Under the pieces are notes generated by a model, which did no database searches, was not told where the DNA came from, and saw nothing but the letters and a program-made list of their open reading frames with translations. The position numbers and the translations under genes are program-made. 46,958 nucleotides of DNA from an uncultured Pelagibacteraceae bacterium (GTDB lineage Bacteria; Pseudomonadota; Alphaproteobacteria; Pelagibacterales; Pelagibacteraceae). This document shows, in pieces, positions 1 to 46,958 of this stretch. Where the stretch lies: NCBI GenBank assembly GCA_902603925.1, contig CACKWQ010000006.1, positions 1-46,958 of the forward strand, given 5' to 3'. Positions within the stretch are counted from its first letter, which is position 1; every line of letters begins with the position of its first letter.

Positions 1-1143
1 GCAGGAGCATGTTTTGGTGTAGCTGGAGGTTATGAAAGACCAATGTGGTTCTCATTAAACAATACCAAACCCGAATATGAGTACAGTTATGGATATCAGA
101 ATTGGTACCCTTCAGCAGAATTTGAAAGTAAAAATTGTAAAGAAAATGTAGGTTTATTTGAATTATCACCGTTTTCAAAATTTGAATTAAAACATGAAAA
201 AGCTCATCAAGAACTTCAAAGAATCTGCACAGCAAATATTTTAAATGAAAAAGGAAAATGTGTTTATACACAAATGCTAAATAAAGATGGAGGTATAGAG
301 GCTGACTTAACAGTAATATGCATAGATAAAGATTATTTTAGAATAATTAGTGCGGCCGCAACTAGAGAAAAAGATAAGCACCACATATTAAAAAATTTAA
401 ATCATAATATTAATTTGTTAGATGTAACGGATGATTATTGTGTTTTTGGATTATTTGGACCTAAAAGTAGAGATTTAATTAAAACCTTAACTGACGCAGA
501 TATTTCAAGTGATAATTTTAAATTTGCTACAGGAAAATATATTAGAATACATGAATGTAATATTTGGATTCAGAGGCTATCATATGTTGGAGAGTTGGGA
601 TATGAGCTTTATATAAAAAACAAGAATGCATCTGAGATTTATAATTTAATCATTGAAAAAGGTAAAAAATTCCAAATTTCCAATTGTGGAGCACATGCAA
701 TGGATATAATGAGAATGGAATCTGGGTTTGTGCATTGGGGACACGACATCTCTCCTGAGGAAAATCAATACCAGGCGGGACTTGATTTTGCCATTAGTTA
801 TAAAAAAAATATAAATTTTATTGGTAAAGAGGCTTTATTAAAAATAAAAGAAAAAAAATTAGACAAAAGACTAATGATGCTTACTTTAGAAAATAATAAG
901 CCCGGTGAACCTTTGTTACTACATGACGAACCAATATATTTAAAAGATAAAATTATTGGAAGAACAACCTCAGGGAATTTCTCATTTAATTATAAAAAAA
1001 ATATATCGTATGGTTACTTAAACTCTAGTAGTACTTTAAAAAGCCTAAAAGATAAGCAATTATTTATAGAAGTAGAAAAAATAAAATACCCCGCAAAAAT
1101 ACAAGAAAAACCGTTTAATAATAAGAGCTATAAAATTCTATAA
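1..1143 (+). CDS. DMGDH/sarcosine dehydrogenase-like oxidoreductase, C-terminal part with GcvT domain (5' truncated by window)
   Basis: The reading frame is open from base 1, so the gene starts upstream of the window; the ATG at 43 is internal. The first residues (GACFGV.GGYERPMWF) match the linker that precedes the folate-binding GcvT-like domain in dimethylglycine and sarcosine dehydrogenases (family knowledge: GxxFGxxxGxERPxWF). The rest reads as aminomethyltransferase (GCV_T), with a typical YVGELGYELYI stretch and a MRMESGFVHWGHDI stretch near residues 225-240 of the visible part, then a GCV_T C-terminal barrel. The probable role is oxidative demethylation of an N-methylated glycine derivative with transfer of the one-carbon unit to tetrahydrofolate. 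The FAD-binding half is outside the window, so the exact substrate cannot be decided. Confidence 0.85.
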   Translation, partial: AGACFGVAGGYERPMWFSLNNTKPEYEYSYGYQNWYPSAEFESKNCKENVGLFELSPFSKFELKHEKAHQELQRICTANILNEKGKCVYTQMLNKDGGIEADLTVICIDKDYFRIISAAATREKDKHHILKNLNHNINLLDVTDDYCVFGLFGPKSRDLIKTLTDADISSDNFKFATGKYIRIHECNIWIQRLSYVGELGYELYIKNKNASEIYNLIIEKGKKFQISNCGAHAMDIMRMESGFVHWGHDISPEENQYQAGLDFAISYKKNINFIGKEALLKIKEKKLDKRLMMLTLENNKPGEPLLLHDEPIYLKDKIIGRTTSGNFSFNYKKNISYGYLNSSSTLKSLKDKQLFIEVEKIKYPAKIQEKPFNNKSYKIL

Positions 1144-1218
1144 CAATAAGGTATTTCAAAAAAAAATATTATTATTTGCCATATCCATTGATTTATTGTT
1201 AAATTAAAATTTAAAAAA

Positions 1219-1425
1219 ATGAAATCTAAAAATATTACTGAAAATTTTCAATATAATAAAAGCAATCTTGCTAAAACAGACATTACTAATAAACAGAAAG
1301 TAGATATCAATATTTTGCTTAATAGAGTGCGATTAGATAACCAAAAAAAAAAAATCAAAAATTATTTTTATTTTAGCACTGTATTGATTTTAATATTACT
1401 AGTCGGTGTTTTCGCCTCAATTTAA
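1219..1425 (+). CDS. small single-pass membrane protein, unknown function
   Basis: A 68-residue protein. It has a charged Lys/Asn-rich N-terminal part (residues 1-47), then one hydrophobic segment (about 49-67, YFYFSTVLILILLVGVFASI) ending at the C terminus. This is the layout of a tail-anchored or N-in/C-out single-pass protein. I do not recognise a family. The coding region holds a run of 12 A residues (1343-1354) just before the membrane segment, encoding the basic stretch. Its TAA stop overlaps the stop of the convergent TPR gene within a TTAA. It is kept as a gene because the sequence is clearly partitioned into a soluble part and a membrane part and no better frame covers the interval. 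Confidence 0.5.
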   Translation: MKSKNITENFQYNKSNLAKTDITNKQKVDINILLNRVRLDNQKKKIKNYFYFSTVLILILLVGVFASI

Positions 1426-2750
1426 ATAAATTTTTTATATTCGTTTATTCTAAACTTTAACTGATTTGAGATATTGTTCTCCATATATTCAGAAATTACA
1501 ATTTTATCATCAAATTCTTTATATTTTTCATCGCCAATCATCTTTGCGTACATCAACCAATTTTTCATTATCAAAAAATCATTTAATGTAATCCCTTTGA
1601 GAGTATTATTTAATATTCTTTGATTTATTCTATTCTTCGTTGGTATTTTACTATCAATAATATTTTCTTTCATTTTCCAATTCTTATCATATTTCATAAA
1701 ATCTTTAGGTGATTTGTTTAAATTATTATAGTCAGGATATTTTATTGAAAATTCAGTACAACCTCTTTTAACGTTTATTTTAATCTTCTTGTCTAAATTA
1801 TTATTTATTACTTTATTAATTAAATTTTTTATAGATAATGCTTCATCAAAACCTCTGCAGTAAATTAAACCTTTATAACAACCGTTTCCGATATTTCTCA
1901 TTTCAACTAAACACTTTCTTGTTCGATTGTTATCTAATTTAAGATTATCAAAAACAAAAAATAATTTAAAAAGATCAATCACAGAGTTTAACTCAACTTG
2001 TATTTTAAAACATTCAAAACAAAATTCAGGTATAACATCAAAGTTTCTAAAAATGTCAAAGTGTCTAGAACAATTTAAATCGTAAGTATTTCTTCTCCAA
2101 ATCTGAGATAAATTATATTCAAGTTTTTGAAATTTTCTTGAAACTATTTTGTTACATTGTTTATAAAAATTAATTATATCATTATCATTTAATTCAATAT
2201 CTTTTTTATAGTTAAATTTTATTTTTTTTAGTCTTTCATTTATCACTGTGAATTCATTTAAGTTTTTATTTTTTGGATTATAAAAAGTAAGTAACTTAAT
2301 TATATTAGATTTAAGATTAGGATAATTAGGATCAATTTTCAAAAGAATGTCAAAAGTATTAAGAGCATTTTCATAGTCTCCCATATCACTGTAAGCACTT
2401 GCAAGATTATTATACGCGTTACTATAATCTTTTTTCAATTGGATCGCTTTTTTTAATTCTTCAATAGCTTTACTAAACTCTCCAAGATTAATTAATGACG
2501 TAGCTAAATTATTATATGCCTCTACATAAGTTTTATCTAGTTGTATTGCTTTTTTAAAATTTGATATAGAGTCTTTAAACTCATTAATTTTTACTTGTGA
2601 CATCCCAATTAAATTATAAGTAAAGGGTATATCATTAAACTCTTTATTAAACTCATCGGCTTTAAATAAAACTTCTTCAAAAAGTCCCTTTTTAAATAGT
2701 GTAATTAAATCATTAATTCTCTCTTTTTTAATTTTTATATTTTCTGACAT
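1422..2750 (-). CDS. TPR-repeat protein with Cys-rich C-terminal domain of unknown function
   Basis: 442 residues without a signal peptide. Residues about 10-155 form roughly four tetratricopeptide repeats with the classic pattern (AYNNLATSLINLGEFSKAIEELKKAI and AYNNLASAYSDMGDYENALNTFD), indicating a protein-protein interaction scaffold. Residues about 170-442 are a separate domain I do not recognise. It carries several cysteines (NCSRH, a CFEC pair, RKCLVEMR, GCYKG, YCRGF, RGCTEF) and a basic, Asn-rich tail. The gene is transcribed alone, divergent from tldD across 133 bp, with its stop shared with the upstream small gene. Cys spacing could suit metal binding or disulfides, but this is inference. 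Sequence-modifying partners are not evident nearby. Confidence 0.75.
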   Translation of the reverse strand: MSENIKIKKERINDLITLFKKGLFEEVLFKADEFNKEFNDIPFTYNLIGMSQVKINEFKDSISNFKKAIQLDKTYVEAYNNLATSLINLGEFSKAIEELKKAIQLKKDYSNAYNNLASAYSDMGDYENALNTFDILLKIDPNYPNLKSNIIKLLTFYNPKNKNLNEFTVINERLKKIKFNYKKDIELNDNDIINFYKQCNKIVSRKFQKLEYNLSQIWRRNTYDLNCSRHFDIFRNFDVIPEFCFECFKIQVELNSVIDLFKLFFVFDNLKLDNNRTRKCLVEMRNIGNGCYKGLIYCRGFDEALSIKNLINKVINNNLDKKIKINVKRGCTEFSIKYPDYNNLNKSPKDFMKYDKNWKMKENIIDSKIPTKNRINQRILNNTLKGITLNDFLIMKNWLMYAKMIGDEKYKEFDDKIVISEYMENNISNQLKFRINEYKKFI

Positions 2751-2883
2751 TTTATTTGTTTCACTTTGAGATAAAAATAATACTAAGGAATTCTATTTCA
2801 ACTAAAATAAGAAATTATGTTAAATTTCTAGATGTGCCAAAATTCCAGTTGATATATATTATTTCGTTATTAAATTAGATTTA

Positions 2884-4296
2884 ATGTCGGAATTTCTAAA
2901 AAATACAGATTTAACCCTAAATAGAGCTGAAAAAATTGTTTCAGATACCTTAAATAATTGCGATGATGGAGAACTTTACATAGAGGAAACTAATACAGAG
3001 TCTATTATTTTAGATGATAACAAAATAAAGAATTCAAATTATTCAACAGACTCTGGTTATGGATTTAGAGCTGTAACAGGGGATGTTGTAGCATACTCAC
3101 ATTCTAATGAAATTTCTGAGCAGTCGTTAATAAATTCAAGCAAGAACCTTGCATCAACCCATATAAAATCTTCGGGAATGTATGATTTCGAAATTAAAAA
3201 AACTAATCAAAAATTCTATAATGACATAGATCCTATAGAAACAAAAAGTCTTGCCTCTAAAATTGAACTATTAAAATCAATGAATGAATATGCAAGATCT
3301 AGAGATAGTTCCGTTAAACAAGTTACTGCAAATTTTTTAGGTGAAAAAAAAAATATTGAAATACTAAGAAATGGTGGTGAGTTGCTAAAAGACAATAGAC
3401 CACTTGTAAGGATAAATGTTTCAATAATGGTAGAAAAAAATGGAAAAAAAGAAACAGGCATATATGGAGTTGGTGGTAGACAGTCATACGATGATTTTTT
3501 AAAAGATGAAAATTGGAAAAAAATTTGTGATGAGGCATATAGAATTGCAAATACAAACTTAGAAAGTAAACCGTCGCCGGCTGGAGAGATGAAAGTTGTA
3601 TTAGGACCTGGATGGCCAGCTATATTAATACATGAGGCAGTTGGACATGGATTAGAGGGTGATTTTAATAGAAAAAAAACCTCTGTTTTTCATAATTTAG
3701 TCGGCCAAAAAGTTGCAAGTGATGGCGTGACGATTATAGATGATGGAACAATTGATAAAAGAAGAGGCAGTTTAAATATTGATGATGAAGGTACTCCAAC
3801 TGAAAAAACTATACTGATAGAAAATGGTATTCTTAAAAATTTTATGCAAGATAGATTAAATGCAAGATTGATGAAAACCAAGTCTACAGGAAATGGAAGA
3901 AGAGAAAGTTACAAACACGTAATAATGCCTAGAATGAGAAACACAATAATGCTTAATGGAAAAAACACTCAAGAGGAAATGATAAAGTCAGTTGATCATG
4001 GAATTTTTGCTGTAAGTTTTGGTGGTGGCCAAGTAGATATAACCTCAGGTAAATTTGTATTTAATTGTACAGAGGCTTATGAAATAAAAAATGGTAAAAT
4101 AGGATCACCGTTAAAGGGTGCAACTTTAATTGGTGATGGACCATCATCATTAAAAGAAATTTTAATGGTTGGAAACGATATGATGCTTGATCCTGGTATC
4201 GGAACATGTGGAAAAGCCGGTCAAGGAGTTCCTGTTGGAGTTGGACAACCTTCTTTATTAATTGATAAAATGACGGTTGGTGGAACACAATTATAA
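2884..4296 (+). CDS. tldD: metalloprotease TldD
   Basis: A 470-residue TldD subunit of the TldD/TldE (PmbA) zinc protease, a cytoplasmic heterodimer that cleaves unfolded peptides (family knowledge: microcin B17 leader removal, CcdA turnover). The zinc-binding motif HEAVGHGLEGD is visible with H250, E251 and H255 (HExxxH). The third-ligand cysteine lies in GTCGKAGQ near the C terminus (C442). Length matches the family (about 480). The ATG at 2884 is the first in the frame and has no strong Shine-Dalgarno sequence. The gene is followed after 4 nt by the partner subunit, so the pair is translated together. No RiPP precursor or modifying enzyme is seen nearby, which favours a housekeeping role. 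Confidence 0.95.
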   Translation: MSEFLKNTDLTLNRAEKIVSDTLNNCDDGELYIEETNTESIILDDNKIKNSNYSTDSGYGFRAVTGDVVAYSHSNEISEQSLINSSKNLASTHIKSSGMYDFEIKKTNQKFYNDIDPIETKSLASKIELLKSMNEYARSRDSSVKQVTANFLGEKKNIEILRNGGELLKDNRPLVRINVSIMVEKNGKKETGIYGVGGRQSYDDFLKDENWKKICDEAYRIANTNLESKPSPAGEMKVVLGPGWPAILIHEAVGHGLEGDFNRKKTSVFHNLVGQKVASDGVTIIDDGTIDKRRGSLNIDDEGTPTEKTILIENGILKNFMQDRLNARLMKTKSTGNGRRESYKHVIMPRMRNTIMLNGKNTQEEMIKSVDHGIFAVSFGGGQVDITSGKFVFNCTEAYEIKNGKIGSPLKGATLIGDGPSSLKEILMVGNDMMLDPGIGTCGKAGQGVPVGVGQPSLLIDKMTVGGTQL

Positions 4297-4300
4297 ATAA

Positions 4301-5620
4301 ATGATTAAAGATGAAAATTATTTAAAAAATATTGCTAATTTTTGTATTGAAAAATCTATTAAAAATGGATCAGAAGCCGCAAGTGTCACAGTATACAATT
4401 CAGTGTCAGAAAATATTAATATTAGAAATAAAAAGCTAGACGGATCTGAGAGATCCGAAAATTTAGCAGTGACACTTACTACTTACATCGGAAAAAAAAA
4501 ATCTTCAATTTCTTCATCTAATTTAAATGAAAAAAATTTAAACAATCTTGTTAAGAGATGTGTTGAGACAACAAATAATACCCCTGATGATCAGTTAAAC
4601 TCTCTGCCTGATAAGGATTTGCACTTTTATGGGGATAAAAATCTTGATTTGTATGACGAAACTCATCTAGAAAATATTGAAAAAATTGATTTTATAAAAG
4701 AGGCTGAAGAGGAGGCATTTTCAAACAAAAAAATTGTAAATACTAATGGATCTGGTTTTAGTCAAAATAAATCAAATTTTGTTTTAGCAAACACAAATGG
4801 TTTTATTGACGGATATAAAACCTCACAATTTACAGCATATTGTGAAGTAGTTTCAAAAGACAATGGATCTATGGAAAGAGATTATGAATACAGCAGTAAG
4901 CGTTTTTTTAATGAATTGCTTAGTCCGAAGGAACTAGGCAAAAAAGCATCTGAATTTGCAGTAAGAAAACTTAATCCACAAAAAATTAAAAGTGAAAAAA
5001 TTGATATTATTTTTGATAAAAGAATTGCAAAAAATTTTTTATCTTCCTTTGCAAATGCTATAACTGCAGGCACAATTGCAAAAGGTACCACTTTTCTAAA
5101 AGATAAATTAAATAATCAAATTTTTAATCAAGAAATTAATATTATTGATAAGGCGAATATAAAGAGAGCAAATGGTTCAAGATATTTTGACAGTGAAGGT
5201 GTAAAGGTAAAAGAATTAGAGCTAGTAAAAAATGGAATATTTTCAGATTATCTAATTGACACATATAATGGAAAAAAGATAAACAAAAAATCTAACGGAA
5301 GATCCAGCGGAACTACAAATTTATATTTTAAAAATGGATCTATTTCTTTTAAAGATCTTATAAAATCTAATAAAAAAATACTATATGTAACTGAGACAAT
5401 TGGAAGAGGTGCAAATTTAATTACAGGAGACTATTCGGTTGGTGCATCTGGAATAATAATTGAAAATGAAGAATTTGCTTATCCTGTAAGTGAAATAACT
5501 ATTGCAGGTAATTTTAATGAAATTTTTAAGAATATAAGATTGGCAAATGATTTAGAGTTCAATTTTTCCACTAATTCACCAACAATGTTAGTTGAAGGAA
5601 TGGTTGTGGGTGGAAAATAA
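4301..5620 (+). CDS. pmbA: TldE/PmbA subunit of TldD-TldE metalloprotease
   Basis: A 439-residue TldE/PmbA homologue. It shares the overall TldD fold, with a GSRYFDSEGV segment in mid-protein and a C-terminal stretch of ETIGRGANLITGDYSVGASGIII, but lacks HExxxH, as expected for the non-catalytic partner. It starts 4 nt after the tldD stop, and a two-gene operon is the normal arrangement. A perfect 7-bp inverted repeat (CGGATCT/AGATCCG) lies inside the coding region at about 4440-4456; it has no T-run and appears to be chance. The function is peptide cleavage jointly with TldD in the cytoplasm. Confidence 0.93.
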   Translation: MIKDENYLKNIANFCIEKSIKNGSEAASVTVYNSVSENINIRNKKLDGSERSENLAVTLTTYIGKKKSSISSSNLNEKNLNNLVKRCVETTNNTPDDQLNSLPDKDLHFYGDKNLDLYDETHLENIEKIDFIKEAEEEAFSNKKIVNTNGSGFSQNKSNFVLANTNGFIDGYKTSQFTAYCEVVSKDNGSMERDYEYSSKRFFNELLSPKELGKKASEFAVRKLNPQKIKSEKIDIIFDKRIAKNFLSSFANAITAGTIAKGTTFLKDKLNNQIFNQEINIIDKANIKRANGSRYFDSEGVKVKELELVKNGIFSDYLIDTYNGKKINKKSNGRSSGTTNLYFKNGSISFKDLIKSNKKILYVTETIGRGANLITGDYSVGASGIIIENEEFAYPVSEITIAGNFNEIFKNIRLANDLEFNFSTNSPTMLVEGMVVGGK

Positions 5621-5657
5621 AATTTATCAATTATTATTTTAAAGTAATATTAAATTA

Positions 5658-6386
5658 ATGAATCAAAAATTTTACAGACTTTTAACGAGTAAAAACTATT
5701 TAAATCTTATAAAGCTATTTCATAAAATATTTGGTGAAAAATTTAAAAAAGAATTAAATATTTCGAAATATTATAACTATAAAGTGCATAGGCTTAATAT
5801 TATTAAAAATCTTATTAAAAGATATAATCTTAAAAATTATTTAGAAATTGGATGTGATCAAGACGAAGTCTTTAGTTTTATTGAAATAGACCATAAAGTG
5901 GGAGTTGACCCAGTTAGTGGTGGCAACCTCAGAATGACCAGTGATAGCTTTTTTAGTAACAATAATCATAAGTTTGATTTGATTTTTATAGATGGATTAC
6001 ATAGATATTCGCAAGTAAAAAGAGATATTCAAAATTCAATAAAAATTTTAAATGATAAGGGAATTATTCTTATACATGATTGTATGCCTTTCACTTTTTA
6101 TGACCAAGCTTGTCCTAGGGCTCAACGTAAATGGAATGGGGATGTTTGGAAAGCAATAGTAGAATTTAGAACATATCAAAATATCTCAACATATGTAGGT
6201 GGATTTGATAACGGTATTGGAATGATAATCAAAAATTTTAATCAAAATCCTCTAAATATTAGAAATAAAAGCAGGTCTTTTAGAAATTTAAGATATAAAG
6301 ATTATTATGATAATTTTGTAGAGTATCTAAACTTAGTAGATATTGATAAATTTTATAAAATAATTGATGATAATATCAGAAAATAA
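5658..6386 (+). CDS. class I SAM-dependent methyltransferase (Methyltransf_24-like)
   Basis: 242 residues. A SAM-binding motif I-like element (YLEIGCDQDE, about residue 66) is followed by VGVDPVSGG (motif II region), FDLIFIDGLHRYSQVKRDI (motif IV/V) and a GIILIHDCMP strand. The combination of DG.H.Y..V..D and .HDC is typical of the Methyltransf_24 family often found in polysaccharide or lipid-modification clusters. The gene ends inside the start of the downstream GT2 gene (20-nt overlap), so the two are co-transcribed and possibly translationally coupled. The acceptor is unknown; O-methylation of a sugar in a surface glycan is the contextual guess. Confidence 0.8.
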   Translation: MNQKFYRLLTSKNYLNLIKLFHKIFGEKFKKELNISKYYNYKVHRLNIIKNLIKRYNLKNYLEIGCDQDEVFSFIEIDHKVGVDPVSGGNLRMTSDSFFSNNNHKFDLIFIDGLHRYSQVKRDIQNSIKILNDKGIILIHDCMPFTFYDQACPRAQRKWNGDVWKAIVEFRTYQNISTYVGGFDNGIGMIIKNFNQNPLNIRNKSRSFRNLRYKDYYDNFVEYLNLVDIDKFYKIIDDNIRK

Positions 6387-7248
6387 TCTTTCAAAAATCT
6401 CAGTAATTATCGTCTTACATAGATCGACAAATTTAGTTCTAAATTTGTTAAAAAAAATACAAAATTTAAAAACTATTATTTTGGATAATGGTGGAAATAG
6501 ACATATTTTAGATAAAATTAGATCTTCATATCCAAAAATTCAGATTATAACAGCAAATAGAAATCTTGGTTTTGGAAAAGGTATAAATTTTGCATTTAAA
6601 TATGTTAATACAAGATACTTTATTGTTTTAAACCCTGATTTAATAATAGAAGAACATGACATAAAAAATTTATATGAATCTATAATAAATAATAAAAACT
6701 GCGCAATAGTTGCACCAATTACAAAACCGGATAAAGACTTTTATGGGATTTTTCCTGAAAAAGGTAAGGGAATAAATAGAAATGAAATTCAACTAAAGTC
6801 TGCAAGAAATCTCGATAATCAAGTGATTGAAGGTGAATTTTGCGCCGATGTAGTTAAGGGTTGTTCAATGTTAATTGATACTCAAATTTTTAAAAAGGTT
6901 GGAATGTTTGATGAAAGATTTTTTCTTTTTTGGGAGGAAATCGAACTTTGTAAAAGATTAAGGGAAAAAAAATATAGTGTTATTATCTGCAACCAATCAA
7001 ATGCAATTCATAAATCTGGGTCTTCATCAAAAAAAGATTTACTTACCTTTTTTTCTCGCGCTTATCATAACGAGTTATCTCCACTTTTTTACTATGAAGT
7101 TGACAAGTTTTCTTTTAATTTATTTTGGAAAATGATTAAATATATTTTTAGATCAATAACGTATTTATTAATTTTAAATATAAAAAAATCTACTAAGAAT
7201 GTTGCGAAATTTTTAGCTATTTTAAATTTTATTTTTAGGTTAAATTAA
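6367..7248 (+). CDS. glycosyltransferase family 2, rhamnosyltransferase (WbbL)-like
   Basis: 293 residues from the ATG at 6367; the TTG codon just before it (6364) is less likely as a start. This is a GT-A fold inverting glycosyltransferase with VIIVLHRSTNLVLNLL at the N terminus, NRNLGFGKGINFAF, a LNPDL acidic (DxD-like) site, and the VKGCSMLID...VGMFDERFFLFWEEIELCKR block. That block is typical of the WbbL/RfbF rhamnosyltransferase subgroup (family knowledge). A hydrophobic segment near residues 255-285 suggests membrane association. It overlaps the preceding methyltransferase. With the dTDP-rhamnose operon a few kb away, dTDP-L-rhamnose is the likely donor (inference). Confidence 0.85.
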   Translation: MIISENNLSKISVIIVLHRSTNLVLNLLKKIQNLKTIILDNGGNRHILDKIRSSYPKIQIITANRNLGFGKGINFAFKYVNTRYFIVLNPDLIIEEHDIKNLYESIINNKNCAIVAPITKPDKDFYGIFPEKGKGINRNEIQLKSARNLDNQVIEGEFCADVVKGCSMLIDTQIFKKVGMFDERFFLFWEEIELCKRLREKKYSVIICNQSNAIHKSGSSSKKDLLTFFSRAYHNELSPLFYYEVDKFSFNLFWKMIKYIFRSITYLLILNIKKSTKNVAKFLAILNFIFRLN

Positions 7249-7255
7249 AGAACTT

Positions 7256-7438
7256 ATGAACCCTACAGATATTTTATTAAGTATAGCCATTGTTGGTATA
7301 TATACGTTGGTACATATTTATTTAAAGACAAATTATAAAAATAATACAGAAATTTTAAAATTATTCCTCGAAGGTTTCTCAATAGCAACTTTAGTAACCG
7401 GTGTACTTTATTATTTAATAAAATTTATAGCTAGTTAA
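7256..7438 (+). CDS. small two-helix membrane protein, unknown function
   Basis: A 60-residue protein of two predicted hydrophobic helices (about residues 5-24 and 40-58) separated by a short polar loop (KTNYKNNTE). No family is recognised. It lies 7 nt after the GT2 gene and 13 nt before the cupin gene on the same strand, so it is part of the same transcript. Its position between glycan genes and its size would fit an accessory membrane component, but nothing in the sequence shows a function. Confidence 0.55.
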   Translation: MNPTDILLSIAIVGIYTLVHIYLKTNYKNNTEILKLFLEGFSIATLVTGVLYYLIKFIAS

Positions 7439-7451
7439 TAATGATACAAAA

Positions 7452-7859
7452 ATGAGTAATGCTAAATCTTTAATAGATTTTCATAAAATGTTGCCCCATC
7501 CTGAGGGTGGATATTATGTCGAAGTTTTTAGAGATAAGAACATTAGTCATATCTATTTTTTACTCGAAAAAAACCAATTTTCTCATTGGCACCGACTTAC
7601 AAAAAATGAAACTTTGCATTTTTATTCAGGTGATCCTCTAAAAATATTTACATCTAAAAATGGTAGAGATTTTGAAACTGATGAAATAGGTTTAAATAAT
7701 AAATTCATATTCAATGTTGAAAAAAATATTTGGTTTGCGATGAAATCTACTGGTGAATATAGCTTGATCGGCTGTACCGTAGCTCCACCCTTTAAATTTG
7801 ATGATTTAGAGTTAGCTCCAAAAAACTGGAAGCCGTCAATGTTTAACAATGGTCTATAG
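7452..7859 (+). CDS. cupin superfamily protein (DUF985/Cupin_5 family)
   Basis: 135 residues. The sequence LPHPEGGYYVEVFRD near the start, then IYFLLEKNQFSHWHRLTKNETLHFYSGDPL, is the signature of the DUF985/Cupin_5 family: a single-domain beta-barrel of RmlC-like fold with His residues (HWHR) in the barrel. Members are of unclear biochemical role, and some are proposed to act on sugars or small ligands. It is the last protein gene of the 5658-7859 transcript and is followed after about 50 nt by tRNA-Met on the same strand. Confidence 0.8.
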   Translation: MSNAKSLIDFHKMLPHPEGGYYVEVFRDKNISHIYFLLEKNQFSHWHRLTKNETLHFYSGDPLKIFTSKNGRDFETDEIGLNNKFIFNVEKNIWFAMKSTGEYSLIGCTVAPPFKFDDLELAPKNWKPSMFNNGL

Positions 7860-7910
7860 TTCTTGTTTGAAACAAATTTTAAAAGTAGTATATATCAACA
7901 TGAATTTAAT

Positions 7911-7987
7911 GGCGGGGTAGCTCAGTTGGTTAGAGCGCGGGACTCATAAGCCCGAGGTCAGTGGTTCGATCCCACTTCCCGCTACCA
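7911..7987 (+). tRNA. tRNA-Met (CAT), elongator type
   Basis: A 77-nt cloverleaf with the 3' CCA encoded. The acceptor stem GGCGGGG pairs with TCCCGCT (G1-U72 and G7-U66 wobble), the D-arm is GCTC/GAGC, the anticodon loop is CTCATAA with anticodon CAT at 7944-7946, and the T-arm AGTGG/CCACT encloses TTCGATC. The acceptor and D-arm match the alphaproteobacterial elongator tRNA-Met rather than the initiator, which would have an unpaired 1-72 and a different D-arm. Position 31-39 of the anticodon stem is A opposite G, a non-Watson-Crick pair below four G/C pairs. A lysidine-modified tRNA-Ile(CAT) is the alternative but fits less well. Confidence 0.93.
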
Positions 7988-7993
7988 GATACT

Positions 7994-9376
7994 TCATTTT
8001 GTCAGTATCAATTCTAATCTATTTAATTTTAAATGTTCAATAATTTGACCCTCAACATAGCAATTTTTTTCATTTAAATCGTGTATGCATATTTCCCAAA
8101 TAGGCCCATTATAACCTTCGGATTTTGAGTAATTCATTAAGTTTAGATTATTTTTTTTAGAAATATGCAAAATATAATTATCAACTGCACTTTTCCATGC
8201 TTCTTCGTATAATAAATTTTTTTTAATTTTTATATTGTAATAAAAGTTTTTTGATTTGTTAATTAATTTTAAACCTTTGCTAAATTCAGGTTTATAAATA
8301 CTTCTACTTTTATAAGTTTGTTTAAAGGTTTCCTCAGTTATAAAGTTTCCAATAGTTAAAATTACCAATAGACAAATAATAATTTTTTTTTGAAAAGATT
8401 TTAGATCAAAGATAATATGGCTTAATATAATAATAATTGGAATTAGCACAAAAATTATATATCGCGCTAATATTATTGGATCAAATAAGTACCCATAAAC
8501 TAGTGGCAAAGCGTAAGAATAAACCATTAGAATTAGAAAAAAAATAATATAATCTTTTTTATTTTTTTTGGAAAAAAAAATTATCAAAAGATAAATTAAA
8601 ATTAAAAGATGCAAAACCCCAACTAGCCTTGAGCCAAAAAATTTAGAACTATAAAAATTTGTAAAAAATTTTAGTTCAGGTTGTTTTATCCATGTTGGTA
8701 CGCCCAATGAGTTTAGTGCATCAAGATAATAGTACATTATAAAAAATAAACTTATAATTAGTAGAATTATGTATAATTTTTTAAAAATTCTTTTTTTTTT
8801 TAAAAGTAGAAAAAGATAACTAACAAAGGATACAATAACAATAAATGAAAAAGGGTGCAAAAGAATAGAAACAAATGAAATAAAAAAAAATAATATCAAA
8901 TAATTATTTTTATTATTTTTTAAATATTTAAAAAAATATAAAATACTTGTACAATTAAAAAAAAATAGAGTTGAGTAAACTCTCATTTCTTGTGAATGTG
9001 AAATCAAAAAAATATTGAAACTTATTAGAAAAGTTACTAGAATATATGAGTTGTTGTTTTCTAAGGTTCTTGACAGAAACATTAAAGAAAAAATTGAAGC
9101 AATTGAAAAAAAAACTGATATATATCTGAATATTTCGTCCGAGTATCCAAATAATTTAAAATAAATTCTTGTTAGGTAATTAAATAAATAAGGTGTCTGT
9201 TCTAAGCTCCTATGATTTTTAAAGCTTTCATTTATTGAGTATTCAGGATTTGATATCCAAAAAGTTGCTATTTCATCTATCCATAAATCATCGAAATTAA
9301 CATTATAAACCCTAAAAAAAATTCCAGCTAGAATTATTAAAAATAAAATATAAACTGATTTTATTGTTGTATTCAT
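7994..9376 (-). CDS. membrane glycosyltransferase, GT39/ArnT-like (PMT_2 family)
   Basis: 460 residues with about 10-11 hydrophobic segments. The N-terminal periplasmic loop carries NFDDLWIDEIATFW. The acidic DE in this loop is the catalytic feature of GT-C enzymes that use polyprenyl-phosphate sugars (PMT/ArnT family knowledge). The C-terminal 80 residues are soluble. Such enzymes transfer a sugar from a lipid carrier on the periplasmic face to lipid A, glycan or protein. The gene lies 22 nt downstream of rfbD on the same strand, so it is likely the last gene of the rhamnose operon. Donor and acceptor cannot be read from the sequence. Confidence 0.8.
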   Translation of the reverse strand: MNTTIKSVYILFLIILAGIFFRVYNVNFDDLWIDEIATFWISNPEYSINESFKNHRSLEQTPYLFNYLTRIYFKLFGYSDEIFRYISVFFSIASIFSLMFLSRTLENNNSYILVTFLISFNIFLISHSQEMRVYSTLFFFNCTSILYFFKYLKNNKNNYLILFFFISFVSILLHPFSFIVIVSFVSYLFLLLKKKRIFKKLYIILLIISLFFIMYYYLDALNSLGVPTWIKQPELKFFTNFYSSKFFGSRLVGVLHLLILIYLLIIFFSKKNKKDYIIFFLILMVYSYALPLVYGYLFDPIILARYIIFVLIPIIIILSHIIFDLKSFQKKIIICLLVILTIGNFITEETFKQTYKSRSIYKPEFSKGLKLINKSKNFYYNIKIKKNLLYEEAWKSAVDNYILHISKKNNLNLMNYSKSEGYNGPIWEICIHDLNEKNCYVEGQIIEHLKLNRLELILTK

Positions 9377-9398
9377 TATTGCAATATTTGCATTATAA

Positions 9399-10103
9399 CT
9401 ACTTTGATAACAATTTCTTTAATTTGTTTACGTTAAAGGTTTGATTAAGAGGAAGTTTATTTTTATTATATTTTACTTTTTTAACGTTTTTATTAAATTT
9501 TTTTGCAAACTGATAAACACTTTTTGCTGGTCCACCTACATTAATTATTCCTTTTTGATTTATAATTTTAGGTAATATTTCCACCAAATCTTCGTGATAC
9601 ATGAAATTTGTTCTTAAGTTTGTAAAGGCTTTTTTATAAATAAATGGTTTTTCTGTCATTGTAATTCTTAAAATTAGAGAATTTTTGTACATTTGAACTG
9701 ATGCCTCGCCTCCAAGTTTTGATAGACCATAATTATTAAAGGGTTTGACTGGATCTTCCTCTTTATAGTTACCTTTTTTGCCCTCATAAACATACCCAGT
9801 AGAAAAATAAACTAGCTTGATATTTAATTTTTTACAAATTTTTGTAATGTTTGCAGTTCCAATGATATTTAAATCTATACTTTTAGAAATATTAGTTTCA
9901 TGAATTTCCATTGGCCTAGATAAACCTGCTGTATGTAAAACAATTCTTGGTCTTTCTTTTTTAAAACAATTTTCAATTGATTTAAGATTTAAAATGTTTA
10001 GCTGTTTTTTATTTTTGAAAATTAAATTGAGTTTTTTGTTTTTTTTTCTTAATGTATTCGCAAATCTCCCAGTACCACCAGTTACAATAATTTTACTATT
10101 CAT
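9399..10103 (-). CDS. rfbD: dTDP-4-dehydrorhamnose reductase-like (RmlD) NAD(P)-dependent sugar reductase
   Basis: 234 residues, somewhat shorter than typical RmlD (about 290). It is an extended SDR fold: N-terminal VTGGTGRFA dinucleotide site, HTAGLSRPM, YFSTGYVYEG, and the YGLSKLGGE catalytic Tyr-xxx-Lys. It fits RmlD_sub_bind and would catalyse the last step, reducing dTDP-4-dehydro-6-deoxy-L-mannose to dTDP-L-rhamnose. The start codon overlaps the rfbC stop by 4 nt (ATGA), and it follows rfbB, rfbA and rfbC in order. The shortened C-terminal region and non-canonical glycine motif leave a small chance that it makes another 6-deoxyhexose (for example 6-deoxytalose). Confidence 0.8.
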   Translation of the reverse strand: MNSKIIVTGGTGRFANTLRKKNKKLNLIFKNKKQLNILNLKSIENCFKKERPRIVLHTAGLSRPMEIHETNISKSIDLNIIGTANITKICKKLNIKLVYFSTGYVYEGKKGNYKEEDPVKPFNNYGLSKLGGEASVQMYKNSLILRITMTEKPFIYKKAFTNLRTNFMYHEDLVEILPKIINQKGIINVGGPAKSVYQFAKKFNKNVKKVKYNKNKLPLNQTFNVNKLKKLLSK

Positions 10104-10627
10104 TTAATGTAATTTTTTTTATATTCTTCGAAACTCAAATTTTTTTTATCTTTATCAGATAATATAATTTTATTAGATGGCCACTTAATTTTTAAAGTTG
10201 AGTCGTCATATTTAATACCTATCTCATCATTTTTACTTCTATATTTTGTACAACTATAAATTACAAAATTTTCTTTATCTAAACTTAAAAAACCATGAGC
10301 AAAACCTGGTGGTATAAATATAGATTTTGAATTTTTCTCACTTATTACTGTGGTAAAATATTTTCCAAATGTTTTAGATTTTTTTCTTAAATCAACAGCA
10401 ACATCAAAAATTTTTCCTTTTAGAACAGTCACAAACTTTCCTTGCATCTTATTTTTTTGTATATGTAAACCTCTAACTACATTTTTCTTAGAGAATGACA
10501 TTACTAAAAATGGAAATCTTTTTTGTATTATATTTTCTCTATAGAGTTCTTTAAAATATCCTCTTCTATCAATAAATTTTTTATTTTTAACAATAAAAAG
10601 TCCATCTATTTTATCTTTGTTTGTCAT
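10100..10627 (-). CDS. rfbC: dTDP-4-dehydrorhamnose 3,5-epimerase
   Basis: 175 residues, normal for RmlC. RmlC cupin features are present: DRRGYFKELYREN near the N terminus, VVRGLHIQ with the catalytic His, KGKIFDVAVDLRKKSKTFGK, and IPPGFAHGFLSL. It epimerises dTDP-4-keto-6-deoxyglucose at C3 and C5. The gene overlaps rfbA upstream and rfbD downstream by 4 nt each, so translation is coupled through the operon. Confidence 0.93.
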   Translation of the reverse strand: MTNKDKIDGLFIVKNKKFIDRRGYFKELYRENIIQKRFPFLVMSFSKKNVVRGLHIQKNKMQGKFVTVLKGKIFDVAVDLRKKSKTFGKYFTTVISEKNSKSIFIPPGFAHGFLSLDKENFVIYSCTKYRSKNDEIGIKYDDSTLKIKWPSNKIILSDKDKKNLSFEEYKKNYIK

Positions 10628-11493
10628 TTGGAAATAAGTTGTTTAAGATAATTTGAGTACTCACAATTTCCATAAAATTTAATAGCATCGTATAAGTTTT
10701 TTTTATTAATCCATTTATTTAAAAATGCTATCTCTTCCAAGCATGCTATTTTAAAGCCTTGTCTATTTTCAATTACGGAAACAAAATTACTTGTTTTATA
10801 AAAATCTTTAATTGAACCAGTATCTAACCAAGCACCACCCCTTCCAATATAATCTGCCTTTAAAGAGCCTTTTTTTTTGTATTTATTAAGTAAATCAGTG
10901 ATCTCCAACTCACCTCTTTTAGACGGTCTTAATTCTTTTGCATATTTTATAACTTTATTATCAAAGAAATATAAACCAGTAATTGCTAAATCAGATACAA
11001 ATTTCTTTGGCTTTTCTTTAATAAGTCTTATTTTATTATTTTTTACTTTTGCTACTCCATATTTTTCAGGCGACTTAACCCTGTGCAAAAATACTTTCGC
11101 ACCTCTCTTTAACTTAACACATTCTTGGAGTTTTTTTGATAAGTATTGCCCGTAAAAAAAATTATCACCTAAAATAAGCGAAACATTATTTTTTCCTATA
11201 AATTTTTCACCTAATATGAATGCGTCAGGCAATCCTCTAGGTTTATCCTGTTCAACATATGTAATTTTAATACCAAGATTTTTTCCATTTGGAATGACAC
11301 TTTTATATTGATTTAATTGTCCTTTGTTAACTACAATTAGAATATCTTTAATCTTTGCTAGCATCAAAATTGAAAGTGGATAAAAAATTAAAGGTTTATC
11401 GTATATTGGAAGTAATTGTTTATTAACTGCTTTTGTTAAAGGACTCATTCTAGTTCCTTTACCCCCAGATAAAATAATTCCTTTTTTGATCAT
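10624..11493 (-). CDS. rfbA: glucose-1-phosphate thymidylyltransferase
   Basis: 289 residues, the usual RmlA length. The N-terminal nucleotidyltransferase motif is GIILSGGKGTRMSPLTKAVNKQLLPIYDKP. ILGDNFFYG (metal-binding Asp), EKPKKFVSDLAITGLYFFD, RGELEITDLLN and GRGGAWLDTGS follow as in RmlA. It makes dTDP-glucose from dTTP and glucose-1-phosphate, the first committed step of dTDP-rhamnose synthesis. Four-nt overlaps join it to rfbB upstream and rfbC downstream. The glycine loop reads SGGKGTR where RmlA commonly has AGGSGTR; this is conservative. Confidence 0.95.
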   Translation of the reverse strand: MIKKGIILSGGKGTRMSPLTKAVNKQLLPIYDKPLIFYPLSILMLAKIKDILIVVNKGQLNQYKSVIPNGKNLGIKITYVEQDKPRGLPDAFILGEKFIGKNNVSLILGDNFFYGQYLSKKLQECVKLKRGAKVFLHRVKSPEKYGVAKVKNNKIRLIKEKPKKFVSDLAITGLYFFDNKVIKYAKELRPSKRGELEITDLLNKYKKKGSLKADYIGRGGAWLDTGSIKDFYKTSNFVSVIENRQGFKIACLEEIAFLNKWINKKNLYDAIKFYGNCEYSNYLKQLISK

Positions 11494-12512
11494 CTTTTTA
11501 ATCCTATCCTATTTATTATATCTTTTTTATTTATAGATGAATAAAAATTTTGATTTTTTAAATACCATAAAAATGTTTTATCGATACCATCTTTGAAAGA
11601 ATATTTAGGTCTCCACTTTAAACTCCTTCTTATTTTGCTGCTATCAATAGCATATCTTAAATCATGTCCAGGCCTGTCTTTTATAAATTTAATTTTTACT
11701 TTTCTCCCAATTTTAATATATTTTTTTGAAACTTTAATTAAATGTTTAGCAACTGAAATATTGTCTAAATTATAGTTTGATCCAATATTATAAAAGTTTC
11801 CAATTTTTCCTTTTTTAAAAACTTTTATAAGTGCATCGCAATGATCATCTACATGTATCCATTCTCTTGAATTTTTTCCTTTACCATAAATTGGAAGGAC
11901 ATTATTCGATATAATATTATAAATTAGTTTCGGTATTAGTTTTTCTGGATGTTGTCTTGGGCCGTAATTATTAGAGCAATTTGTAACAATAGCCGGGATA
12001 TTAAATGTTCTTACATATGAATATACTAAGTGATCGGATGAAGCTTTAGAAGCAGCGTATGGTGAACTTGGTATATAAGTATCAATTTCTTTTGACCTCC
12101 CTTTTAGTATATCTCCATAAACTTCATCAGTAGAAATATGAATTAATCTCACGTTTTTATTTTTTTTTGAATATTTTCTGAAATTTTCTAAAAGATTAAA
12201 TGTACCAAGAATATTAGTGTTAATAAAATTTTCTGGACTGTCTATAGATCTATCAACATGAGTTTCAGCTGCTAGATTAAATACACAAGTTGGTTTAAAC
12301 TTATTAAGCAATCTCTCAACTTTATTTTTGTCGCCAATATCACATTTAACGAATTTATAGTTTTTTTTATTTGGTAGTTTTTTTAAATTAAAAAAATTTG
12401 ATGCATAAGTTATTTTATCTAAATTAACCACATAATAGTTTCTTTTTAGAAGCATATTTATAAGATTACTCCCAATGAAACCAAGGCCACCCGTAACTAT
12501 AATTTTACGCAT
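11490..12512 (-). CDS. rfbB: dTDP-glucose 4,6-dehydratase
   Basis: 340 residues from the ATG at 12512. The frame also has an ATG at 12533, but the family N terminus (MRKIIVTGGLGFIGSN) aligns with the inner start, and a promoter -10 at 12541-12546 would make the outer start leaderless. The extended SDR has NAD motif TGGLGFIG, AETHVDRSID, HISTDEVYGD and catalytic YAASKASSDHLV. It converts dTDP-glucose to dTDP-4-keto-6-deoxyglucose. It is the first gene of the minus-strand rfbB-A-C-D operon and overlaps rfbA by 4 nt. It is divergent from a GT2 gene across a short shared promoter region. Confidence 0.95.
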   Translation of the reverse strand: MRKIIVTGGLGFIGSNLINMLLKRNYYVVNLDKITYASNFFNLKKLPNKKNYKFVKCDIGDKNKVERLLNKFKPTCVFNLAAETHVDRSIDSPENFINTNILGTFNLLENFRKYSKKNKNVRLIHISTDEVYGDILKGRSKEIDTYIPSSPYAASKASSDHLVYSYVRTFNIPAIVTNCSNNYGPRQHPEKLIPKLIYNIISNNVLPIYGKGKNSREWIHVDDHCDALIKVFKKGKIGNFYNIGSNYNLDNISVAKHLIKVSKKYIKIGRKVKIKFIKDRPGHDLRYAIDSSKIRRSLKWRPKYSFKDGIDKTFLWYLKNQNFYSSINKKDIINRIGLKR

Positions 12513-12519
12513 TGTTTTT

Positions 12520-12548
12520 TTTACAATAATCATGAGATTTAGTATACT
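12520..12548 (+). promoter_or_regulatory. sigma70-type promoter for GT2 gene, with palindromic -10 that may also serve rfbB
   Basis: On the plus strand, TTTACA (12520-12525) and TATACT (12543-12548) are separated by 17 nt; the predicted start is a few bases before the GT2 ATG at 12560. The -10 lies in the palindrome AGTATACT (12541-12548), so the same bases offer TATACT to the minus strand. That would place a start near 12534, about 20 nt before the rfbB start at 12512. The minus-strand -35 (about 12564-12569) is weak. This is motif matching only. Confidence 0.5.
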
Positions 12549-12559
12549 TATTTATCCTC

Positions 12560-13420
12560 ATGGAATTAAAAATTGACAAAATTACATTCATAATCGTTTG
12601 TTTTAAAAGTGAAAAAGTTATCTATGATTGTTTAAATTCACTTCCTATTAACTCAAAAAAAATAATTGTTGAAAATTCGAACAACATAAAATTAAAAAAA
12701 AATTTAGAATTAAAATATGACAATATTGAGGTTATTTTAAACAATAATCAAGGTATGGGGTCATCAAATAATATTGGTATAGCAAAGGCAATAACAGATT
12801 ATGTTTATGTCTTAAACCCTGATACAAAATTTCAAAAAGATACATTAGACAATTTGGTTTTAGGAGCTAAATCGATAAATGATTTTGCTATAATATCTCC
12901 TCTAAATAGTAATCCTAAATATCCAAATTATAAAATTTTAAAACAACAAATTAATGAAGACGAAAATATAATTTCAGTTGATAGGATTGATGGATTTTCA
13001 ATGCTTATAAATATAAAAAAGTTTAAAAATAAAAAATTATTTGATGAAAATATATTTTTATATCTTGAAAATGATGACTTATGTATGAGCGCAAAAAAGG
13101 CAGGTCACGAGATATTTATTGTTAAAAATTCATTTATTGATCATATTGGCTCATCTTCATCAAATTTTAATAATAATAATGAATTTGACTATCTTAGAAA
13201 CTGGCATTGGATGTGGTCAAAATTTTATTTTAATAAGAAACATCATGGTTATTCTAATGCAATAATAAAAACTTTTTTGAATTTTACTTCAGCTACAATA
13301 AAATATCTTTTTTATTCGTTGATACTTAATAATCACAAAAGTAAAATATATAAAATGAGAGTTTGTGGATTATTTTCCTCAATGATGGGAAAGGAGTCAA
13401 ATTTTAGACTAAAGGATTAG
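12560..13420 (+). CDS. glycosyltransferase family 2, rhamnosyltransferase (WbbL)-like
   Basis: 286 residues with a GT-A domain: TFIIVCFKSEKVIYDCL, NNNQGMGSSNNIGIA, a LNPDT acidic site, and IDGFSMLINI...LFDENIFLYLENDDLCMSAKKAG followed by HIGSSSS. This is the same WbbL-like block as the GT2 at 6367-7248, but the sequence is clearly different, so it is a paralogous family member rather than a recent copy. The gene is divergent from rfbB and convergent with apt (4-nt stop overlap). Its likely role is transfer of rhamnose or a related sugar to a lipid-linked glycan on the cytoplasmic face (inference from the subfamily and the adjacent rfb operon). Confidence 0.83.
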   Translation: MELKIDKITFIIVCFKSEKVIYDCLNSLPINSKKIIVENSNNIKLKKNLELKYDNIEVILNNNQGMGSSNNIGIAKAITDYVYVLNPDTKFQKDTLDNLVLGAKSINDFAIISPLNSNPKYPNYKILKQQINEDENIISVDRIDGFSMLINIKKFKNKKLFDENIFLYLENDDLCMSAKKAGHEIFIVKNSFIDHIGSSSSNFNNNNEFDYLRNWHWMWSKFYFNKKHHGYSNAIIKTFLNFTSATIKYLFYSLILNNHKSKIYKMRVCGLFSSMMGKESNFRLKD

Positions 13421-13944
13421 TGACCAGGGAATTCAATTAGATTTTTAACTTTAAAACCACTTTTTTCTAAACCTTTGCATCCACCTAAGTCAAATAAGTT
13501 AATAACAAAAATAAAACCTGAAACTATACCTCCTGACATTTTAATTAGTTTTGCAGATGCTTCCGCTGTTCCCCCGGTCGCAATAAGATCATCAATTATT
13601 AAAACTTTATCATTTGTTTCTATAGAATCTTTATGCATTTCAATTGTTGCCTTTCCATACTCTAATTCAAAATCAATGGAATAGGTATCTGCTGGTAATT
13701 TATTTTTTTTTCTTAACATGATAAAGGGTTTATTTAGTATATATGAAGCTGCGGAAGCAAAAACAAATCCTCTTGATTCTACGGCTGCAATCTTATCCAC
13801 TTCAAACTCTTTAGATAAAGTTACTATTTGATCTATGCTGTATGAAAACGCCTTTTCGTTTTTAATTAGTGTTGTTATATCTCTAAAAAGTATTCCTTTT
13901 TTTGGATAGTTTGGAATTGACCTAATATAATCTTTTAAATCCAT
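13417..13944 (-). CDS. apt: adenine phosphoribosyltransferase
   Basis: 175 residues, normal for APRT. The PRPP-binding loop VLIIDDLIATGGTAEA is intact, and GILFRDITTLI plus VESRGFVFASA near the N terminus are specific to APRT. It converts adenine and PRPP to AMP in the cytoplasm. It sits back-to-back (40 bp) with mtnP, whose product is adenine, so the neighbours form a functional pair: MTA cleavage followed by adenine salvage. The stop is shared with the convergent GT2 gene. Confidence 0.96.
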   Translation of the reverse strand: MDLKDYIRSIPNYPKKGILFRDITTLIKNEKAFSYSIDQIVTLSKEFEVDKIAAVESRGFVFASAASYILNKPFIMLRKKNKLPADTYSIDFELEYGKATIEMHKDSIETNDKVLIIDDLIATGGTAEASAKLIKMSGGIVSGFIFVINLFDLGGCKGLEKSGFKVKNLIEFPGH

Positions 13945-13984
13945 AAAATTTTAAGTTATAAATAATTAAATCATTTTAAATAAT

Positions 13985-14854
13985 ATGACAAATAAATTAG
14001 CTATTATAGGTGGTAGTGGGCTTTATGATGTGGAGGAATTCACTGATAGAGAATTAATTGATTGTAGTACACCGTGGGGAAAACCATCAGATAAAATACT
14101 TAAAACTAGTTTTAATAATAAGGAAGTTTATTTTCTTCCAAGGCATGGAAGGGGACATTTTATATCACCATCAAACATCAATTTTAGAGCCAATATTGAT
14201 TCTCTTAAGCAATTAGGTATAACAGATATAGTTTCAATTTCAGCGGTAGGCTCGTTAAAAGAGGATTTATTCCCAGGCAAATTTGTTATTATTGACCAAT
14301 TTATTGATAGGACTTTTGCAAGAAAAAAAACTTTTTTCGAGGATGAAATAGTTGCTCATGTTTCTATGGCGCATCCCACATCAAATGGCTTAATGAATGC
14401 ATGTGAAGAAGCCATCAAAGAGGCAAGCATTGAATATCAAAGAGATGGAACTTATGTGGTTATGGAGGGTCCTCAGTTCTCAACACTAGCCGAATCTAAT
14501 TTATATAGATCATGGAAAGCAGATGTAATTGGAATGACTAATATGCCTGAGGCTAAGTTAGCAAGAGAAGCAGAAATTAGATATGCATCAGTATCGATGG
14601 TAACCGACTATGACTGTTGGCATCCAGCACATGAGAATGTTGATGTTAAAAAAGTTGTTGAAGTCCTTTTAGGAAATGCAGTTAAAGCAAAAAATATGAT
14701 AAAGAACCTTATAGTAAACTTTGAAAAACATATTGATCCAAAAGATCCGACTAATAATTGTTTAGATGTGGCAATTATTACAGCACCTGAAAAAAGGACA
14801 CCAAAAACCAAAGAAAAATTAAAAACAATAGCTGGGAGAGTTCTGAATAAATGA
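13985..14854 (+). CDS. mtnP: S-methyl-5'-thioadenosine phosphorylase
   Basis: 289 residues, PNP/MTAP phosphorylase family. GGSGLYDVEEF (phosphate loop), FLPRHGRGH, DQFIDRT, VMEGPQFSTLAES and GMTNMPEAKLAREAEI are MTAP-type; the last motif distinguishes MTAP from inosine/guanosine PNPs. It cleaves MTA with phosphate to adenine and 5-methylthioribose-1-phosphate. It is the first gene of an operon whose next members start at 4-nt ATGA overlaps. MTA is a by-product of aminopropyl transfer by the last gene of this operon. Confidence 0.95.
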   Translation: MTNKLAIIGGSGLYDVEEFTDRELIDCSTPWGKPSDKILKTSFNNKEVYFLPRHGRGHFISPSNINFRANIDSLKQLGITDIVSISAVGSLKEDLFPGKFVIIDQFIDRTFARKKTFFEDEIVAHVSMAHPTSNGLMNACEEAIKEASIEYQRDGTYVVMEGPQFSTLAESNLYRSWKADVIGMTNMPEAKLAREAEIRYASVSMVTDYDCWHPAHENVDVKKVVEVLLGNAVKAKNMIKNLIVNFEKHIDPKDPTNNCLDVAIITAPEKRTPKTKEKLKTIAGRVLNK

Positions 14855-15306
14855 AAAAAAATTATGTGCTGAAAGGTAGTTGTGCCTGTAGAAATGTAAA
14901 TTATAAAGTTGAAGGCAAACCATTGTTCACACAAGCTTGCCATTGTAAAAATTGTAAGTTATCAACAGGATCATCTTTTGTAATTCATACAATGATTATG
15001 GAAGAGGATTTTAAAATAAGTGGTGACGTTGCTTCAATAAATTTACCAACTGGGAGTGGAAAAGGATACCATGCATACTTTTGTATTATTTGTGGAGTTT
15101 ATGTTTTTTGTCGATACGGTATTTCAAAAGGCAGAATTGCTTTAAGAACTAAAACTTTAGAAGAGCCCATTGAACCACAAGCACATATATTTGTAAAAGA
15201 TAAGGACCCATGGATCGAGATAAGCAATAAATCAATCTGTCATGATAAAATGTACGATAGAGAGAGAACATGGTCAGAGGAAAGCTTAAAAAGAATTAAA
15301 AAATGA
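14851..15306 (+). CDS. GFA/CENP-V family zinc protein (Gfa-like)
   Basis: 151 residues of the glutathione-dependent formaldehyde-activating (GFA) fold. Zinc cysteines are visible: C11 and C13 (GSCACRNVNY), C30/C32/C35 (ACHCKNC) and C78/C81 (CIICG). Known members bind two Zn ions and some react with S-hydroxymethyl-glutathione; for most the substrate is unknown. The start overlaps mtnP (ATGA) and its stop overlaps mtnA (ATGA), so it sits in the middle of the MTA salvage operon. A role in handling a thiol-linked aldehyde produced downstream is a speculative reading of that position. Confidence 0.85.
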   Translation: MKKNYVLKGSCACRNVNYKVEGKPLFTQACHCKNCKLSTGSSFVIHTMIMEEDFKISGDVASINLPTGSGKGYHAYFCIICGVYVFCRYGISKGRIALRTKTLEEPIEPQAHIFVKDKDPWIEISNKSICHDKMYDRERTWSEESLKRIKK

Positions 15307-16373
15307 AAATAGATGGAAATGATTATCGTACTATTTGGTTTGATAATAATATTGTAAAAATAATTGATCAAACCAAACTACCACATCAACTTATTATAAA
15401 AGATCTTAAAACTTTTAATGATGCAGTTAACGCAATTAAATTAATGGAGGTAAGAGGCGCTCCTTTAATTGGGGCAACTGCTGCATATGGTATAGTTTTA
15501 GCGATTATTGAAAATAATGATCAATCTTTTCTAAAAATAGCTAGTGATAAATTAATTGCTTCTAGGCCGACAGCAATAAATCTTAAATGGTCAGTAGATC
15601 GTATGATGAAAAAATTATCTAGAGTTAATAGCAATGAAATTTTTAATATAGCATTGAATGAAGCAAAAAAAATTTGCGAAGAAGATGTTCAATTTTGTAA
15701 AAACATAGGACTAAATGGATTAAAAATAATAGAGGCAATTTATAAGAAAAAAAAAAGCACTGTAAATGTTTTGACACATTGTAATGCTGGATGGCTAGCA
15801 ACCATAAACTGGGGCACCGCCACTTCTCCGATTTATCACGCAAATAAAAAAGGAATACCAATTCATATTTGGGTTGATGAAACAAGACCAAGAAACCAGG
15901 GTGCAAATTTAACTTCATTTGAATTAAACGAGGAGAAAATTCCTAATACAATAATTGCAGATAATACTGGAGGAATTTTGATGCAAAGAGGTGAAATTGA
16001 TATTTGTATTGTTGGAACTGATAGAACATTGGCAAACGGTGATGTTTGTAACAAAATCGGCACTTACCTCAAAGCTCTTGCTGCATACGATAATAATGTT
16101 CCCTTTTATGTTGCGTTGCCCAGTTCAACAATAGATTGGAATACAAAAAATTCGAGAGATATTCCAATTGAGGAAAGAAATTCAAATGAGTTGTCACACA
16201 TTGATGGTTTAGATGACGAAGGAAATATAAAAAAAATACAAATTTATCCAAAAAAAAGCAAAGCAAAGAACATAGCTTTTGATATAACACCCGCTAAATA
16301 CGTTACAGGCTTAATTACTGAAAAAGGAATTTGTGAAGCATCTAGAGAGGGATTAAATAATTTATTTAAATGA
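15303..16373 (+). CDS. mtnA: S-methyl-5-thioribose-1-phosphate isomerase
   Basis: 356 residues, eIF2B-like isomerase family of normal length. VRGAPLIGATAAYG near residue 52 is the family signature. LTHCNAGWLAT carries the catalytic Cys, RPRNQGANLTSFEL and VGTDRTLANGDVCNKIGTY carry the catalytic Asp, and VALPSSTIDW follows. It isomerises 5-methylthioribose-1-P to 5-methylthioribulose-1-P. A Trp stands after NAG where most homologues have Ala. It is linked to both neighbours by 4-nt overlaps. Confidence 0.95.
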   Translation: MKIDGNDYRTIWFDNNIVKIIDQTKLPHQLIIKDLKTFNDAVNAIKLMEVRGAPLIGATAAYGIVLAIIENNDQSFLKIASDKLIASRPTAINLKWSVDRMMKKLSRVNSNEIFNIALNEAKKICEEDVQFCKNIGLNGLKIIEAIYKKKKSTVNVLTHCNAGWLATINWGTATSPIYHANKKGIPIHIWVDETRPRNQGANLTSFELNEEKIPNTIIADNTGGILMQRGEIDICIVGTDRTLANGDVCNKIGTYLKALAAYDNNVPFYVALPSSTIDWNTKNSRDIPIEERNSNELSHIDGLDDEGNIKKIQIYPKKSKAKNIAFDITPAKYVTGLITEKGICEASREGLNNLFK

Positions 16374-16693
16374 ACCCATTAATTTTTTCTTTAGTTTCTC
16401 TAGTTTTAGTAGCCATATCGGCAAATTTTTTAAATTTAATAAAGGAAAGCAAAACTTTATTATATTTGTCAACTATTCCATGTGTATATTTGGTTATCTA
16501 TGGTTTTTACTTAATATTCGGACCAGTGGATTTATACGAAGACGGCTCTACTAATTTTTTTAACAAAAATCCAAATGAAAAAGAATTACCAATTGTATTC
16601 ATAATTTTAAAATTTTATGAGTATATTTTACTATTAGTAGGATTGGTTTTTGGGTATGTGTTTTCAAAGAAATTAAAAAATGACAGAAGCTGA
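16370..16693 (+). CDS. small three-helix membrane protein, unknown function
   Basis: 107 residues with three hydrophobic stretches (about 3-22, 29-50 and 77-100). A polar, acidic loop (about 51-74, containing GPVDLYEDGSTNFFNKN) lies between helices two and three. No family is recognised. It overlaps mtnA by 4 nt (ATGA) and the aldolase by 14 nt, so it is firmly embedded in the MTA/polyamine operon. Membrane location might suggest transport or regulation, but there is no sequence evidence for either. Confidence 0.7.
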   Translation: MNPLIFSLVSLVLVAISANFLNLIKESKTLLYLSTIPCVYLVIYGFYLIFGPVDLYEDGSTNFFNKNPNEKELPIVFIILKFYEYILLLVGLVFGYVFSKKLKNDRS

Positions 16694-17309
16694 ACATATA
16701 ATTAAATATGCAAAAATGATGAATAGCAAAAATCTATCAGCTCTTAGATCTGGAAACATATCTATGAGATACAGTGATGGTTTTCTTATAACACCATCAG
16801 GTATCAAATATTCTGCTTTAAAAAATGAAGATATAGTTTTCGTATCCTTGGATGGAAAATATGACGAAAATAAATTAAAACCCTCTTCTGAGTGGAGATT
16901 TCATAAAGATATTTATTTAAATAAAAAGGAGGCTAATGCTATTGTGCATGCCCACTCGACTCATGCAACTGCTGTTTCATCACACCGAAAATCAATTCCA
17001 GCATTTCATTATATGGTAGCTCTAGCAGGTGGTAATGATATAAAGTGTGCAGATTATGCAACTTTTGGCACCGAGGAATTATCAAAAAATATTATTAAAT
17101 CATTAGAAAATCGTAAGGCCTGTTTAATGTCTAATCATGGTCAAGTTGCTTTTGAAACTACATTAGAAAAAGCATTCGAATTAGCTGAAGAGGTAGAAAA
17201 TATTTGTCATCAATATATAAATGCTTTAAAAATGGGAAATCCTGAGATTCTTTCATTTGAAGAAATGAAAAAAATTTTGGAGAAGGTCAAAAATTATAAA
17301 AAGGATTGA
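16680..17309 (+). CDS. class II aldolase/adducin family protein, candidate 5-methylthioribulose-1-phosphate aldolase (Ald2-like)
   Basis: 209 residues, fuculose-phosphate aldolase family. RSGNISMRYSDGFLITPSG forms the phosphate site. SSEWRFH carries the catalytic Glu; HAHSTHATAVS supplies two zinc His and SNHGQVAF the third. All catalytic positions are intact. The family also includes MtnB (methylthioribulose-1-P dehydratase), so name assignment rests on context: it lies directly after mtnA, and no mtnC/mtnD is seen. This favours the aldolase route to DHAP and 2-(methylthio)acetaldehyde described for DHAP-shunt bacteria. A dehydratase (MtnB) role is the main alternative. Confidence 0.8.
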   Translation: MTEAEHIIKYAKMMNSKNLSALRSGNISMRYSDGFLITPSGIKYSALKNEDIVFVSLDGKYDENKLKPSSEWRFHKDIYLNKKEANAIVHAHSTHATAVSSHRKSIPAFHYMVALAGGNDIKCADYATFGTEELSKNIIKSLENRKACLMSNHGQVAFETTLEKAFELAEEVENICHQYINALKMGNPEILSFEEMKKILEKVKNYKKD

Positions 17310-17310
17310 T

Positions 17311-18351
17311 GTGACTAAAGTTGGAGAACACATAACACTTGATTTTATCGGAGTTAAAAAAGATTATTCACAAAAATTTTATGAAAAAGTTATTTATAAA
17401 ATTGCAAAAGTTGCAAAGGTAGAAATTTTAGGAATAAACAGTCATAAATTCGAACCGCAGGGTTTTACAACAGTGGCGTTATTAGCAGAAAGTCACATGA
17501 GTTTTCATACATTTCCTGAGAAAGGAATAATAAGTTTTGATTTTTTTACTTGTGGCAAAGTAAACCCAAGAATTGCTTTAGATGTTTTGAAAAAAGAAAT
17601 TAAATCAAAAAGAGTTGCAATTAATAGTTTCGATAGAAGTACCATTAGCCATTATGATGACATTTATAGCTCACCCGGTCTAAGAAAATTTTATATTGTC
17701 AAAGATGTATTAGAAAATTTCACATCTAAAGTTGGTCAACACGTAGAAATACTAAATCTAGAACAGTTTGGTAAATCACTATTTATTGACAATGAGCTGC
17801 AAGTTGCTGAAAAAGATGAACATCTTTATAGTTCAACTTTTGTAAAATCAGGTCTAAACCTAAATAAAGATAGAGATAAGGTTGCGATTATTGGCGGAGG
17901 GGATGGTGGAATTGCAAGAGAGTGTATTTCAAAAAATTTTAATTATATAGACTGGTTTGAACTTGATCCACAAGTAGTTAAAGTTTGTGAAAAATACTTA
18001 GCTAAAATAGGTGAAAAAGCGACTAAAAAAAATTCAGTAAAATGCATATGGGGAGATGCATTTGAAAGCATAAAATCTATTGAAAGTAATAGATACGATA
18101 AAATATTTGTAGATCTTAACGACGATCAATATTGTATTGACTTAGCTGCTAAGAATATGAAATCTCTAAAAAGAATTCTAAAACCAAGTGGAACAATTAC
18201 TACTCAAGTCGGAAGTCAAGATAAAAAACCAAAGCAGGTTAAAAATTGGATAAGTGTGTTAAACAAAAACTTTGGTAATGCTACCCTTGATAGAGTTTAC
18301 ATACCAAGTTTTGATTGTAATTGGAATTTCGCATCGTCAATTAACAATTAA
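17311..18351 (+). CDS. S-adenosylmethionine decarboxylase / aminopropyltransferase fusion (SpeD-SpeE)
   Basis: 346 residues from a GTG start 1 nt after the aldolase stop. Residues 1 to about 115 are a bacterial SpeD: KVGEHITLDFIGV, EPQGFTTVALLAESHMSFHTFPE with the Glu-Ser autocleavage site (Ser becomes pyruvoyl), and DFFTCGKVNPR. Residues about 120-346 are a spermidine synthase domain: SLFIDNELQVAEKDEHLY, AIIGGGDGGIARE (dcSAM site) and FELDPQVVKVCEKYL. The usual DSxDPxGP becomes VDLNDDQYC, keeping D-x-x-D, and the usual YHE becomes YSS. It would make decarboxylated SAM and use it for aminopropyl transfer, releasing MTA. The acceptor (putrescine or another diamine) is uncertain. Confidence 0.88.
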   Translation: MTKVGEHITLDFIGVKKDYSQKFYEKVIYKIAKVAKVEILGINSHKFEPQGFTTVALLAESHMSFHTFPEKGIISFDFFTCGKVNPRIALDVLKKEIKSKRVAINSFDRSTISHYDDIYSSPGLRKFYIVKDVLENFTSKVGQHVEILNLEQFGKSLFIDNELQVAEKDEHLYSSTFVKSGLNLNKDRDKVAIIGGGDGGIARECISKNFNYIDWFELDPQVVKVCEKYLAKIGEKATKKNSVKCIWGDAFESIKSIESNRYDKIFVDLNDDQYCIDLAAKNMKSLKRILKPSGTITTQVGSQDKKPKQVKNWISVLNKNFGNATLDRVYIPSFDCNWNFASSINN

Positions 18352-18410
18352 TTTATCTTTTTAAATCTTTATTTTTGTGGAATAATATTAATTATATTTT
18401 TGGAGGAAAC

Positions 18411-19268
18411 ATGAACATGATCAAAAAATTTAGCATAGGTTTGTTGTTTAGTTTGTTTTTAACAATATCCGCTAATGCTGATAAAATAAGAATAGGAACA
18501 GAAGGTGCATATCCACCTTGGAATTCAAAAGATGCCTCAGGTAAGTTAATTGGTTTTGAAGTAGAATTAGCTTGGGCACTTTGTAGATACATTGGACAAC
18601 AATGTGAAATCGTTGAACAAGATTGGGACGGAATGATACCAGCTCTTCAAATGAGAAAGTTTGATGCAATAATGGCCGGCATGTCAATTACTGATGAAAG
18701 AAAAAAAGTGATTACATTTTCTCAAGGTTATGCAGATGAAGTTGCGTCACTAGCCGTAATGAAAGGTTCTGACCTAGAGGGAATGGACACACCCGAGGGA
18801 ATTAATCTTTCTTTAGGTGGTGGAAGTGTGAACAAAGCTTTAAAAACCCTTACAGGAGCTTTGGCTGGAAAAACTGTTTGTACTCAAACAGGAACAATTC
18901 ATCAAAACTTTTTAGAGTCAGGTGATGTTGGTAAAGTAAATGTAAGAACTTATAAAACTCAAGATGATGTCAACCTTGATTTAGCTTCTGGTAGATGCGA
19001 TGTAGCTTTAGCGGCTGCTGTAGCGTTTACAGATTATGCTGAAAAATCTGGAAAACCTGTAATTCTTGTTGGACCAACTTTTTCAGGAGGTGCTTTTGGA
19101 AATGGAGTGGGCGTTGGATTGAGACAAGCTTCACAACTAGGTGGTACCCTTGGCGAAAGAGATGCTCAATTGTTAAATAAATTTAATAAAGCAATCGATC
19201 AAGCAAGAAAAGATGGCGTAATTAGTAGACTAGCCATTAAACATTTTGGCTTTGACGCATCTATGTAA
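18411..19268 (+). CDS. polar amino acid ABC transporter substrate-binding protein
   Basis: 285 residues starting at the ATG at 18411, chosen because a strong GGAGGA precedes it by a few bases and a signal peptide begins there; the in-frame ATG at 18375 is not needed. The signal peptide covers residues 1 to about 22, ending ANA-DKIRIG. The mature part is a SBP_bac_3 periplasmic protein: GTEGAYPPWN, GFEVELAWALCRYIG, WDGMIPALQMRKFDAIMAGMSITDERK. It resembles the lysine/arginine/ornithine/octopine group. An extra insert around residues 125-150 (GINLSLGGGSVNKAL) is notable. It is followed by a hairpin and then by two permeases. Confidence 0.92.
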   Translation: MNMIKKFSIGLLFSLFLTISANADKIRIGTEGAYPPWNSKDASGKLIGFEVELAWALCRYIGQQCEIVEQDWDGMIPALQMRKFDAIMAGMSITDERKKVITFSQGYADEVASLAVMKGSDLEGMDTPEGINLSLGGGSVNKALKTLTGALAGKTVCTQTGTIHQNFLESGDVGKVNVRTYKTQDDVNLDLASGRCDVALAAAVAFTDYAEKSGKPVILVGPTFSGGAFGNGVGVGLRQASQLGGTLGERDAQLLNKFNKAIDQARKDGVISRLAIKHFGFDASM

Positions 19269-19283
19269 TATTATATTTGAATT

Positions 19284-19309
19284 GGCGGTTAATTAATTAA
19301 CCGCCTTTT
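19284..19309 (+). terminator. hairpin between substrate-binding protein and permease genes
   Basis: A perfect 22-nt palindrome (arms GGCGGTTAATT and AATTAACCGCC, 19284-19305) is followed by TTTT. It lies 15 nt after the binding-protein stop and 8 nt before the permease start at 19314. The short T-run suggests partial termination or protection of the upstream mRNA end, giving more binding protein than permease. It could also be an mRNA-stabilising hairpin only. Confidence 0.65.
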
Positions 19310-19313
19310 CGAT

Positions 19314-20006
19314 ATGGAACTTCTTTTATTTGGCAAAACAGGCTGGGGTGATGAGTTACTAATCGCTACATTAATGACCTTAGCAGTATCTATTGCTGCT
19401 ATGTTTATTGGTTTTATTTTTGCATTAATATTTACTCCTTTAAAATTATCAAAAAATAAATTTTTAAATATTATTGCAAATTTTTATACAACTGTAATTA
19501 GGGGTGTGCCTGAACTACTTGTAATTTATCTTTTCTTTTTTGGGGGAAGTAGTGCAATAATGTTTGTAGCTTCTGTTTTTGGATATAATGATTATATAGA
19601 AATAAATGCGTTTATAACTGGTGCTTTTTCAATAGGTATTATTTCAGGCGCATACTCTACTGAAGTTTTTAGAGGGGCAATTCAGTCTATAGATAAAGGA
19701 CAATTTGAAGCGTCTAATGTATTAGGATTTAATAAAGTAACAAGATTTTACAAAATTATACTTCCTCAAATGTTAAGATTGTCTATTCCAAATTTAAGCA
19801 ATGTTTGGCAAATTACTCTTAAGGATACGTCTCTTATCTCAGTAACTGGCTTAGTTGAAATAATGAGACAGTCATATATAGCAGCAGGATCTACAAGAGA
19901 TCCTTTGTTATTTTATACTGTTGCAGCAGTTTTATATTTGATCTTAACATTTTTAAGTATGAAAATTATCAATAAAATGGAAGTTAAATACAATAAGGGA
20001 TACTGA
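19314..20006 (+). CDS. amino acid ABC transporter permease (HisQ/ArtQ-like)
   Basis: 230 residues, BPD_transp_1 (HisQM subfamily) with about five membrane helices. The amphipathic N-terminal part is followed by TVIRGVPELLVIYLFFFGG (family RGTPLLVQ-type motif) and the cytoplasmic EAA loop FEASNVLGFNKVTRFYKIILPQMLRLSIPNL, where the ATPase docks. It pairs with the next gene, whose start overlaps its stop by 1 nt. The pair forms the inner-membrane channel for the binding protein encoded upstream. Confidence 0.92.
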   Translation: MELLLFGKTGWGDELLIATLMTLAVSIAAMFIGFIFALIFTPLKLSKNKFLNIIANFYTTVIRGVPELLVIYLFFFGGSSAIMFVASVFGYNDYIEINAFITGAFSIGIISGAYSTEVFRGAIQSIDKGQFEASNVLGFNKVTRFYKIILPQMLRLSIPNLSNVWQITLKDTSLISVTGLVEIMRQSYIAAGSTRDPLLFYTVAAVLYLILTFLSMKIINKMEVKYNKGY

Positions 20007-20677
20007 TGGATATAGAATTAATTTTAAATAGTTTTCCAAAATTATTATCAGCAAGTGTAACAACACTAAAATTACTCTCTGTATCAATGATTATAGGATT
20101 GTTTATAGGTTTATTTTTTGCAATCATGAGAATAAAAAATAATATATTTTTAGGCAAGCTTGCATATGCATATTCATATATTTTTAGGGGTACACCCCTA
20201 TTAGTTCAAATATTCATAATCTACTACGGTTTTGGACAAGTAGAATATATTAGGGAGAGTTTTCTTTGGGTAATCTTAAAAGAACCATATTGGTGTGCAA
20301 TAATAGCTTTTGCTCTTAACACAGGAGCTTATACTTCTGAAATTCTAAGGTCAGCATTTCAAACCATTAAACCAGGCTTTATAGAGGCAGGTAAAAGTTT
20401 GGGCGTGCCCAATAAAATTATTTTTTATAAAATACAGATTCCTATAGCTATTAGACAATCATTACCAGCATATGGAAATGAAATTATTTTAATGCTTAAA
20501 GGAACTTCACTGGCGAGCACTGTTACCTTGATGGACTTGACTGGTGTTGCTAAATTTATTATTTCGACAACTTTTAAACCAATTGAGGTATTTATAATTG
20601 CAGGAAGTATATATTTATTTATAACGTTTATAATTCACAATTTGATTAAAGCTTTGGAAAAAAAATATAGTTTTTAA
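20006..20677 (+). CDS. amino acid ABC transporter permease (HisM/ArtM-like)
   Basis: 223 residues, BPD_transp_1 family with about five helices. YIFRGTPLLVQIFIIYYG and an EAA loop (IEAGKSLGVPNKIIFYKIQIPIAIRQSLPAYGNE) are intact. This is the second permease of the ABC importer. An ATP-binding subunit gene (HisP/ArtP) is expected next but the following gene is on the opposite strand and unrelated, so the ATPase must be encoded elsewhere or shared. The TAA stop is shared with the convergent gene. Confidence 0.92.
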   Translation: MDIELILNSFPKLLSASVTTLKLLSVSMIIGLFIGLFFAIMRIKNNIFLGKLAYAYSYIFRGTPLLVQIFIIYYGFGQVEYIRESFLWVILKEPYWCAIIAFALNTGAYTSEILRSAFQTIKPGFIEAGKSLGVPNKIIFYKIQIPIAIRQSLPAYGNEIILMLKGTSLASTVTLMDLTGVAKFIISTTFKPIEVFIIAGSIYLFITFIIHNLIKALEKKYSF

Positions 20678-21063
20678 TATTTTGTGTATTGTTTGACTTC
20701 TTTTATCTTTGAACCTGTGTAGTTGTTAATTTCGAGTTTGATTTTTGCTCTTTCATCGTTTAAAAAGTGCACATCTCTAGATAATTTTATAAACTTTTTA
20801 CCAAAATCTGAGTTTTTTTCGCACAATCTTTTCTCGTCCTCTATTATCCATAACTTTGAATTAATTTCTTTTAAAGATGAATACATTTTACTTAATTTAT
20901 CATCAGATTTCACCTTATTGTCATATTCTAGTTTTAAAATGTCGTATTCTTTTTTTATAAGCTCAAGGTTTATGGTATTAGTAATTTTATCTTTTTTAAT
21001 GTCCAAAATAGAAATTTTATCTAACAGCTCACCCACTGATACTTCTATTAAAATTTTATTCAT
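20674..21063 (-). CDS. DUF6165-like protein
   Basis: 129 residues, soluble, rich in Lys and Glu and mostly predicted helical. The N-terminal ILIEVSVGELLDKISILDIKKDKI matches my memory of DUF6165, a short protein seen beside GT9 or other glycosyltransferases in alphaproteobacteria; its role is unknown. It lies back-to-back with a GT9 gene (32 bp apart), supporting that link. A helical coiled-coil-like body (residues about 25-110) follows. The family name is from recall, not a search. Confidence 0.65.
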   Translation of the reverse strand: MNKILIEVSVGELLDKISILDIKKDKITNTINLELIKKEYDILKLEYDNKVKSDDKLSKMYSSLKEINSKLWIIEDEKRLCEKNSDFGKKFIKLSRDVHFLNDERAKIKLEINNYTGSKIKEVKQYTKY

Positions 21064-21095
21064 AAAATTTATTACTGTGATAAATTGTTAAAAAT

Positions 21096-22037
21096 ATGTC
21101 TAATATATTAATCATAAAGCATGGATCATTAGGAGATATAGCTCAAGCTAGTGGTGCAATTCAAGACATTTATGAAAATCATAAAAACGATCAAATTTAT
21201 GCACTTACAACTAAACCATTCATTAATTTACTTAAAAGATGTCCTTATATAAAGGATGTCATTTTAGATAAACGACTATCTAGATTTAATCTAGTTTATA
21301 TTTATTTGCTAATGCGAAAAATTAAAAAATTGAATATTTCAAAAGTTTATGATTTACAGAATTCATCTCGAACCTCTTTTTATAAAAGAATTTTATTTCC
21401 AAATAGTAATTATGAAAAATGGTCTAGTTCTATTACAACGTTACCCGATAATACGAAAAAAGAAGAATTCGATAAAATTTCTGTTCTTGAACGTTTCAAT
21501 CATCAATTAAAAACTTCTGGTTTAAATACCGTTTATACTTTGAGACCCGACTTTACTTGGTCATGCGAAGATATAAACCATATTAAAAAAGAATTTGAAC
21601 TTAAAAAATACATTGTATTGTTTCCTTTTTGCTCCCCTCATTTGATAATTAAGAAATGGCCTTTTTATAATGAATTAATCAGATTAATAAAAAAAAATTT
21701 TTTAGATGAATTTAAAGTTGTCATAGCTCCGGGCCCAAATGAAGTAAGTGAGACTAAGAATTTTGATGCAATCACTATTTTAGATAATGAAAAAGTTTTA
21801 AATATATCTCAACTGGCATCTTTAATTAAAGATAGTTCATTCGTTGTTGCAAATGACACTGGGCCAGCACACATGGCCGCACACTTAGGAGTAAAAGGCT
21901 TGTCACTTTTTGGAAAACATACAACTGCTTATAAAGTTAGCATTGAAACTAAAAACTTTAAGGCAATACAAGTTAACGAACTAAAAAAACTTTCTGCTGA
22001 AAAGGTATTTCAAAGACTAAAAGAGAATATTGTTTAG
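21096..22037 (+). CDS. glycosyltransferase family 9 (ADP-heptose:LPS heptosyltransferase-like)
   Basis: 313 residues, GT-B fold. The N terminus ILIIKHGSLGDIAQASGAIQDI is the family 9 pattern (kxGalGDvl). KVYDLQNSSRT, LFPFCSPHLIIKKWPFYNELIRLI and VVANDTGPAHMAAHLGVKGLSLFG are the donor-site motifs. It would add heptose or another sugar to the LPS inner core at the cytoplasmic face. The stop overlaps the convergent membrane-protein gene. Confidence 0.85.
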   Translation: MSNILIIKHGSLGDIAQASGAIQDIYENHKNDQIYALTTKPFINLLKRCPYIKDVILDKRLSRFNLVYIYLLMRKIKKLNISKVYDLQNSSRTSFYKRILFPNSNYEKWSSSITTLPDNTKKEEFDKISVLERFNHQLKTSGLNTVYTLRPDFTWSCEDINHIKKEFELKKYIVLFPFCSPHLIIKKWPFYNELIRLIKKNFLDEFKVVIAPGPNEVSETKNFDAITILDNEKVLNISQLASLIKDSSFVVANDTGPAHMAAHLGVKGLSLFGKHTTAYKVSIETKNFKAIQVNELKKLSAEKVFQRLKENIV

Positions 22038-22456
22038 TACATATAGATTTTGTCTGCTAATCCATAGCATAGCGAGGCACTTAAGGCTGAAAATATTAAT
22101 GGCGCTATAATACCTTCTCTTGATTTTTCTGGCGTCTTTATACCAGTTTTATCAATTAAAATTGAATATGAGTTTACCAAAAAAACACAAAGATTAGTTA
22201 AAAATACCAAATTAAAAAAAGATCCAGCTGCAATTACACCATCTCTTCTAATAAATAAAATGTAAATTGCCATTAGGAATTGTCCAAGCATAAATGCACC
22301 AGCAAACCTTACCATGGTAAATCCTGTATCATCAATTTCAAATTTTTGACAAAACTTTTTTGTTTGAAAGATAGTTTGATAAGCGTACATGCCGATGCCA
22401 GCAAAATAAATTAAGAAAATTATTAAGTACCATATATTATTAAATTTTTCGATCAT
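22034..22456 (-). CDS. four-helix membrane protein, unknown function
   Basis: 140 residues with four hydrophobic segments (about 8-27, 50-70, 77-98 and 117-134) and short charged loops, for example FQTKKFCQKFEIDDTGFT after helix one. No family is recognised. It lies 9 nt downstream of the GT4 gene on the same strand, so it is probably co-transcribed. The protein is well balanced in codon use with its neighbours and looks real. Confidence 0.65.
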   Translation of the reverse strand: MIEKFNNIWYLIIFLIYFAGIGMYAYQTIFQTKKFCQKFEIDDTGFTMVRFAGAFMLGQFLMAIYILFIRRDGVIAAGSFFNLVFLTNLCVFLVNSYSILIDKTGIKTPEKSREGIIAPLIFSALSASLCYGLADKIYMY

Positions 22457-22465
22457 TTTAGTTAA

Positions 22466-23548
22466 CTATAAGATTCTTTTATATTTTTCAATAATCTTGT
22501 TCCAGTGAAAGTTGGTTGAATTATCTCTAGCTAATTTCCCAATATCTTTAAATTTTTTATTCTCAAGAAGATTATTAATTGAATTATAGATTTCTTCTAA
22601 ATTGTTACCATCACAGATTAGACCTGTCTTATTATGTATGATTGCATCTGACGCACCTCCATCCTTTCCTCCAATTGAAGGTACTCCATATTGTGCTGCC
22701 TCTATAAACACGATTCCAAAGCCTTCCACAGATTTTTTAAATTTAATTGAAGGCATAACAAAAATATCTGAGGCAGCGACTAAAGCATTTTTAAGATTAT
22801 GTGACAAACTATTAAAAAAAAGTACATGATTTTCGATTTTTAACTCTTTTACTAGATCTTTTATTTTTTGTTCCTCTTCTCCGTATCCTATGCAGGTATA
22901 AATTATATTTGGATAAATTTGTTTTAAGTTTCTAAGAGCCATTATTATCTTTTCATGGTTTTTTCTCTTATCAAACCTTGAGACCGTAATTAATCTTGGA
23001 GATTTATCTTTTAAAAAATCATTAGCTTTATCAGAATCCTTTTTAGTAATTTTAGCTGCTGGCTCAACCCCTGGATTTATAACAACTATTTTATCTGGAT
23101 TAACACCTATCTCTATAGCTAGATTTTTGGTAAATTCCGAATTAGCCACAACAACTTGAATATTGTTCAATACATTTAAAACTCTCTTGTTAAGTCTACT
23201 TCCTTTTAAATGATTTATCTCCTTAGAATGAATTAAACAAATTTTTTTATTTTGACTTTTAATGAGTTCTAAACTTTTCCAATGATCTGCAATTATATTT
23301 TTTATACTTTTATTTGTTTTAACAAATTCATTAATTAAATATGCTTTTCTATATTTTCTAAACAGTTTTACTCCACCAACTCTTTCTATTGAAAACGATA
23401 CACTTTCATCAAAATCAACATGATTTAATTCGTAGTCAGCAAAAACTTTTATCAGATCTAATCTAGATAATTCATTAGCAAGTCCCCACATTAAGTTTTG
23501 CATTCCACCAACAGAGGGTGGAAAGGATCTTGTAATGATAAGATTCAT
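22466..23548 (-). CDS. glycosyltransferase family 4
   Basis: 360 residues, GT-B. ITRSFPPSVGGMQNLMWGLANEL begins the N-terminal acceptor domain. VVANSEFTKNLAIEIGV, NPGVEP, LITVSRFDKRKNHEKIIMAL and CIGYGEEEQKIKDLV are donor-domain features. The E-x7-E motif is EGFGIVFIEAAQYGVPSIG. It is a retaining transferase of nucleotide sugars in lipid or polysaccharide synthesis; the sugar is not predictable. It starts 4 nt after the upstream thioredoxin-like gene and is probably co-transcribed with it. Confidence 0.88.
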   Translation of the reverse strand: MNLIITRSFPPSVGGMQNLMWGLANELSRLDLIKVFADYELNHVDFDESVSFSIERVGGVKLFRKYRKAYLINEFVKTNKSIKNIIADHWKSLELIKSQNKKICLIHSKEINHLKGSRLNKRVLNVLNNIQVVVANSEFTKNLAIEIGVNPDKIVVINPGVEPAAKITKKDSDKANDFLKDKSPRLITVSRFDKRKNHEKIIMALRNLKQIYPNIIYTCIGYGEEEQKIKDLVKELKIENHVLFFNSLSHNLKNALVAASDIFVMPSIKFKKSVEGFGIVFIEAAQYGVPSIGGKDGGASDAIIHNKTGLICDGNNLEEIYNSINNLLENKKFKDIGKLARDNSTNFHWNKIIEKYKRIL

Positions 23549-23552
23549 TAAA

Positions 23553-24104
23553 TTATTTCCACTTAATATTACAACCCATGCTTGCTACCTGGTCTTTAGG
23601 TCCAATTTGAGTTTCAGATATTAATTTCATGGCTTTTAACAAATCACTCTCACCATTCCTTATGGGCTTTAAATCTTTTAACTCTCTAATTCTTCCTCTG
23701 TATTGGAGTTCTAAATTTTTATTGTAACCAAAAAAATCTGGAGTGCATACAGCACCATAATTTTTAGCGACAACCTGAGTATCGTCGTGTAAATAAGGAA
23801 AACTAAATTTATTGTTTTTTGAAAAATCAACCATTTTTTCAAAAGAGTCTTCAGGATAATTGTCTACATCGTTAGAACATATTGCCAATGAGTTTATACC
23901 AAGATCCTTAATAACATTACAATCATTTACAATGTCCAAGATTATAGCTTTTACATATGGACAATGGTTACATATAAACATTATTAATGTTCCATTCTCA
24001 CCTTTGATATCCTTTAGTGATATCAATTTACCACTTGTTGATTTAAGTTTGAAATCTTCAGCTTTTTTGCCGAAATCACATATTGGTGTTTTTGTAAGTG
24101 ACAT
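23553..24104 (-). CDS. thioredoxin-like/AhpC-TSA family protein with CxxC
   Basis: 183 residues, thioredoxin fold of the redoxin type. GKKAEDFKLKSTSGKLISLKDI starts the fold; the active site is MFICNHCPYVKAI, a CNHC (CxxC) motif. AVCTPDFFGYNKN supplies the cis-Pro (TPD). This CNHCPY type is widespread in bacteria as an uncharacterised thiol oxidoreductase, probably cytoplasmic since no signal peptide is visible. It heads a minus-strand pair with GT4 and is back-to-back (20 bp) with the gamma-carbonic-anhydrase gene. Confidence 0.82.
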   Translation of the reverse strand: MSLTKTPICDFGKKAEDFKLKSTSGKLISLKDIKGENGTLIMFICNHCPYVKAIILDIVNDCNVIKDLGINSLAICSNDVDNYPEDSFEKMVDFSKNNKFSFPYLHDDTQVVAKNYGAVCTPDFFGYNKNLELQYRGRIRELKDLKPIRNGESDLLKAMKLISETQIGPKDQVASMGCNIKWK

Positions 24105-24124
24105 GATAGATTAGTATATAAGTT

Positions 24125-24637
24125 ATGTTTTATGATTTAAAAGATAAAAAACCAAAAAACTCTGGCGAAAATTGGGTGGCACCAAATGCAGTAATCATAG
24201 GTGATGTGACTTTAGAAAAAAATACGAGTGTATGGTTTAATGCTACTTTAAGGGGAGATATAGAAAATATTCATATAGGCGAGGGGTCAAATGTTCAGGA
24301 TAGCTGTGTTCTTCATACTGACCCTGGTTATCAATTAAAGGTCGGAAAAAATGTAACTGTAGGTCATTTAGTAATGCTTCATGGTTGCTCCATTGATGAT
24401 AACAGTTTGATTGGAATAGGCGCAGTTTTATTAAATGGATCTAAAATTGGAAAAAATTGTTTAATAGGGGCAAGAGCACTGATTACCGAAAATAAAGAAA
24501 TACCAGACAATTCTCTAGTAATGGGATCACCGGGAAAAATAGTTAGGCAAGTAACTGATGATGAAATAGAAGCTATAAAACAAAATGCAATAAGATATCA
24601 AAATAATTGGAAAAAATATGTTAAAACTGTATTTTAA
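24125..24637 (+). CDS. gamma carbonic anhydrase family hexapeptide protein
   Basis: 170 residues, left-handed beta-helix. Imperfect hexapeptide repeats run from about residue 15 to 130 (VIIGDVTLEKNTSVWFNATLRGD, IGEGSNVQDSCVLHTD, VGHLVMLHGCSI, IGIGAVLLNGSKIG). Zn-binding His are visible in CVLHTD and VGHLVMLHGC, as in Cam/CamH and YrdA/PaaY proteins. It is a homotrimer by family knowledge. Physiological carbonic anhydrase activity is unproven for many members. Its last 20 nt overlap the start of the downstream hydrolase gene. Confidence 0.87.
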   Translation: MFYDLKDKKPKNSGENWVAPNAVIIGDVTLEKNTSVWFNATLRGDIENIHIGEGSNVQDSCVLHTDPGYQLKVGKNVTVGHLVMLHGCSIDDNSLIGIGAVLLNGSKIGKNCLIGARALITENKEIPDNSLVMGSPGKIVRQVTDDEIEAIKQNAIRYQNNWKKYVKTVF

Positions 24638-25661
24638 AACTGTAAAAAATATTTTACTTACATTACTGATAACTTTATTTGCCTCATCAGTTTTTGCAGC
24701 TCCATTAAAATCTCCTTTAGATAAATTATCTAAATATTTTAAAAATGGTCAAATGATTAAAATTAATTCATTTAATGCAAAAAATTACATGGAGATTAAA
24801 GATGGAAACTATAAAAAATCACCTTTAGAAATAGAGGCATTTATAGCATATCCTAAAAAAGGCGAAGGACCTTTCCCCTTAGTAATGTTTGCTCATGCGA
24901 GTGGTGGTCCACTTTTATTTACTAATAAATGGTTTAAGTTTAATAGATTAGCCGCCAAATCTTTACAGAAAAATGGAATTGCAGTTATGTTTATAGATAA
25001 TTTTGCCCCTCGAGGAACTTATACAACTTATGCAAATCAACAAAAGGTCCCACATTGGTCTACTTTTATTGATACTTTTATGGCTCTTGAACACGTATCT
25101 AAAGATCCTAAAATAAATATTAATAAAGTGGGTATAACAGGTTGGTCAAGAGGAGGTGCGATTTCTATTATGGCTTCAGAAAAAAAGTTAAGAGATGCGC
25201 TTATTGATGAAAATTTATTTTTTGCAGCTGCCCAACCAAGGTCACCGCCTTGTTGGAGTATTGGTATGTTTAAGAATCCTACACCAATACCAGAAACAAA
25301 AACTTGGATGGTTTTAGGTGGTGCTGACAATTATACAGCAGCAGAACCATGTGTTGAACTAGGTACAAAAATTAAAGCTAATGGTGGAAACATCGAGGTT
25401 ACAGTAATGAAAGGATGGCATCATGGTTTTACAGCAAACTATGAAAGAGAATGGGAAAAAGATAGTATGGTATTTACGAATTGTCCAGGTTTTTTCACCA
25501 ATGATGATGGAACAACCAGTTCAACTGATCCAAATTATAAATGGGCCAAATCATGGTGGCTTGATAAATGTATAAAAAGAGGCGCACATGTCGGAGGGGA
25601 CAAAGGTAAAGTGTTTAAATCTAAGTTTGTTAAATTTTTTAAAAAGGAACTTCTTAATTAA
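24618..25661 (+). CDS. secreted alpha/beta-hydrolase (dienelactone hydrolase-like), paralogue 1
   Basis: 347 residues starting at 24618 inside the preceding gene; no later ATG precedes the signal peptide (about residues 1-28, ending VFA-AP). Mature domain: PFPLVMFAHASGG oxyanion region, GWSRGGA nucleophile elbow (G-x-S-x-G), a PRSPPCW segment, MVLGGADNYTAAEPC, and GWHHGF as likely catalytic His. It is probably periplasmic or lipid-free extracellular. The substrate is unknown; DLH-family members open lactones or cleave esters. A second copy of the same architecture occurs 0.5 kb downstream (26130-27134), with a tautomerase gene between them. Confidence 0.83.
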   Translation: MLKLYFKTVKNILLTLLITLFASSVFAAPLKSPLDKLSKYFKNGQMIKINSFNAKNYMEIKDGNYKKSPLEIEAFIAYPKKGEGPFPLVMFAHASGGPLLFTNKWFKFNRLAAKSLQKNGIAVMFIDNFAPRGTYTTYANQQKVPHWSTFIDTFMALEHVSKDPKININKVGITGWSRGGAISIMASEKKLRDALIDENLFFAAAQPRSPPCWSIGMFKNPTPIPETKTWMVLGGADNYTAAEPCVELGTKIKANGGNIEVTVMKGWHHGFTANYEREWEKDSMVFTNCPGFFTNDDGTTSSTDPNYKWAKSWWLDKCIKRGAHVGGDKGKVFKSKFVKFFKKELLN

Positions 25662-25662
25662 T

Positions 25663-26103
25663 ATGCCTACATATACAGTAACAAATTCAAACTTTAATAT
25701 TTCCTCTAAACAGCAAAAAAAATTAGCTGAGGGAATTACAAAAGTTCATAATGTAGTAACTGGTGCAAATACATATTTCGCTCAAGTGATATTTAATAAA
25801 ACAAAAAAAAATAATCATTTTATGGGCGGAAAAAAGGTAAAAGAGCCTTCAATGTTTTTACTTGGACAGATTAGAGCAGGAAGACCAAAAAAAACTAAAG
25901 ATAAATTAATTTTAGAACTAAAAAATACTTTAATTAAAAACACAAAACTAAACGAAACTCAAATTTGGGTATATATTATTGATTTACCAGCCTCACAAAT
26001 GATTGAATATGGAACTGTTCTACCTGTATCTGGAAAAGAAAAATTATGGTTCTCAAAACTTTCTTCTAAATTAAAAAAGAAGTTATCTGCACTAGAAAAG
26101 TAA
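25663..26103 (+). CDS. tautomerase family protein (4-oxalocrotonate tautomerase-like)
   Basis: 146 residues from the ATG at 25663, 1 nt after the hydrolase stop. This start is chosen because it places Pro at position 2 (MPTYTV), the catalytic N-terminal proline of the tautomerase superfamily after Met removal; a longer upstream reading would lose it. The protein has two beta-alpha-beta units, with a spacing of QQKKLAEGITKVHNVVTGA typical of the fold. It lies between two paralogous secreted hydrolases. A partner role in breakdown of an enol or lactone product is plausible but not shown. Confidence 0.75.
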   Translation: MPTYTVTNSNFNISSKQQKKLAEGITKVHNVVTGANTYFAQVIFNKTKKNNHFMGGKKVKEPSMFLLGQIRAGRPKKTKDKLILELKNTLIKNTKLNETQIWVYIIDLPASQMIEYGTVLPVSGKEKLWFSKLSSKLKKKLSALEK

Positions 26104-26129
26104 AATTACAGTGTTAATATGTTGAAACT

Positions 26130-27134
26130 ATGAAAAAAGTATTGCTTGTTTTAATCTTTTTATCAATTACTAATATTTCATTTGCCACAACACCACTCAT
26201 TTCCTTAGGACAATATATCAAGGGTTTAGAATTAGTAAAAATCCCATCATACAATTCTGGACCTTTCCCAAACGAATTTATGAGTTTGAAAGATGGCTCA
26301 TATAAAAATTCACCAGTAAAAATTGATGCAGTAATTAAATATCCTGAAAAAGGCGATGGGCCATATCCTATAGTAGTTTTTAATCATGCAAGTGGAGGAC
26401 CAATACTATTTAGTAATAAATGGTTTAAATTTAATAGACAACAAGCAAGATATTTTTTAAAAAAAGGTATTGCAGTCATGTTTGTAGATAATTTTTCGTC
26501 TAGGAATGCAATGAATGTTGGCGCAGATCAATCTCAAGTATCTACTTTTTCATTTTATATAGATGCTTTCATGACTTTAGATTTTTTATCAAATGATCCG
26601 AAAATTGATATTAAGAGAGTTGGAATAACTGGTTGGTCAAGAGGTGGAATGAATTCACTCGCCATTTCAGAAAAAAGAATACGAGATATTCTTATTGATG
26701 AAAATTTATATTATGCTGCTTCTTTGCCAAGATCTGTAGAATGTCGGCAATCAGGATTTTTTAGAAATCCACTACCAATTAAAGAAACAAAAATCTGGAT
26801 GATTAATGGTGCAAATGATGATGCATCTCATGCTCATGTATGTGAAGAATATGGAGAAAAAATGAAAGTTAATGGAGCAGATATAAAAATCACGACTAAA
26901 GCAGGATGGGGTCACGGATTTGAGGCTAATTATGAAGCAGAATACGAAGCTGACCAAGAGAAATGGCACAACTGCCCAGATTACTACACTGAAGACAATG
27001 GAATGGCAAACAAAGATGCATCTATTGATAAGACATGTATAACATATGGATATACGATAGGTGGCTCCAATGAAAGTTGGAAAAAATTTAGTCCTCAATT
27101 TAAAAAATTTTTTGTAAAAAATTTACTTAATTAA
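26130..27134 (+). CDS. secreted alpha/beta-hydrolase (dienelactone hydrolase-like), paralogue 2
   Basis: 334 residues with signal peptide about 1-20 (ending FA-TT). The core is the same as paralogue 1: YPIVVFNHASGGPILFSNKWFKFNR, MFVDNF, GITGWSRGGMN nucleophile, MINGANDDASHAHVC, and GWGHGFEANYEAEY at the C-terminal His region. The shared positions indicate tandem duplication, with the copies now well diverged. Its stop overlaps the convergent carbonic-anhydrase-like gene. Function is likely ester or lactone cleavage in the periplasm; the substrate is unknown. Confidence 0.82.
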   Translation: MKKVLLVLIFLSITNISFATTPLISLGQYIKGLELVKIPSYNSGPFPNEFMSLKDGSYKNSPVKIDAVIKYPEKGDGPYPIVVFNHASGGPILFSNKWFKFNRQQARYFLKKGIAVMFVDNFSSRNAMNVGADQSQVSTFSFYIDAFMTLDFLSNDPKIDIKRVGITGWSRGGMNSLAISEKRIRDILIDENLYYAASLPRSVECRQSGFFRNPLPIKETKIWMINGANDDASHAHVCEEYGEKMKVNGADIKITTKAGWGHGFEANYEAEYEADQEKWHNCPDYYTEDNGMANKDASIDKTCITYGYTIGGSNESWKKFSPQFKKFFVKNLLN

Positions 27135-27520
27135 ATAGATAAAATTTTAAATTTTACTTGTAGTTTTGGATGTTTCTTTTTAAGTTTTATTTGTATCCTT
27201 TTGAAAGATTCTTTGTGCATCTTATTTTCTATAGCTAGATTAAATTTTTTTTCTTTGTTTGCTATTTTTGCTGCACCACAGTCGGTATGGTTTATCACTA
27301 TTAATTTGGTTATTTTATGCAATTTTATGGAAGTATTCAAATTATCCCAAAATGTTGAATGCCATTTTTTAAATTTATTGTGTGTTACACCTATACCAGC
27401 ACCTGCAATTGTGAATGAACTATATTTACCTATCAGTTTTTTATTTTTTAAATAGCTAAATACCTTGGACTGAAATCTTGGATCGATACAAGATAAAACC
27501 ATTGCTTTATACTCACTCAT
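27131..27520 (-). CDS. short beta-carbonic anhydrase-like protein
   Basis: 129 residues from the ATG at 27520, which overlaps the upstream stop (TAATG); an in-frame ATG at 27535 is the less likely start. Motifs of beta-class carbonic anhydrases: CIDPRF (Cys ligand and Asp-Arg dyad) and NHTDCGA (His and Cys ligands). All zinc ligands are present, but the protein is much shorter than usual (about 200), lacking the C-terminal helical part. It might be a compact enzyme or a related metal-binding protein. It is co-transcribed with the PNPOx-like gene. Confidence 0.7.
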   Translation of the reverse strand: MSEYKAMVLSCIDPRFQSKVFSYLKNKKLIGKYSSFTIAGAGIGVTHNKFKKWHSTFWDNLNTSIKLHKITKLIVINHTDCGAAKIANKEKKFNLAIENKMHKESFKRIQIKLKKKHPKLQVKFKILSI

Positions 27521-28119
27521 TATGGAACTAACCAATTTTCATTTTTGTTCTCGAGATCAAATTTTGCTCTTCTATGTCCTTTAGCCGCCAGGTATAACCA
27601 TTCAATAGATTTAATTTTGCACTTTATTACTGTGAAGTTTTTATAACCTTCCTCACTTTGTTCCATAGTGTAATCAAAATTCTCTAGTTTAGATATCATA
27701 CCTGAGGTTGGATTATTTGATAAAGTTCCTGGAGGACTATCTGTTAAATAACATCTTCTACTTATATGTTGAGTTTTTTTCCAAGATTTCTCTGTTGTAG
27801 AATTTTGATTGTTAATCTCGCATTCAACTTTCACTCTTAATTGTATTTTTTCTTCTTTATCATAGAAAACAAGTGAGGCGTTTTTATTGTTTCTTAAAAT
27901 ATTAATTTTTGGTGATCTTAAATCTGTGTGAAATTGTAATAAGTTATTTTCTCTATCTGACTTACGCAAAACAACAATTCTTCCATCTACTTCATCTTGA
28001 TGAGCACAGATAAAAACAGGAATTCTAAATGGCGAACCTCTATTTGTGACAGCATCTTCAAGCATAGACCAGTACTTGTTTTGTATTTCTTTTAAATTTT
28101 CGTAGTATGCTGGTTGCAT
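27520..28119 (-). CDS. pyridoxamine 5'-phosphate oxidase family protein (FMN-binding, Alr4036-like)
   Basis: 199 residues. The FMN-binding split barrel begins with FICAHQDEVDGRIVVLRKSDRENNLLQFHTDLRSPKINILRNN, the usual PNPOx arrangement of R-x-x-x-L-R. A later LTDSPPGTLSNNPTSG is typical of the Alr4036/PNPOx-like group rather than the canonical PdxH, whose C-terminal signature is missing. Function as a flavin-dependent oxidoreductase is likely; PLP synthesis is not proven. It lies 2 nt after the dehydrogenase gene and overlaps the CA-like gene. Confidence 0.8.
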   Translation of the reverse strand: MQPAYYENLKEIQNKYWSMLEDAVTNRGSPFRIPVFICAHQDEVDGRIVVLRKSDRENNLLQFHTDLRSPKINILRNNKNASLVFYDKEEKIQLRVKVECEINNQNSTTEKSWKKTQHISRRCYLTDSPPGTLSNNPTSGMISKLENFDYTMEQSEEGYKNFTVIKCKIKSIEWLYLAAKGHRRAKFDLENKNENWLVP

Positions 28120-28121
28120 AC

Positions 28122-28991
28122 TTACTTTCTAAATCTTCTAATTAAACTTGAGGTATCCCAGCGTTTACCACCCATGTCTTGAACCTCAGCATAATATTTA
28201 TCTATTATTTCGGTAATAGGTAAAATTGATCCGTTGTTCTTAGCCTCATCCATTGCTATTTTTAAATCTTTTCTCATCCAGTCAACCGCAAAACCAAATT
28301 CAAATTTATCCTCAATCATTGTCTTATATCTATTATCCATCTGCCATGACTGTGCAGCTCCTTTTGAAATCACTTCAATTACATCTTCCATATTAAGTCC
28401 AGCTTTTTGACCAAAATTAATTGCCTCTGACAATCCCTGAACTAATCCAGCAATACATATCTGATTAACCATTTTTGCTAATTGTCCTGAACCAGATTTT
28501 CCTAACAATTTAACTTTTTTACTGTAGCAATCTATTTTATCTTTTGCTCTGTCAAAATCTCTTTGATCACCCCCAACCATAACAGTTAGTGCTCCATTTT
28601 CAGCACCTGCTTGACCACCAGAGACTGGAGCATCTAAAAAACCAAAACTATTTTTCTGTGCAAAATCATAAATTTCTCTCGCAATTGTTGCTGAGGCTGT
28701 TGTGTTGTCTATATATATAGAACCTTTTTTTATTGTTTTGAAAATACCATTCTCCCCAAATGTAACTTCTCTTAGGTCATCATCATTTCCCACACATGTA
28801 AAAACATATTCAGCATCTTTAGCTGCTTCAGCAGGTGTTTGTGCGATCTTACCCTTGTATTCACTAACCCATTTCTCAGCTTTTGATTTTGTCCTATTAA
28901 AAACAGTTACATTGTGTTCACCTTTTGATATATATCCAGCCATTGGATAGCCCATTACACCAAGACCGATGAAAGCAACGTTACAAGTCAT
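28122..28991 (-). CDS. 3-hydroxyisobutyrate dehydrogenase family NAD(P)-dependent oxidoreductase
   Basis: 289 residues of the beta-hydroxyacid dehydrogenase family. The Rossmann motif GLGVMGYPMAG begins the NAD-binding domain; FTCVGNDDDL and FLDAPVSGGQAGAENGALTVMVGG form the substrate site. GSGQLAKMVNQ carries the catalytic Lys (GxxxxxK). Members act on 3-hydroxyisobutyrate, tartronate semialdehyde or related acids; this cannot be separated here. It is first in a minus-strand trio with the PNPOx-like and CA-like genes, and only 6 bp separate its start from that of the divergent MFS gene. Confidence 0.88.
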   Translation of the reverse strand: MTCNVAFIGLGVMGYPMAGYISKGEHNVTVFNRTKSKAEKWVSEYKGKIAQTPAEAAKDAEYVFTCVGNDDDLREVTFGENGIFKTIKKGSIYIDNTTASATIAREIYDFAQKNSFGFLDAPVSGGQAGAENGALTVMVGGDQRDFDRAKDKIDCYSKKVKLLGKSGSGQLAKMVNQICIAGLVQGLSEAINFGQKAGLNMEDVIEVISKGAAQSWQMDNRYKTMIEDKFEFGFAVDWMRKDLKIAMDEAKNNGSILPITEIIDKYYAEVQDMGGKRWDTSSLIRRFRK

Positions 28992-28997
28992 AATAAT

Positions 28998-30215
28998 ATG
29001 TTTAAAAGTTTAAGTTTAAAAGTAATCTTATTTGGATTTATATTTACATTTTTTTCCAGTTTTGGACAGAGTTTTTTTTTGGGTTTATTTAATTCAAGTA
29101 TTCAAAAAGAATTATTAATTTCACATGGACAATTTGGCTCAATATATGCAATTGCTACTTTACTTAGTAGTTTTTTACTAATTTGGGTTGGAAAAAAAAT
29201 AGACGACATGCATATTTTAAAATTTTCTACATTAGTAGTCTTACTATTGTCTATATCATGTTTTATTTTTTCAAAAATTTCATCAATAACCTTTTTATTT
29301 TTTGCGATATTTTTAATGAGGTTCTCGGGACAAGGTTTGATGTCCCACACCGCAACAACTACTATTTCTAGATTTTTTAACAAATCCCGTGGAAAAGCAT
29401 TAAGCATTAGTTGGTTTGGCTTATCTTCCGCAGAATTTATTTTACCTATACTAATGATTTATCTTATTTCTATTATGGATTGGAAAAATATTTGGCTATA
29501 TATTTCTTTACTTGTCATTGTTTTTTTACCCATAGCATCATTTTTCTTAGTTAAAGAAATAAAATTAGACTCGAGAGAAACTGTAGAGAAAAAACTTAAA
29601 AAACATAATGATATCAAACAATGGAATAGGTTAGAAGTTCTTAAAGATTATAGGTTTTATATCATTTCATCCAATATGATGGCTATGCCATGGATTGTGA
29701 CTGGATTTTTTGTATTCCAGTCTTTTATATTGTCTTCAAAAAACTGGGGCCCGTATATAATTGCTCAATCTTTTATGGTTTATTCTGTTCTTTCTGTTTT
29801 GACATTGTTTATATCGGGTTTTTTAGTTGATAAGTTTACTAGCAGAAAAATTATAGTATTTATGAATGTTCCTCTGCTATTAGCTTCATTTGTTCTTTAT
29901 AAATTCAATACACCTCTATCTTCATTTGTTTTTTTAGGTCTAATTGGTATTTCAAATGGTTTTGCTAATGTTCTTGGTTCATCAACATGGGCAGAGATTT
30001 ATGGTGTTAGATATATTGGTTCAATAAAAGCTTTAACAACCGCCATGATGGTTTTTGCTACCGCTTTTGGAACTGCGCTATTTGGAATATTAATTGATTT
30101 TGGCTTATCAATAGAGGAAATATCGCTTATTTCAGGCACCTACATATCAATATCACTATTTTTATTATTTTTAATAAAGAATAAACTGGAACCTAAACAC
30201 GTACAAAAGACTTGA
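28998..30215 (+). CDS. MFS transporter
   Basis: 405 residues with about 12 hydrophobic helices in two halves joined by a charged loop (about residues 185-215, KEIKLDSRETVEKKLKKHNDIKQW). An MFS motif-A-like sequence (WVGKKIDD) lies between helices 2 and 3 and FLVDKFTSRK between helices 8 and 9. The overall form suggests an MFS_1 family transporter, possibly of the monocarboxylate/oxalate-formate type by length. The substrate cannot be predicted. It starts 6 bp from the divergent dehydrogenase gene. Confidence 0.82.
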   Translation: MFKSLSLKVILFGFIFTFFSSFGQSFFLGLFNSSIQKELLISHGQFGSIYAIATLLSSFLLIWVGKKIDDMHILKFSTLVVLLLSISCFIFSKISSITFLFFAIFLMRFSGQGLMSHTATTTISRFFNKSRGKALSISWFGLSSAEFILPILMIYLISIMDWKNIWLYISLLVIVFLPIASFFLVKEIKLDSRETVEKKLKKHNDIKQWNRLEVLKDYRFYIISSNMMAMPWIVTGFFVFQSFILSSKNWGPYIIAQSFMVYSVLSVLTLFISGFLVDKFTSRKIIVFMNVPLLLASFVLYKFNTPLSSFVFLGLIGISNGFANVLGSSTWAEIYGVRYIGSIKALTTAMMVFATAFGTALFGILIDFGLSIEEISLISGTYISISLFLLFLIKNKLEPKHVQKT

Positions 30216-30246
30216 TTTTGATTATTTAAAAGTATAACTACCACGC

Positions 30247-30771
30247 ATGGCAAGAGTAACAGTAGAAGATTGTATAGATAAAGTAGAGAGCCCATATGAA
30301 CTTGTGTTAGTTGCAAAGGAAAGAGCAACACAACTAAACTCCGGGATTGAACCTTCTCTAGACAAAGAAAATGATAAAAATACAGTTATAGCTTTAAGAG
30401 AAATTGCTAACGAAAACATTAAAGTATCAGATTTAACTGATAGTGCTGTTTACAAATTAAGAAAGCATGTAGAACAAGTCGACGAAAGTAATGAAGAAGA
30501 AGATGAGGTCGGTGACGATTTTGAAAATATGTATAAGGGTGAAATTTCAAAAAGTGGTGTACCAATTTTACCATCTAAGAGAGCAAGAAAAATTCCTGAG
30601 AAAATTCAAGTATCTAATGACGATCTTCAAGAACTTCAGAATACAAATAATCAACCTGTCCCCGAATCTGCAATGGATGAAAACGATTCAAAGAGTGATA
30701 CAGATGTTTCAATTGAAGAGTTAAAAGATCAAGAAACACTAGATACAAACAATAATTCAGATCAAGAATAA
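30247..30771 (+). CDS. rpoZ: RNA polymerase omega subunit
   Basis: 174 residues. Residues 1 to about 75 match omega: [30 protein letters not shown] and [13 protein letters not shown] (the conserved helix bound to the beta-prime subunit). After about residue 85 there is a long acidic, Asp/Glu/Asn/Ser-rich tail ([20 protein letters not shown] and further) to the end. Most bacterial omegas are about 70-130 residues, so the tail is long, although omega in some alphaproteobacteria is extended. Omega stabilises RNA polymerase assembly. A TATAAC box directly upstream (30233-30238) would give an almost leaderless mRNA, but its -35 spacing is poor. Confidence 0.88.
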
Positions 30772-30826
30772 TTTATCTCGACACAAATTACATAAGATAT
30801 TAATTATATTACTCGTTCAAAATATA

Positions 30827-31462
30827 ATGAAAAGAAAATCTTTAATAATAGCTTGTGATGGTGAAGCTGCTAGCGGAAAAAGCACTGGTGCAAAATTAAT
30901 TGCAAAAAAATACAATCTATTTCTTCTAAATTCAGGATTATTATATAGGTATGCTAGTAAAATAATTCTAGAGCATAAACCAAAAAAGATATTTCCTTTT
31001 CTAAATAAAAAAATGAAAAACTTAAATTATAAAAGAATATCAAAACTTAATCTACATACTCAAAAAATTGATGAATTTGTTGGCCCTTTGGCGAAACTTA
31101 AAAAAATAAGGCTTATGATGAAAAAAATTCAAAAAAGATTAATTAAAAATAACAACAGAATATGTGTCGAGGGTCGAGATATAGCGTCTACAATTTTAAA
31201 AAAAAACCCAAAGTATGATTTTGCGTTTTATTTTAAATGTAATTTAAAAGTTGCTAGTTACAGGAGGTGGATAGACCTAAAAAAAAAAATTCCACTCAAA
31301 TTTGTAAAAACATCACTTAGCAAAAGATCAAGTATGGATAAAAAAAGAGTTCATAGCCCATTGAAAAAAATGAAAGACGCTTATTTAATAAGATCTGACA
31401 AACTTTCAAAAAAACAAATGCTTAACAAAATATCAAAGATTATAGATAGTAAGGTTAATTAA
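30827..31462 (+). CDS. cmk: cytidylate kinase
   Basis: 211 residues, NMP kinase fold. The P-loop is GEAASGKST (residues 12-20; most Cmk have GPxxSGKGT), followed by LLNSGLLYRYA and CVEGRDIASTILK, the cytidylate-binding element (GRDIxT). The LID contains RRWIDL. It phosphorylates CMP and dCMP to diphosphates. It lies 55 bp after rpoZ on the same strand and overlaps the convergent CoA-transferase gene by 8 nt. The Glu in place of Pro in the P-loop and the Lys/Ile-rich composition are divergent but consistent with AT pressure. Confidence 0.87.
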   Translation: MKRKSLIIACDGEAASGKSTGAKLIAKKYNLFLLNSGLLYRYASKIILEHKPKKIFPFLNKKMKNLNYKRISKLNLHTQKIDEFVGPLAKLKKIRLMMKKIQKRLIKNNNRICVEGRDIASTILKKNPKYDFAFYFKCNLKVASYRRWIDLKKKIPLKFVKTSLSKRSSMDKKRVHSPLKKMKDAYLIRSDKLSKKQMLNKISKIIDSKVN

Positions 31463-32597
31463 ACTCTTTTAAAATTTTTTCTCTATGTTCGTCTAGGTCA
31501 GGAATATCACCTCTAGTTTTTTCATCCTTATAAGATGACATTTTAATTGGGTTACCTGCTAATTTAAAATCACCAATAACTTTATGAAATGATTTTACAA
31601 TCATGTTTCTTGCCTCGATTTGTGGATTTTCAACAGCTTCCTTTATATTAAAAATCGGACCACAAGGAATTTTTAATTTTTCTAAGATGTATACCCAATC
31701 TTTTGTATTTTTAGTTACTAACTTATTTTCTAATAACTTTTTTAGGTTATCCATGTGTTCACTTCTTAAGGAGTTTGTTGAATAATCTTTATTATTAAGC
31801 AAATCATTTAATTCTAGAGCAACACATAGTTTTTCAAAAAGTTTATCATTTCCGGCAGCTATTATTATGTGGCTATCTTTTGTTTTGAAAGCCTCGAAAG
31901 GAGCAATTGACGGATGTCTTGATCCCATTGGTTTAGGTATTTCGTTTTTAGAAAGGTATCTTGCTATCGCATTTTCTAAAATTGCAATTTGACAATCAAG
32001 CATTGATACATCGATATACATGCCCTTCCCAGTTTTTTGCCTATCAAATAAAGCGGCGTTAATACCAATTGCTGTAAATAGACCAGCAGTGATATCACCT
32101 ATTGACGTTCCAACTCTTGTTGGTTCCGAATTCGGCTGACCTGTTACGCTCATAAGTCCACCCATTCCTTGTACAACCATGTCGTATGCAGGTAATTCTT
32201 TAAGCGGCCCCGTTTGACCAAAACCTGACGCAGATGCATAAATTAATTTTGGAAATTTTTTACTTACTTGCTTCCACCCGAGTCCCCATTTTTCTAATGT
32301 TCCAGGTTTAAAATTTTCAACTAATATATCTGCTTTAGATAAAATTTTTTCAAAAATAGTTTTATCATTCTCATTTTTTAAATTTAGTGCGATACTTTCT
32401 TTTCCTCTGTTCAAAGACATAAAATACGCCGAATATTCTTTTACAAATGGACCAAATTTTCTTGAGTCATCACCTGTCTCAGGTGCTTCAATTTTAATTA
32501 CCCTTGCACCTAGATCTGATAAAATCATGGTACAATATGGACCAACTAATACTCTAGTTAGATCAACAACCAATAAATCTTTTAAAGGACCATCCAT
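31455..32597 (-). CDS. CaiB/BaiF family (class III) CoA-transferase
   Basis: 380 residues, usual for the family. VLVGPYCTMILSDLGARVIKIEAPETGDDSRKFGPF is the N-terminal signature, followed by AYFMSLNRGKESIALNLKN, KADILVENFKPGTLEKWGLGW, and GTSIGDITAGLFTAIGI with the catalytic Asp (SIGD). It transfers CoA between carboxylic acids. The substrate pair is not identifiable. It is monocistronic and lies back-to-back with the TRAP transporter gene (89 bp apart), whose substrate could be the acid metabolised here (inference). Confidence 0.88.
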   Translation of the reverse strand: MDGPLKDLLVVDLTRVLVGPYCTMILSDLGARVIKIEAPETGDDSRKFGPFVKEYSAYFMSLNRGKESIALNLKNENDKTIFEKILSKADILVENFKPGTLEKWGLGWKQVSKKFPKLIYASASGFGQTGPLKELPAYDMVVQGMGGLMSVTGQPNSEPTRVGTSIGDITAGLFTAIGINAALFDRQKTGKGMYIDVSMLDCQIAILENAIARYLSKNEIPKPMGSRHPSIAPFEAFKTKDSHIIIAAGNDKLFEKLCVALELNDLLNNKDYSTNSLRSEHMDNLKKLLENKLVTKNTKDWVYILEKLKIPCGPIFNIKEAVENPQIEARNMIVKSFHKVIGDFKLAGNPIKMSSYKDEKTRGDIPDLDEHREKILKEFN

Positions 32598-32627
32598 AAT
32601 CTCTATTTTTAGTACGTTTTAGGTAAC

Positions 32628-32656
32628 TTGACTCTTTACCCTAAGTTATCTTTAAT
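32628..32656 (+). promoter_or_regulatory. sigma70-type promoter upstream of dctP
   Basis: TTGACT (32628-32633), then a 17-nt spacer and TTTAAT (32651-32656). The predicted start is about 24 nt before the dctP ATG at 32687, leaving room for its AAAGGGG ribosome-binding sequence. This is one of the best -35/-10 matches in the window. The gap between the CoA-transferase and dctP holds little else. Confidence 0.6.
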
Positions 32657-32686
32657 ACACTTTTTTTAATAACTAAAGGGGAAAAA

Positions 32687-33697
32687 ATGTTTAAAAAAAT
32701 ATCATTATATTTCACTTCATTAGTATTTTTGTTAACTACAATTGGTTCAGCTTTTGCAGTAACATTAAAAGCAAGTCACCAATGGCCAGGAACTCCTAGA
32801 GCCGATGGTTCATATGATCCAAGACACGAAATGGTTCAAATAATTGCCGATGAAATGAAAAAAGCAAATGTTGGAGTAGATATAAGAATCTATCCAGCTA
32901 AATCGTTATATAAACCAAAAGAACAGTGGAAACCAATGACAACAGGTCAATTGGATATTTCAGCATTTCCATTAGCATATGCATCTAAATTTCATCCAGA
33001 ATTTGATGCGACTTTAATGCCAGGAACTGTAAAAAATCATGATCATGCATTAAGATTTAATAAAGGTCCTATGATGACTGAGATTAAGAAAATTATTAAC
33101 GACGCTGGTGTTGTTGTATTATCAGATGCATGGCTAGGGGGTGGTTTTGCATCAAAAACTAAATGTATTAAAAATCCAAGCGATGCAAAAGGACAAGTGA
33201 TGAGAGCAGCAGGAAAAGCATTTAACCAAATGTTAGAGCAAGCTGGTGCTGGAATTCAAAGTATGCCTTCATCAGAGATCTATACTGGTTTACAGACTGG
33301 AGTACTAACTGGTGCAAACACTAGTTCTGGAAGTTTTGTAAGTTATAAAATTTATGAACAAGTTACATGCGCAACACCTCCAGGCAAATTTGGATTATGG
33401 TTTATGTATGAGCCAATTTTAATGTCGAAAATGAGTTATGACAAATTAAACGCCAAGCAACAAAAAGCTTTAATGAAAGCTGGAAAAGTTGCTGAAGAGT
33501 ACATGACAGCTCAAGTCGAAAATTTAGATAAAAAGTTTGAAGAGGCTTACAAAGCTGCGGGTGTTAAATTAGTATATATGGACGCAAAAGATCATGCAGC
33601 ATGGGTTGAGATTGCTAAACAATCTTCTCATAAAGCATTTGCTGAAAAAGTTCCAGGCGGCGACAAGCTAATGGAAATGGCTTTAGCAGTAGATTAA
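32687..33697 (+). CDS. dctP: TRAP transporter substrate-binding protein DctP family
   Basis: 336 residues with signal peptide about 1-24 (ending AFA-VT). It is a DctP-type periplasmic protein: LKASHQWPGTPRADGSYDPRH, QIIADEMKKANVGVDIRIYPAKSLY, PMTTGQLDISAFPLAYA, and MRAAGKAFNQMLEQAGAGIQSMPSSEIYTGLQTGVLTG. The binding-site Arg probably lies in GQVMRAAGK. Substrates of the family are organic acids or related anions; this one cannot be named from sequence. An AAAGGGG ribosome-binding site precedes the ATG. It is followed by a hairpin and then by dctQ and dctM. Confidence 0.93.
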   Translation: MFKKISLYFTSLVFLLTTIGSAFAVTLKASHQWPGTPRADGSYDPRHEMVQIIADEMKKANVGVDIRIYPAKSLYKPKEQWKPMTTGQLDISAFPLAYASKFHPEFDATLMPGTVKNHDHALRFNKGPMMTEIKKIINDAGVVVLSDAWLGGGFASKTKCIKNPSDAKGQVMRAAGKAFNQMLEQAGAGIQSMPSSEIYTGLQTGVLTGANTSSGSFVSYKIYEQVTCATPPGKFGLWFMYEPILMSKMSYDKLNAKQQKALMKAGKVAEEYMTAQVENLDKKFEEAYKAAGVKLVYMDAKDHAAWVEIAKQSSHKAFAEKVPGGDKLMEMALAVD

Positions 33698-33711
33698 AAT
33701 AATATATAAAG

Positions 33712-33749
33712 AACCCCTATTTAATTTTATTAAGTAGGGGTTTTTTTTT
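33712..33749 (+). terminator. intrinsic-terminator-like hairpin between dctP and dctQ, overlapping the dctQ ribosome-binding site
   Basis: AACCCCTA (33712-33719) pairs with TAGGGGTT (33735-33742); inner TTTAA/TTAAG extends the stem to about 13 bp with a 5-nt loop. Nine T (33741-33749) follow, directly up to the dctQ ATG at 33750. This is a strong intrinsic terminator. Readthrough would be needed to express dctQM, so it probably sets the binding-protein to permease ratio. The AGGGG in the 3' arm (33736-33740) is also the only Shine-Dalgarno-like sequence for dctQ. Confidence 0.8.
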
Positions 33750-34244
33750 ATGAAAAATAAGTATCTAAAATTTTGTGATTTCGTTGCAAAAGCTTGTGGG
33801 GCATTTGCGGTCTTAGCACTACTTTTATCAATTTTGGTAATTGTTGAACTTGTTTTTGAGAGATATTTTTTTCAAAGGGCAATTACTTGGCAAACAGAAT
33901 TAGTTACGATGCTTCTTGTTGCTTCAACCTTTATTGGAAGCGCATATGTATTAAGTGAAAAGGCCCATGTTAGCATGGAATGGATTTACGATTTTTTGTC
34001 AAAAAAAAATATTTTAAGACTTAAAATTTTTACTTCATTAGTAAGTTTGTTATTTTTTTTAATTTTATTCTATTTTGGTTTTCTAATGGTTGAAGAAGCT
34101 TTTGTTAAAAATTATTCAACCGGAACTGTTTGGGATCCCCCTTTGTGGATTCCATACTCATCAATGATGATTGGAGCAGCGCTAATGATTTTGCAGTATA
34201 TTGCAGAAATCATCAAACTTGTTGACGAAAAGGAAACTAATTAA
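33750..34244 (+). CDS. dctQ: TRAP transporter small permease DctQ
   Basis: 164 residues with four membrane helices, normal for DctQ. RYFFQRAITWQTELVTMLLVASTFIGSAYVLSEKAHVSMEWIYDFL is the characteristic central part (helices 2-3 with the interhelical ELVTM and S..AHV motifs). WDPPLWIPYSSMMIGAALM precedes the last helix. It forms the membrane complex with DctM. Its ATG directly follows the T-run of the hairpin, and its stop overlaps the dctM start by 1 nt. Confidence 0.9.
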   Translation: MKNKYLKFCDFVAKACGAFAVLALLLSILVIVELVFERYFFQRAITWQTELVTMLLVASTFIGSAYVLSEKAHVSMEWIYDFLSKKNILRLKIFTSLVSLLFFLILFYFGFLMVEEAFVKNYSTGTVWDPPLWIPYSSMMIGAALMILQYIAEIIKLVDEKETN

Positions 34245-35575
34245 TGGATCCTTTGATAATTGCAATAATAGTAGCTGTTTTTACTCTAATTGTTTTATTC
34301 TCAGGAATACCAATCGCATTTGGTTTGAGTTTTGTATCAATAGCTCTTTTAGTTGCCTTTGAGGGGTTACAGATGTTAGATGTTTTTGCTGAAACTTTTT
34401 ATGCAGGTTTAAACTCATTCGTTCTTCTCTCAATACCAATGTTTATTTTAATGGGAATGGCAGTAGCAAATTCTCCAGCAGGGAAAGATTTATACACCGG
34501 ATTAGATAGGTGGCTTTGGAGATTGCCAGGTGGATTAGTAATTTCAAATATTGGCGCTTGCTCTATTTTTGCTGCCCTTAGTGGGTCAAGCCCAGCAACT
34601 TGTGCAGCAATAGGAACTATGGGAATTCCTGAAATGAGAAAAAGAGGGTATTCAGATCAAATTGCCACTGGAACTATAGCAGCCGGAGGAACCTTGGGAG
34701 TTTTAATTCCACCAAGTATAGTTTTAATAGTTTATGGAATTGCTACAGGCACATCTATAGGAAGATTGTTTTTGTGTGGTTTAATACCTGGCTTTATGTT
34801 AGCTGGAATGTTTGCAATATGGGCACTTATACATAGCTATTTTATAGATAAAGATTCTGCAGAGGCACTTAAGAACAGAAAGCCTCCAACCTTGAAAGAA
34901 AAACTTGAAGTATTACCTAGAATATTTCCCTTTTTAGCGATAATTGCGGGTGTATTGTATGTACTTTACGGAGGGGTAGCAACTCCTTCCGAGGCTTCAG
35001 GTGTAGGAGCATTTTTAGTTTTTGTATTAATTGCAGTTGTTTATAAAATTTACCAACCAAAAAAAATATGGAATATTGTTAAAGTCTCAATGAAAGAGAG
35101 TGTAATGATAATGTTTATTATTGCTGCCTCTTATCTATTTGCATTCACACTTTCTCAACTTTACGTAACTCAATCATTGGCCCAAAGCATGGTGGAGCTT
35201 AGTTCAAATAAATGGGTGGTATTTATTTTAATAAATATATTTCTTTTAATAGCAGGATTTTTTCTACCGCCTGTTGCTGTGATTGTTATGACTTCAGCAA
35301 TATTGCTACCAGTTATAACAACCTTGGGTTTTGATCCTTATTGGTTCGCAATTGTATTTACTATTAATATGGAAATAGGATTAATAACACCGCCAGTTGG
35401 ACTAAACCTTTATATAATCAAAGGTATTACCCCGGACGTAAGTTTGTCGGAGATTTTAAAAGGATCTATACCGTTTATGATAATAATGGCTTTAGCTATA
35501 TTAATTTTATGCATTTTCCCTGAGATAGTTACTTGGTTGCCTGATAAAATAATGGGTAAAGCACTTGGATATTAA
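34244..35575 (+). CDS. dctM: TRAP transporter large permease DctM
   Basis: 443 residues with about 12 helices, typical DctM. SIPMFILMGMAVANSPAGKDLY, SIFAALSGSSPATCAAIGTMGIPEM, GTIAAGGTLGVLIPPSIVLIVYG and the C-terminal FTINMEIGLITPPVGLNLYIIKGI are all family signatures. It is the secondary-transport channel driven by an ion gradient (family knowledge: Na+). It is translationally coupled to dctQ (1-nt overlap), and its 3' end overlaps the start of the dus gene by 11 nt. Confidence 0.95.
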   Translation: MDPLIIAIIVAVFTLIVLFSGIPIAFGLSFVSIALLVAFEGLQMLDVFAETFYAGLNSFVLLSIPMFILMGMAVANSPAGKDLYTGLDRWLWRLPGGLVISNIGACSIFAALSGSSPATCAAIGTMGIPEMRKRGYSDQIATGTIAAGGTLGVLIPPSIVLIVYGIATGTSIGRLFLCGLIPGFMLAGMFAIWALIHSYFIDKDSAEALKNRKPPTLKEKLEVLPRIFPFLAIIAGVLYVLYGGVATPSEASGVGAFLVFVLIAVVYKIYQPKKIWNIVKVSMKESVMIMFIIAASYLFAFTLSQLYVTQSLAQSMVELSSNKWVVFILINIFLLIAGFFLPPVAVIVMTSAILLPVITTLGFDPYWFAIVFTINMEIGLITPPVGLNLYIIKGITPDVSLSEILKGSIPFMIIMALAILILCIFPEIVTWLPDKIMGKALGY

Positions 35576-36569
35576 AAAAAAAATAAATCGAAAAATTTCA
35601 GTTGCACCCATGATGGATTGCACCGACAGACACGACAGATTTTTTTTAAGACTTATAAGCAAAAATGTAATGTTGTATTCGGAGATGGTTGCAACAAAAT
35701 CAGCAATTTATGGTGATAGAGAAAAAATTTTAGGATTTAGAGAGGAAGAAAAACCACTAGCACTACAAGTTGGAGGTTCCGATAAGAAAGAATTATCCGA
35801 AATTGCTAAAATTTCTGAAGATTTAGGTTATGACGAAATAAATCTGAATCTAGGATGCCCTAGTAAAAAAGTACAAAAAAATTCTTTTGGCGCGTGTTTG
35901 ATGAAAGAGCCAGACTTAGTCGCTGAATGTATAAATGAAATGTCTAATTCCTGTAACATTCCCGTTACAGCAAAGACTAGAATTGGATTCGATAATACTG
36001 AGGAATTTGAGTATTTAAATATGTTCATTAATAAAATAAAAAACGCCGGTGCATCAACAATTATATTACATGCAAGAAAAGCTATACTAAAAGGATTAAC
36101 CCCTAAACAAAATTTGAATATTCCAAAATTAAACTATGAAATGGTGTACCAAATTAAAAAAGAAAATCCTGAGTTAGAGGTTATTATAAATGGAGGAATA
36201 ACAAAGATAGAACAAATTAAAAATCATCTAAATAATTGCGATGGGGTTATGATAGGCAGGGCTATATATCAAAATCCCTATTTTTTAAGGGACATAGAGA
36301 ACGAAATTTTCAGTAACAATGACATCTTATCTAGGGAGGATGTTGTCAAAAAGATATTAATTTATCTCGAGGAAGAGGTTAAAAAAGGCACAAAGGTTAA
36401 TCATATAATGAGGCACACAGTTGGCTTGTATCATGGTCTGCCTGGTTCGAAACAATGGAAAAGGTATTTAAGCGATAATATGATGGCAAGAGACTCAGAT
36501 TTTCAAAAAGCAAAACACATAATGGATATTGCTCAGAATAATGAAAAAGCAAACCAAGCATTAGCTTAA
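35565..36569 (+). CDS. dusA: tRNA-dihydrouridine synthase, DusA-like
   Basis: 334 residues starting at a TTG inside the end of dctM, because no ATG or GTG lies before the conserved ISVAPMMDCTDRH start of the domain. This MMDxTDRH beginning is typical of DusA rather than DusB/C. The FMN barrel includes QVGGSDKKELSEIAKISEDLGYDEINLNLGCPSKKVQ, with the catalytic Cys in FGACLMKEP, and GVMIGRAIYQNP. It reduces uridines in the tRNA D-loop. Location next to a TRAP transporter is probably compaction only. Confidence 0.9.
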   Translation: MDIKKKINRKISVAPMMDCTDRHDRFFLRLISKNVMLYSEMVATKSAIYGDREKILGFREEEKPLALQVGGSDKKELSEIAKISEDLGYDEINLNLGCPSKKVQKNSFGACLMKEPDLVAECINEMSNSCNIPVTAKTRIGFDNTEEFEYLNMFINKIKNAGASTIILHARKAILKGLTPKQNLNIPKLNYEMVYQIKKENPELEVIINGGITKIEQIKNHLNNCDGVMIGRAIYQNPYFLRDIENEIFSNNDILSREDVVKKILIYLEEEVKKGTKVNHIMRHTVGLYHGLPGSKQWKRYLSDNMMARDSDFQKAKHIMDIAQNNEKANQALA

Positions 36570-37405
36570 TGGGAAACATTGATTTTAATACAATTGTAAA
36601 TTTACTTACAGTTTTAGCATTTGCAGCAGCAGTAGCAGGTTTTATGGCAGGGTTATTGGGTGTTGGAGGAGGAATTATAATGGTTCCTGCTCTTTATTAT
36701 GCATTCAGTGTGCTTGAATTTGATATTTTAACTAGAATGCATTTATCTGTTGGGACCTCCCTAGCAATAATTATACCAACATCAATAATTTCTACAAAAA
36801 CTCATATGGAACATAAAGCTGTTAATTTTAAAATGGTAAAGACATTTGGTTTTTTAATTGTTCTTGGGGTATTTGTGGGTACTTTTTTAGCAGTAAATTT
36901 AAAAACACCTACATTGGTTTTATTTTTTGCATTTTTCTCATTTTGTGTTGGATTATTTTTCATTTTTTTTAGAGATAAGTTGATGGAAAATCCAAAAGAA
37001 ATCTCGAAGTTAATTAAAAACATTTTTGGTTTATTAATTGGATTTATATCTGTTCCCTTGGGAATTGGTGGAGGATCATTAATGGTTCCATTTCTTAGAA
37101 CGTTTGGTTATGACATTCGTACTTCTATAGGAACAGCAGCAGCAGTTGGTTTTTTAATAGCACTCACTGGGACTACAACTATGATAATTGGAGGAAACAT
37201 AATCAATAATGTTAATACTCCATACTCTTTTGGATATATAAATCTTCTTGGATTTATAGTATTCGTTCCTATTACAATGGTAATGGCAAGAATAGGCGCA
37301 AAGGTTGTTTATAAAATTAACAAAAAATTATTAAGTAGAATATTTGGCTTTTTTTTACTTTTAGTTTCTGCTAGATCATTTTTTGAGTATTTTAGTATAA
37401 CTTAA
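36569..37405 (+). CDS. TauE/SafE family permease, copy 1
   Basis: 278 residues, sulfite exporter TauE/SafE family. It has about eight helices in two inverted repeats, each starting with a glycine-rich stretch: AGFMAGLLGVGGGIIMVPAL near residue 22 and IGFISVPLGIGGGSLMVPFL near residue 155. These GxGGG-P elements are the family signature. Substrates include organosulfonates, sulfite or thiosulfate in characterised members; the substrate here is unknown. The start overlaps the dusA stop (TAATG). A second family member follows directly. Confidence 0.88.
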   Translation: MGNIDFNTIVNLLTVLAFAAAVAGFMAGLLGVGGGIIMVPALYYAFSVLEFDILTRMHLSVGTSLAIIIPTSIISTKTHMEHKAVNFKMVKTFGFLIVLGVFVGTFLAVNLKTPTLVLFFAFFSFCVGLFFIFFRDKLMENPKEISKLIKNIFGLLIGFISVPLGIGGGSLMVPFLRTFGYDIRTSIGTAAAVGFLIALTGTTTMIIGGNIINNVNTPYSFGYINLLGFIVFVPITMVMARIGAKVVYKINKKLLSRIFGFFLLLVSARSFFEYFSIT

Positions 37406-37419
37406 AAAAGTAGGTTAAT

Positions 37420-38253
37420 CTGTCCTTTTCTTTCCTCATAAATGAATATTGGCACTTCTTATTATTAATAATTTTCGCAGCTACAGCAGTTGGTTTTTTT
37501 GCAGGTCTTTTTGGAATTGGTGGTGGATTAATTTCAGTACCATGTTTATTTTTTATTTTTGAGACCTTAAATTTTGACAAAAATTATTTAATGCACTTAA
37601 CTGTCGGTACTGCTTTTACAATAACAATTTTTACCTCTACTGTATCTGTAATGACACATAATAAAAATAAATTAGTTGATTTTAGAGTGATTAAAACCTT
37701 TGGAATATTTGTAGTTTTAGGTGTCTTAATAGGAACAATATTTGCATCTTTTATGAAAACAAAAATCTTAGTTTTATTTTTTTCTGTTGTAGTTTATTTT
37801 TTTGGAGCTTATTTAATGATGGCTCAGGAACAGGTAAAAAAAATTAAACCCAATCCATCTATAACACCAAGAGTAATATTTGGTTTATTTTCAGGTTTTG
37901 TATCAGCTCCTATGGGAATAACAGGAGCAATGATGAATGTTCCAATACTTAGATATCTTGGATATCCAATAAGCAAATGCATTGGAAGTGCTGCAGCAAT
38001 AGGTTTTTTTATATCCTTTACTGGTTCTATGGGTTTTTTGTTATCTGGATTTTATTTTAACGTAGACTTACCATTTAGTGTCGGATTTATTAACTTACCA
38101 GCTTTTATATTATTTGTTCCTATTACCAGTTTTATGGCTAGGGTAGGAGCTAATACAGTATATAAAATGAATAAATTAAAGGCTCAAAGACTATTCGGTG
38201 TATTTTTATACGTAGTAGGCACTATATTTATTTATAGATTTTTTAATATTTAA
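37420..38253 (+). CDS. TauE/SafE family permease, copy 2 (non-ATG start)
   Basis: The frame is open from the stop at 37411-37413. It encodes NEYWHFLLLIIFAATAVGFFAGLFGIGGGLISVPCLF upstream of the first ATG at 37591, so that ATG would delete the first membrane helix and the glycine-rich motif. No ATG, GTG or TTG exists in this stretch. A CTG at 37420 lies 5 nt after GTAGG and gives 277 residues, equal to copy 1 (278); an ATA at 37438 is another option. The second repeat carries FSGFVSAPMGITGAMMNVPIL. It is a paralogue of copy 1, and both probably export a sulfur compound or act as a heteromer. The start codon is unproven. Confidence 0.75.
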   Translation: MSFSFLINEYWHFLLLIIFAATAVGFFAGLFGIGGGLISVPCLFFIFETLNFDKNYLMHLTVGTAFTITIFTSTVSVMTHNKNKLVDFRVIKTFGIFVVLGVLIGTIFASFMKTKILVLFFSVVVYFFGAYLMMAQEQVKKIKPNPSITPRVIFGLFSGFVSAPMGITGAMMNVPILRYLGYPISKCIGSAAAIGFFISFTGSMGFLLSGFYFNVDLPFSVGFINLPAFILFVPITSFMARVGANTVYKMNKLKAQRLFGVFLYVVGTIFIYRFFNI

Positions 38254-39698
38254 TCTAGTTTTTGATCGTACTCGCCAATCTTATTTGTTTCTTGAAGAAG
38301 TTTATCAATAAAATAAAAGATTTCTTTTTTTAAATCATCCGAAGTTGGACTTTCTGTAACAACAACTAAGGAGGGTTTATTTGATGAAGCCCTTATTAAA
38401 CCCCATGATCCATCATCTAAAGAGAATCTTATTCCATTTACTGTTAATATATTTTTAATATTTTGACCTTTTATTTTAAAGTTTTCGTTTTTTAATTTAT
38501 TAATTTTAATAATTAAATCATTAATAACTTCATATTTTTCATCATCTTTACAATATGGTCCCATAGTAGGACTTTGGTAAGTCTTAGGTAAATTTTCAAT
38601 CAGAGTATTTAATTTCTCATTTTGTTCATTTAACAAATTGCATATTTGAATTGCTGAATTAATTCCATCGTCAAACCCATAGCCTAAAGGTTGATTAAAA
38701 AAGAAGTGTCCACTTTTTTCAAAACCGGCAATAGCTTTTTCTTCGTTTACTTTTCTTTTTATATAAGAATGTCCTGTTTTCCAGTATATGGTCTCACAGT
38801 GATTTTTTTTCAGTATTTCATCATTTTCAAATAATCCTGTGGATTTTACATCAACTATAAATTTAGAATTCTTATATGAATTAGAAATATTTCGTGCGAT
38901 TAATAAACCAATCTTATCAGCAAATATTTCATTTCCATAATTGTCGATTACCCCAACTCTATCACCATCTCCATCAAATCCGAAACCAACGTCTGCATTA
39001 TTTTCTTTTACACATTTCGAAATTTCGTGCAGCATTTTCATATCCTCAGGATTTGGATTATATCTAGGAAATGTATAATCTAAATCGCAATCCAGCTCTA
39101 TTACTTCACAACCTATTCCTCTTAAAATTTTTGGCGCAAAAATCCCAGCAGTTCCGTTTCCACATGCCGCGACTACTTTTAATTTTTTTTGTAACTTATT
39201 TTTAGATAATTCATCTATATAGATTTTATTAAACTGCTTTACTTCCTCATATTCTCCAAAACCCTTTAGAAATTTTTCATTTAAAACAATATTTTTTAAA
39301 TCTGACATTTCATCTTTACAATGAGTAAGACCTTTTTCAATACCCATTTTTATACCTGTCCAACCATTCTCATTATGACTAGCCGTTATCATTGCAACAG
39401 CATCTGAATTTAATTTAAATTGAGAAAAATAAACAGTAGGAGAAAGACACAATCCTATGTCTTTAACGTTACATCCTGTTGATAATAATCCCTTAACAAA
39501 ATTTTTTTTAACTTTTTCACTATATGATCTGTAATCATGACCAACAATTACAGTTGGATTTTTTACCTTTTTTAAAACCTGGGTTCCAAATCCTTTTCCA
39601 ACAGATTCGATTCCCAATTCGTTTATGCTATCTGGAAATAACCATCTTGCGTCATATTCCCTAAAGCCAAAGGGATCTATTTTCTTTTCATTTTGCAT
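38250..39698 (-). CDS. phosphomannomutase/phosphoglucomutase (alpha-D-phosphohexomutase)
   Basis: 482 residues, in the range of AlgC/ManB proteins. AMITASHNENGWTGIKMG carries the active-site Ser (TASHN), GFGFDGDGDRVGVIDNYG is the Mg2+ site, and GFEKSGHFFF is the sugar-specificity loop; the C-terminal domain holds the phosphate-binding RASSNKPSLVVVTES segment. The enzyme interconverts hexose-1-P and hexose-6-P. It could supply glucose-1-P for RfbA or mannose-1-P for GDP-sugars. It is convergent with the TauE gene (4-nt stop overlap) and divergent from nrdA. Confidence 0.92.
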   Translation of the reverse strand: MQNEKKIDPFGFREYDARWLFPDSINELGIESVGKGFGTQVLKKVKNPTVIVGHDYRSYSEKVKKNFVKGLLSTGCNVKDIGLCLSPTVYFSQFKLNSDAVAMITASHNENGWTGIKMGIEKGLTHCKDEMSDLKNIVLNEKFLKGFGEYEEVKQFNKIYIDELSKNKLQKKLKVVAACGNGTAGIFAPKILRGIGCEVIELDCDLDYTFPRYNPNPEDMKMLHEISKCVKENNADVGFGFDGDGDRVGVIDNYGNEIFADKIGLLIARNISNSYKNSKFIVDVKSTGLFENDEILKKNHCETIYWKTGHSYIKRKVNEEKAIAGFEKSGHFFFNQPLGYGFDDGINSAIQICNLLNEQNEKLNTLIENLPKTYQSPTMGPYCKDDEKYEVINDLIIKINKLKNENFKIKGQNIKNILTVNGIRFSLDDGSWGLIRASSNKPSLVVVTESPTSDDLKKEIFYFIDKLLQETNKIGEYDQKLD

Positions 39699-39772
39699 GT
39701 TGATATTTGTATATTTATTTAATTTTTTTATTGCATATTTTTTTAAGTGTTCTATAAATGTTCTATTGATTT

Positions 39773-39819
39773 CTTATTTATATAGTGTATTACAGAAATC
39801 TGCACACAACATATAGTTG
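39773..39819 (+). promoter_or_regulatory. probable NrdR box pair upstream of nrdAB
   Basis: Two 16-nt elements similar to the NrdR box (consensus aCACwATATATwGtGt, established knowledge): 39773-39788 (right half TATATAGTGT matches fully, left half weak) and 39804-39819 (ACACAACATATAGTTG, about 13 of 16 matched). Their starts are 31 bp apart, about three helical turns, as in known NrdR box pairs. A possible promoter just upstream is TTGCAT (39731-39736), 16 nt, TATAAA (39753-39758). NrdR would repress nrdAB when dNTP is sufficient. Confidence 0.6.
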
Positions 39820-39853
39820 TTTTACTTAATTAAGTATTAAAAAAGGGAGTTAA

Positions 39854-41797
39854 ATGAACAAAGTATTGTCTCAGGCTATAAAGAAAGCTGTCTCTGAATT
39901 TACACCGAGAGTTGTATCAGATAATAAGGAAAAAGGACCAGATTTATTTTCACTAAATAGTAACACTGAATTATTCCAAAATTCAAAAGGCATAACTATC
40001 AAAATTGATAGAACAAGAGATGATAATCTCACAGACTTTGGAAAAGCAACTTTAAGTGATAGATACCTTGGGGAGAATGAATCTTACCAAGATTTATTTG
40101 CTAGAGTTGCAAGTCATTATGCCGATGATAATCTTCATGCTCAAAGACTTTATAACTATATAAGCAATCTGTGGTTTATGCCAGCTACACCGGTTCTTTC
40201 AAATGGTGGAACAACAAGGGGTCTACCTATATCTTGTTTTTTAAACGAGGCCAATGACAGCCTCAACGGTATATTGGATTTGTGGAGTGAAAATGTTTGG
40301 CTTGCCGCAAGAGGTGGTGGTATTGGAAGTTATTGGGGAAATTTAAGATCTATTGGTGAAAAAATTGGAAGAGTAGGTAAAACTTCAGGAATCATTCCTT
40401 TTATAAAAGTTATGGATTCTTTGACTATGGCCATCAGTCAAGGCTCTCTTAGAAGAGGATCTGCTGCCTGTTATCTGCCTATTGATCATCCTGAAATAGA
40501 AGAATTTATAGAAATGAGAAGACCAACCGGAGGTGATCCAAATAGAAAAGCATTAAACTTACACCACGGTGTTTTAGTTTCTGATGCTTTCATGCGAGCA
40601 GTAGAAATGGACGAGCAATGGGCACTTAAAAGTCCAAAAGATGGTGCTGTTCAATCAACTATATCTGCTCGAAATCTATGGATTAGATTACTTACAGCAA
40701 GAATTGAAACTGGGGAACCATATATCGTATACATTGACACTGTAAATAGACAAATTCCTCAACATCATAAACTTGCCGGTTTGACTGTTAAGACTTCAAA
40801 CTTGTGTAGTGAAATAACACTTCCGACTGGAGTTGATAAAGATGGAAGGGATAGAACAGCCGTATGTTGTTTGTCTTCTTTAAATATTGAAAAATATGAC
40901 GAATGGAAAGATGATGAAAATTTTATAGGAGATGTAATGAGATTTTTAGATAATGTAATGACTGACTTCATCGAAAATGCTCCTGAACAATTTAGTGATG
41001 CCACTTATTCGGCATTAAGAGAAAGAAGCGTAGGCCTTGGTGTGATGGGTCTACATTCTTACTTTCAAAAAAAAATGTTGCCTATTGAATCTGTAATGAG
41101 CAAAGTTTGGAATAAGAAAATGTTTGAACACATACAAAAGCATGTTGATAAGGCCTCAAAGGACTTAGCCGAAGAGAGAGGAGCATGTCCAGATGCTGAG
41201 GATTTTGGCATTATGGAGAGGTTTTCAAATAAAACCGCGATAGCACCAACAGCATCTATCTCAATAATATGTGGTGGAACTTCACCAGGTGTTGAGCCAA
41301 TCGCAGCTAATAGTTTTACACACAAAACTCTCTCAGGGTCTTTTAATGTGAGGAATAAATACCTTAAAAAACTTTTAGAAAAACACGGGAAAAATGATGA
41401 CGAAACATGGTCGAGTATTACAACCAACCAGGGTTCCGTATCACATCTTGATTTTCTAACTCAAAATGAAAAAGACGTGTTCAAGACAGCCTTTGAACTT
41501 GATCAAAGATGGCTTGTTGATTTAAGTGCGGATAGAACTCCCCACATATCACAAGCACAATCTATAAACTTATTTTTACCTGCAGATGTTCATAAAAGAG
41601 ATCTTCATCAAATTCATTTCCAAGCTTGGAAGAAAGGTTTGAAGAGCCTGTATTATTGTAGGTCTAAATCAATACAAAGAGCTGAAAATGTTAATGACGC
41701 TAATTCAACTGACATTTCAGCAAATGTATATAAATCTAAAAATAAACAAACACAAGAAGATGAAAATAAATATGAGGAGTGTCTATCATGTCAGTAG
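39854..41797 (+). CDS. nrdA: class I ribonucleoside-diphosphate reductase, alpha subunit, lacking ATP-cone
   Basis: 647 residues from an ATG with a GGGAG ribosome-binding site. The ten-stranded barrel has active-site residues C128 (LPISCFL), N316/C318/E320 (SNLCSEI) and C338/C339 (AVCCLSS). A C-terminal CLSC (C643, C646) provides the redox-relay pair. The N terminus starts almost directly with the barrel-preceding helices; the about 90-residue ATP-cone of E. coli NrdA is absent, consistent with a length near 650. It makes dNDPs from NDPs with NrdB, whose gene overlaps its end. Probable NrdR boxes lie upstream. Confidence 0.95.
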   Translation: MNKVLSQAIKKAVSEFTPRVVSDNKEKGPDLFSLNSNTELFQNSKGITIKIDRTRDDNLTDFGKATLSDRYLGENESYQDLFARVASHYADDNLHAQRLYNYISNLWFMPATPVLSNGGTTRGLPISCFLNEANDSLNGILDLWSENVWLAARGGGIGSYWGNLRSIGEKIGRVGKTSGIIPFIKVMDSLTMAISQGSLRRGSAACYLPIDHPEIEEFIEMRRPTGGDPNRKALNLHHGVLVSDAFMRAVEMDEQWALKSPKDGAVQSTISARNLWIRLLTARIETGEPYIVYIDTVNRQIPQHHKLAGLTVKTSNLCSEITLPTGVDKDGRDRTAVCCLSSLNIEKYDEWKDDENFIGDVMRFLDNVMTDFIENAPEQFSDATYSALRERSVGLGVMGLHSYFQKKMLPIESVMSKVWNKKMFEHIQKHVDKASKDLAEERGACPDAEDFGIMERFSNKTAIAPTASISIICGGTSPGVEPIAANSFTHKTLSGSFNVRNKYLKKLLEKHGKNDDETWSSITTNQGSVSHLDFLTQNEKDVFKTAFELDQRWLVDLSADRTPHISQAQSINLFLPADVHKRDLHQIHFQAWKKGLKSLYYCRSKSIQRAENVNDANSTDISANVYKSKNKQTQEDENKYEECLSCQ

Positions 41798-42795
41798 TAG
41801 AAAAAGTTAAAAAAGAAATTATACAACCTAAGAAAATGGGTTTATTGGTTGAGAACCCAGTTTATAAACCATTTAGGTACCCATGGTGTTATGATGCATG
41901 GTTAACACAACAAAGAATTCATTGGTTGCCGGAAGAAGTACCTTTAGGAGACGATGTAAGGGATTGGCAAAAAAATTTATCTCAACCAGAAAAAAATTTA
42001 GTTACTCAAATATTTAGGTTTTTTACGCAAGCAGATGTCGAAGTTAACAATTGTTACTTAAGACATTACACTTCGGTATTCAAACCAACAGAAGTATTGA
42101 TGATGATGACTGCTTTTGCTGCAATGGAAACAGTTCATGTCGCTGCTTATTCTCACTTATTAGATACGATTGGAATGCCTGAGTCTGAGTATTCAGCTTT
42201 TATGAAGTATAAAGAGATGAAAGATAAATACGATTATATGCAAGGTTTTAATGTAAATTCAAAGGAAGACATCGCAAAAACTGTTGCAGTATTCAGTGCT
42301 TTTACAGAGGGTCTACAACTATTTGCTAGCTTTGCAATTCTTTTAAACTTCCCAAGACACAATAAACTTAAAGGCATGGGTCAAATAGTAACTTGGTCTG
42401 TAAGAGATGAAACTCTTCATTGTAATTCCATGATTAGAATTTTCAAAGAATTTATCAAGGAAAATCCTGAGATATGGACACCAAAATTGAAAAAGGAACT
42501 TTATGAAGCTTGTAGAACTATTGTTGAACATGAAGATGCTTTTATTGATCTAGCTTTTGAAATGGGTCCAATGGAAGGATTAACGGCACAGGAAGTAAAA
42601 GATTACATTAGGTTCATAGGAAATAGAAGATTGTCTCAATTAGGTTTAGAGCCGATTTATGATATTCAGAAAAATCCTCTAACTTGGTTAGACACAATGT
42701 TAAATGCAGTGGAGCATATGAACTTTTTTGAAGGTAGAGCTACTGAGTACTCAAAAGCATCGACCCAAGGTAATTGGATAGACGCATTTAGCTAA
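41788..42795 (+). CDS. nrdB: class I ribonucleotide reductase, beta subunit
   Basis: 335 residues from the ATG at 41788, selected because GAGGAG (41774-41779) lies 8 nt before it; an in-frame GTG at 41779 is inferior. The di-iron ligands are visible: Asp in QADVEVNNCY, Glu/His in METVHVAAY, Glu in AFTEGLQLFASF, and Glu/His in RDETLHCNSM. The Tyr corresponding to the radical Tyr122 is present in ETVHVAAY. It generates the tyrosyl radical for NrdA. Its start overlaps nrdA by 10 nt, so the two are coupled. It ends 3 nt before the convergent prpC stop. Confidence 0.95.
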   Translation: MSVVEKVKKEIIQPKKMGLLVENPVYKPFRYPWCYDAWLTQQRIHWLPEEVPLGDDVRDWQKNLSQPEKNLVTQIFRFFTQADVEVNNCYLRHYTSVFKPTEVLMMMTAFAAMETVHVAAYSHLLDTIGMPESEYSAFMKYKEMKDKYDYMQGFNVNSKEDIAKTVAVFSAFTEGLQLFASFAILLNFPRHNKLKGMGQIVTWSVRDETLHCNSMIRIFKEFIKENPEIWTPKLKKELYEACRTIVEHEDAFIDLAFEMGPMEGLTAQEVKDYIRFIGNRRLSQLGLEPIYDIQKNPLTWLDTMLNAVEHMNFFEGRATEYSKASTQGNWIDAFS

Positions 42796-42798
42796 TAT

Positions 42799-43923
42799 TT
42801 ATCTTTTACTGATTTCTATTACTTTTCGATACTTACTACCATTGTAAGCCGCGAGAGGTCGGATTAATTTATTTGTTGAATGTTGTTCAATAATGTGTGC
42901 TGCCCAACCAGTAATTCTTGATATTACAAAAATCGGAGTAAAAAAGTCAGTATCGAAGCCCATTAAATGATAAGTCGGTCCAGTTGGATAATCAACATTA
43001 GGGTAAATATTTTTCCTATCTATCATAACTTTTTCAAGAATGTCATAGATCTTCTCAAATTTTTTATCTTTTTTTATTTTGGCAACTTTACCAAAGTATT
43101 CTCGCATAGTAGGGACTCTTGAGTCACCGCTTTTATAAACTCTATGTCCAAAACCCATAACCACGTCTTTATTATCTAAAGCTTTATTAATCCATTTCTC
43201 AGCATTTTCAGGTTTTTTAATTTTTTTCATCATATGCATCACCTCTTCATTTGCCCCTCCGTGCAAAGGACCTTTTAAGCTTGCTATTGCCCCAGTTATT
43301 GCTCCATGAATATCTGACAGACTGCTTGTTATGGTTCTTGCTGTAAAGGTTGAAACATTGAAACTATGTTCTGCATATAAAATAAGCGATACATCGAATG
43401 CCTTTACTATATCCTTGTTAGGAACTTTTCCGAAACACATATGAAAAAAATTTTCAGCAAAAGATAAATTCTTTTTAGGCTCGATTATCTTTTTTCCTTT
43501 TCTTAATCTATAAAAGGCCGCAAGGGCGACTGGGGTTTTTGCAAAAATCCTCATTGTTTTTCTCATATTAGCTTTAGGTGAATTATCAAATGTCTCTTTA
43601 TCTTCCAGTCCCATAACACTAACAGCAGTTCTCGCAACATCCATAGGATGAGCTTTTTTTGGAATTTGTTTTAAAACCTTTATTAAGCTTTTAGAGAGTT
43701 TTCTGTCTGCTCTTTCCTCTTTTTTGAATGCTATTAATTGTTTTTTATTAGGGAGATTGCCGTTCAATATTAAATAGGCAACCTCTTCAAATCCACAATT
43801 TGCACACAAGTCTTGAGCAGCATAACCTCTGTACGTAAGGGAATTAATTTCAGGCATAACTTTAGAAATAGATGTTTCATCAACCGTAACTCCCATTAAT
43901 CCTTTTTTGATTTCAATACTCAT
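42799..43923 (-). CDS. prpC: 2-methylcitrate synthase / citrate synthase family
   Basis: 374 residues, similar to type II citrate synthases of the PrpC group. The start KKGLMGVTVDETSISKV is PrpC-typical. LKGPLHGGANEEVM (catalytic His), VMGFGHRVYKSGDSR (second His and Arg) and AAHIIEQHSTNKLIRP close the active site. It condenses propionyl-CoA and oxaloacetate to 2-methylcitrate. It is the last gene of a minus-strand operon with prpB (4-nt overlap) and prpD, which supports PrpC over housekeeping GltA. Confidence 0.9.
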   Translation of the reverse strand: MSIEIKKGLMGVTVDETSISKVMPEINSLTYRGYAAQDLCANCGFEEVAYLILNGNLPNKKQLIAFKKEERADRKLSKSLIKVLKQIPKKAHPMDVARTAVSVMGLEDKETFDNSPKANMRKTMRIFAKTPVALAAFYRLRKGKKIIEPKKNLSFAENFFHMCFGKVPNKDIVKAFDVSLILYAEHSFNVSTFTARTITSSLSDIHGAITGAIASLKGPLHGGANEEVMHMMKKIKKPENAEKWINKALDNKDVVMGFGHRVYKSGDSRVPTMREYFGKVAKIKKDKKFEKIYDILEKVMIDRKNIYPNVDYPTGPTYHLMGFDTDFFTPIFVISRITGWAAHIIEQHSTNKLIRPLAAYNGSKYRKVIEISKR

Positions 43924-44819
43924 TTATCGTAACCCTCGGTACTAAAGTTATAAATTTTTTTGTCTAATGAATTATATCTTTTATATTCAACTAACTCATA
44001 TAACCTTTTTCTAGTTTGCATTCTAGCAATTATCTTCTTTTGATGTCCATCAGCAAAAATAGCACGCAACCCATCCTCAACATTTTTCATTGCTAATCTT
44101 TGCGTTGTAACAGGATAAATAACAATGTTATAACCTAAGTTTTCTAATGTTTTATAGTCTAAAAGTTTAGATTTTCCAAACTCTGTCATATTAGCCAGTA
44201 AAAATACATCTAAAGATTTTCTAACTTTTTCAAATTCTTTTTCATTATGTAGTGCCTCAGGAAATATTATTTCAGCTCCCGCATCAATATATGCTTTGCA
44301 TCTATCGATCATCTTATCAATACCCTCTACTGATTTTGCATCTGATCTTGCAATAATTTTAAAATTTTTGTCCTTTCTCGATTTCAAACATTCATTGATT
44401 TTTTTAACCATTTTTTTCGTAGATATCAGTTCTTTGTTATCTAAGTGACCGCATCTTTTTCTATCTATTTGATCCTCGAGGTGAACGGCGGTAACGCCTA
44501 CCTTTTCAAAGGTTTGTACGGTTTTTTTACAATTTTTAAATCCAGTATCTACATCTACAATAGTGGGTAGATTTGTTACTCGTGCAATTTGTTCAGACCT
44601 ATTGCTAACATCTTTCAAAGTAGTTAGTCCAATATCAGGGTAACCAAGATCGTTTGACATTACTCCTCCAGATACGTATATGGCGTCATAACCTATTTCT
44701 TCTATAAGCTTTGCAGTTAATGGATTATATGCACCAGGCACTCTTAATATATTTCCAGATTTGAGTTTTTTGAAAAAATCTTTCCTTTTTTGATTTGCTT
44801 TCTTTTTAACAAAATGCAT
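43920..44819 (-). CDS. prpB: 2-methylisocitrate lyase
   Basis: 299 residues, isocitrate lyase/PEP mutase superfamily. AYNPLTAKLIEEIGYDAIYVSGGVMSNDLGYPDIGL begins the barrel; VDVDTGF (Mg-binding) and VHLEDQIDRKRCGHLDNKE carry the catalytic KRCGH motif. It cleaves 2-methylisocitrate to pyruvate and succinate. The start overlaps the prpD stop by 1 nt and its stop overlaps prpC, forming the methylcitrate cycle unit. A carboxyPEP mutase alternative is unlikely given the neighbours. Confidence 0.92.
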   Translation of the reverse strand: MHFVKKKANQKRKDFFKKLKSGNILRVPGAYNPLTAKLIEEIGYDAIYVSGGVMSNDLGYPDIGLTTLKDVSNRSEQIARVTNLPTIVDVDTGFKNCKKTVQTFEKVGVTAVHLEDQIDRKRCGHLDNKELISTKKMVKKINECLKSRKDKNFKIIARSDAKSVEGIDKMIDRCKAYIDAGAEIIFPEALHNEKEFEKVRKSLDVFLLANMTEFGKSKLLDYKTLENLGYNIVIYPVTTQRLAMKNVEDGLRAIFADGHQKKIIARMQTRKRLYELVEYKRYNSLDKKIYNFSTEGYDK

Positions 44820-46321
44820 TAAAAGATACCTTTTTTAATATTTTTTTTAATTTTGGACTTTTTTATTTCTATATTTAATTCTTTCAACTGACCATTCTTT
44901 AAATTTTTTAGATTTTGTACAACTTTTAAAAATCTAGTAATTTCTTTCTTTGATAATATCCCCTTAGTTAATGTTAAAAACTTATTAATATAATTTTCCC
45001 TTACAAATGGTCTTGCACCATAAGGATGTGCATCTGCTCTTTCTAGTTCCTCTATGATTTTTTTTCCATTATTCATAGTGACAATTACTTTTGCTCCAAA
45101 ACTCTTTTTTTTTGGATTTGGATCGTGGTATTTTTTTGTCCATTTTTTATCCTCATGAGTTTTAATTGATTTCCAAATTTTAATTGTACTTTTTTTATTT
45201 GCTCTAGATTTGCTATATGATTTTATATGATGCCAATTTGCGTCTTCAAGGGCCACTGCAAATATATACATAATAGAGTGGTCAAGTGTTTCTCTGCTAG
45301 CATTAGGATCCATTTTTTGTGGATCGTTTGCCCCTGTTCCAATTACGTAATGAGTATGATGACTTGTATAAATATCAATTTTTTTTATCAGATTTAAATT
45401 TTTAATTTTTTTATTAAGTTTTTTTGCGATGTCTATTAATGCCTGGGCCTGATATTCAGCTGAATATTCTTTTGTATAGGTTTCTAATATTGCTTTTTTT
45501 GGTTCTTTTTTTTTAGTTAGAGGGACTTTGTATTTAGCATTTTTACCTTTAAGAATTCTTGCAATAACACTATCTTCTCCTTCGTAAATAGGACTTGGGG
45601 CACCTTCGCCTCTCATTGATCTATCAACTGCTTCAATTGCAAGTTTACCTGCGTGAGCTGGAGCAAAAGCTTTCCAGCTAGAAATTTCACCTTTTCTTGA
45701 TTGCCTAGTTGATATTGTTGTATGTAAAGCTTGTTGTATTGACTGATAAATTGTTTCAGTATTTAATTTTAGCATTGTGCCTATCCCAGCAGCAACACTT
45801 GGTCCTAAGTGAGCAATATGATCTACTTTATGTTCGTGTAAACATATACCTTTTACAAGGTTAACCTGAACTTCATACGCAGTGATAATTCCTTTTAAAA
45901 GATCATTTCCATTCATACCTTTTTGTTGAGCAACCGCCAATAATGGGGGTATATTATCTCCTGGGTGACTATAATCAGCTGCTAAAAAAGTATCGTGAAA
46001 ATCTAGCTCTCTTACTGCAGTACCGTTTGTCCATGCCGCCCATTCACAGTCAAATAACATTTTTGAATTTACTCCAAAAATGGTTGCACCTTTTTTTCTT
46101 CGGTGTTTTAAAGCCATGTCTCTTGATGAAATTACAGGTTTTCTATTTAATGAGGCTATAGCAACCGAAGCATTATCAATAATTCTATTTATCGCCATCT
46201 CAATTGAATATCTATCTAGTTTTGCGTTATCACTTGCAATCTCGGCAATTTTCCAAGCTAATTGTTTTTTTTTTGGCAATTTAATTTTTGATGGGTAAAC
46301 CTTTATAGTATGTAAAATCAA
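44819..46321 (-). CDS. prpD: 2-methylcitrate dehydratase, MmgE/PrpD family
   Basis: 500 residues starting at a TTG preceded by AAGGAG at 5 nt; the next in-frame ATG would delete 40 conserved residues. It is an MmgE/PrpD family member with [34 protein letters not shown] as the main signature, plus GISAYEVQV-like ([15 protein letters not shown]) and [21 protein letters not shown]. It dehydrates 2-methylcitrate to 2-methylaconitate. It heads the prpD-B-C operon. No AcnD/PrpF or PrpR regulator is seen in the window, so hydration of methylaconitate would use an aconitase encoded elsewhere. Confidence 0.92.
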
Positions 46322-46362
46322 CTTTTCTCCTTAAATTTAAAAACATTAGTAATATAAAATTT

Positions 46363-46958
46363 TTAGTCTATTACAATCAAAATGGCAGTTATAAAAAGTA
46401 AAAATGCTAAAAAAAATTCAATTAATGCCTTTATTTTATTGTTCTTTACTAAATTTTTGATTGCAGATCCAAAAGCTGCCCAAGGTGAAATTGACAAAGG
46501 ACAAATTACCAAAGCAACACTTCCAATAAATATAATTGATATAATTAAATTTTCATCTTTTGGCAAAAAACTTGAGGCTGCCATAGAAGAAATTGTCCAT
46601 GCCTTAGGATTTACAATTTGAAAAAGTGCAGCCTCATGAAATCTTAGAGGTCTTGAACCATCACGCTTTATTTTACTAAATGAACCAATAATTTTATAAC
46701 CTAAATATAATAAATATATTGAGCATATAATTTTTAAAATATCTTGAATTTGCGGGAATATCTGAAAAATTTTACCTAGACCTAGACAAACCAATATTAA
46801 TTGAATGACGTGACCTATTGTTATTCCTGTCATATGTGGAATAGATTTTATAAAACCAAATTTCAAACCAGATGTTAATACCATCGCATTATTTGGACCA
46901 GGAGTTACATACATTACAAAATAAAAACTAATAAGAGCAAATAAGATATTTAAGTCAA
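46363..46958 (-). CDS. LysE/RhtB family amino acid exporter (5' truncated by window)
   Basis: The frame stays open to the window edge, so the ATG at 46914 is probably internal. Upstream codons encode DLNILFALISFYFVMYVTPGPNN, which restores the first helix and the TPGPNN signature of LysE family exporters. About 198 residues are visible, with five to six hydrophobic helices, GFIKSIPHMTGITIGHVIQ and QIVNPKAWTISSMAASSF matching the family. It exports amino acids or related compounds. Its stop lies 41 nt from the prpD start on the same strand. The start codon lies beyond the window. Confidence 0.88.
   Translation of the reverse strand, partial: DLNILFALISFYFVMYVTPGPNNAMVLTSGLKFGFIKSIPHMTGITIGHVIQLILVCLGLGKIFQIFPQIQDILKIICSIYLLYLGYKIIGSFSKIKRDGSRPLRFHEAALFQIVNPKAWTISSMAASSFLPKDENLIISIIFIGSVALVICPLSISPWAAFGSAIKNLVKNNKIKALIEFFLAFLLFITAILIVID

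Follow-up and report, generated by a model that had tools for sequence, protein, structure and literature searches.

In a 46,958-nucleotide stretch of DNA from an uncultured Pelagibacteraceae bacterium (hereafter the window), a single operon most probably links the making of spermidine to removal of the by-product, MTA, by way of a DHAP shunt, one of three exchangeable MTA sinks in SAR11; this is the reading that best accounts for our observations. What is new here is the wider arrangement: three mutually exclusive MTA sinks occupy a fixed SAR11 locus and have been exchanged there repeatedly.

Gene content and proposed route

The initial annotation described an operon with overlaps or near-overlaps and a divergent apt, in which the MTA source (SpeD-SpeE) stands together with its sinks (mtnP, mtnA and a class II aldolase). 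Both points hold, since all seven genes, apt included, lie at the coordinates given, their families matched except for the three-TM protein, and source and sinks share one operon (Table 1). ATGA overlaps occur at three junctions (mtnP/GFA, GFA/mtnA and mtnA/three-TM gene), the three-TM gene and the aldolase gene overlap by 14 bases, the aldolase and SpeD-SpeE genes are separated by one base, and 40 bases lie between apt and mtnP. Family-profile searches with the 107-aa three-TM protein gave no match, and at gathering scores the window had a single Rfam match, a tRNA, and no riboswitch.

Table 1. Features of the operon and its immediate neighbours in the window
Feature	Position	Strand	Profile match
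apt, adenine phosphoribosyltransferase; divergent from operon	13417..13944	-	TIGR01090, 199.9 bits (cut-off 185.85)
mtnP, MTA phosphorylase	13985..14854	+	TIGR01694, 301 bits (cut-off 274.85)
GFA-family protein, accessory; variable slot 1 (mtnP/mtnA)	14851..15306	+	PF04828, 88.4 bits (cut-off 24.3)
mtnA, methylthioribose-1-phosphate isomerase	15303..16373	+	TIGR00512, 412.7 bits (cut-off 279)
107-aa small protein, three hydrophobic stretches (by eye); variable slot 2 (mtnA/aldolase)	16370..16693	+	
Class II aldolase, Ald2-like; proposed methylthioribulose-1-phosphate (and 5-deoxyribulose-1-phosphate) aldolase	16680..17309	+	PF00596, 176.9 bits (cut-off 22.2)
speD-speE fusion, S-adenosylmethionine decarboxylase and aminopropyltransferase; MTA source	17311..18351	+	TIGR03330, 102.9 bits (cut-off 75.65); PF01564, 82.3 bits (cut-off 22.9)
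Polar amino-acid ABC transporter: binding protein and ORFs of 230 and 223 aa travelling with it	18375..20677	+	PF00497; TIGR01096 (under cut-off)

The SpeD and SpeE domains both exceeded their cut-offs on one open reading frame, indicating a fusion polypeptide of the same kind as the Pelagibacter AdoMetDC-aminopropyltransferase described in PMC11107197, where the fusions of two Pelagibacter strains are reported to be active and to make spermidine, spermine and thermospermine. The ABC transporter may possibly supply precursors to the operon; a transporter of this kind lies immediately 3' of SpeDE in 53 of the 109 loci with enough sequence.

The route that we infer, from its substrates and products to what becomes of the aldehyde, would begin with SpeD-SpeE making spermidine and releasing MTA. 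MtnP would then convert MTA and phosphate to adenine and methylthioribose-1-phosphate, Apt would convert the adenine to AMP, and MtnA would isomerize methylthioribose-1-phosphate to methylthioribulose-1-phosphate. Finally, the class II aldolase would cleave this last compound to DHAP, which would enter central metabolism, and (methylthio)acetaldehyde, which would be left for conversion by other enzymes. 5'-Deoxyadenosine from radical SAM enzymes is probably processed by the same set of enzymes.

Identity of the class II aldolase

The window aldolase is 49% identical to E. coli FucA and 43% identical to the aldolase encoded with mtnK and mtnA in E. coli S88. Positions E71, H90, H92, Y111, H153 and Y206 are invariant in the aldolase alignment. 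Three of them, E71, Y111 and Y206, align with FucA E73, Y113 and Y209 (positions taken from the titles of FucA mutant structures), and we take H90, H92 and H153 to have a metal role. The predicted structure gave TM values of 0.83 to FucA and 0.81-0.82 to DrdA, and a fold search ranked FucA proteins first and DrdA (6btd/6btg) next, at ranks 18-19; the model is weak near Y111, where the block pLDDT is 55-58. The fold search contributed little over sequence comparison. Judged by its sequence, the protein is of the FucA/DrdA/Ald2 kind and not MtnB, with its catalytic positions kept.

It had likewise been proposed that this protein is an aldolase rather than an MtnB dehydratase, and our results support that choice. 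Were it MtnB, it would feed methionine salvage with mtnC and mtnD located elsewhere. The two proteins belong to a common superfamily, and the MtnB model did weakly match the window aldolase over the N-terminal half of the model, but its score of 66.6 bits fell well short of the 137.05 cut-off, the catalytic tyrosines of FucA are kept, and neither MtnB nor MtnD exceeded its cut-off in any of 197 Pelagibacterales genomes, 149 of which are at least 90% complete (weaker matches to MtnB in 153, and 1 weak match to MtnD acireductone dioxygenase). We therefore consider the dehydratase reading extremely improbable.

The Yang cycle (universal methionine salvage) via MtnB was rejected on the same order-wide counts. 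Two further routes were rejected as well: the MTA-isoprenoid shunt, since the RuBisCO-like protein (MtnW) exceeded its cut-off in 0 of 115 Pelagibacterales genomes, and entry through MtnK, also over cut-off in 0 of 115 (weak matches in 54). These order-wide searches covered MtnB, MtnD, MtnK and the RuBisCO-like protein. The earlier statement that mtnK, mtnW/X, mtnC and mtnD are missing is true of the operon, and for mtnK, the RuBisCO-like mtnW and mtnD it extends to matches over cut-off in the genomes of the order that were searched. Because the window's genome is just 63% complete, absences for that genome itself rest on its relatives.

The top NCBIfam models for the window aldolase are L-fuculose-phosphate aldolases, all under cut-off. 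Along with the identity to FucA, this lends some weight to activity on an unrelated sugar phosphate, e.g. L-fuculose-1-phosphate, in which case the position in the operon would be incidental. Such a role is nevertheless quite improbable, as mtnA was present in 95 of the 98 genomes with the aldolase, and other genomes hold a different type of aldolase at the same place, one that itself has mtnA or mtnP nearby in 21 of 31 class genomes (see below). In a tree of aldolases whose bootstrap had not converged, the SAR11 proteins clustered with two mtnA-linked alphaproteobacterial aldolases, and E. coli S88 Ald2 paired with FucA, apart from SAR11; the Ald2 proteins studied experimentally in R. rubrum and R. 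palustris could not be placed. The pairing of S88 Ald2 with FucA, and the higher identity of the window aldolase to FucA than to the S88 protein, count against the shunt reading.

Several known systems resemble the predicted shunt. The MtnP variant of R. rubrum and R. palustris, as described in PMC5893883, likewise comprises mtnP, mtnA and a class II aldolase, all three reported to lie in one operon in R. rubrum. Compared to that variant, SAR11 adds the SpeD-SpeE fusion, the divergent apt and an exchangeable sink, and none of the 115 genomes searched in its order has an over-cut-off match to the RuBisCO-like protein of the MTA-isoprenoid branch. The E. coli MtnK variant, as reported in PMC10986504, has mtnA and Ald2 in common with the window; it differs in its nucleosidase and kinase entry and in its aldolase, which groups with FucA.

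Three sinks at a conserved locus

Exactly one of three MTA sinks was found in 127 of the 128 Pelagibacterales genomes with SpeD-SpeE: the FucA-type aldolase in 98, an aldolase/short-chain-dehydrogenase fusion in 19 and a nucleosidase-like protein in 10. The sole genome without any sink (G109) has a SpeDE that begins 143 bases into its contig. The gene upstream of SpeDE was a sink in 117 of 117 mapped loci; 80 of the 120 loci examined (L032-L111) were found through aldolase similarity and so contain the aldolase by construction. Across all 197 genomes, aldolase and mtnA were both present in 95, aldolase only in 3, mtnA only in 24 and neither in 75, with aldolase counts taking in a C-terminal fragment in G194 and partial copies in G167 and, at contig starts, in G036 and G141. 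The fusion stands in for the aldolase in 22 of the 24 mtnA-only genomes; in the other two, the contig apparently ends before the place (G144) or mtnA is broken (G168). Each of the 22 genomes with the fusion also has mtnA, and fusion and aldolase occurred together in 0 of 197.

Assembly of these genes into one locus had been called unusual. This did not survive a synteny comparison of SAR11 genomes: the core gene order upstream of spermidine synthase is conserved across Pelagibacteraceae, the aldolase layout is the commonest in our SAR11 sample, and apt lies at the same place in 103 of the 117 mapped loci. The two slots are variable. GFA occupies slot 1 in just 11 of 117 loci, and relatives of the three-TM protein occur in 36 of 117, 2 of which carry the fusion. 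We considered the GFA and three-TM proteins as dedicated aldehyde handlers or exporters; since slot contents vary between loci, we assigned no function to either. Thus the aldolase-type operons share no constant enzyme devoted to the aldehyde, a point against the shunt reading. Trees of the flanking genes, which trace the flanks and not species, indicate that one sink has replaced another several times while the genes on either side stayed conserved; because loci were picked partly for the rarer sinks, the counts demonstrate repeated exchange, not its rate.

We also asked whether the main job of these enzymes might be to dispose of 5'-deoxyadenosine left by radical SAM enzymes, turning it into DHAP and acetaldehyde, with MTA secondary and the link to SpeD-SpeE reflecting shared use of MtnP only. 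B. thuringiensis DrdA, the closest solved aldolase after FucA proteins, is reported to act on 5-deoxyribulose-1-phosphate, and three B. thuringiensis enzymes also converted 5-methylthioribose to DHAP (PMC6079011); the E. coli shunt is described as accepting both substrates (PMC10986504). The DrdK-DrdI-DrdA salvage pathway of PMC6079011 likewise uses an MtnA-like isomerase and a FucA-like aldolase, differs in its kinase entry, and is presented there as 5-deoxyribose disposal. Moreover, sinks do not always accompany SpeDE: seven genomes of the order have a sink (3 fusion, 4 nucleosidase) without a SpeDE match. Against this, the SAR11 sink adjoins the MTA-producing SpeD-SpeE and occurs singly in all but one SpeDE genome, and the nucleosidase state retains SpeDE and apt while losing mtnA and the aldolase. 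Taken together, these findings make 5'-deoxyadenosine clearance unlikely as the main role, and favor MTA disposal coupled to spermidine synthesis.

The locus also bears on the claim that SpeE runs in reverse in SAR11, consuming MTA during polyamine breakdown, with MtnP, MtnA and the aldolase merely trimming excess. Reverse SpeE in one SAR11 strain is the authors' reading of culture data in PMC8437039, and was unclear in the other strain. However, a co-expressed MTA sink would oppose reversal by taking away the substrate that reverse SpeE needs, and destruction of MTA is predicted for all three sink types. We regard net breakdown at this locus as very improbable.

The alternative sinks and the fate of sulfur

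The fusion scored 896.4 bits with NF006192 (cut-off 639), with Aldolase_II and short-chain dehydrogenase domains on one chain. Residues E125, H139, H141, H200, T436-G437, N510, S562, Y575 and K579 are at least 97% conserved among the 67 fusion proteins compared (some genomes counted twice), and we take these motifs to be the active sites of both domains. Outside Pelagibacterales, mtnA or mtnP lies within 8 kb of the fusion in at least 21 of 31 alphaproteobacterial genomes, out of 32 with a match over cut-off (G319 is without a locus); 21 is a lower bound because, in three of the ten genomes without linkage, the contig is a mere 9.2 to 12 kb long. RhaEW, a rhamnulose-1-phosphate aldolase/lactaldehyde dehydrogenase, has the same domain make-up, and characterised RhaEW relatives of the fusion oxidise the aldehyde with NAD+ (PMC3870299). 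The fusion differs from RhaEW in its mtnA/mtnP neighbours and in its subfamily, scoring 443.4 with the rhamnose-specific RhaD_aldol-ADH model TIGR02632, under the cut-off of 567.75.

In the third state, SpeDE and apt are kept and a small nucleosidase-like protein replaces mtnP-mtnA-aldolase. Its best model was NF004168 'nucleosidase' (95.8, under the cut-off of 129), and it scored 47.8 with the MtnN model TIGR01704 (cut-off 73.8). Its VDMEA and SDNAD motifs, presumably catalytic, align to a solved MTA/SAH nucleosidase.

By analogy with RhaEW, (methylthio)acetate is the predicted product in fusion lineages. For this reason, free methylthio-aldehyde, earlier put forward as the sulfur exit product, is doubtful: sister genomes carry the dehydrogenase-fused aldolase, and tested Ald2 systems are reported to give methylthioethanol (PMC5893883, PMC10986504). 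We further propose, with confidence evenly balanced for and against, that the NF006192 fusion, which occurs in ~1/6 of sampled alphaproteobacterial genomes, forms a DHAP-shunt branch not described before. It would convert methylthioribulose-1-phosphate and NAD+ to DHAP and (methylthio)acetate directly, with no release of free aldehyde. This would give a function to a widespread enzyme so far named generically or after rhamnose. Under the same proposal, the fusion, the FucA-type aldolase and the minimal nucleosidase would be interchangeable alleles at a single SAR11 locus beside spermidine synthase; therefore, close relatives in the same ocean would export MTA sulfur in chemically different forms, as an acid, an aldehyde-derived product or methylthioribose. 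If the sinks act as predicted, the small sulfur compound released to seawater would depend on strain type, and a single gene would be enough to tell which it is.

SpeDE had no match within 40 stretches from the wider class. Linkage of the aldolase could be read for the 28 of 55 non-SAR11 matches with loci, and 22 of these 28 have mtnA, mtnP or apt nearby. Outside SAR11 the aldolase does not exclude the fusion: 4 of 190 genomes carry both, against ~9.6 expected (Fisher p 0.02, taking no account of relatedness).

The SpeD-SpeE operon and its layout in SAR11

The genes called in the initial annotation of the operon were all found in place, and the calls were upheld. On the plus strand of the window lie mtnP, a GFA-family gene, mtnA, a gene encoding a small protein in which three hydrophobic stretches were seen by eye, a class II aldolase gene and a single ORF, SpeD-SpeE, with S-adenosylmethionine decarboxylase and aminopropyltransferase domains; apt is on the minus strand, opposite to the operon. 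Three of the junctions are ATGA overlaps, one is a 14-base overlap, and the final gene pair is separated by 1 base. The named relatives belong to Pelagibacteraceae/Pelagibacterales, i.e. SAR11. Since the source genome (843 kb, 39 contigs) is 63% complete, gene absences were judged from relatives.

The operon probably couples spermidine synthesis to disposal of methylthioadenosine (MTA) by the DHAP shunt. SpeD-SpeE would release MTA, MtnP and Apt would recover adenine, and MtnA together with the aldolase would yield DHAP and (methylthio)acetaldehyde. SpeD-SpeE fusions from two Pelagibacter strains are reported to make spermidine (PMC11107197), and the MtnA/aldolase route to DHAP and (methylthio)acetaldehyde has been demonstrated for R. 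palustris and E. coli, in which the aldehyde appears as methylthioethanol (PMC5893883, PMC10986504). We infer the SAR11 steps past gene identity, namely substrates, products and sulfur fate; 5'-deoxyadenosine is likely a second substrate (PMC6079011, PMC10986504).

We mapped 120 loci, 80 found by aldolase similarity and 40 from further genomes of the order. SpeD-SpeE was present in 117, each of which carried upstream of it one of three MTA-disposal arrangements (sinks): the aldolase, an aldolase/short-chain dehydrogenase fusion or a nucleosidase-like protein. The initial annotation had considered the locus unusual; this synteny comparison indicates that within SAR11 it is nothing out of the ordinary and represents a marine variant of the known DHAP shunt, linked to polyamines. 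The full frame (a divergent apt followed by the sink and SpeD-SpeE, in that order) was seen in 103 of the 117 loci, and the left-hand genes were missing from the stretch examined in the remaining 14. The full-frame loci comprised 90 with mtnP-mtnA-aldolase, 8 with mtnP-mtnA-fusion and 5 with the nucleosidase-like protein, counts that are not frequencies, as loci were partly picked by sink.

Gene content varied at two places. Between mtnP and mtnA (slot 1), GFA occupied 11 of 117 loci; the commonest gene in the slot survey (24 loci) encodes a protein, the single scanned representative of which is a Tautomerase_3. Between mtnA and the aldolase (slot 2) we found the three-hydrophobic-stretch protein, hydrolases and others. 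At loci L148, L128 and L114, ~9 kb separates mtnA from the sink, where a cassette carrying a sulfatase gene, among others, is inserted in the operon; slot 1 of these loci holds a PhyH-family gene, and either sink may follow the cassette.

Coordinates of individual features
Feature	Location	Remark
tRNA gene	window 7911-7984	sole Rfam match of the window; adjoins the glycan-type genes
Glycan-type genes	window 7994-12533	PMT_2 match and dTDP-4-dehydrorhamnose epimerase match
ABC transporter, polar amino-acid type	window 18375-20677	3' of SpeD-SpeE; nitrilase-like gene (family by eye) at this place in other loci
Tautomerase_3 protein	L078:1416-1859	example of the commonest slot 1 gene
Second, more MtnB-like class II protein	G120:C2:29693-30253	90.7 bits, cut-off 137.05; genome also has the aldolase
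Second, more MtnB-like class II protein	G046:C1:332583-333104	88.3 bits, cut-off 137.05; genome also has the aldolase

Identity of the aldolase and other MTA routes

The window aldolase shares 49% identity with E. coli FucA and 43% with the aldolase (Ald2) from the mtnK-mtnA-aldolase cluster in E. coli S88. Residues E71, H90, H92, Y111, H153 and Y206 are invariant in 23 SAR11 aldolases and are shared with both E. coli proteins; the FucA counterparts E73, Y113 and Y209 are positions mutated in solved FucA variants, as judged from structure titles. A fold model (mean pLDDT 82.2, only 55-58 around residues 101-120) retrieved FucA as the best match and the 5-deoxyribulose-1-phosphate aldolase DrdA next. 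A tree built from 51 aldolases placed the 21 SAR11 rows in a single group (support 96/95), to which aldolases linked to mtnA in two alphaproteobacterial genomes outside SAR11 were joined (97/88, 98/84). Ald2 of E. coli S88 paired with FucA rather than with the SAR11 aldolases, which weakens similarity-based transfer from the E. coli enzyme. As genomics, the aldolase branch proposed in the initial annotation was upheld: gene context and conserved catalytic residues point to a DHAP-shunt aldolase, and the MtnB model reached 66.6 bits, below its cut-off of 137.05.

MtnB and MtnD were above cut-off in 0 of 197 Pelagibacterales genomes each; weaker MtnB matches, the window-type aldolase among them, occurred in 153. 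Likewise, MtnK exceeded its cut-off in 0 of 115 genomes of the order, and RuBisCO-like proteins had no match in 115.

Three exchangeable sinks upstream of SpeD-SpeE

Among the 197 order genomes, 98 had the aldolase, 119 mtnA and 128 SpeD-SpeE, and 24 had mtnA without the aldolase. We fetched 13 of these 24. In ten loci, mtnA and SpeD-SpeE flanked a 677-residue protein, usually encoded on the opposite strand and identified as a bifunctional aldolase/short-chain dehydrogenase (896.4 bits against the NF006192 cut-off of 639). Two loci without SpeD-SpeE (family f2; L123, L130) had a 674-residue relative directly after mtnA, in the one-strand order apt-mtnP-mtnA-fusion, and in one genome (G144) the fetched stretch ended before the sink place. 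The fusion occurred in 22 of the 197 genomes, all among the 24 with mtnA only, and in none with the aldolase or lacking mtnA. In five fetched loci from SpeD-SpeE genomes without mtnA, a nucleosidase-like protein of 174-178 residues lay between apt and SpeD-SpeE. It was found in 14 of 197 genomes, fell below every curated cut-off shown and aligns to MTA/SAH nucleosidases. (Methylthio)acetate is the predicted product in fusion lineages, and methylthioribose release is predicted for the nucleosidase state. In one further genome (G168, contig C23), mtnA is split into two stop-containing fragments lying on opposite strands, perhaps through decay or misassembly; this genome had no match to aldolase, fusion or SpeD-SpeE.

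The 128 SpeD-SpeE genomes divided into 98 with the aldolase, 19 with the fusion, 10 with the nucleosidase-like protein, none with two sinks and one with no sink (contig start). SpeD-SpeE was unmatched in 3 fusion and 4 nucleosidase genomes of the order, which counts against strict coupling. Because the link to SpeD-SpeE does not hold strictly beyond the main SAR11 family, our confidence in the coupling of spermidine synthesis to MTA disposal is slightly lowered.

Mapped onto a tree built from 36 SpeD-SpeE proteins, the three sink states required 11 changes and were jointly somewhat clustered (13 of 200 shuffles as low). The aldolase label required 11 changes, 5 forced by well-supported branches (212 of 500 shuffles as low), and the fusion label 7, again somewhat clustered (37 of 500). 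On an mtnA tree built by a quick method, the aldolase/fusion label required 10 changes, 6 of them forced; 315 of 500 shuffles needed no more. Clean swaps were seen in three locus pairs. L148, with the aldolase, and L128, with the fusion, share 91% identity across the 12.3 kb leading up to the swap and 84.5% across the 3.2 kb that follow. For L112 and L135, identity is 92.8% in mtnA and 93.3% across 3.4 kb from SpeD-SpeE onward, and the corresponding values for L118 and L142 are 89.5% and 88.8%.

What is new in the analysis is the set of exchangeable sinks, together with the fusion linked to mtnA. In the open-licence PMC literature we found no paper describing this locus or a DHAP shunt in SAR11, none containing both 'methylthioribulose' and 'bifunctional aldolase', and none that reports the fusion from MTA loci; a 2020 survey of the shunt (10.1111/mmi.14459) may already list SAR11. 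PMC8437039 is indexed as containing mtnA and mtnP once each; its main text names neither, so its pathway reconstruction may name them elsewhere. Homologues of mtnP, mtnA and ald2 are reported in ~6.5% of KEGG bacteria, mostly terrestrial (PMC5893883).

The fusion across Alphaproteobacteria

In a sample of 190 alphaproteobacterial genomes, two of them SAR11, the fusion family exceeded its cut-off in 32 and the aldolase matched in 57. Both were present in 4 genomes, compared to ~9.6 expected (Fisher p 0.02), so that exclusivity is partial in the class. In 21 of the 31 genomes checked, mtnA or mtnP was no more than 8 kb away from the fusion, and the 10 unlinked genomes include fusion copies beside genes without an evident tie to MTA. 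SpeD-SpeE had no match in 40 wider class stretches. The aldolase and dehydrogenase active-site motifs were both kept in at least 97% of aligned fusions.

The characterised bifunctional rhamnulose-1-phosphate aldolase/lactaldehyde dehydrogenase, RhaEW, yields DHAP and lactate, requires NAD+ and showed no reductase activity (PMC3870299). That study reports RhaEW as always situated in rhamnose loci, a statement with which the mtnA-linked fusion subfamily conflicts. The class genomes with both sinks are G226, G294, G317 and G373; in G226, aldolase and fusion lie ~15 kb apart, with no mtnA match in the 34 kb fetched around them.
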